A program made the translations under genes and the position numbers. From an uncultured Oscillospiraceae bacterium (lineage in GTDB: Bacteria; Bacillota; Clostridia; Oscillospirales; Oscillospiraceae), in assembly GCA_947588605.1 (NCBI GenBank), contig CANPYK010000021.1, positions 1-37,515 on the forward strand: DNA of 37,515 nt, written 5' to 3'. How positions within the stretch are numbered: position 1 is the first letter of the stretch; every line of letters begins with the position of its first letter. Below, in pieces: positions 1 to 37,515 of the stretch. The notes below the pieces were generated by a model, which searched no databases, was not told the origin of the DNA, and was given only the letters and a program-made list of their open reading frames with translations.

Positions 1-323
1 GTCAACATCAGGCCATTGCCTCTCCATTCTAACAGCTTGGGCAACAAGATGCCCCTCGCCCGTGGCCGGCTGCCACGAAGGTGGGGTAAATTTATTGTAA
101 CAGGGGTCAAGGGGAATAAGGATGCGGCGCTTTGCGCCGCTTTTATAAAAATTGCGCCGCAAAGCGGCGCAAACCTTTAAAAAAGCCCCCCTCCTCGTAG
201 GAGGGGGGCAGGGGGGAAGCGAAGGTGGGATGATAGAGCGGTTCCGACAATCCGTACCTGCCTCCGGCGCAAGGAGCACAGGGGACACTCCGAAAGGAAT
301 GTCCCCTGTTTTTATCGGAAAGA
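1..323. repeat. Left-edge non-coding region with repeat modules
   Basis: No convincing gene is seen. Bases 1-110 look unique; a frame open from base 1 to about 177 runs into repeats, so I do not call it. From about 111 the region holds mosaic modules found elsewhere in the window: a GCGCCGC/GCGGCGC palindrome pair (123-176) and a reverse-oriented copy of the CCCCTCCTACGAGGAGGGG module (about 185-250). The region lies at the 3' side of the sigma/anti-sigma operon. Confidence 0.7.
278..314 (+). terminator. Intrinsic terminator (plus strand)
   Basis: A 14-bp stem starting ACAGGGGACA, with one mismatch and a GAAA loop, is followed by TTTTTAT on the plus strand. It would end a plus-strand transcript entering from the left edge. 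On the minus strand no T tract follows, so it is a poorer terminator for the 324-1549 operon. Confidence 0.6.
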
Positions 324-1076
324 TCAGTTTTTCGAGGAAAAGCCGGTGGCGGCGCTGTTGAGGATGAACAGGATCCGGTCAAATTCGGACTGCATCTCGC
401 GGTAATCCTCCTCGGACGACGCTACCGATTGCACATCGCTGGGCATCTTCATGGCGTAGACGCCCTCCTCGGTGGTAAAGAGGTACTGGGCGGGCCAGGG
501 CACCCAGTCGTCAAACTCCGCCTTGGTCATAGGCACGTCCGTGACGCGCGCCACCCCGAAGAGCAAACCGTCATAGCCGTAAAAGGGGCCGGGCCAGCCG
601 TCCTCATAATAGTACGGGTCGAAGTACTCGTGGTCGTCCGGATTTTCCTCGATCCACTCCGTGACCCAGTCGACCGTCAGCTTGTTGAAGACGCGGCAGG
701 ACTCAGCGTCGGACCAGACGTAGTACCGCCCCTTCCAGCTGTCCGGCAGGACCACGGTGAGGCCGATGTCCTCCATGACGATTTCCTGACGCTCAGCGGC
801 GACGGGGACCTCCACCACCTTTTCCTGGCTGAAGGCCAGCGCCCCAACGGCGAGGCACGCGACCATCAGCGCCAGCACCGCCGCCGCCAGGATGATCCGG
901 TTCACGATTTTCCTTGTATGTGTCTTCACAGGTCGTTCCTCCTTTTCTTTTTTCTCCGGGAGGCCGCCGAGACACCGGCTCAGCCGCTCGTCCAGGTCCT
1001 CCGGCAGGGCGAGGCGCTCGCTTTTTGCCAGGGAACGCAGGGCGTTGTCCAGCTCCTTGTCGTCGCGGTATTTCAC
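324..1076 (-). CDS. Single-pass membrane protein, putative anti-sigma partner
   Basis: This 250-residue protein is probably the membrane-bound partner that holds the upstream-encoded ECF sigma factor inactive. The N-terminal 57 residues are charged and cytoplasmic, residues about 58-82 form one transmembrane helix (ILAAAVLALMVACLAVGALA), and about 165 acidic, aromatic-rich residues follow outside the cell. It starts with GTG at 1074-1076, and the sigma stop TGA shares that codon (GTGA), so the two are translationally coupled. I recognise no named domain in the extracellular part, and the cytoplasmic segment lacks an obvious HCC zinc anti-sigma motif. The anti-sigma role therefore rests on operon context and topology, not on homology. 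Confidence 0.72.
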   Translation of the reverse strand: MKYRDDKELDNALRSLAKSERLALPEDLDERLSRCLGGLPEKKEKEERPVKTHTRKIVNRIILAAAVLALMVACLAVGALAFSQEKVVEVPVAAERQEIVMEDIGLTVVLPDSWKGRYYVWSDAESCRVFNKLTVDWVTEWIEENPDDHEYFDPYYYEDGWPGPFYGYDGLLFGVARVTDVPMTKAEFDDWVPWPAQYLFTTEEGVYAMKMPSDVQSVASSEEDYREMQSEFDRILFILNSAATGFSSKN

Positions 1077-1549
1077 AGCGCATCCTCCTTTTCCAATAGT
1101 TTCCTCAAAAGGGCCCTCGCGCGGGACAGTCTCGTTTTCACCGCGCCCTCGGTGAGCGAGAGGATCCCGGCAGTCTCACGGACGGAGTACCCGTCGTAGT
1201 AATAGAGCGTCACCACGGCCCGCAGGCTCTCCGGCAGGGAAAGCACCGCCTGCCAAAGGCCCGTTTCCTCCGGCGGTTCCGGGGCCGCCGGCTCCGTCTC
1301 CAGCTCCTCGAGGTAGGCGACCCGGTCCCGGCCCCGCAGGATGGCGTACGCCTCATTGGCGGTGATGCGCAGGAGCCACGGCCGGAAGCTCTCCGGCTTT
1401 CTCAGCTCCGCCCGGGCCTCAAAGCCCCGCAGTACCGCCCGCGCCGCCGCGTCCTCGGCGTCCGCCTCGTTTCGGACGATCCCCAGCGCCAGCCGGTAGA
1501 GGCTCAGCTTGCACCTCTCCAGCTCGCGGCAGAACGTCTGCGCATCCAT
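1073..1549 (-). CDS. ECF-type RNA polymerase sigma factor
   Basis: This is a group 4 sigma factor of 158 residues, which directs RNA polymerase to a small stress-type regulon. Region 2 lies near residues 12-75 (LYRLALGIVRNEADAEDAA, then WLLRITANEAY) and region 4 near 105-155 (LPESLRAVVTLYYYDGYS, then TEGAVKTRLSRARALL with its helix-turn-helix). I start at ATG 1547-1549 (MDAQTFCREL) because the 12 upstream in-frame codons overlap the probable promoter. A GTAAC/CGTC-type ECF promoter at 1588-1614 suggests autoregulation. The 3' end overlaps the membrane partner by 4 nt. Family assignment is firm; the inducing signal is unknown. Confidence 0.92.
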   Translation of the reverse strand: MDAQTFCRELERCKLSLYRLALGIVRNEADAEDAAARAVLRGFEARAELRKPESFRPWLLRITANEAYAILRGRDRVAYLEELETEPAAPEPPEETGLWQAVLSLPESLRAVVTLYYYDGYSVRETAGILSLTEGAVKTRLSRARALLRKLLEKEDAL

Positions 1550-1587
1550 GCCTGACCACCACCTTTTTCTTGTCCGGACATTCATAA

Positions 1588-1614
1588 GACGTCGGGGCGG
1601 GGGAAAAGGTTACA
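1588..1614 (-). promoter_or_regulatory. Candidate ECF-dependent promoter
   Basis: Read on the minus strand, TGTAAC (1609-1614) is followed after 17 nt by CGTC (1588-1591). The GTAAC-type -35 and CGTC-type -10 are typical of ECF sigma promoters. It sits about 40 nt upstream of the sigma start, consistent with an autoregulated operon. Confidence 0.5.
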
Positions 1615-1713
1615 TCGCCTCACAAATGTTTTGCGTCTATTCGCAACAGCAAAATCGAGACATTTTTAGAAAATTTGTTCATTTAACCTCTATTTTTTTC
1701 CCCGGTGATGTGG

Positions 1714-1719
1714 TATGAT
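1714..1719 (+). promoter_or_regulatory. Extended -10 promoter for degV-glyA
   Basis: TATGAT at 1714-1719 is preceded by TGG, giving an extended -10 (TGnTATGAT). No good -35 is seen 17 bp upstream. It lies 37 nt before the degV start. Confidence 0.45.
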
Positions 1720-1756
1720 GGGCCCATCGACATTTTAATACCGGGAGGGCACACCT

Positions 1757-2602
1757 ATGAGGATCAAGATCACCGCCGACAGCACCTGTGATCTTCCGGC
1801 CCCGCTGGCCGAGCAGTATGGCGTCCACATCTTTCCACTCTACGTGGTCATGGACGGCGTGGCCCGGAAGGACGGGGTGGAGATACGCGCCCAGGACATC
1901 TTCGACCACAAGGCCGCCGGCGGGAAGCTGGGCAACACCGCCGCCGTGAACGTGGGGGACTACCTGGAGAGATTCCGGGAGTTTAGGGCCGAGTACGACG
2001 CCATTATCCACTTCACCATCTCCCAGTCCATGTCCGCCTGCTTCCAGAATGCCAACATCGCCGGCGAGGAGGTGGGGAACGTCTGGGTGGTGGACTCCCG
2101 GAACCTCTCTACCGGCATCTCCCTTTTGGTGCTGGACGCCTGCGACATGGCCAAAGAGGGCAAGACCCCGGAGGAGATCGTCGCCGCCCTGGAGGAAAAG
2201 CGGGAACGGCTGGACGTGAGCTTCGTCATCGACACGCTGGAGTACCTCAAGGCCGGCGGGCGGTGCTCGCCGCTGGTGGCCATGGGGGCCAACCTCCTGA
2301 ACCTCAAGCCCTGCATCGAGCTCAAGGACGGCGCCATGGGCGTGGGCAAGAAGTACCGGGGCGCCATTGAAAAGGTCCTCCCCAAGTACCTGGCCGACCG
2401 TCTGGCCGCGCCGGACGGCATCGAGCGTCGCCGCGCCTTCATCACCTGGTCCGAGGGCTTCCCCCGGGAGGTCATCGATCAGGTCCGCGAACAGGTCCTC
2501 GCCCTGTGCCCCTTCGGGGAGCTTTTGGAGGCCGTGGCTGGGTGCACCATCTCCAACCACTGCGGCCCCAAGACGCTGGGGATCCTCATGTACAAAAAAT
2601 AA
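1757..2602 (+). CDS. DegV family fatty acid-binding protein
   Basis: A 281-residue protein of full DegV length. Members of this family (including FakB) bind a fatty acid between two alpha/beta domains and present it for phosphorylation by FakA. The N-terminus carries the typical DSTCDLP motif, and [17 protein letters not shown] matches the lipid-pocket serine region (TISxxLSGT-like). The start at 1757 has a GGGAGG site 8 nt upstream. It is followed after 20 nt by glyA in what looks like one operon. No fakA is present in the window, so a role in fatty acid activation is an inference from the family. The serine normally near residue 90 is kept, but the neighbouring residues (QSMSA) differ from the commonest form. 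Confidence 0.9.
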
Positions 2603-2622
2603 TGCTTCAGGAGAAAATTTCT

Positions 2623-3876
2623 ATGTATGCAGACCTTCAGGATTCCATCGGCTACCTTCAGAGCGTAGACCCCGAGATCGCCGCCTCCATGGGCCGGGAG
2701 CTTGGGCGCCAGAAGCGCAACATCGAGCTCATCGCCAGCGAGAACTACGTCTCTCCCGCCGTCATGGCGGCTATGGGCAGCGTCCTCACCAACAAGTACG
2801 CGGAGGGCTATCCCGGCAAGCGCTACTACGGCGGCTGTGAGTACGTGGACGAGGTGGAGACGGTGGCCATCGATCGGGCCAAGCGGCTCTTCAACGCCGG
2901 CTACGCCAATGTCCAGCCCCACTCCGGCGCCCAGGCCAACACCGCCGTGTACTTTGCCCTGCTGAATCCCGGCGACACGGTGCTGGGCATGAACCTGGCC
3001 GAGGGCGGGCACCTGACCCACGGCTCCCCGGTGAACCTCTCCGGCAAATACTTCAACTTCGTCCCCTACGGCGTCAGCGCCGAGACGGGGCGGATCGACT
3101 ACGACGCGCTGATGGACCTGGCCCTCCGGCATAAGCCCAAGCTCATCGTGGCCGGCGCGTCGGCGTATCCCAGGGCCATTGATTTCAAGCGCTTCCGCGA
3201 GATCGCGGACGAGAGCGGGGCGTACCTCATGGTGGACATGGCCCACATCGCCGGCCTCGTGGCCGCCGGCCAGCACGAAAGCCCCATCCCTTACGCCCAT
3301 GTGGTCACCACCACCACCCACAAGACCCTGCGCGGTCCCCGCGGCGGCATGATCCTCACGGAGGACCCGGAGTTCGGCAAGCAGTTCAACAAGGCCATCT
3401 TCCCCGGCACCCAAGGCGGACCCCTGATGCACGTCATCGCCGCCAAGGCCGTGTGCTTCGGCGAGGCGCTGAAGCCCGAATTCAAGGACTATCAGGCCCA
3501 GATCGTGAAAAACGCCGCCGTTTTGGCCGACGAGCTCCAGAAATGCGGCATCAACCTCGTCTCAGGCGGCACGGACAACCACCTGATGCTGGCCGACCTT
3601 CGCGGCACCGGCGTCACCGGCAAGACGCTGGAGAAGCGTCTGGACAGCGTTTACATCACCGTCAACAAAAACGCCATTCCCAACGACCCGGAGAAGCCCT
3701 TCGTCACCAGCGGCATCCGCATCGGCACCCCCGCCGCCACCACCCGGGGCTTTAAGGAGGAGGAGATGAAAACCATCGCCCGCTGCATCGCCGCCACCGC
3801 CCACGACTACGAGGGCACCGCGGAGGAGACGAGGCGGACCGTCAACGAGCTGTGCGCGAGGTTTCCGTTATATTAA
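2623..3876 (+). CDS. glyA: Serine hydroxymethyltransferase
   Basis: A 417-residue PLP enzyme that interconverts serine plus tetrahydrofolate with glycine plus 5,10-methylene-tetrahydrofolate, the main source of one-carbon units. The family signatures are all present: [11 protein letters not shown] near the N-terminus, [20 protein letters not shown], and the PLP site [16 protein letters not shown] with the Schiff-base lysine at K234. I start at ATG 2623 ([12 protein letters not shown]) because CAGGAG lies about 9 nt upstream. An in-frame ATG at 2602 lacks a site and overlaps the degV stop. Length and motifs indicate a complete, active enzyme. A strong terminator follows at 3927-3955. Confidence 0.97.
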
Positions 3877-3926
3877 GCTGTATTAAGGAAAACGGGCGGG
3901 TTTAGAACCCGCCCGTGCCAAAAGGT

Positions 3927-3955
3927 TTGCGCCGCTATGCGGCGCAATTTTTTTT
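3927..3955 (+). terminator. Terminator after glyA (repeat-derived)
   Basis: A perfect 9-bp stem, TTGCGCCGC / GCGGCGCAA, with a TAT loop is followed by eight T residues. The stem is also one of the recurrent intergenic palindrome modules (compare 123-176, 4602-4655 and 24858-24900), so here a repeat doubles as a terminator. Confidence 0.8.
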
Positions 3956-4179
3956 GGGCTCCCTTTCGTAAAGGGAGCTGTCGCGAAGCGACTGAGGGAT
4001 CGAAGGTTGGACGATAGAGCCCTATCGACCAACGCTCGCTACCCCCCTGCCCCCCTCCTACGAGGAGGGGGGCGAAAAAGGTTGCGGCTTCGCCGCGGTT
4101 TTTATTATCCGCCGCGGCGGGGACGGGGGACGAGGGACGGGCGGACACATGGGTCCGCCCCTACATTTTGAATTGCGTT

Positions 4180-4412
4180 TAATCACCGCCATACGGGTCG
4201 CCGCCCACGGCGACCCGCGTTGCAGGGTCCGGATTGCCCCCGATAAACGCCGTAGGGGCCGCCGTCCTCGGCGACCCGCGTTTCGATAATTTCCTATGTT
4301 ATTTATATGGGATAACCTTCCATATTTTCTGTAGGGGCGGGTTCCAAACCCGCCCGGGCCACGTTGCGTGACGGAAACGGTTCCGATAAAACGGAAATTG
4401 GTGGTCAACCGG
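4180..4412. repeat. Composite interspersed repeat, copy 1
   Basis: About 235 bp that aligns over its whole length with 15838-16075 and, with one sub-module missing, with 20153-20320. Shared landmarks in order are two GCCG(C/T)CC..GGCG palindromic sub-modules, GATTGCCCCCGATAAACGC between them, CGTTTCGAT, ATAACCTTCCA, the GGGCGGGTTCCAAACCCGCCC palindrome and CCACGTTGCGTGACGG. Confidence 0.75.
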
Positions 4413-4958
4413 GGAAGGGCCGCTGTGGGCAGCGGCCCGTACGGCGGTGTTCGGAACGGGTCAATAGACGAAGGGCGGGTCGCCGGGGACGGCGACCCCT
4501 ACGGCGGTGTTTATAACCTCTGCGGGTCATCGAGGCCGGTCTGTCATCCCACGCTCGCTGCCCCCCTGCCCCCCTCCTACGAGGAGGGGGCTTTAAAAGG
4601 ATGCGCCGCTTTGCGGCGCAATTTTAATATAAACGCGGCGCAAAGCGCCGCAACCTTATTCCCCCGACCCCTTTTTCGGAAAAAGGGGTGCCGCCGCGGC
4701 GGCGGGGTATTCGAGCCCTCGTCCTTCGTCTTAGCCTTCCCCACAAAGTGGGGAAGGTGGCGCCCGCAGGCGCCGGATGAGGTGCGTGCGTTCATCGCAG
4801 CCGCCCAAAACCCTTCGGCTCCCACCTCACCCCTCCCCCTCCCCGCCCTGCGGGGAGGGCTCTAAACCGGGGGCGGGTGCGATTATTTGCGCGGTTGGAT
4901 AGACGGAACCACCCCGGCGCCTCGCGCCACCCCGACCTAGGAGGGGCAAAATCTCTCT

Positions 4959-5111
4959 ATCGAGCCATTTTTTCCGGCGGCATGTACGTCGGAAAAAATA
5001 CCTTTTGTTTTGCGGAGTATACGAGCGTAGCGAGTGCGCGGAGCAAAACAGCAGAAAAGAGATTCGGAAATGTCCGCAGACATTTCCGAATCTCTTTTCG
5101 CACGTTCCCCC
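4959..5111 (+). other. Structured conserved element, copy A
   Basis: One of two copies (see 11731-11877) of a 150-bp element. In order it has an invariant 42-nt block at 4966-5007 that forms a 12-bp hairpin, a variable stem-loop closed by GTTTTGC/GCAAAAC (5007-5013, 5043-5049), invariant CAGCA, a perfect 21-bp hairpin with loop CGCA (5054-5099), and invariant GCACGTTCCCCC. The 42 nt are identical in both copies, whereas both variable stems differ in sequence but keep pairing. In the first hairpin the plus strand has a G-U pair where the minus strand has A-C, so plus-strand RNA folds better. I do not recognise a named RNA family. Confidence 0.6.
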
Positions 5112-5148
5112 TTGGCATTTGAAGGCGCTCCGCGCCTTCAAAGCCAGT

Positions 5149-7047
5149 TTACTCGAGCTCGAACGCTCCCGTGTAGAGCTGGTAGTACGTTCCCTTTTGG
5201 GCGATGAGCTGGTCGTGGGTGCCGCGCTCGATGATGCGGCCGTGGTCGAGGACGATGATGGCGTTGGAGTTCATGACGGTAGAGAGGCGGTGGGCGATGA
5301 CGAACACCGTCCGGCCCTCCATGAGGCGGTCCATGCCCCGCTGGACTAAGGCCTCGGTGCGGGTGTCGATGGAGCTGGTGGCTTCGTCCAGGATCATCAC
5401 CGGGGGGTCTGCCACGGCGGCGCGGGCGATACTTATGAGCTGGCGCTGACCCTGACTGAGGCGCGCGCCGTTATTGGTGAGCATGGTGTCGTAGCCCTCG
5501 GGCAGGCGCATGATGAAGTCGTGGGCGTTGGCCAGCTTGGCCGCCTCGATGCACTCCTCATCCGTGGCGTCCAGCTTGCCGTAGCGGATGTTGTCCATCA
5601 CCGTGCCGGTGAAGAGGTTCACGTCCTGCAAGACCACGCCCAGGGACCGGCGCAGGTCGGCCTTCTTTATTTTGTTGATGTTGATGCCGTCGTAGCGGAT
5701 CTTGCCGTCCTCGATGTCGTAGAAGCGGTTGATGAGGTTGGTGATGGTGGTCTTCCCCGCGCCGGTGGCGCCCACGAAGGCCAGCTTCTGGCCGGGCTTG
5801 GCGTAGAGGCTGATGTCGTGGAGGACCTGCTTATCCGGCACGTAGCCGAAGTCCACCCGGTCCATGACGATGTCGCCCCGGAGCTCGGTGTAGGTGACGG
5901 TGCCGTCGGCCTGGTGGGGGTGCTTCCACGCCCAGCGGCCGGTGCGCTTGTCGGACTCGGTGACGGTACCGTCGGGGGCGATGTTGGCGTTGACCAGGGT
6001 GACGTAGCCCTCGTCCGTCTCGGGCTCCTGGTCCATGAGGTCGAAGATGCGCTCCGCGCCGGCCAGGGCCAGGACAATGGCGTTTATTTGGTTGGAGATC
6101 TGGGCGATGGGCATATTGAAGGTGCGGGAGAGGATCATGAAATTCATGAACGCGCCCAGCTTCAAAAGCGTCCCGCCGGAGGAGACCGCCAGAAGGCCGC
6201 CCACCACGGCCAAAATGGCGTACTGGATGTAGCCTAAGTTGTTGTTGATGGGTCCCATGGCGTTGGCATAGGCCCCGGCGGTGTAGGCGTTGCGGCAAAG
6301 CTCGTCGTTGAGGCCGTCAAACTCCCGCTCGCAGGTCTGCTCGTGGTTGAAGACCTTGACCACCCGCTGGCCGTTGATCATCTCCTCCACGTAGCCGTTG
6401 ACGCGGCCCAGGGCCTGCTGCTGCTCTAAGAAGTATTTGCCGGAGCGGCTCACCACCACCTTCGTCACCAGGACGATGGCGAAGACGGTGAACACCATGA
6501 CGAGGCACAGGATCCAGGAGGTGCGGATGAGGTTCACCGAGACGACCACCAGGGTGATGATGGAGGAGGCGCACTGGGGAATGGACTGGGACACCATCTG
6601 GCGGAGGGTGTCGATGTCGCTGGTGTAGCGGGACATGATGTTGCCGGCGGTGTTCTGGTCGAAGTACCGCAGGGGGAGCTTTTGCATCTTGGTGAACATC
6701 TCGTCCCGGATGACCTTCTGGGTGCCCTGGGCCACGGAGACCATCAGGAAGTTATAGAGCCACGCGCAGAAGATGCCGACGACCAGCACGGCCGCCAGCT
6801 TCAGGAGGAAGCGGCCGATGGCGGCGAAGTCCGCCTCGCCGGCGTCCACCATGGGCAGGAGGTAGTCGTCCACCAGGTCCCCCAGGGCCGTGGCGCTGCG
6901 TGTCTGGGCGTAGGCGGTGACGACGATACACACGAGGACGATGACGAGGACGGGGATGTACTTTTTCATGTAGCTGAGAAGCCTCAGCAGGGTCTTCTTG
7001 GGGTCGCGGGCCTTACGCCCGTCGCCGCGGGGTCGGATGGGGGGCAT
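5149..7047 (-). CDS. ABC exporter half-transporter, catalytic subunit
   Basis: A 632-residue half-ABC protein with an N-terminal six-helix transmembrane domain (about residues 25-330) and a C-terminal ATPase. All ATPase motifs are canonical: Walker A GATGAGKTT, signature LSQGQRQL, Walker B VMILDEATSS with the catalytic glutamate, and switch histidine VIAHRLSTV. A hydrophilic insert of about 50 residues (from NANIAPDGTVTESDKRTG onward) separates the two domains. I start at ATG 7045-7047, which shares ATGA with the upstream stop. The longer open frame to 7338 is a shadow of the partner gene. With the degenerate partner it should form a heterodimeric multidrug-type exporter of the TM287/288 kind. 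The substrate is unknown. Confidence 0.92.
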   Translation of the reverse strand: MPPIRPRGDGRKARDPKKTLLRLLSYMKKYIPVLVIVLVCIVVTAYAQTRSATALGDLVDDYLLPMVDAGEADFAAIGRFLLKLAAVLVVGIFCAWLYNFLMVSVAQGTQKVIRDEMFTKMQKLPLRYFDQNTAGNIMSRYTSDIDTLRQMVSQSIPQCASSIITLVVVSVNLIRTSWILCLVMVFTVFAIVLVTKVVVSRSGKYFLEQQQALGRVNGYVEEMINGQRVVKVFNHEQTCEREFDGLNDELCRNAYTAGAYANAMGPINNNLGYIQYAILAVVGGLLAVSSGGTLLKLGAFMNFMILSRTFNMPIAQISNQINAIVLALAGAERIFDLMDQEPETDEGYVTLVNANIAPDGTVTESDKRTGRWAWKHPHQADGTVTYTELRGDIVMDRVDFGYVPDKQVLHDISLYAKPGQKLAFVGATGAGKTTITNLINRFYDIEDGKIRYDGININKIKKADLRRSLGVVLQDVNLFTGTVMDNIRYGKLDATDEECIEAAKLANAHDFIMRLPEGYDTMLTNNGARLSQGQRQLISIARAAVADPPVMILDEATSSIDTRTEALVQRGMDRLMEGRTVFVIAHRLSTVMNSNAIIVLDHGRIIERGTHDQLIAQKGTYYQLYTGAFELE

Positions 7048-8792
7048 CAGTCCTCGCCTCCTTTCACCTGGGATGAATAGACCTCCTGATAGATGGGGGA
7101 GGTCTTCAAAAGCTCCTCGTGGGTGCCCATGGCGGCAATGGCGCCGCCGTCCATGATGAGGATGATGTCCGCGTCCTGGACGCTGGCCACCCGCTGGGCG
7201 ATGATGAGCTTGGTGGTGTGGGGGATCTCCTCGGCGAAGGCCCGGCGGATCATGGCGTCGGTCTTGGTGTCCACGGCGGAGGTGGAGTCGTCGAGGATAA
7301 GGATCTTGGGCTTTTTCAAAAGGGCCCGGGCGATGCACAGCCGCTGCTTCTGGCCGCCGGAGACGTTGGTGCCGCCCTGCTCGATGTAGGTGTCGTAGCC
7401 CTTGGGGAAGCCTTTGATGAACTCATCGGCGCAGGCGAGCTTACAGGCGTGCTCCATCTCCTCGTCCGTGGCGTCCGGGTCGCCCCACCGGAGGTTATCC
7501 TTGATGGTGCCGGAGAAGAGCTCGTTTTTCTGCAAAACCATGGCGACACTGTCCCGCAGGACCTCCAGGTCGTAGTCCCGCACGTCCACGCCGCCCACCT
7601 TCAGCGTCCCCTCGGTCACGTCGTAGAGCCGGGGTATGAGCTGGACCAGGGTGGATTTACTGGAGCCCGTGCCGCCTAAAATGCCCACGGTGGCGCCGGC
7701 GGGGATGTGGAGGTCCACGTCCCGCAGGGCCATGTTTTTGGCTTTGGCGGAGTATTTGAAGCTGACGTTCTCAAAGTCGATGGAGCCGTCGGGGACCTCG
7801 GTGACGGCGTTTGCGGGGCTTGTGAGGTCCGGCTCCTCGGTGAGGACCTCGTAGGTGCGCCGCAGGGGCGCGCGGGACATGATCATCATGACGTAGACCA
7901 TGGAGAGCATCATGAGGGAGGAGAGGACCTGAGTGGTGTAGGTGAACATGGAGCTGAGCTCACCGGTGGAGAGCCCGAGGTCCGGGTTGTTGCCGGAGGC
8001 GATGACCATCTTGGCGCCGAACCAGCTGATCGCCAGGATGCACCCGTAGACGCAGGTCTGCATCACCGGGTTATTGAGGGCCAGGATCTTCTCGGCCTTG
8101 CAGAAGTCCTTATAGATGGACTCGGAGATGGTGGTGAACTTCTCCGTCTCCTTGTCCTCCCGGACGAAGCTCTTCACCACGCGGATGCCGTGGACGTTCT
8201 CCTGGACGGTGTTGTTCAGCTTATCGTAGGTGCGGAAGACCCGATCGAAGATGCTGTGGACCAGGGGCACCAGCAGGAGCAGGATGACGATGAGGATGGG
8301 CATGGCCACGCAGTAGACGAGGGAGAGCTTCACGGAGATGGTCATGGCGGAGGCGAAGGCCAAAATCATGGTCATGGGAGCGCGGATCGCCATGCGGATC
8401 ATCATCTGGAAGGTCATCTGGAGATTCGCCACGTCCGAGGTCAAACGGGTGACGATGGAGGCGGTGGAGAATTTGTCGATGTTGGAAAAGCTGAAATCCT
8501 GGACCCGGTAGTACATATCGTGCCGCAGGTTTTTGGCAAAGCCGGTGCCGGCCTTGGTGGCGAAGGCCGCCGAGGCCACGCCGAAGAAAAGGGAGCATAC
8601 GGCGCACAAAATGAGCAGCGCCGATTGGACCAGCACCACGCGCATGTTCGCAAGCTCGATGCCGTAATCGTAGAGCTTGGCCATCACCTTGGGGATGGTG
8701 ACCTCCATGGCCACCTCGCCGATCATGGTGAGGGGCGCCATAATGGCGGCCAGTGTGTATTCCCGGACGCACCGGGACAGTCGTTTGATCAA
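7047..8792 (-). CDS. ABC exporter half-transporter, degenerate-site subunit
   Basis: A 581-residue half-ABC protein, the partner of the downstream subunit. Its ATPase motifs are partly degenerate. Walker A GGTGSSKST and signature VSGGQKQRL are intact, but Walker B ends LILDDSTS with aspartate in place of the catalytic glutamate, and the switch region reads IIAQRVAS with glutamine in place of histidine. This is the pattern of the non-hydrolysing site in heterodimeric exporters such as TM287/288. The start is TTG 8790-8792 with AGGAGA 8 nt upstream. It lies 5 nt after marR and overlaps the next gene by ATGA, so all three are one operon. Confidence 0.92.
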   Translation of the reverse strand: MIKRLSRCVREYTLAAIMAPLTMIGEVAMEVTIPKVMAKLYDYGIELANMRVVLVQSALLILCAVCSLFFGVASAAFATKAGTGFAKNLRHDMYYRVQDFSFSNIDKFSTASIVTRLTSDVANLQMTFQMMIRMAIRAPMTMILAFASAMTISVKLSLVYCVAMPILIVILLLLVPLVHSIFDRVFRTYDKLNNTVQENVHGIRVVKSFVREDKETEKFTTISESIYKDFCKAEKILALNNPVMQTCVYGCILAISWFGAKMVIASGNNPDLGLSTGELSSMFTYTTQVLSSLMMLSMVYVMMIMSRAPLRRTYEVLTEEPDLTSPANAVTEVPDGSIDFENVSFKYSAKAKNMALRDVDLHIPAGATVGILGGTGSSKSTLVQLIPRLYDVTEGTLKVGGVDVRDYDLEVLRDSVAMVLQKNELFSGTIKDNLRWGDPDATDEEMEHACKLACADEFIKGFPKGYDTYIEQGGTNVSGGQKQRLCIARALLKKPKILILDDSTSAVDTKTDAMIRRAFAEEIPHTTKLIIAQRVASVQDADIILIMDGGAIAAMGTHEELLKTSPIYQEVYSSQVKGGED

Positions 8793-8797
8793 AGCGT

Positions 8798-9271
8798 TCA
8801 GTCTCCTTCCTGACGGCGTCTGCCGTCGTCTCTGGCGTTGGCCACCAGCTTATCCAGGAGGGCGTGGAGCGTCTCCAGCTCCTGGGGGGTGAAGCTGGAG
8901 GTCAGCCGCGCCTCCATGTCGTCCAGCCGCGTCTTGGTCCGCTCGGCGGCACGGATACCGGCCTCGGTGATGACGATGCGCTTTAAGCGCCCGTCGTACT
9001 CGTCGGAGGCAAAGCTGACGTAGCCCTTTTCGCAAAGCCGCGCCAGAAGCCCCGTGGCGGTGGGGTGCTTGATGTTGAAGCGCTCCTCGATGTCGTGCTG
9101 GCAGGGGGGCGTTCCCGTCTGGCGGCTGAGATACCCCAGCAAAAACGACTGCATCCCCGTGATGCCCAGCTCCTGGGTGCTCTCGTCGGCGATGCGCCGG
9201 AAGCTGTTGGAAATGACCTTCAGCTTGGGCCCCAGACGCGCCGACGGTTCATGTGTTTCCGTATCTGTCAC
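8798..9271 (-). CDS. MarR family transcriptional regulator
   Basis: A winged-helix regulator of about 157 residues, probably the ligand-released repressor of its own operon with the ABC exporter. The recognition helix region reads RFNIKHPTATGLLARLCEKG and the wing DEYDGRLKRIVIT, matching the MarR DxRxK signature. The best start is GTG 9269-9271, but AGAGAGG abuts it with no spacing. A 10-codon open frame (9268-9297, ATG to TGA) ends on the same bases (GTGA), so coupled initiation is possible. Upstream codons lie at or before the predicted transcription start. A GTAGC-TT-GCTAC palindrome between promoter and gene is the likely operator. Confidence 0.88.
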   Translation of the reverse strand: MTDTETHEPSARLGPKLKVISNSFRRIADESTQELGITGMQSFLLGYLSRQTGTPPCQHDIEERFNIKHPTATGLLARLCEKGYVSFASDEYDGRLKRIVITEAGIRAAERTKTRLDDMEARLTSSFTPQELETLHALLDKLVANARDDGRRRQEGD

Positions 9272-9282
9272 CTCTCTAAAAT

Positions 9283-9294
9283 GTAGCTTGCTAC
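9283..9294. promoter_or_regulatory. Probable MarR operator
   Basis: Perfect inverted repeat GTAGC TT GCTAC just downstream of the marR transcription start, the position expected for an autorepressor site. Its symmetry and spacing fit a MarR dimer. Confidence 0.6.
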
Positions 9295-9316
9295 CATGAA
9301 ACGTCGCATACGACAC

Positions 9317-9345
9317 ATTATAGGGCCTTTTTTTCGCAAGTTCAA
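9317..9345 (-). promoter_or_regulatory. Promoter of the marR-ABC operon
   Basis: On the minus strand, TTGAAC (9340-9345), a 17-bp spacer and TATAAT (9317-9322). The predicted start of transcription is near 9310. Confidence 0.75.
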
Positions 9346-9367
9346 TGGTCAAAGAGAAGATATGGAG

Positions 9368-9396
9368 TGGAAATTTCCGAAGGAATATGGTAAAAT
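9368..9396 (+). promoter_or_regulatory. Promoter of mrnC-rqcH
   Basis: TGGAAA (9368-9373), a 17-bp spacer and TAAAAT (9391-9396), with TGG before the -10 giving an extended -10. It is divergent from the marR promoter. Confidence 0.5.
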
Positions 9397-9424
9397 TGCC
9401 ACAGTCTACTTTGAGGTGTTTTCT

Positions 9425-9835
9425 ATGGACTATTTTACAGCCGAACTGACGGATACCCAGCTCCAAAATCTCTCTTCCCTGGCCCTGGCGCATTTGGGGG
9501 ACGCGGTCTATGAGCTGATGGCGCGGACCTTCCTCGTCTCCCGGGGCCGGGAGACGAACCACGGCCTCCACCGGGCCACCGTGGCGCTGGTGCAGGCCCC
9601 GGCCCAGGCCGCGGCGGCGGCGAAGCTCCTGCCGCGCTTTACCGAGGAGGAGGCGGCGGTCTACAAGCGGGGCCGCAACGCCAAGACCCACGCCATCCCC
9701 CACGGGGCCACCATACAGGAATACCACGCCGCCACGGCGCTGGAGGCGGTGTTCGGGTATCTCTACTTAAAAGGGCGGCGGGAGCGGTTGAATGAGCTCT
9801 TTGCCGCGATCATGGAGGACGGCCATGGGATTTGA
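9425..9835 (+). CDS. mrnC: Mini-ribonuclease III
   Basis: A 136-residue RNase III-like dimeric nuclease without the double-stranded RNA-binding domain. In Bacillus it matures 23S rRNA. The catalytic helix LALAHLGDAVYE carries the metal-binding aspartate (D26), and YKRGRNAKTHA matches the second conserved block. ATG 9425 (MDYFTAELTD) is preferred over an in-frame ATG at 9296, because GAGG lies about 10 nt upstream and the length then matches the family. Its last 11 nt overlap rqcH, so the two are translated together. In Bacillus mrnC lies beside cysS, rlmB and yacP (rae1). Here the yacP-type domain is found fused to the GTPase at 17404-19965 instead. Confidence 0.93.
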   Translation: MDYFTAELTDTQLQNLSSLALAHLGDAVYELMARTFLVSRGRETNHGLHRATVALVQAPAQAAAAAKLLPRFTEEEAAVYKRGRNAKTHAIPHGATIQEYHAATALEAVFGYLYLKGRRERLNELFAAIMEDGHGI

Positions 9836-11585
9836 CGCGTTATTTTTAAAGGGCCTCGCCCGGGAGCTTTCCCGGGAGCTCACCGGGGCGAAGATCGAGA
9901 AGATCCAACAGCCCGCCCGGGGGGCGGTGGTCCTCACCGTCAAGGGGGAGCGCCGCCGGGACCTGATGATCGGCGGGGCCGCCGGCGCGCCGCGGGTCTA
10001 CTTCACCGAGGCCGCCATCGACAAGCCCCAGGAGCCGCCCATGTTCTGTATGCTCCTGCGTAAGCACCTCATCGGCGCGCGCGTTCTTGAGGTGGCCCAG
10101 CCGGCCACCGACCGGGTGCTCACCCTGCGTCTCGCCGCCCCCGGCCTCTTTGGGGAGGGGGAGGAGCGGGGACTCATTTTGGAGCTCATGGGCCGCGCCG
10201 CCAACGTCATCCTCACGGACGGGGAGGGCGTCATCACCGACTGCCTCTACCGGGTGGGCTCGGCGGAGGAGAAGCGGGCGGTCCTGCCGGGGATGCGCTA
10301 CCGCCTTCCGCCCATGCAGGAGAAGGCGGACCTCCTGACCATGCCCGACGACGCCGTGGCCGCCGCCGTGGCGGGCTTCGAGGCCGACCGGGAGGCCGAC
10401 CGGTGCGTGGTGGGATCGTTCCTCGGCTTCTCGCCCCTGACGGCCCGGGAGCTTTGCCACCGCGCCTACGGCGACACCTCCCCCCGGGTCTTTGAGATCC
10501 GGCAGAGGGACGGCGGCGCGGCGCTGACGCGGGAGCTCCTGGCGGCGCGGGACCGGGTGAACGCCGGGGAGACTGTCCCCTCCATGGTCGCCGGCCCGGA
10601 CGGGGAGCCGCTGGACTACAGCTGGCTGGCCCTCACCCAGTACGGGGCGGGGTACGCTTGCGCGGAGTTTGAGAGCTTTTCGGCGCTGTTGGACGCCTTT
10701 TACGCCCGGAAGGACGCCCAGGACCGCCGCCGCCAGCGGGCGCGGGAGCTTTTGAGGACCGTGAAAAACGCCCGGGACCGCTTGGCGCGCAAGCTGGAGG
10801 CCCAGCGCCGGGAGCTTGCGGATACGGAAAAGCGCGACTGGTACCGGGAGTGCGGCGACCTCATCACCGCCAATCTTTACGCCATGCGCAAGGGCCAGAC
10901 GGAGCTGGCGGCGGAGGACTTCTACGCCCCGGAGGGCGGCATCCGCCGCGTCGCCCTGGACCCTTTGAAGACGCCCCAGCAGAACGCCGCCAAATATTAT
11001 AAGGACTACGCCCGCGCCAAGAGCGCCCGGGCGCACCTGACGGAGCAGATCGCCGCCGGGGAGGGGGAGCTTGCGTACCTCGAGAGCGTCCTGGAGGAGC
11101 TGGACCGGGCGGAGACGGAGCGGGACCTTGCGGACATCCGCCAGGAGCTGACGGAGGGCGGCTATCTGCGCGCCCCCATTAAGCGGGGCCAGCCCAAACG
11201 CCAGCCCAGCCAGCCCATGCGCTTTCGCTCCACCGCCGGCCTTCTCATCCGGGTGGGCCGCAACAACGCCCAGAACGACGCCCTGTCCCTCCGGGACAGC
11301 GCCAAGACGGACCTGTGGCTCCACGCCAGCAAGCTCCACGGCGCCCACGTGGTCGTCTCCTGCGAGGGCAAGGCCCCGGACGACCAGACCGTCGCCGAAG
11401 CCGCCTCCCTCGCCGCCCTCTACTCCGAGGGCCGGACCGCCGCGAAGGTGCCGGTGGACTTAACGGAAGTCAGGCAGCTCAAAAAGCCCGCCGGCGCCCG
11501 CCCCGGCATGGTCATCTACCACACCTACCGCACCCTCCTCGCCGCCCCGGACGAAGCCCTGGCGGAAAGGCTGAGACAAAAATAG
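9825..11585 (+). CDS. rqcH: Ribosome quality control factor RqcH (NFACT/FbpA family)
   Basis: A 586-residue homologue of Bacillus RqcH, eukaryotic Rqc2/NEMF. It binds obstructed 50S subunits and drives alanine tailing of stalled chains. The order is NFACT-N (with LLRKHLIGARV and the functional D96-R97 pair in ATDRVLT, equivalent to B. subtilis D97-R98), a helix-hairpin region, a long coiled coil (about 280-430) and the C-terminal NFACT-R domain (SAKTDLWLHASKLHGAHVV). The start at 9825 lies inside the end of mrnC, with GGAGG upstream. Older annotation as a fibronectin-binding protein reflects some surface homologues; there is no signal peptide here. Confidence 0.94.
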   Translation: MGFDALFLKGLARELSRELTGAKIEKIQQPARGAVVLTVKGERRRDLMIGGAAGAPRVYFTEAAIDKPQEPPMFCMLLRKHLIGARVLEVAQPATDRVLTLRLAAPGLFGEGEERGLILELMGRAANVILTDGEGVITDCLYRVGSAEEKRAVLPGMRYRLPPMQEKADLLTMPDDAVAAAVAGFEADREADRCVVGSFLGFSPLTARELCHRAYGDTSPRVFEIRQRDGGAALTRELLAARDRVNAGETVPSMVAGPDGEPLDYSWLALTQYGAGYACAEFESFSALLDAFYARKDAQDRRRQRARELLRTVKNARDRLARKLEAQRRELADTEKRDWYRECGDLITANLYAMRKGQTELAAEDFYAPEGGIRRVALDPLKTPQQNAAKYYKDYARAKSARAHLTEQIAAGEGELAYLESVLEELDRAETERDLADIRQELTEGGYLRAPIKRGQPKRQPSQPMRFRSTAGLLIRVGRNNAQNDALSLRDSAKTDLWLHASKLHGAHVVVSCEGKAPDDQTVAEAASLAALYSEGRTAAKVPVDLTEVRQLKKPAGARPGMVIYHTYRTLLAAPDEALAERLRQK

Positions 11586-11730
11586 CTCCGCACGGCGTTG
11601 TCCGGAAGCATTCCAAAGCCTAAAACGCGGGCCGCCAAGAGAGGCGGCCCCTACGGCGCTGCCCGGAAACATCCCAAAAACTGTAGGGGCGGGTTCCAAA
11701 CCCGCCCGCCCCCGCCGCAGCGCCCCCCTC
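11586..11730. repeat. Repeat modules after rqcH
   Basis: Short part of the convergent spacer between rqcH and gdhA. It has a GGCCGCC-AAGAGAGGCGGCCCCTACGGCG-like unit (split across 11629-11660) and a GGGCGGGTTCCAAACCCGCCC palindrome (11682-11708). No gene is seen. Confidence 0.7.
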
Positions 11731-11877
11731 ATCGATCATTTTTTCCGGCGGCATGTACGTCGGAAAAAATACCTTTTGTCACGCAAGTGTGCCGCTTGCG
11801 GCGCGCGCAGCGTGACAGCAGAAGCTCCCTCCCTGAATTCCGCAGAATTCAGGGAGGGAGCTTCGCACGTTCCCCCC
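11731..11877 (+). other. Structured conserved element, copy B
   Basis: Second copy of the element at 4959-5111. The 42-nt block at 11737-11778 is identical to 4966-5007. The variable stem is closed by GTCACGC/GCGTGAC (11778-11784, 11810-11816), followed by CAGCA, a perfect 20-bp hairpin with loop CGCA (11821-11864) and GCACGTTCCCCC. Neither stem shares sequence with copy A except the GAA/TTC closing pairs of the second hairpin. Both copies sit just 3' of a minus-strand gene. Confidence 0.6.
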
Positions 11878-11878
11878 T

Positions 11879-11911
11879 AAAAAATAAAGGGGGCAAAGCC
11901 CCCTTTATTTT

Positions 11912-11913
<2 letters not shown>
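11879..11913 (-). terminator. Bidirectional terminator of gdhA
   Basis: A 16-bp stem, AAAAAATAAAGGGGGC / GCCCCCTTTATTTTTT, with loop AAA. T tracts follow the stem on both strands, so it can end gdhA and also plus-strand reading from rqcH or element copy B. It overlaps the gdhA stop codon. Confidence 0.85.
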
Positions 11914-13377
<1,464 letters not shown>

Positions 13378-13542
13378 TGGGCAATCCATATAAAAATGAA
13401 TTTTCATTTATGAAATCTTGCAAATAATAGACGAAGGACCGTTCTCACGCCCTTGCGCCGGGAGATTTTATGTGGTATTTTATCATTATATGCGTAACCA
13501 ACGGACCTTTTTCGCGAGTTTAGGGGTGAGGAGGCGATAAGC

Positions 13543-14100
13543 ATGGAGGATACCGAGATCGTGGGGCTTTACTGGGCGCGCGACCAGAGGGCTGTCCACG
13601 AGACGGCGGAAAAGTATGGGCGGCATCTGAAGCGGCTGTCCGTCAACATTGTGGGCGACGAACGGGACGCGGAGGAGTGCGTCAACGACGCCTACATGGC
13701 CGCCTGGAGCTCCATGCCGGAGCACCGCCCTTCCATGCTGGGGGCGTATCTTGCCAAGCTTACCCGGAGGCTGAGCCTCACCCGTTTGCGCTCGCGCCTC
13801 GCCCAAAAGCGGGGCGGCGGGGAGGCGGAGGCCGCCGTCGAGGAGCTTGCGGAGATCCTGCCCGCCGGGGAGGACACGGAAAAGGCGGTGGAGACGGCGG
13901 AGCTAGCCCGGGCGCTGGACAGGTTCCTGGACGGGCTGCCGGCGCGGGAGCGGGACCTGTTCCTCCGGCGGTACTTCGGCTTTCAGGACATGGCCCGCCT
14001 TGCCCAGGACGCCGGGATCAGCGTAGGCGCCGTCAAGCAGTCCCTCCACCGGACCAGAGTGAAGCTGCGGGCCTTTTTGGAAAAGGAGGATTGGTTATGA
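13543..14100 (+). CDS. Sigma-70 family (ECF-like) sigma factor
   Basis: A 185-residue sigma factor. Region 2 is NIVGDERDAEECVNDAYMAAW followed by YLAKLTRRLSLTRLRS. Region 4 is LPARERDLFLRRYF with helix-turn-helix SVGAVKQSLHRTRVKLR. A hydrophilic linker of about 55 residues joins them. GAGGAGG lies 8 nt before ATG 13543. The stop overlaps the start of the serpin gene (ATGA), so the two are coupled. A GTAACC at 13494-13499 resembles an ECF -35, but no clear CGTC follows. This sigma subfamily is common in Oscillospiraceae beside single-pass membrane proteins; the regulon is unknown. Confidence 0.9.
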   Translation: MEDTEIVGLYWARDQRAVHETAEKYGRHLKRLSVNIVGDERDAEECVNDAYMAAWSSMPEHRPSMLGAYLAKLTRRLSLTRLRSRLAQKRGGGEAEAAVEELAEILPAGEDTEKAVETAELARALDRFLDGLPARERDLFLRRYFGFQDMARLAQDAGISVGAVKQSLHRTRVKLRAFLEKEDWL

Positions 14101-15557
14101 AGAAAAACGATTTAGTAGACGCCCTCGGCCAGATCGACGAGCGGCACATAGAGGCGGCGGGGGAGCCGGTGCCCCAAAAAAGCAAAACCGGCTCATTGAA
14201 GCGCCGCTGGACGGCGCTGGCCGTGGCGGCGGCCCTGCTTTTGGCCGTGGGCGTAGGGGGCTTCACCGCGTGGCGGCAACATCAAAGCGGCCTCGCCCCG
14301 GACGACGCCCTGCGCATCCCCGCCGGGGTGGAGCGGCTGGCCGTGCCCGTCTACCCGAAGCGTGTGGCGTACACAAGGTCCACCGTGGACGAGTGGCGGG
14401 AGCAGAAAAACGCTCTTCGCCTGACCTCGGAGGAGCGGGACGCCTTTCAGCACTACCTGGACGCCGCCGTGCCGGCGTTTTTGGGGGGAGCGGCGGGGGA
14501 AAACGCCGTCTGCTCGCCCATGGACATCTATATCGGCCTTGCCATGCTCACCGAGACCGCCGGCGGCGGGACCAGGGACCAGCTGCTGGCGCTTCTGGGC
14601 CGGGACAGCGTGGAGGACCTGCGCGCCGCCGCCAACCGGGCCTTCAACGCCCTCTACGTCAACGACGGCGTGACCTATCTGGAGCTCTCCTCCTCCCTGT
14701 GGCTCCGGGACGGCATGAGCTGCGATAAGGGCGTTTTGAAGGCCCTGGCGGACAGCTACTACGCCTCCGCCTTCTCAGGGCCCATGGGCTCAGAGACCTA
14801 CAACGGCCTTCTCCGGGACTGGCTGAACGGCCACACCGGGGGGCTTTTGGAGGACAGCGTGGGCGGCGTGGAGCTCGGCCCCGACACCGCCATGGCGCTG
14901 GTGTCCGCCGTCTCCTACAAGGATAAGTGGTACTTTGACGAAGCCCTCACGGCACCCGGCGATTTCCACGCCCCCAAGGAGGACGTCACCGTGGACTACA
15001 TGCACCAGACCATGTCGGAGGGCGACTACCACTGGGGCGACAGGTATGCCGCCGTCACCAAGAGCATGGAGAACAGCACCATGGTCCTGCTCCTCCCCGA
15101 CGAGGGCGTGACGCCGGAGGAGCTCCTCTCCGACCCACAGGCCCTGGCGCTCCTGAACGGCCGCTTCGACAACGAGCGCCGGGGCACCTATAAGGTGGAG
15201 CTGACCCTGCCCCGGTTCGACGTCTCGGACGACGGCCTCCTCAACGACGCCCTCAAGGCTCTCGGCGTCACGGACGCCTTTGATGTGAACGCCGCCGACT
15301 TCTCCCCCCTGACCGCCGTCCGCTCCGACGGGACCCCCGCCGAGCTCTATCTGAGCCGCGCCCTCCACGGGGCGAGAGTCAAGGTCAACGAGGAGGGCTG
15401 TGAGGGCGCGGCCTACGCGGTGTTCGAGATGCTCGACGGCGCCGCCCCTCCCCCCGCCGAGACGGAAAAGATCGCCCTCACCTTCGACCGCCCCTTCCTC
15501 TTCTCCGTCCTCCAAAACGGCCTGCCGGTCTTCACCGGCATCGTCAACGAGCCGTGA
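14097..15557 (+). CDS. Membrane-anchored serpin, putative sigma partner
   Basis: A 486-residue protein with three parts: a short cytoplasmic head (1-37, MKKNDLVDALGQIDERHIEA) of the kind found in sigma-linked membrane proteins, one transmembrane helix (38-58) and an extracellular serpin domain (about 95-486). Serpin landmarks include AVCSPMDIYIGLAMLTETAGG, FNALYVNDGV and FDRPFLFSVLQNGLPVFTGIV. The hinge is VNEEGCEGAAYAVFEM (430-445). It keeps the EEG and small residues of inhibitory serpins, but has Cys at the P14 place and Tyr near P9. Inhibition of a protease, cleavage-based sensing and anti-sigma action are all possible; the last is inferred from the 4-nt overlap with the sigma gene. Confidence 0.85.
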   Translation: MKKNDLVDALGQIDERHIEAAGEPVPQKSKTGSLKRRWTALAVAAALLLAVGVGGFTAWRQHQSGLAPDDALRIPAGVERLAVPVYPKRVAYTRSTVDEWREQKNALRLTSEERDAFQHYLDAAVPAFLGGAAGENAVCSPMDIYIGLAMLTETAGGGTRDQLLALLGRDSVEDLRAAANRAFNALYVNDGVTYLELSSSLWLRDGMSCDKGVLKALADSYYASAFSGPMGSETYNGLLRDWLNGHTGGLLEDSVGGVELGPDTAMALVSAVSYKDKWYFDEALTAPGDFHAPKEDVTVDYMHQTMSEGDYHWGDRYAAVTKSMENSTMVLLLPDEGVTPEELLSDPQALALLNGRFDNERRGTYKVELTLPRFDVSDDGLLNDALKALGVTDAFDVNAADFSPLTAVRSDGTPAELYLSRALHGARVKVNEEGCEGAAYAVFEMLDGAAPPPAETEKIALTFDRPFLFSVLQNGLPVFTGIVNEP

Positions 15558-16200
15558 GGATTCCCCCGCCTTAGCCTTCCCCGCAGGGCGGGGAAGGTGG
15601 CGCCCGCAGGCACCGGATGAGGTGGGTGCGTTCATCGCCACCCGCCCAAAGCCCTTCGGCTCCCACCTCACCCCTGCCCCTCCCCGCCCTGCGGGGAGGG
15701 CTTTTTAAAAGGTTGCGGCTTCGCCGCAGTTTGATTTACCCGCCGCGGCGGGGACGACCCTTCCGCCTCGCTGCGCTCGGCACCTCCCCTGAAGGGGAGG
15801 CTAAAGGGCGGGTTTGGAACCCGCCCCTACGTTTCTAAATCGCCTTCAAATCATGCCGTACGGGCCGCCGCCCACGGCGGCCCAGGTTGCAGGTTTCGGA
15901 TTGCCCCCGATAAACGCTGTAGGGGCCGCCTCTCTTGGTGGCCCGTGTTTCGATGACCTCTGGTGTCGGTCAAATGGGATAACCTTCCAAATTCCGTGTA
16001 GGGGCGGGTTCCAAACCCGCCCGTGCCACGTTGCGCGACGGAACGGTTCCGATAAAACGGAAAATGTCGCTCATCAGGGGCAAGGGCCGCCGTGGGCGGC
16101 GGCCCGTACGGCGGTGTTCGGGGCGGGTCAATGGTCGGAAGACGGGTCGCCGAGGACGGCGACCCCTACTCACCCCCCGCGTTCCCCTTCCCCGACAGGC
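15558..16200. repeat. Repeat mosaic between serpin and TM2 genes
   Basis: Convergent spacer with no credible gene. It holds the AAGGTGGCGCCCGCAGGCACC unit and its CCCTGCGGGG partner (15572-15703), GCGGCTTCGCCGC (about 15715-15728), GGGCGGGTTTGGAACCCGCCC (15806-15830), composite repeat copy 2 (15838-16075) and inverted GGCCGCCG/GTCGCCGAGG units (16079-16170). Confidence 0.8.
15838..16075. repeat. Composite interspersed repeat, copy 2
   Basis: Aligns along its length with 4180-4412, including both palindromic sub-modules, GATTGCCCCCGATAAACGC, GATAACCTTCCA, the central GGGCGGGTTCCAAACCCGCCC palindrome and GGTTCCGATAAAACGGAAA. Confidence 0.75.
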
Positions 16201-16240
16201 AAAAAATATCCCCCAGGGCGCGAAGGCCTTGGGGGATATT
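16201..16240 (-). terminator. Terminator of the TM2 gene
   Basis: On the minus strand, AATATCCCCCA pairs with TGGGGGATATT across a GC-rich inner stem (AGGCC TTCG CGCCC region), followed by TTTT. It lies just after the stop codon at 16255. Confidence 0.75.
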
Positions 16241-16254
16241 TCCGTTTTTCGCGT

Positions 16255-16677
16255 TTAGTCCTTCAGGGGGTTGCCCTTGCCGTCCTTGTTGATGGAGCCG
16301 GTGAGGATCATGATGCCCTCCACGAGGCCCCAGATCTCGCTGGCGACGGCCAGGAAGCCGCAGCTCAGAAGGGAGATGAGCAGCTGCGCCACGGCCTTGC
16401 CGGTGTAGCCCAGGTAAAAGTTGTGGACGCCCAGGGAGCCCAGGAAGATGCCCAGAAGGCCGGCGGCCATCTTGGACTTCTGCGGGACCAGACCGGTGGG
16501 GGCGTTGTTGGTGGGGGCGGTCAGGGACACGCCGCAGTTGACGCAGACCACCGCGCCGGGGACGGTGTTGGTGCCGCAGTTGGGGCAGAAGTTGGTGCCG
16601 GAGCCCCTGGGCACGCCGCACTTGACGCAGACGACGGCGTTGTTGTCCATGACGTTTCCGCAGTTCCTACAATACAT
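16255..16677 (-). CDS. Double zinc-ribbon TM2 domain protein
   Basis: A 140-residue membrane protein. Two tandem zinc ribbons lie at the N-terminus: CRNCG...CVKCG (residues about 3-21) and CPNCG...CVNCG (31-49). The TM2 domain follows, two helices joined by a short turn, with the signature LGSLGVHNFYLGYTGKAVAQ. GGAGG lies before ATG 16675-16677. It starts 30 nt after the DUF2752 gene and probably shares its promoter. TM2 and DUF2752 proteins often occur together in clostridia; their role is not established. Confidence 0.88.
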   Translation of the reverse strand: MYCRNCGNVMDNNAVVCVKCGVPRGSGTNFCPNCGTNTVPGAVVCVNCGVSLTAPTNNAPTGLVPQKSKMAAGLLGIFLGSLGVHNFYLGYTGKAVAQLLISLLSCGFLAVASEIWGLVEGIMILTGSINKDGKGNPLKD

Positions 16678-16707
16678 TTTCTTTTCCTCCTCAAAAATGT
16701 AGAATTT

Positions 16708-17062
16708 TCAGCCGGGGATAAAAAATCTCAAGAGCGCGGCCGCATAGGAGACGGCCACGCAGCTCAACAAGAGGGTGACGAGCGCCGTGTTCGCCCGGAC
16801 CGAACGGACGAGCCGCCCGTCCTTCAAAAGCAGCAGGAAGAAGAAGGGCACGGTCCAAAAGGCGCTGTTGTAGGAAAACGCCGCCCGAAGGTCCAGTCGC
16901 AAAAGGCTCAGATACGCCCTGGTCATGCCGCACCCCGGACAGGGAAAGCCAAGGTACGTCAGGATAGGGCAGGGGACCCCCAGAAGGTAGACCGCCAGCA
17001 GAACCCCGCCGCACAGGAAAAGAAACGCCAGCTTCAGGAAAAAAACGGTTTTTTTTGGACAT
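16708..17062 (-). CDS. DUF2752 membrane protein, start interrupted by homopolymer frameshift
   Basis: A small membrane protein of about 118 residues with the DUF2752 signature GFPCPGCGMTRAYLSLLR between hydrophobic helices. The matching frame is open upstream to 17145 but has no usable ATG there, and the promoter (17105-17133) lies inside that extension. The ATG at 17060-17062 is in another frame: ATGTCC, A8, CCG, T7, then the protein. Shortening either run by one base gives a natural N-terminus (MSKKTVFFLKL or MSKKNRFFLKL). This could be phase variation, programmed slippage, a real lesion or a sequencing error. A TTG at 17095-17097 in frame would be almost leaderless. Confidence 0.7.
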
Positions 17063-17104
17063 GGCAGACCGCACCGCGCCGTTAAGTTTATGAACAATGT
17101 GTGA

Positions 17105-17133
17105 ATTATAGCAGACCGTGTGACAAAATGCAA
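17105..17133 (-). promoter_or_regulatory. Promoter of DUF2752-TM2
   Basis: TTGCAT (17128-17133), a 17-bp spacer and consensus TATAAT (17105-17110) on the minus strand. The predicted start is near 17098. Confidence 0.7.
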
Positions 17134-17152
17134 CTTTTTTTTCAAAAGTTTT

Positions 17153-17256
17153 CAAAAAAGGGGCGGGCCTTTCGGCCCGCCAAGAAATAGGGTTGTGGGA
17201 TAAAGATATGAGCTTACGGTCTTCGATGGGAAAATTTCGAGGATCGGATAAGCTGT
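17153..17256 (-). ncRNA. Candidate small RNA of about 104 nt
   Basis: A complete small transcription unit with no good reading frame. It has a promoter TTTACA-17-TACTAT (17263-17291), about 75 nt of unique sequence, then a perfect 8-bp GGCGGGCC-GAAA-GGCCCGCC hairpin (17162-17181) followed by CCTTTTTT. The body carries AGCTTA/TAAGCT pairing (17211-17216 with 17247-17252) around a weaker inner stem. That inner stem pairs better on the plus strand, where two G-U pairs replace A-C mismatches, so the strand is uncertain. A 40-codon frame exists, but its ATG lies inside the promoter. I recognise no RNA family. Confidence 0.4.
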
Positions 17257-17262
17257 AGCTTT

Positions 17263-17291
17263 ATAGTAGCGCATCTGGGACAAAATGTAAA
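17263..17291 (-). promoter_or_regulatory. Promoter of the candidate small RNA
   Basis: TTTACA (17286-17291), a 17-bp spacer and TACTAT (17263-17268) on the minus strand. Confidence 0.5.
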
Positions 17292-17340
17292 TAGGAAGTT
17301 TTGTCGAATCGGCGCTTTTTTCAAGCCCCGGCGGGAGCGC

Positions 17341-17369
17341 TTGCAACGGGCGGCGGGGGGTGATATAAT
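17341..17369 (+). promoter_or_regulatory. Promoter of the GTPase-NYN gene
   Basis: TTGCAA (17341-17346), a 17-bp spacer and consensus TATAAT (17364-17369). Its -10 contains the apparent ATG at 17368, which therefore cannot be the translation start. Confidence 0.75.
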
Positions 17370-17403
17370 GGGTCCATTCAACTTTGACCGGGGAGGCGGG
17401 GAC

Positions 17404-19965
17404 TTGGCGGGGACATTCTGTATGGGCCTTCTGGCCCACGTGGACGCGGGGAAGACCACGCTGTCCGAGGGGCTTCTTTATTGCGCCGGGGACATCCGCA
17501 GGCTCGGGCGGGTGGACCACGCCGACGCCTTTCTCGATAACTTCGCCCTGGAGCGGGAGCGGGGCATCACCATCTTCTCCAAGGAGGCGCGCCTGACCAT
17601 CGGGGAGCGCACCGCCACGCTTCTCGATACGCCGGGGCATGTGGACTTCTCCGCCGAGACGGAGCGGACGCTGGACGTGCTGGACTGCGCCGTTCTGGTG
17701 ATCTCCGCGCCGGAGGGCGTCCAGAGCCACACCCGCACGCTGTGGGGGCTTCTGCGGCGGCGGGACATCCCGACCCTGGTGTTTGTCAACAAGATGGACC
17801 TGCCCGGGGCGGACCGGGAGCGGGTGCTGGCGGAGCTTACGGACCAGCTGGGCGACGGCTTTTTTGAGCCGGACCGGCCGGACCCGGAGGCCCTGGCCCT
17901 GACGGACGAGGCGCTTTTGGAGGAGCACCTGGAGAAGGGGACCCTCTCCGACGCCTCCCTCAACGCCGCCTTCGCCCGGGGGCACGTCTACCCCTGCTAC
18001 TTCGGCGCGGCGCTGAAGCTCCAGGGCGTGGAGGAGCTGCTGGCGGGTCTTGCGCGCTTCGCCCCGGTCCGGGACTACGGGGACAAATTCGGGGCCAGGG
18101 TCTTCAAAATTTCACGGGACGCCGAGGGCAAGAGGCTGACGCACCTGAAGGTCACCGGCGGGGTCCTGCGCGTCCGGGATACCCTCTCCGGCCAGGGCTG
18201 GGAGGAGAAGGTCACCCAGCTGCGGGTCTACTCCGGGGCCAAATACACCCCCGTGGACGAGGTCCGGGCCGGGGAGGTGGCGGCCGTCACCGGCCTTTCC
18301 GCCACTTACGCCGGGGAGGGACTGGGGGAGGAGCCGGACGGCCGCGCGCCGGTGCTGGAGCCGGTCCTCAATTACGAGGTCCTTTTGCCGGACCGGGCGG
18401 ACATCCACAGGGCCCTGGCCCAGCTTCACGAGCTGGAGGAGGAGGAACCGGAGCTCAGGCTCCTCTGGGACCGCCGTTCCGGGCGGCTCAACGCCCAGAT
18501 CATGGGCCGCGTCCAGCTGGAGGTCCTGAAGCGCCAGGTGAAGGACCGGTTCGACCTGGACATCGCCTTCGGCCCCGGCGCCATCATCTACCGGGAGACG
18601 GTGGCCAACCGCGTGGAGGGCGTGGGCCACTACGAGCCCCTGCGCCACTACGCCGAGGTCCACCTCATCATAGAGCCGGGGGAGCGGGGCAGCGGCGTGG
18701 AGATCGCCTCCGCCGTCCCGCCGGACACTTTAGCGGGGAGCTGGCAGCGGCTTATTTTGACGCATCTTCGGGAAAAACAGCACATCGGCGTCCTCACCGG
18801 CTCGCCGCTGACGGACGTGAAGATCACCTTAGCCTCCGGCAGGGCGCACCTGAAGCACACCGAGGGCGGGGACTTCCGGGAGGCCACCTACCGGGCGGTG
18901 CGTCAGGGGCTCATGGGGGCGCAATGCGTGCTCCTGGAGCCCTGGTACGACTTCCGGCTGGAGCTTCCGGCGGAGAACGTGGGCCGTGCCATGGCGGACC
19001 TCACCCTGGCCGGCGCGGCCTTCGAGCAGGGGGAGGGTCTGGCGGGCCTTGCCGTCCTCACCGGCTCGGGGCCTGTCAGCGCCCTCCGGGAGTACCCGGC
19101 GGAGGTGGCGGCCTACACCCGGGGACAGGGGCGGGTCAGTTTCGTCTTCCACGGCTACGAGCCCTGCCGGGACCAGGACGCGGTGGTGGAGGCCATCGGC
19201 TACGACCCGGACGCGGACATGGACAACCCCTCCTACAGCGTCTTCTGCGCCCACGGCGCCGGCGTCACCGTCCCCTGGGACGAGGTGCCCCGGCGGATGC
19301 ACTTGCCCAGCGCCCTGGCCCCGGCCCCCTCGCTGGGACCGCCCGCCGAGGTCCGGGAGGCCGCCGCCCGGTACGTGCGCCTGGTGGCCACGGACAAGGA
19401 GCTCATGGCCATCTTCGAGCGCACCTACGGCAAGGTGGAGCGGGGCGAGGAGGCTCTGCGCCCCGCGCCGAAGGAGCCCAAAAGCGCCCCCAAGGAGCCG
19501 AAGCGCCCCAAGCCGCCCCAGAAGGACGGCCTGGAATTCGTGCTGGTGGACGGCTACAACGTGATCTTCGCATGGCCCGACCTCAATCGCCTTGCCGCCC
19601 AGAGCCTGGACGCCGCCAGGGAGCGGCTCATCGAACGCCTGCGCAACTACCAGGGCTTTCGGCAGAACGCCGTTATCGTGGTCTTCGACGCCTACAAGGT
19701 GAAAAATAACCCCGGCAGCGTCCAGCACCTGGGCGGTGTCAGCGTGGTGTACACCAAAGAGGCGGAGACAGCGGATATGTACATCGAGCGCGCCGCCTAC
19801 GACCTCAGTAAGCGCCACAACGTCCGCGTGGCCACCTCCGACGGGGCGGAGCAGATGATCATCCTCGGCGCCGGCGCCCTCCGCGTCCCCGCCCTGTCCT
19901 TCGAGTCCGAGGTTTTGGAGGTGGAGCGGGCTATTGGGGAGTATTTAAAGGAGTATAACGGATAG
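17404..19965 (+). CDS. TetM/EF-G-like translational GTPase fused to Rae1/YacP-type NYN nuclease
   Basis: An 853-residue fusion. The N-terminal part is a translation-factor GTPase of the ribosomal-protection type: G1 AHVDAGKTT (11-19), switch I ERERGITI, DTPGHVD (75-81) with the catalytic-type histidine H79, and NKMD (129-132), then EF-G-like domains II-V. After a Pro/Lys-rich linker (about 685-712) comes an NYN nuclease matching Bacillus Rae1/YacP: VDGYN with D716, VVFDA with D762, TKEAETAD with D791 and ATSD with D813. I start at TTG 17404: GGGGAGG lies 7 nt upstream, the N-terminus then aligns with TetM, and the earlier ATG is inside the promoter. Inferred role: entering the A site and cutting mRNA there. 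Simple tetracycline resistance is less likely. Confidence 0.9.
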   Translation: MAGTFCMGLLAHVDAGKTTLSEGLLYCAGDIRRLGRVDHADAFLDNFALERERGITIFSKEARLTIGERTATLLDTPGHVDFSAETERTLDVLDCAVLVISAPEGVQSHTRTLWGLLRRRDIPTLVFVNKMDLPGADRERVLAELTDQLGDGFFEPDRPDPEALALTDEALLEEHLEKGTLSDASLNAAFARGHVYPCYFGAALKLQGVEELLAGLARFAPVRDYGDKFGARVFKISRDAEGKRLTHLKVTGGVLRVRDTLSGQGWEEKVTQLRVYSGAKYTPVDEVRAGEVAAVTGLSATYAGEGLGEEPDGRAPVLEPVLNYEVLLPDRADIHRALAQLHELEEEEPELRLLWDRRSGRLNAQIMGRVQLEVLKRQVKDRFDLDIAFGPGAIIYRETVANRVEGVGHYEPLRHYAEVHLIIEPGERGSGVEIASAVPPDTLAGSWQRLILTHLREKQHIGVLTGSPLTDVKITLASGRAHLKHTEGGDFREATYRAVRQGLMGAQCVLLEPWYDFRLELPAENVGRAMADLTLAGAAFEQGEGLAGLAVLTGSGPVSALREYPAEVAAYTRGQGRVSFVFHGYEPCRDQDAVVEAIGYDPDADMDNPSYSVFCAHGAGVTVPWDEVPRRMHLPSALAPAPSLGPPAEVREAAARYVRLVATDKELMAIFERTYGKVERGEEALRPAPKEPKSAPKEPKRPKPPQKDGLEFVLVDGYNVIFAWPDLNRLAAQSLDAARERLIERLRNYQGFRQNAVIVVFDAYKVKNNPGSVQHLGGVSVVYTKEAETADMYIERAAYDLSKRHNVRVATSDGAEQMIILGAGALRVPALSFESEVLEVERAIGEYLKEYNG

Positions 19966-20064
19966 AGACGTGGGGGTGGGGTGCGGGTCATCGGAACCGC
20001 CCTCATGTCCCACGCTCGCTACCCCCCTGCCCCCCTCCTACGAGGAGGGGGCTTTAAAAAGGTT

Positions 20065-20088
20065 TGCGGCTTCGCCGCAGTTTTAATT
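20065..20088 (+). terminator. Terminator-like palindrome after GTPase-NYN
   Basis: TGCGGC-TTC-GCCGCA stem followed by GTTTTAATTT. It is one of the GCGGCTTCGCCGC modules and here is placed to end the fusion gene transcript. Confidence 0.5.
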
Positions 20089-20152
20089 TACCCGCGCGGC
20101 GGGGACGGGGGACGAAGGACGGGAGACGGGCGGGTTTGGAACCCGCCCCTAC

Positions 20153-20320
20153 ATTTTAAATTACGTTCAATCAACGCCGTAGGGGCCGCCGCCCACGGCG
20201 GCCCACGTTTCGATGACCTCCGGGGTCGGTTGAATGGAATAACCTTCCATATCCCCTGTAGGGGCGGGTTCCAAACCCGCCCGTGCCACGTTGCGTGACG
20301 GAACGCTTCCGAAAATACGC
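20153..20320. repeat. Composite interspersed repeat, copy 3 (one sub-module absent)
   Basis: Matches copies 1 and 2 but has a single GGGGCCGCCGCCCACGGCGGCCC sub-module-type palindrome where the others have two, as if about 70 bp were lost or never duplicated. The rest (CGTTTCGATGACCTC, ATAACCTTCCA, central palindrome, CCACGTTGCGTGACGG) is collinear. Confidence 0.7.
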
Positions 20321-20427
20321 ACCCGCCCCCGTCTTCGTGCCCCCCTCCTCGCAGGAGGGGGGCAGGGGGGCAGCGAGCGTCGGATGACAGAGCGGTTCCG
20401 ATAAATGGCGCCCGCCCCCCCCATTTT

Positions 20428-22140
20428 TCATTCCCCCGCCAGGGTCACCATGGCGTAGAGGGCGCCTTTTTTCCGCATGAGGTCCGCGTAGGGGCCCTGC
20501 TCGATGAGCTTGCCGGAGCGCAAGACGAATACGGCGTCGTATCGGCTCAGGAGGGACGGGTCCAGGCGGTGGGTGATCACCAGGCGCGTAAGGCCCCGCA
20601 GGTCCAAAATCGCCTCGGTCACCGCGCGGGCCGTCTCGTTATCGAGGGCGGAGGTGGCCTCGTCCAGAAGGAGCACCGGCGTGCCCCGCAAAAGGGCCCG
20701 GGCGATGCTGACCCGCTGGCGTTCCCCGCCGGCCAGACCCCGGCCGCCCTCGCCGCAGCGGTAGTCCCCGCCCTTTTCCCAGAGGACCGGGGCAAGGCCG
20801 GAGCGCTCCACGGCGGCGTCCACCGCCTCGTCCGGAAAGTCCCGGAACATGGTGATGTTCCGGCGCACCGTGTCGTCGAAGAGGAACACCGACTGGCCGA
20901 TGAGGCTCATGAGGTCGTAGAGGCTGTCGGGATCGATGTCCCGGAGCTCCCTCCCGTCCACGGTGAGGGACCCGGCGTAGTCCGTCGAGGCCCCCATCAG
21001 GAGGCTCAGGAGCGTGGACTTGCCCGACCCGGAGGCCCCCACCAGGGCGTAGCTGCGTCCGGCCTCCAGCTTCATGGAGAGGCCCTTCAGGACCGGCTTT
21101 CCCGGCTCGTAGCCGAAGGTGACGTTTTGAAGCTCGATGCCCTCCCGCAAAACGGGCTCCACAGCCTGCCCGGAGCGGGAGGCGTTTTCCGAGACGACGG
21201 CCCCCAGTTTTCCGATGAGCCCCCGGGCGGCCCTGAGCCCGGCCAACAGCTGGGGAATCTGCTGGACCGGCTGGATGAGGGAGTTGGAGAGGTTGGTGAA
21301 GATGAGCACCGTCCCCGCCGTGATGCTGCCACGCAGCGCCAGATAAGCGCCGATGAAGAATATGCCGAACTGCATGATGACGGAGAGGCTGCTGCCCGCC
21401 CCCTGCATGGCGCCCCGCCAGGTGAGCTTCCGGCTCCGGGCCCGCTCCAGGGCCTGGTTCTCCCCGTCGAAGATGCGCCCCGCCTCCCGCTCGGCCTTGA
21501 AGCTCTTGATGACGGCAAAGCCGGAGAGCAGGTCTCGAACCCGGCCCAAAAAGCCCTCACCGCAGTCGCTGAGGGCCTTTTCCCGGCGTGAAAGCTCCGG
21601 GCCGAAGACGGCCACCCCCAAAAAGGGCAGCACGCACAGCACCAGGGCGGCCCCCGTCAGGGCCGGACTGTACGTGAGCAGGAAGATGAGCGTGGCCGCG
21701 AAATTCAGGGGCTGCACAAGGAGAGAGAAAAGGGACTCCAGATAATCCGAGCCGATCACCGTCACATCGCCGGTGAGAACGGACAGATACCGCCCGGAGT
21801 TCTCCCGGGCGAAGGCGCTGATGCCCTTCTCCGAGAGCCGCCGGAAGGCGCAGGGCTTGTACTGTCCCAGCGCCCTGCGGGTAAAGGAGCCCAGGGCCCG
21901 GTAATAAAGGGTCTCCGCCAGGCCCAGGAACACCGCCACCCCCGCCGCGGCCCACGCAAGACGCGCAAGCCGGGCGGTGTCCAGCGCCGTAACGGCGTCC
22001 AGCACCTCCCCCAGCACCCACGACACAACGAGCATGGACGGGATCTCCAGGACATACAGCGCCGCCGTCCCCAGAAAGCGCAGGCGGTTGTGCTCAAACA
22101 TCGCCCGGATATAGGGCCGTGCGGGGTCAGGGCTTTTCAC
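20428..22140 (-). CDS. ABC exporter half-transporter
   Basis: A 570-residue half-ABC protein with a six-helix transmembrane domain (about 20-305) and an ATPase domain with complete motifs: Walker [10 protein letters not shown], signature [10 protein letters not shown], Walker [13 protein letters not shown] and switch VITHRLDP. Only one half is encoded, so it likely works as a homodimer. It starts with GTG 22138-22140, GGAGG 6 nt upstream, and overlaps the end of the XRE regulator gene by 14 nt. The substrate is unknown; regulator-exporter pairing suggests drug, peptide or lipid export. Confidence 0.9.
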
Positions 22141-23011
22141 GGTCCGCCTCCTTTCGGTCCAGGGACTGCCCGCGCAGGATGTTGGCGGTAAGATAGGTGT
22201 GATTTGCCTGCATGAGCCAGCGGGCCAGATCGAGAAACGCCACCAGGCTCCCGTCGTCCATAAAGGCGTAGGCGTTTACCGGGCCCTCCGGTAAGGTGAT
22301 TTCCTGCCGGACCATTTGGCCCAGCACCCCTTCCAGGGCGTCCAGCACACGCTCCGCGTCCTCCGGGGAAAGCCCCGTGTCACGGGCTACCACCGACGGG
22401 ACAAAATAGCTCTCCCCGCTGCGACAGAAGTACCGCAGTGCCTCCAGCGCCCCGGGCGCGGCCAGAACGGCAAAGAGCGCCCGATATTTTTCGTCGTCCA
22501 GAAGGTATTTCTCGTAGCCGCCCTCCGGCTCCGGGAAGACGCCCATAAAGGAGAAATCCTCCGCCCCCACGCCGAGGATGTAGCCGCCGCGCGTGCCAAG
22601 GACGGTGCGCATGAGAATGGCGTCCTCATGGGGCATATCGAACTGGCAGGTGTCGGGATAGTCGATTTTGATCCGGCCCACCAGGGATTCGCTGACGCCG
22701 TACAGGGCAGACTCCCACAGAAGCCTGTTGATCCGTGAAAGCCGCTCGCCCTCGGGCAGAGAGTGGAGCCACCCGAGAAAGGTTTCCTTCATATCCCGCA
22801 CCTCGCCGCCCTCGCGGCCGAAGAGGGCGTCCACCGTGACGCCCAGCCTGTCCGCGATGGCCGGCAGCAGCGCCACGTCCGGCGCGCCGCCGTTCTCCCA
22901 CTGGCTCACCGCCTGGGTGCTGACGCCGATGGCCGCGCCCAGCTCCCGCTGGGTGAGCCCTCGGGCCTTTCTGAATTTTTGTATCTGTTCTCCTAAAAGG
23001 GTGATGTCCAT
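22127..23011 (-). CDS. XRE family regulator with C-terminal helical domain
   Basis: A 294-residue protein with an N-terminal Cro/C1 helix-turn-helix (about 5-60; RELGAAIGVSTQAVSQWENG) and a C-terminal region of about 220 residues I cannot assign, possibly a sensor or a second winged helix (SPEDAERVLDALEGVLGQMV). I start at ATG 23009-23011 (MDITLLGEQIQKF), with GGAGG 8 nt upstream. The longer frame begins inside the predicted transcription start. It is coupled to the downstream ABC exporter, which it probably controls. Repeated CAAGCG palindromes around its promoter are likely its own binding sites. Confidence 0.88.
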   Translation of the reverse strand: MDITLLGEQIQKFRKARGLTQRELGAAIGVSTQAVSQWENGGAPDVALLPAIADRLGVTVDALFGREGGEVRDMKETFLGWLHSLPEGERLSRINRLLWESALYGVSESLVGRIKIDYPDTCQFDMPHEDAILMRTVLGTRGGYILGVGAEDFSFMGVFPEPEGGYEKYLLDDEKYRALFAVLAAPGALEALRYFCRSGESYFVPSVVARDTGLSPEDAERVLDALEGVLGQMVRQEITLPEGPVNAYAFMDDGSLVAFLDLARWLMQANHTYLTANILRGQSLDRKEADREKP

Positions 23012-23040
23012 GGTTCGCACCTCCGTAGTTTCGCCCCTTG

Positions 23041-23118
23041 CAAGCGACGCTTTCATACTACCTCATCCGGCGCTTGATTTCAAGAGACGTAAGCTTGTGA
23101 AAAATCAAGCGGCGCTTG
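23041..23118. promoter_or_regulatory. Repeated CAAGCG operator sites
   Basis: Three related sites flank the XRE promoter: a perfect 13-bp palindrome CAAGCGGCGCTTG (23106-23118), a CGCTTG half-site in the promoter spacer (23071-23076) and AAGCGACGCTT (23042-23052) at the transcription start. The arrangement suggests autorepression. Confidence 0.55.
23055..23083 (-). promoter_or_regulatory. Promoter of the XRE-ABC operon
   Basis: TTGAAA (23078-23083), a 17-bp spacer and TAGTAT (23055-23060) on the minus strand. Confidence 0.65.
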
Positions 23119-23128
23119 TATAGACCCT

Positions 23129-23163
23129 AAAATAAAGGCCGCGCGGAACAAGCGTCCGCGCGG
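23129..23163 (-). terminator. Terminator after the LysR fragment gene
   Basis: CCGCGCGGA / TCCGCGCGG 9-bp stem with a 7-nt loop, then CCTTTATTTT on the minus strand. It separates the LysR gene from the XRE promoter. Confidence 0.7.
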
Positions 23164-23263
23164 TCAATGGGCAGAGATATCCCCTTTAAAGCGTTGCAGG
23201 GAAAAAAGCGCAAAAATCAAGGCAGGGGTCTGGGGGCCCCTGTCGGCGCGGAGGGGGGCAGGG

Positions 23264-23542
23264 TCAGCCGCGTTCGGCGGCTTTGCGCCGGTTGGCCAGC
23301 CCCTCCATGAACTGGTCCTCGGCGGAGACGATGCGCTTGGCGTAGGGCACCAGGAAGGCGCCGCTCTCGGTGAGCTCCACACGGCGTGTGGAGCGGTCAA
23401 AAAGTGAGACGCCCAGCTCGCTTTCCATTTCCTTGATGTGCCGCGACAGAGTGGGCTGGGACATGAACAGGTGCTCCGCCGCGACGTTATAGTTCTTGAC
23501 CTGTGACAGTACAAGAAACTCGCGAATATGATGAAGTTTCAA
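23264..23542 (-). CDS. LysR-type DNA-binding domain without effector domain
   Basis: About 92 residues comprising only the winged helix-turn-helix of a LysR regulator (REFLVLSQVKNYNVAAEHLF, then SQPTLSRHIKEMESELGVSLF) and the start of the linker helix. Normal LysR proteins run to about 300 residues with a ligand-binding domain. Here a stop is reached at 23264 and only 100 bp of non-coding sequence precede the terminator, with no recognisable remnant. I prefer TTG 23540-23542 (MKLHHIREF), with AGAGGG 9 nt upstream, over TTG 23551, which abuts the site. It may be a free-standing DNA-binding protein or a truncated gene. Confidence 0.75.
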   Translation of the reverse strand: MKLHHIREFLVLSQVKNYNVAAEHLFMSQPTLSRHIKEMESELGVSLFDRSTRRVELTESGAFLVPYAKRIVSAEDQFMEGLANRRKAAERG

Positions 23543-23621
23543 CTTTTTCAACCCTCTTTTTGTGCTCGGAAATCTTCCGCCCCGCGGCGGCTGCGGGGGT
23601 GTTGAATTTTATTCCAGACAA

Positions 23622-23650
23622 ACTATAGCACAAAAATGCCGATTAAGCAA
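23622..23650 (-). promoter_or_regulatory. Promoter of the LysR fragment gene
   Basis: TTGCTT (23645-23650), a 17-bp spacer and TATAGT (23622-23627) on the minus strand. An intact promoter, ribosome-binding site and terminator argue that the short gene is expressed. Confidence 0.6.
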
Positions 23651-23774
23651 TCATTCATGCAAAAAATACATTAATTTCCCAAAAAAAGTATTAATCCGTC
23701 AAAGCATGGGGGCGGCCTTTTGCCCGCGGCATATTGGGGCAAGCCGGTTCATAAGCTTTGCCGGGGTGATCAAT

Positions 23775-24563
23775 ATGCGAAAAAAATTCAGCGAACTGTG
23801 GAAAAGGCCGGCCTTCCGGCGCGTATCGGCGCTGGCGCTGGCGGCGGCGCTCATCTGCGGCGGCGCGGCCCTCTGGGCGCTGGGGGGCGGCGGAGAGGCG
23901 GCGGAGGCGGCCAACACGCGGCTTTTGCCTATTTACAGCGTGGAGCGGGACCAGAAGATGGTGTCCCTCTCCTTTGACGCCGCCTGGGGCAACGAGGACA
24001 CCCAGACGCTCATCGACATCCTGGGCAAATACGGCGTGAAGGTCACCTTTTTCGTGGTGGGCCAGTGGGTGGATAAGTACCCCGAGTCCGTGAAGGCCCT
24101 CCATGAGGCCGGCCACGAGGTGATGAACCACTCCGACGACCACGCCCACTTCAATACCCTCAGCGCCGACCAGATCGTGGCCAATATCAATGCCTGCGCC
24201 GACAAGCTGGAGGCCGTCACCGGCGTGCGCCCCACGCTCTTCCGGCCCCCCTACGGGGAGTACGATGACCACGTTATCGCCGCCGTGAGGAGCATGGGCG
24301 TGGAGCCCATCCAATGGGACGTGGATTCCCTGGACTGGAAGGACCTTTCGGCCAAGGAGATCTACAACCGCGTCACCGCCAAGGTGCGCCCGGGCTCCAT
24401 CATCCTCTTCCACAACGCCGCCCTCCACACGCCGGAGGCGCTGGAGGACATCGTCAAGTTCCTCCTCAGCGAGGGGTACACCATCGTCCCCGTGAGCAGG
24501 CTCATCCTCACCGGCCCCTACACCATCGACCACACGGGGCGGCAGTTCGCCGCGGGAGGGTAA
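23775..24563 (+). CDS. PdaB-like polysaccharide deacetylase (sporulation type)
   Basis: A 262-residue exported or membrane-anchored NodB-type deacetylase. An N-terminal hydrophobic segment (about 17-36) follows RRVSALALAAALI. The catalytic motifs are SFDAAWG (D68), NHSDDHAHF (metal histidines H119 and H123), RPPYGEYDD (R157) and ILFHNA (H213). The opening LPIYSVERDQKMVSLSFDAAWG is characteristic of the PdaB group, which is made in sporulation and acts on spore cortex or peptidoglycan. ATG 23775 (MRKKFSELWK) follows GGGGTGAT. The longer frame to 23562 starts in the divergent promoter region. No clear sporulation-sigma promoter was found. Confidence 0.85.
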   Translation: MRKKFSELWKRPAFRRVSALALAAALICGGAALWALGGGGEAAEAANTRLLPIYSVERDQKMVSLSFDAAWGNEDTQTLIDILGKYGVKVTFFVVGQWVDKYPESVKALHEAGHEVMNHSDDHAHFNTLSADQIVANINACADKLEAVTGVRPTLFRPPYGEYDDHVIAAVRSMGVEPIQWDVDSLDWKDLSAKEIYNRVTAKVRPGSIILFHNAALHTPEALEDIVKFLLSEGYTIVPVSRLILTGPYTIDHTGRQFAAGG

Positions 24564-25182
24564 AAAGGCACCGCCCCGACCTGGGAGGGGCAACCGTGTC
24601 GGGGGTAGTGCCATTTATCGTAACGGCTTTGTCCCCCAACGCTCGCTTCCCCTCTGCCCCCCTCCTACGAGGAGGGGGCTCCGAGACGGGGGGTGGTGCG
24701 TTTTATCGGAACCGTTCTATCATCCAACCGCGCACGGGCGGGTTTGGAACCCGCCCCTACCGCCTCCCTTAAGCCCCAGCGACGGGCAACGGGCTCGAAT
24801 ACCCCGCCGCTGCGGCGGCACCCCTTTTTCCGAAAAAGGGGTCGGGGGAATAAGGTTGCGGCGCTTCGCGCCGCGTTTATATTAATTGCGCCTCCGGCGC
24901 AATAAAATCGAGAATGCGGCGAAGCCGCTCCTTTTTGCCCCCTTTGGGGCAAAGGGGGCAGGGGGATTCGAGCTCCCGTCCCCCGTCCCTCGTCCCCGCC
25001 GCGCGGGCAAATCAAAACCGCGGCGAAGCCGCAACCTTTTTCGCCCCCCTCCTCGTAGGAGGGGGGCAGGGGGGCAGCGAGCGTGGGATGACAGAGCGGT
25101 TTCGATGAACGCACGCACCTCATCCGGCGCCTGCGGGCGCCACCTTCCCCGCCCTGCGGGGAAGGCTGAAGAGCATTTCCCC
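24564..25182. repeat. Repeat mosaic between pdaB-like and tex genes
   Basis: The only mosaic in a tandem (not convergent) spacer. It has a CCCCGACCTGGGAGGGG unit (about 24571-24591), CCTCCTACGAGGAGG units in both orientations (24633-24683 and 25041-25107), GGGCGGGTTTGGAACCCGCCC (24735-24760), CCCCTTTTTCCGAAAAAGGGG (about 24821-24842), GCGGCGCTTCGCGCCGC (about 24857-24873), CCCCTTTGGGGCAAAGGGG (about 24939-24958), GCGGCGAAGCCGC and a reversed GGCGCCTGCGGGCGCC unit (25104-25170). No gene is seen. Confidence 0.8.
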
Positions 25183-25211
25183 TTGCCGCCGGGTGGCGGA
25201 TGGGGTATAAT
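25183..25211 (+). promoter_or_regulatory. Promoter of tex-beta-galactosidase
   Basis: TTGCCG (25183-25188), a 17-bp spacer and consensus TATAAT (25206-25211), 29 nt before the tex start. Confidence 0.65.
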
Positions 25212-25240
25212 GGGGGCATTACACGACGGGAGAGGGACCC

Positions 25241-30210
<4,970 letters not shown>

Positions 30211-30767
30211 GGGGAGACGGGCGGGGGTGAGTTGACGGGAACGGTCCCGTCATCCCACGTTCGCTGCCCCCCTGCCCCCCTCCTACGAGGAGGGGGCGAA
30301 AAAGGTTGCGGCTTCGCCGCAGATTTGGATTTGCCCGTACGGCGGTGTTCGGGACGGGTCAATGGACGACGGGCGGGTCGCCGGGGACGGCGACCCCTAC
30401 GGCGGTGTTAATAACCTGCGGGTCATCGGGACCGCACTGTCGTCCAACCCTCGCTTCTCCCCTGCCCCCCTCCTACGAGGAGGGGGCGAAAAAGGTTGCG
30501 GCTTCGCCGCAGATTTGGATTTGCCCGCGCGGCGGGGACGGGGGACGGGGGCTCGGATCCCCCCTACCCCCTTTGCCCCAAAGGGGGTCAAAAAGGTTTG
30601 CGCCGCAACCTTATTCCCCTTTACCCCTTTTTCGGAAAAAGGGGTGCCGCCGCGGCGGCGGGGTATTCGAGCCCGTGGGGCGTAACTGGGGCTTTTTGTT
30701 ATCGGAATGTAGAACCACCCCGGCCTCGCTGCGATCGGCCACCCCGACCTAGGAGGGGCTTGATTGG
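30211..30767. repeat. Repeat mosaic between beta-galactosidase and anti-sigma genes
   Basis: Convergent spacer without a gene. It has CCTCCTACGAGGAGG units (30247-30300 and 30441-30490), each followed by GCGGCTTCGCCGC, inverted GTCGCCGGGGACGGCGAC units (30338-30420), CCCCCTTTGCCCCAAAGGGGG (about 30568-30588), CCCCTTTTTCGGAAAAAGGGG (about 30625-30645) and a CCCCGACCTAGGAGGGG unit (30714-30758). The two halves 30247-30340 and 30441-30535 are near duplicates. Confidence 0.8.
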
Positions 30768-31583
30768 TTATTTGATGGCGTCGAGGCCGGGGGAGGAGAG
30801 GGCGAGGCGGACGAAGCGGGCGGCGAGGGTCTCGCGGTCTTCGCCGTAGAGGGTGGCCTTCCAGCCGAAGCCACCCACGAAAAGCTTGACCTCGATGGAG
30901 TCGGAGAGGGCCAGGGTGGTCACCTGGACGTCGTTTATTTCGGTGACGCCGTATTGGTCGGGGCAGACCACGCAGCTGGGGACGTTCCCGCCGCGCAGGA
31001 CCTCGTAGCAGCCCCGGAGCGTGTCGCCCTCCGTCCAGCAAAAGTCAAGGGCAGACACCTCGTCCTGGGGGGTGAAATATACACGGCCGGAAAGCGCCGC
31101 GTTCGCCGGGATCCCCAGGTGCTCCTGATAGAGGGCGGTGTCGAAGAGGGCGGCGGCGTCCCCCTCCGTGAGGGCCCGCTCGTATCCGCCCAGGGGGCAG
31201 AGGGAGTAGTCCGGGGCGACGGTGGGAAGGCCCGTGGCGTCGCCGATCTCCAGCTGGGGCAGGATGATGTAGGCGACGGTTACCCCATCGCTTATCTCAT
31301 ACCCCTCCGGCAAGACCCACGGGGACGGGTCATGGCCGGGCGGGACGGGGGCGATGTCCTGCTTGCCCAGCTCCTGCGTGCCCGAGGCGGCGAGGTCCTT
31401 GACGATGGGTGCGGGGGCGAAGCGCAGGGCGAGGCCCAGGCCAGCCGCCAGCGCCAGCGCCGCCGCCGCGCCGCAGGCGACGGCCAGGGGCAGGCGGGTG
31501 TTCCGTGGCTTCAGGTCGTGGAGCCGCTCCGTAAGGTCCGGGGCGGGCTCAACGGTGTCCAGATAGTTTACATAACGCTTCAT
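30768..31583 (-). CDS. Single-pass membrane protein, putative anti-sigma partner
   Basis: A 271-residue protein with a 30-residue cytoplasmic head, one transmembrane helix (about 31-53, rich in Ala/Leu) and an extracellular part of about 215 residues that I do not recognise. It contains six cysteines, mostly in the C-terminal half (LCPLGG, FCWTEG, GCYE, SCVVCPD), which may form disulfides. The gene overlaps the sigma gene stop by ATGA (31580-31583). The anti-sigma role is inferred from topology and coupling. It shares no obvious similarity with the partners at 324-1076 or 14097-15557 outside the overall plan. Confidence 0.72.
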   Translation of the reverse strand: MKRYVNYLDTVEPAPDLTERLHDLKPRNTRLPLAVACGAAAALALAAGLGLALRFAPAPIVKDLAASGTQELGKQDIAPVPPGHDPSPWVLPEGYEISDGVTVAYIILPQLEIGDATGLPTVAPDYSLCPLGGYERALTEGDAAALFDTALYQEHLGIPANAALSGRVYFTPQDEVSALDFCWTEGDTLRGCYEVLRGGNVPSCVVCPDQYGVTEINDVQVTTLALSDSIEVKLFVGGFGWKATLYGEDRETLAARFVRLALSSPGLDAIK

Positions 31584-32053
31584 AGCTCAATTTCTCCTTT
31601 CAGCTTCCGCCGGAGGTGTTCCCGGGCGCGGCTCAGCAGGGAGCGGGCCGTCCCGGGCCGGCAGTGAAGGATGTGGGCGGTTTCCTCGGTGGAATAGCCC
31701 TCGTAATAGAATAAGTACACGGCGGCGCGTTCCCTGGGGGGAAGCTCCAGAATGGTTGACATAAGCTCCCGCGTCTCCCCGTCCGGAGCGGGGTAGACGT
31801 CCAGAAGCTCCTCCTGGGGGTGGCGGGCGCGCTCGCGCTTTGTGTCGATGGCGGCGTTGACGGTGACCCGCAGGAGCCACGCCCTGAGCTCGGCGTCGTG
31901 ACTTGTGCGGGGCGGCCGCTCCAGAAAGCGCAGGCACGCCTCCTGGACCGCGTCCTCGGCGTCCGGGACGTTCCCGGTGACAGACAGCGCGGCGCGATAA
32001 AGAGTGGGCAAATGTGTGTGTATGAAGGTTTCCAACCGGTCGGAGCAGGGCAT
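31580..32053 (-). CDS. ECF-type RNA polymerase sigma factor
   Basis: A 157-residue ECF sigma factor. Region 2 is LYRAALSVTGNVPDAEDAVQ with WLLRVTVNAAIDTKR. Region 4 is LPPRERAAVYLFYYEGYS with CRPGTARSLLSRAREHLRRK. ATG 32051-32053 follows a perfect AGGAGG site; an upstream in-frame start at 32083 lacks one. A weak GCAAC-17-CGTTA motif (32076-32102, minus strand) could be an autoregulated ECF promoter. It is related in layout to the sigma factor at 1073-1549 but differs widely in sequence. Confidence 0.92.
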   Translation of the reverse strand: MPCSDRLETFIHTHLPTLYRAALSVTGNVPDAEDAVQEACLRFLERPPRTSHDAELRAWLLRVTVNAAIDTKRERARHPQEELLDVYPAPDGETRELMSTILELPPRERAAVYLFYYEGYSTEETAHILHCRPGTARSLLSRAREHLRRKLKGEIEL

Positions 32054-32106
32054 CCTATCACCTCCTCTGCCAGTATAACGCACGGGGCGGGAGAATTGTT
32101 GCGGGG

Positions 32107-32147
32107 AAAATAAAAAAGTCCGGGGACGCCGGTTTTCCGGCGTCCCC
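32107..32147 (-). terminator. Terminator of the spore protein gene
   Basis: A perfect 11-bp stem GGGGACGCCGG / CCGGCGTCCCC with a four-A loop, followed by GGACTTTTTT on the minus strand. Confidence 0.85.
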
Positions 32148-32171
32148 AGGGGCTGCTTTTTAAGGGTCAGG

Positions 32172-32369
32172 TCACTTGAGGCCGTTCTCGTAGGCCTCGA
32201 TCATCTTTTTGACCATCTGGCCGCCGACGGAGCCGGCCTGGCGGCTGGTGAGGTCGCCGTTGTAGCCCTGCTTCAGGTTGACGCCAACCTCGGAAGCGGA
32301 CTCCATCTTGAACTTGTCCATAGCCGCGCGGGCTTCGGGGACGTTGATCCGATTGGTCTTGTTAGCCAT
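32172..32369 (-). CDS. Alpha/beta-type small acid-soluble spore protein
   Basis: A 65-residue DNA-binding protein that coats spore DNA and protects it from damage. The family core is complete: KMESASEVGV, which includes the germination protease cleavage site, GYNGDLTSRQAGSVGGQMVK and a C-terminal MIEAYE helix. ATG 32367-32369 has AGGAG upstream. A sigma-G-like promoter (32422-32450) fits expression in the forespore. It is monocistronic, with its own strong terminator. Confidence 0.96.
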   Translation of the reverse strand: MANKTNRINVPEARAAMDKFKMESASEVGVNLKQGYNGDLTSRQAGSVGGQMVKKMIEAYENGLK

Positions 32370-32421
32370 TGTCTTGCATCTCCTATCTCTTTTTCAAAAA
32401 GCGCGTCGCGCCTTTCGCCAT

Positions 32422-32450
32422 TATCATTGCCAGCGGGGGCAAAGATATTC
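32422..32450 (-). promoter_or_regulatory. Candidate sigma-G promoter
   Basis: On the minus strand, GAATA (32446-32450), a 17-bp spacer and AATGATA (32422-32428). These fit the forespore consensus GNATR and CATNNTA with one mismatch, upstream of a spore protein gene. Confidence 0.55.
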
Positions 32451-32515
32451 CGAGGGACCGGCGTGAAAGTTTTGTTAGGATTGGCAAAACAGTTTTGAAA
32501 GAAAAGGAACGGATG

Positions 32516-33955
32516 TTAAGGCTGACGGTTCTCGGCGGAGCGCAGGCGCTTCACCTGGGCGGCAAAGGCGGACAGCTCTTCGGCGGGATAGGCGCGGGGG
32601 GAGAAGGCGAAGGAGCCCGTGGCGTGGACGACCTGAAAAACGGTTTTTCTGCGATCCCACCAAAGGGCGAGCAGGCTCAGGATCAGGACGGCGGGGATGA
32701 GGGCGAGGATGAAAAGCGTCAGCTGCGACATGGGGCTTCCCGCGTATGACCGGTATTCCCGGAGGCCCAACAGCCAGAAATAGACCGATTCCGCCAAAAC
32801 GGCGGCGCAGGCGGCGGCCATGGCGGCCTTCACGCGCCGTATGAGGAGGAGGACGGAGAAGAGGAGCAGCAAGGCCGCCAGGACGCCGAGGCACGGCCGC
32901 ACCAGGGCGTTCTTCCGCAGGGCGCTTTGGGCGGAGCGGTAGTTTTCGCCGCCGTTTTCATAGCGCTCCAGCTCGTCAAGCAGCTGCTCATAGGCGATGC
33001 CGTCCAGCACCTTCTGGCAGTCGGCGATGCTTTGCTCCAGCGTTTCGATGGCGGACAGCGTGGGGCCGGCGTCCTCCAGCGCCTTTTGGTGCTCGGCAAG
33101 CTGCGTCTGGGCCCGGGTGAGCGCCTGTTGGCAGGAGTCGATCTTCTGTTGGTTCGTTCGAATGGTCGCCTCCATATTGGGAATGTCCTTGATCTGGCTT
33201 TGGAAGCTATCGATCCTCCCTTTCTCCTTCGCGATCAGGCTTCTGAAGTCGCTGATCCTGTGGGACAAGCCGGAGGAGGGATCTTGCCAGTATGCGTTTT
33301 CCAGGTCCTGCAGGGTGCGTTGATAGGAGGCCAGCTGCTTCTGCGCGTCGCTCAGCCGTTGGGGCAAGCTGTCGATCCGGTTCTGCGTGAGGCCGATCTC
33401 CAGCTCACATTTTTTGATCTGGTCCTCATTGGAGCTGATCTCCCCCCGAAGGGAGGTGATTTGCTCCTGATGGGACTCCATCGCCCGCCGGACGCCTGTG
33501 GGATCCAGCTTTTGCAGGTCCTGCTCGTACTGTTCCTTTTGCGCCAGGGTGTCCTCATACGTTTTGACCGTCTGCCGGTAATCGTCGGCCTTCGCCTCCA
33601 GGGCCTCGTAGTCCGTGATGACCCGCCGGGCCCGCCAGCTTCTCTCCCGGTGGTAGCCGCGGCTGGGGCTCAGGAGCTGCTGACAGGCCAGAACGATCAG
33701 CGTCAGCGCCAGACATCCCGCGACGGCCCATACAAACCAGTTGCTTTTCATGGAAGAGGCTTTGCCTGTGGAGCGCAGGGCGGAGGCGTCCACGATGAAG
33801 TTGCCCTGCTCGTTTTTGCAGTAGAGCCGCTTTTGCGTGAGGACGGCATAGGGCTTTTGGTAGACGCCGTCGAGATCGGAGGCCGCGGCCTCCTCGCCGA
33901 TGACGGCCTGGGCCGTCTCGTCTTCGTCCCGGAAAAAAGGATAAGAGGTCCTCAT
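32516..33955 (-). CDS. Membrane protein with coiled coil inserted in a split PH-like domain
   Basis: A 479-residue protein with no family I can name. Residues 1-65 (ETAQAVIGEE, YAVLTQKRLYCK) resemble the first half of the PH-like domain of its neighbour, and the last 50 (HATGSFAFSPRAYPAEELSAFAAQVKRL) resemble the second half. Between them lie a transmembrane helix (about 70-96), a long coiled coil of about 250 residues rich in Gln/Glu/Lys, and three more helices (about 365-460). ATG 33953-33955 overlaps the upstream gene by ATGA. The 735-residue open frame reaching 34723 is an artefact of reading through the neighbour. It may be a scaffold or sensor. Confidence 0.8.
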   Translation of the reverse strand: MRTSYPFFRDEDETAQAVIGEEAAASDLDGVYQKPYAVLTQKRLYCKNEQGNFIVDASALRSTGKASSMKSNWFVWAVAGCLALTLIVLACQQLLSPSRGYHRERSWRARRVITDYEALEAKADDYRQTVKTYEDTLAQKEQYEQDLQKLDPTGVRRAMESHQEQITSLRGEISSNEDQIKKCELEIGLTQNRIDSLPQRLSDAQKQLASYQRTLQDLENAYWQDPSSGLSHRISDFRSLIAKEKGRIDSFQSQIKDIPNMEATIRTNQQKIDSCQQALTRAQTQLAEHQKALEDAGPTLSAIETLEQSIADCQKVLDGIAYEQLLDELERYENGGENYRSAQSALRKNALVRPCLGVLAALLLLFSVLLLIRRVKAAMAAACAAVLAESVYFWLLGLREYRSYAGSPMSQLTLFILALIPAVLILSLLALWWDRRKTVFQVVHATGSFAFSPRAYPAEELSAFAAQVKRLRSAENRQP

Positions 33956-34731
33956 GGTCTGGCGCCCTCCCTGACGCGGTCCTTCAACAGGTGGAGCTGG
34001 CGCTGAAAGTCGCGGATGTCGGCGGCGGGGTAATCGTGGACGTTGAAGGCGAAGCCCCCGCCGGGGAAGGCTACCAGAAACACGCTGGAGCGGGTGACGA
34101 AGTAGATGAGCAGAAAGAGGGCGGCCGCACCCAGCAGGCACAGGCCCACCGCCAACGCGGCACCATCCCAATACCCGAAAAGGAGGCAGGCTGCCCCTGC
34201 CACAGCCAGCAAAATGGCGAGGATCATCATACCAAGAAGCCCGGTGTGGGTGAAGCGGGTGAAGGTGATATCCTCCAGGGACACCACGCCCTCCTCCACG
34301 GACCGCTTGACCTTGCCTCCCGTCCCGCTGAGGTTGCGGCCCTTGTAGTAAAAGCGCTTTTCCGTCAGGACGCCGACGCCCTTGGATACGCGTCCGCCGG
34401 ACAGGAAGCTTTGCAGATACGAAGAGCCGATGGCGGCGACAACGGTCTCGCCGGGGTCGATGAGGATGTCGCCGCCCTTTTGGGCCGCCGCGCCGCCGGA
34501 GGATGACCGGTACGTGGCGTCCGTGGCCGCGTCCCATCCCCCGGAGGCGACGGGCGCTTTGGCCTTTTCCGCGCGCCTGCCCGCGCGGTCCGGGGCCTTT
34601 TGAGGCGTATCGCCGGCGCCGGCGGACCATCCGTCGGGCGTCGCCGCCACGGATCGCAAATCGGCGCCGCATTTTACGCAGAAGGAAACGGTATCCGGAT
34701 TCTTCTCGGAACAGCTTGGGCATCGCTTCAT
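33952..34731 (-). CDS. Zinc-ribbon membrane protein with PH-like halves
   Basis: A 259-residue protein with an N-terminal zinc ribbon (CPSCSEKNPDTVSFCVKCG, residues 4-22), a low-complexity linker, a PH-like first half (ETVVAAIGSSYLQSFL, GVGVLTEKRFYYKGRN), two transmembrane helices (about 165-215), then the second half (SVFLVAFPGGGFAFNVHDYP, IRDFQRQLHLL). It is the short paralogue of the coiled-coil protein and is coupled to it. ATG 34729-34731 has AAGGAG 10 nt upstream. The promoter is at 34780-34808. Function is unknown. The divergently transcribed XRE regulator next door may control the pair. Confidence 0.82.
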   Translation of the reverse strand: MKRCPSCSEKNPDTVSFCVKCGADLRSVAATPDGWSAGAGDTPQKAPDRAGRRAEKAKAPVASGGWDAATDATYRSSSGGAAAQKGGDILIDPGETVVAAIGSSYLQSFLSGGRVSKGVGVLTEKRFYYKGRNLSGTGGKVKRSVEEGVVSLEDITFTRFTHTGLLGMMILAILLAVAGAACLLFGYWDGAALAVGLCLLGAAALFLLIYFVTRSSVFLVAFPGGGFAFNVHDYPAADIRDFQRQLHLLKDRVREGARP

Positions 34732-34779
34732 GTGAATTTCACTCCTTTATAGTTTAAGAGAGATGGGCTCCTGAAAGGG

Positions 34780-34808
34780 AGTATAACGCAATGCCGTTAA
34801 AAAGTCAA
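34780..34808 (-). promoter_or_regulatory. Promoter of the zinc-ribbon/coiled-coil operon
   Basis: TTGACT (34803-34808), a 17-bp spacer and TATACT (34780-34785) on the minus strand. Confidence 0.75.
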
Positions 34809-34871
34809 TACGATACAGTTAGTTTTAAATGATGATGCGATGTGGATTAGCGTGGGCGCAGCGGTTAAACT

Positions 34872-35237
34872 ATGGACAAAGGCGGTGGTAGTGTGCGTGA
34901 GAAAAAACCCATCAACGTCCGTGTGGGCGCGAATATCCAAAAGCTGCGGGAGGAACAGCACTACACGCAGGAGGAGCTGTCGGAAAAGCTGGGCGTGACG
35001 CCGAACCATTTGAGCGCCATAGAGCGGGGCGTCTCCGGGATATCGCTGGAGCTGCTGGAGAAGCTGTGCCAGGTCCTCCTGGTGACGTCCGACCATATTT
35101 TGTTCGGGTACGAAAGGATGGAGATCGAGGAAGAGGACGTGCGCGCGTATATGCACAGCGTCAGCGAGCTCCAGGCCCAGCTCATCAAAACGGTGGCGGA
35201 TATGGCGGAGGCCGTGAAAAAGCTGAAGGAGACTTAA
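34872..35237 (+). CDS. Small XRE family regulator
   Basis: A 121-residue Cro/C1-type protein. The helix-turn-helix spans about 18-75 (EELSEKLGVTPNHLSAIERG) and a C-terminal helix (about 88-121, MHSVSELQAQLIKTVADMAE) probably mediates dimerisation. It could start at ATG 34872, which has no clear ribosome-binding site, or at GTG 34893, seven codons later, which has AAGGCGG 7 nt upstream. A weak promoter (TAAACT at 34866-34871) would favour the GTG. It is transcribed away from the zinc-ribbon/coiled-coil operon with 140 bp between them. Confidence 0.85.
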   Translation: MDKGGGSVREKKPINVRVGANIQKLREEQHYTQEELSEKLGVTPNHLSAIERGVSGISLELLEKLCQVLLVTSDHILFGYERMEIEEEDVRAYMHSVSELQAQLIKTVADMAEAVKKLKET

Positions 35238-35293
35238 TAGCCCTGCCAGATATGACGATTTTGTCACAATCGGATGTTTGTCCATAAAACTAC

Positions 35294-35322
35294 TTGCATC
35301 CTGCCCGGAAATGACATAAAAT
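35294..35322 (+). promoter_or_regulatory. Promoter of the small multidrug-export gene
   Basis: TTGCAT (35294-35299), a 17-bp spacer and TAAAAT (35317-35322). Confidence 0.65.
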
Positions 35323-35356
35323 ATAAACCGATCTTTTTGAGAAAGGACGGGGCGGG

Positions 35357-35836
35357 ATGATCGGCTGGCTCACTGGGACGACCCTCGGCAAGCTCACGGC
35401 GACTTTTTTCATATCCATGCTCCCGATCGTGGAGCTGCGGGGCGGCCTGCCTTACGGCATCGCCCTGGACCTGCCCTATCCCGCGGCGCTGGCCGCGGCG
35501 CTGATGGGGAATTTTGCCCCCGTGCCCTTTATCATCCTGTATATCAAGCGCGTCTTCGCCTGGATGCGCCGGAAGAGCGGGAAATTTGACGGCGTCATCA
35601 CGCGCCTGGAACAAAAGGCCCACCTCAAGGGCCGGATGGTGAAGAAGTACAGCTTTCTGGGGCTTGTGCTCCTGGTGGGCATCCCCCTTCCCGGCACCGG
35701 CGCCTGGACCGGCGCCCTGGTGGCCGCCGTCCTCGATATGCGCGTCCGCCGCGCCGTCCCCGCCATCGCCCTGGGCCTCCTCATGGCCGCCGCCCTCACC
35801 ACCGCCGCCACTTTCGGCATTATCCATCTCTTTTGA
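35357..35836 (+). CDS. Small multidrug export family membrane protein (COG2426)
   Basis: A 159-residue integral membrane protein of the Sm_multidrug_ex family. Two signature segments, VELRGGLPYGIALDLP and GIPLPGTGAWTGALVAAVL, are present, with about four hydrophobic helices and a basic cytoplasmic loop (RRKSGKFDGVITRLEQKAHLKGR). Despite the family name, transport substrates are not well established. AAAGGA and GGGGCGGG precede ATG 35357. It has its own promoter and stands alone between the XRE regulator and the tRNA. Confidence 0.88.
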   Translation: MIGWLTGTTLGKLTATFFISMLPIVELRGGLPYGIALDLPYPAALAAALMGNFAPVPFIILYIKRVFAWMRRKSGKFDGVITRLEQKAHLKGRMVKKYSFLGLVLLVGIPLPGTGAWTGALVAAVLDMRVRRAVPAIALGLLMAAALTTAATFGIIHLF

Positions 35837-35846
35837 AAATTCGTTG

Positions 35847-35875
35847 TTGACGGCCGCGCGAAAATATGCTATGAT
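35847..35875 (+). promoter_or_regulatory. Promoter of tRNA-Thr
   Basis: TTGACG (35847-35852), a 17-bp spacer and TATGAT (35870-35875), 22 nt before the tRNA. Confidence 0.7.
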
Positions 35876-35896
35876 AATTGAGCTCAAAGCCCAAAC

Positions 35897-35972
35897 GCTG
35901 GATTAGCTCAGCCGGTAGAGCGCCTGATTCGTAATCATGAGGTCGCGAGTTCGAATCTCGCATCCAGCTCCA
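35897..35972 (+). tRNA. tRNA-Thr (anticodon CGU)
   Basis: A complete 76-nt cloverleaf with encoded CCA. The acceptor stem is GCTGGAT/ATCCAGC, the D stem GCTC/GAGC, the anticodon loop TTCGTAA, and the T stem GCGAG/CTCGC with TTCGAAT loop. The anticodon stem CCTGA/TCATG has one C-T mismatch at the second pair. The CGU anticodon reads ACG. A strong terminator follows at 35980-36019. The 3' half is the probable integration site of the element carrying the adjacent integrase. Confidence 0.95.
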
Positions 35973-35979
35973 GAAACCG

Positions 35980-36019
35980 CCGGATTTCCCGAGAAAGTCG
36001 GGAAATCCGGTACTTTTTT
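35980..36019 (+). terminator. Terminator after tRNA-Thr
   Basis: A perfect 13-bp stem CCGGATTTCCCGA / TCGGGAAATCCGG with a five-base loop, then TAC and seven T residues. Confidence 0.85.
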
Positions 36020-36039
36020 GGCTGGTTTGGTTGACGCTG

Positions 36040-36070
36040 ATGTTTTTCTGACCCACTTCTGACCCCAACG
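36040..36070. other. Possible integrase arm-type direct repeats
   Basis: CTGACCC occurs twice 11 bp apart (CTGACCCACTTCTGACCCC) between tRNA-Thr and the integrase stop. The 11-bp spacing and position fit arm sites bound by the integrase N-terminus, but two copies are weak evidence. Confidence 0.3.
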
Positions 36071-36159
36071 GGAATTTGGAGCGGAAAGGATAGGATAGCA
36101 CAAAGCCGCAGGATTATGGTTCCCACGGCCTTTTTTAGTTATGGCGGGGTAGTTTTAGC

Positions 36160-37308
36160 TCATACGCTCGCCCCGATCAGCTTGCCCATGGTGGCGGCGG
36201 CTTCCTCCTGCATCTTTGTGGTGACGTGAGTGTAGGTTCTCAACGTGAAGCCTGCGTCGTAGTGGCCGAGGATGCTGGAGACGGTTTTCACGTCCACGCC
36301 ATTTTGCAGCGCCAGGGTTGCGAAGGTATGGCGAAGATCATGCAGACGGATGTGGGGGAGGCCGGCGCTTTTGAGGATTTTGTTGTGAATGGCTGTAACC
36401 GAGTCGGGATAGTACATGCCGAGAGTTACAGGGGAGGGGAACATGTATTCGATTTCCGGGTGCTTGGCGTGTTCCTTTTTGAGAATGTCCACCGTTTCCT
36501 GCGATAGAGATATTCTGCGGATGGAGGTTTCGGTTTTCGGTCGGGTAACTTTCACCCCTCCGCCCTTGACCCTGACGGCCTGCTTGCAGACGTTCAGCGT
36601 CATTGATTGTTCATCAAGGTCAGACCAGAGCAGGGCGACCAGCTCACCTTTTCGGAGGCCAGTGGTCAATTCGAGGAAGAACATCGCCAGAACACCGCGT
36701 TTCTCTGCTTCTCTGAGATAGGCGCTGATGTCCTCCGGGTGTAGAATGTGCATCTCTTTCTTCTCCAGCTTCGGTACGATGCAGTCCTCAGTAGGATTGC
36801 GGAGGATCAATCTCTCTTTTACTGCCCGCCCAAGGCAGTTGTGGAGCATCATGTGGAGGCCCCGGACATAACTTGCGCTCATGCTGGTGTCTCCGTCTGC
36901 CTTCTTCCTGATTCGCCCCTTTGCCTTCACATCGTTGTACAACTTTTGTATGTCTCTGCCGGTGAGTTTAGCGAGCTTGATGCCGCCAATTCTCGGCACC
37001 ACATGGTGCTCAATGTAGTCCTCGTAAAATTCCTGCGTACTCTCTCGGATGTGCGGCTTGGAGTACGTCTCGTACCACGTTCTTACCCAGCCGCCGATGG
37101 TATATTCCTCAGCCTTCTCAACGTCGATCTCGGCACATTCCCGAATCGCCCGCTTCAGCTTCTCCTTGACCTCCGCTTGGGTTCTGCCGAGGACGTTTTT
37201 GCGGATAGCCTTCCCGTTATCGTCGTGTCCAGCAACATACCGACCTTCCCAACGCCCATCTGGCCTCTTTCGTATATTCCCCTCACCGTTGGCTCTGCGT
37301 TTACTCAT
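36160..37308 (-). CDS. Tyrosine recombinase (integrase)
   Basis: A 382-residue phage/ICE-type integrase. It has an N-terminal arm-binding region (RRANGEGNIRKRPDGRWEGR), a SAM-like core-binding domain (about 65-170) and the catalytic domain with TGLRKGEL (first Arg), the Lys-bearing TRPKTETSIRRISL, HDLRHTFAT (HxxR), LGH and the nucleophile in RTYTHV. The start is ATG 37306-37308, with AAGGAG 9 nt upstream; an ATG at 37317 abuts that site. Its 3' end faces tRNA-Thr, and its base composition is clearly less GC-rich than the neighbours, both signs of an integrated element. No excisionase is visible before the right edge. Confidence 0.95.
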   Translation of the reverse strand: MSKRRANGEGNIRKRPDGRWEGRYVAGHDDNGKAIRKNVLGRTQAEVKEKLKRAIRECAEIDVEKAEEYTIGGWVRTWYETYSKPHIRESTQEFYEDYIEHHVVPRIGGIKLAKLTGRDIQKLYNDVKAKGRIRKKADGDTSMSASYVRGLHMMLHNCLGRAVKERLILRNPTEDCIVPKLEKKEMHILHPEDISAYLREAEKRGVLAMFFLELTTGLRKGELVALLWSDLDEQSMTLNVCKQAVRVKGGGVKVTRPKTETSIRRISLSQETVDILKKEHAKHPEIEYMFPSPVTLGMYYPDSVTAIHNKILKSAGLPHIRLHDLRHTFATLALQNGVDVKTVSSILGHYDAGFTLRTYTHVTTKMQEEAAATMGKLIGASV

Positions 37309-37417
37309 GCCGTGCATCTCCTTTCTGCCCTTTCGGCAAACACACAACATACCAGCTTTGCCGCCAAATAGCCAGTGGAAAATTGTGTACAAACGGATAA
37401 CTTTTCGTCCCAGTGGG

Positions 37418-37515
37418 TCCGGGCTCCCGCCCGGAAAAGCATTTGGCGGGCACCGGGCTTGCCCGGTGTACAGACAAATGCGATGCTTGCCTCTCCCAAA
37501 CGGGAGAGTTTTCTT
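37418..37515. other. Hairpin cluster upstream of the integrase
   Basis: Three perfect hairpins lie within 95 bp: TCCGGGC/GCCCGGA (37418-37435), CACCGGGC-TT-GCCCGGTG (37451-37468) enclosed by GCATTTG/CAAATGC (37439-37445 and 37475-37481), and CTCTCCC-AAAC-GGGAGAG (37491-37508) followed by TTTTCTT, a plus-strand terminator. No gene is seen. They may form the integrase leader or the end of an unseen gene in the element. Confidence 0.5.

Follow-up and report, generated by a model that had tools for sequence, protein, structure and literature searches.

A translational GTPase fused to a Rae1-type NYN nuclease probably takes the place of stand-alone Rae1 in a clostridial lineage

Introduction

What does a bacterium do with a translational GTPase and a Rae1-type nuclease joined in one polypeptide chain, and what has become of the stand-alone nuclease gene in its lineage? 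The question is raised by a gene in a stretch of 37,515 nucleotides (the window, by which the whole stretch analysed is meant) from an uncultured Oscillospiraceae bacterium. In Bacillus subtilis, the stand-alone enzyme Rae1 (YacP) has been described as an endonuclease that cuts mRNA in the A site (PMC6613710; PMC12320835).

The architecture as such is already known. Tet proteins of ten Clostridiales species were described as having gained a YacP-like NYN RNase domain, for which a role in resistance was suggested, and an older proposal of rRNA and tRNA processing for the NYN domain was cited (Atkinson, 2015; PMC4342817); that article is earlier than the 2017 paper on Rae1. Compared by description, the window protein, with its EF2-family GTPase and its YacP-like NYN domain in a Clostridiales context, falls into this group, shares the domain order as described there as well as the bacterial group and is one more such fusion. 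An earlier reading of the DNA letters alone (the sequence-only reading) had known no characterised protein of such layout, which does not stand for the layout, in print since 2015, but stands for function, as beyond Atkinson (2015) no recognisable paper on the fusion and no functional test was found in the literature searched. While that article reads the fusion as a Tet protein, the GTPase analysed here lies outside the Tet proteins and the fusion is apparently a Rae1 replacement; this replacement, the non-Tet nature of the GTPase, the single clade and the changes of the nuclease tail are what is added here.

Results

The gene and its start

The fusion gene occupies positions 17404..19965 of the + strand, on which all features given below are located, and encodes a translational GTPase, a linker and an NYN nuclease in a single reading frame uninterrupted up to the stop at 19965 (853 amino acids from TTG), as delineated by the open frame, Pfam matches, the homologue L062 and a Shine-Dalgarno sequence. 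The best start is TTG 17404, as proposed by the sequence-only reading, with an earlier in-frame ATG at 17368. The TTG is favoured because the same-genus homologue L062 has its N-terminus at the equivalent position (MPGTVIGILAHVD), because a likely Shine-Dalgarno sequence GGGGAGG, read from the sequence, is located 7 nt upstream (17390..17396), and because a promoter-like site TTGCAA-17 nt-TATAAT with TG ahead of TATAAT (17341..17369) overlaps the ATG. This site agrees with the consensus at 10 of 12 positions and is a consensus match only; between 17050 and 20450, both strands considered, two promoter-like sites are found against 0.3 expected. The predicted 5′ leader of the gene is short, and the Rfam scan of the window returned a tRNA as its sole match and no leader RNA for the fusion gene. 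Residue numbers such as D728 and H494 are counted from ATG 17368 and convert to TTG numbering by subtraction of 12, while Pfam domain boundaries are given as residues counted from 17341.

The GTPase module

The N-terminal module is a translational GTPase of the EF-G/Tet superfamily, with intact G motifs and EF-G domains II to V, among which EFG_III alone scores below its Pfam cut-off. The G domain (17422..18066; GTP_EFTU, residues 28-242, 162.8 bits), aligned with EF-G and Tet sequences, has nearly lost the G′ insert of EF-G. It is followed by domains II and III (18088..18573; EF-G_D2, residues 250-328, 29.5 bits, and EFG_III, residues 340-411, 24.4 bits, the cut-off being 27 for each), domain IV (18580..18921; EFG_IV, residues 414-527, 58 bits) and domain V (18928..19176; EFG_C, residues 530-612, 51 bits), the latter two above their cut-offs.

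Conservation was assessed in an alignment of 134 sequences, composed of the window protein and the 133 of 139 fusion open reading frames with distinct C-termini, nine re-fetched loci having been omitted initially. As approximately 34-39 rows derive from short loci without parts of the G domain, the 14 G1-G4 positions checked are covered by 95-98 rows, of which 93-98 carry the consensus residue; exceptions are T at N141 in 5/98 and G at A215 in 5/100. In domain IV, the loop GHxEPLRHYAEVHL (18625..18666) is near-invariant, with G420, H421, E423, P424, L425, H427, Y428 and E430 each present in 133 of the 134 rows and a gap in the remaining one. The tip loop GRAHxKHTEGGDFRxATYRAVRQ (18838..18906) aligns its H494 with the histidine of the EF-G motif GSYHEVDSS. 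Domain V is followed by a 43-residue C-terminal extension, SVFCxHGAGxxVxWDxVxxxMH (19177..19305), which is characteristic of the GTPase subfamily in our alignments and was not found in the aligned Tet or EF-G sequences. Unfused clostridial relatives, annotated as ‘translation factor GTPase’ (e.g. L195-L201, L257, L258), share the subfamily, the domain IV loops and this extension, but terminate just past it, where the linker of the fusion starts, and are without an NYN domain.

The sequence-only reading had called this module TetM/EF-G-like; the EF-G type is confirmed, while the likeness to Tet holds in a broad sense only. The GTPase part reaches 397.8 bits with the tetracycline-protection model NF012153, the cut-off of which is 775, compared with 879.8 bits for a tet(M) control and 393 and 421 bits for two unfused relatives, although tet_protect is the NCBIfam model with the top score for this part and the nearest solved structures by profile are TetO and TetM (364-377 bits), slightly above EF-G (363 bits). 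Loop I reads HYEPLRHYAEV in the fusion, VPPNPFWAS in Tet(M) and GGRGQYGH in EF-G, and the tip loop reads RAHLKHTEGGDFR, LYYSPVSTPADFR and SYHEVDSSEMAF, respectively; as the tip loops align in this way, the EF-G tip histidine is retained in the fusion. At the tip, KHTEGGDFR is found rather than a loop of the SPVSTPADFR type, and the Tet C-terminal tail is absent. Thus, while an EF-G fold and a G′ region shorter than that of EF-G are shared with Tet(M), Tet(O) and TetB(P), the fusion GTPase differs from Tet(M) and TetB(P) in clade, domain IV tip and C-terminus; with EF-G it has domains I-V and the tip histidine in common, and it differs by the near-lost G′ insert, the domain IV loops and a separate clade. 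Score, separate clade and domain IV tip led us to reject tetracycline protection as the identity of this GTPase, which, judged from its sequence, is unlikely to be a tetracycline-protection factor.

The NYN module, the linker and the altered tail

The complete Rae1-type NYN domain postulated by the sequence-only reading is borne out. The C-terminal domain (19528..19962) matches NYN_YacP over residues 734-871 with 158.3 bits (cut-off 24.6), contains the motifs VDGYN, TKEAETAD and ATSD, and, when its 144 residues were searched against the PDB with E up to 1, retrieved only B. subtilis YacP/Rae1 (5mq8 and 5mq9, E 8e-27), with 46% identity over the solved part. Four aspartates, D728 of VDGYN (19549..19551; D716 from TTG), D774 of FDA (19687..19689; D762), D803 of TAD (19774..19776; D791) and D825 of ATSD (19840..19842; D813), are invariant in 134/134 sequences, as are N731, T796, I806 and E807, and the same aspartates (D8, D54, D83 and D105) are invariant across 41 fused and stand-alone NYN domains. 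Compared with B. subtilis Rae1, with which it shares the motifs, the window domain sits behind a GTPase, outside an rlmB-rae1-sigH locus, and has a tail of 40 residues after ATSD.

The modules are connected by a linker of 74 residues (19306..19527) of low identity (mean 24% among 21 fusions) and near-constant length, 69-77 residues in 19 of the 21 fusions and 63 and 87 in the other two. Within it, the element DKELMAIFERTYG (DKELxxIFERTYG; 19393..19431) is conserved, with I682 in 130, E678 in 127 and T686 in 119 of the 134 aligned sequences, and was seen neither in the ends of unfused GTPases nor in stand-alone NYN proteins when the alignments were inspected by eye.

Fused NYN domains tend to lose or alter the basic tail of Rae1. 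Stand-alone clostridial Rae1 proteins extend 63-68 residues past ATSD in 29/29 cases, with a distal median net charge of +5, while the 134 fused domains extend 27-87 residues with a median charge of +0.5, at most 45 residues in 45 and at least 60 residues in 60 of them; the window protein, with 40 residues by count, has a shortened tail and lacks the basic Rae1 type. A tail motif of the KLEK-R type is found in 14/29 stand-alone versus 0/134 fused proteins, and is thus not universal in Rae1 either. In B. subtilis Rae1, R166P is reported among suppressors consistent with loss of function (PMC6613710), and this position lies about 62 residues after ATSD, if ATSD is placed from the PDB match. The tail changes fit with the GTPase assuming a targeting role, although relaxed constraint would look identical.

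One origin for the fused GTPases

The 35 fused rows of the GTPase tree fall into a single clade (SH-aLRT 100) with seven unfused relatives outside, and fused and unfused GTPases together form a clade (SH-aLRT 100) separate from six EF-G and six Tet-type rows, of the latter of which two are named tet genes and four were so labelled by us, the set being without Tet(O) itself. A further tree with additional unfused sequences, from which row L259 (wrong frame, branch length 10) was disregarded, gave the same result. In the NYN tree, built from 21 fused, 19 clostridial stand-alone domains and B. subtilis Rae1, the fused domains group with the stand-alone L091 (genome G507) at 100/100; as L091 falls inside, the fused NYN domains are not one clade in this tree, but their monophyly could not be rejected (AU p 0.21). 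The neighbours of L091 are presumably amidotransferase-like genes, not rlmB or sigH, for which reason L091 resembles a later fission, and its genome encodes an unfused GTPase on another contig. Pairwise distances of the GTPase and NYN parts of 21 fusions are correlated (Mantel r 0.71, with 0/5000 permutations as high). The fused GTPases are of single origin, and the modules have been inherited as a unit.

Spread and relation to separate rae1 genes

A profile of 21 aligned fusions recovered at least 588 encoding stretches in genome contigs, and among the best 80 of these both modules were present in 80/80 open reading frames; as the best 80 were picked by likeness to the fusion, unfused forms are not fairly represented among them. 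In the host family, PF05991 was matched in 202/300 genomes and the GTPase profile (at 1e-140) in 206/300, which gives 200 genomes with both modules, six with the GTPase alone, two with the NYN domain alone and 92 with neither, the location of both modules in one frame having been seen for the matches listed. Among the 149 family matches listed, 145 lie in frames of at least 700 amino acids, three in frames of 220-700 and one in a frame below 220, the last at the extreme start of its contig, so that no clear stand-alone NYN is among them. As 145 of these 149 sit in fusion-length frames, the fusion is not a chance event. At class level, where 192/293 genomes match, the 150 matches listed comprise 85 of fusion length, 59 stand-alone and six in between; at phylum level, 101/179 genomes gave 102 matches, 12 in long frames, one of these below the cut-off, 87 of stand-alone length and three in between. 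Judged by these frame lengths, the fusion is the rule in the host family and the less frequent arrangement across the wider phylum. The 92 family genomes with neither module nevertheless indicate that it is dispensable.

Of the two family genomes with only an NYN match, one (G026) carries the NYN domain at one contig edge and a piece of the GTPase at the edge of another contig, and the other (G103; 370 contigs, 68% complete) is without a GTPase match even at 1e-60. The six with only the GTPase encode it in frames of 636-665 amino acids in five and 801 in one. Together with G476, G585 and G324, these six are genomes with an unfused GTPase and no NYN match, which means that the GTPase serves a function even where the nuclease is missing. 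Among hand-picked genomes, GTPase presence did not differ significantly between those with a stand-alone NYN (4/18) and those without NYN (3/27; p 0.41).

In the genome of the window, the fusion is the single PF05991 match. That fused genomes lack a separate yacP, a point which the sequence-only reading had proposed to map, is found in this genome and among the listed matches of the host family, but not throughout: at class level, four of the 192 matching genomes have two PF05991 matches, and while the second one scores about 21 bits, under the cut-off, in G418, G472 and G506, fusion and stand-alone rae1 truly coexist in G581. With no separate yacP in the own genome and the four aspartates intact in 134/134 fusions, the combination of an intact stand-alone yacP with degenerate nuclease residues, named in that reading as speaking against it, was not encountered.

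The ancestral locus and the present neighbourhood

Stand-alone rae1 genes have a characteristic place. In 18 of 19 loci a sigma-factor gene, which we take to be sigH, follows on the same strand at 17-199 bp, and in the stretches fetched same-strand rlmB, the identity of which is backed by PF08032, accompanies 15 of the loci and a presumed mrnC-like gene 13. The rlmB locus was inspected in 18 genomes, two with stand-alone rae1, G581 and 15 with the fusion only. The order rlmB-rae1-sigH is retained in both stand-alone genomes and in G581, while rlmB still adjoins sigH (0-240 bp) without rae1 in G588, G317, G414, G490, G472 and G418, all six readable fusion-only genomes; the other nine of the 15, including the own genome with rlmB on a contig (C10) different from that of the fusion, had no sigH match within the 1.5 kb flank and are uninformative on the rae1 slot.

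The fusion itself has no such fixed place. Across the window and as many as 102 other fusion loci no conserved neighbour or operon partner emerged, the top cluster comprising 11 loci at scattered distances, and no RNase III family match was obtained among the 20 window open reading frames scanned, in agreement with the earlier statement that the gene does not lie beside mrnC. A defence system was rejected for lack of a PADLOC match. A mobile element was likewise rejected, as two of 72,556 plasmid records match across 80% or more of the full protein length, one of them Monoglobus plasmid 12 (518 kb). An Agathobacter plasmid record (252 kb), located via the NYN part, carries a fusion, and the NYN part matches 12 of 50,697 phage records, all unannotated.

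Discussion

Judged from the absence of a separate rae1 and the slot emptied in 6/6 readable genomes, stand-alone Rae1 has probably given way in this lineage to the fusion, which would act as an mRNA endonuclease directed to ribosomes. As a whole, we consider a housekeeping-type ribosome-associated endonuclease that replaces Rae1, with docking by the GTPase, cleavage by the NYN domain and rescue by tmRNA, the best explanation, at a probability of about one half.

Domain IV of EF-G and Tet proteins and, in a published model, Rae1 are both placed in the A site. As both are thus expected to need it, a simple one-step docking and cutting is doubtful and the modules must alternate. The likeliest mechanism is GTP-driven docking followed by A-site cleavage, in which the EF-G-fold GTPase would bind the factor site and the A site of a paused ribosome, GTP hydrolysis would let domain IV depart from the A site, the tethered NYN domain could then enter and cut the mRNA, and tmRNA, found in the own genome with 152 bits, would subsequently free the ribosome. 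The main facts against strict coupling are the unfused GTPases in genomes without NYN and the presence of both forms in G581. Also counting against the explanation are the 92 family genomes with neither module, a GTPase presence that does not track NYN among the hand-picked genomes, and the frequent loss or alteration of the Rae1 tail.

Two independent activities might instead reside in one chain, the GTPase performing a translation job of its own and the NYN domain acting as ordinary Rae1, with the fusion only fixing stoichiometry or proximity. Each module is found alone elsewhere, the linker is low in identity (24%), and the stand-alone L091 branches from within the fused clade, occupies an unrelated locus and has an unfused GTPase on another contig of its genome; yet the linker keeps to 69-77 residues in 19/21 fusions and contains a fusion-specific conserved element, no clear stand-alone form is among the 149 host-family NYN matches listed, and fusion often goes along with loss or change of the C-terminal tail of Rae1, which leaves such independence a tentative, rather doubtful account. 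It is unlikely that the protein serves tetracycline ribosomal protection helped by an RNase, although this suggestion is in print (PMC4342817), TetO and TetM are the closest solved structures by profile (364-377 bits vs 363 for EF-G) and one fusion carries the TetM/TetW/TetO/TetS family name from NCBI. The GTPase scores 398 bits where the cut-off is 775 and the tet(M) control reaches 880, belongs to a separate clade without the SPVSTPADFR-type loop and the Tet-type tail, is preceded by a short predicted 5′ leader in a window without an Rfam leader, and is present in two thirds of the sampled genomes of the family, several of which, such as G078 and G160, have it on one contig of multi-megabase size.

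Delivery of an rRNA- or tRNA-processing enzyme to ribosomes by the GTPase appears very improbable. Such a function was proposed for the NYN domain before Rae1 was characterised (PMC4342817), and stand-alone rae1 adjoins rlmB and mrnC-like genes, but it is precisely this neighbourhood that the fusion has left, and B. subtilis Rae1, according to published accounts, cleaves mRNA in the A site (PMC6613710; PMC12320835).

If the modules cooperate, as in the preferred reading of a Rae1-replacing endonuclease, the fusion would represent a compact, one-protein route to find stalled ribosomes and to destroy their mRNA, and a common, unstudied component of clostridial translation quality control. It also provides a way to study how Rae1 finds ribosomes, as the tail affected by the B. 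subtilis mutation is frequently dropped or altered where the GTPase was gained. The label TetM/TetW/TetO/TetS on fusions is unsupported by our analysis, and such labels could inflate resistance-gene counts. In NCBI, at least one fusion, from Agathobacter, is named TetM/TetW/TetO/TetS family protein, and another translation factor GTPase family protein.

The stand-alone NYN domain encoded by locus L091 (3983-4504) of genome G507 clusters among the fused NYNs, at a locus distant from rlmB and sigH, and the same genome also possesses an unfused GTPase at another place than this NYN. This arrangement is an apparent fission of the fusion. Among the fusion relatives, that of the single-contig genome G488, represented by L098 (3998-6712) and L194, is interrupted by one in-frame TAG which leaves frames of 285 and 540 amino acids and may reflect a pseudogene, recoding or an error. 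In genome G131, the NYN part of a fusion is spread over two overlapping frames (L249 and L251) as the result of a frameshift, which lies either in the gene itself or in the assembly.

The C-terminal part of the GTPase contains two cysteines, C600 and C627 (19165-19248, + strand; numbered from the ATG at 17368), both invariant in the aligned fusions, in 21 of 21 in one comparison and in all 68 in another. The pair is a possible metal or disulfide site.

Approximately 6 kb upstream of the fusion gene, the window encodes an NFACT/RqcH-type protein (9792-11585, + strand; NFACT_N 385 bits), a ribosome quality-control type of factor. An ECF sigma factor gene and, overlapping it on its downstream side, a serpin gene lie at 13543-15557 (+ strand; serpin 175 bits). 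Consecutive genes for a zinc-ribbon TM2 protein and a DUF2752 protein (16255-17145, - strand) are oriented divergently from the fusion gene. Intergenic-looking repeat families of 50-211 nt, with both direct and inverted copies, occupy several sites (3994-4813, 15562-16169, 19974-20419, 24601-25167 and 30219-30694), the third of which is located directly 3' of the fusion gene.
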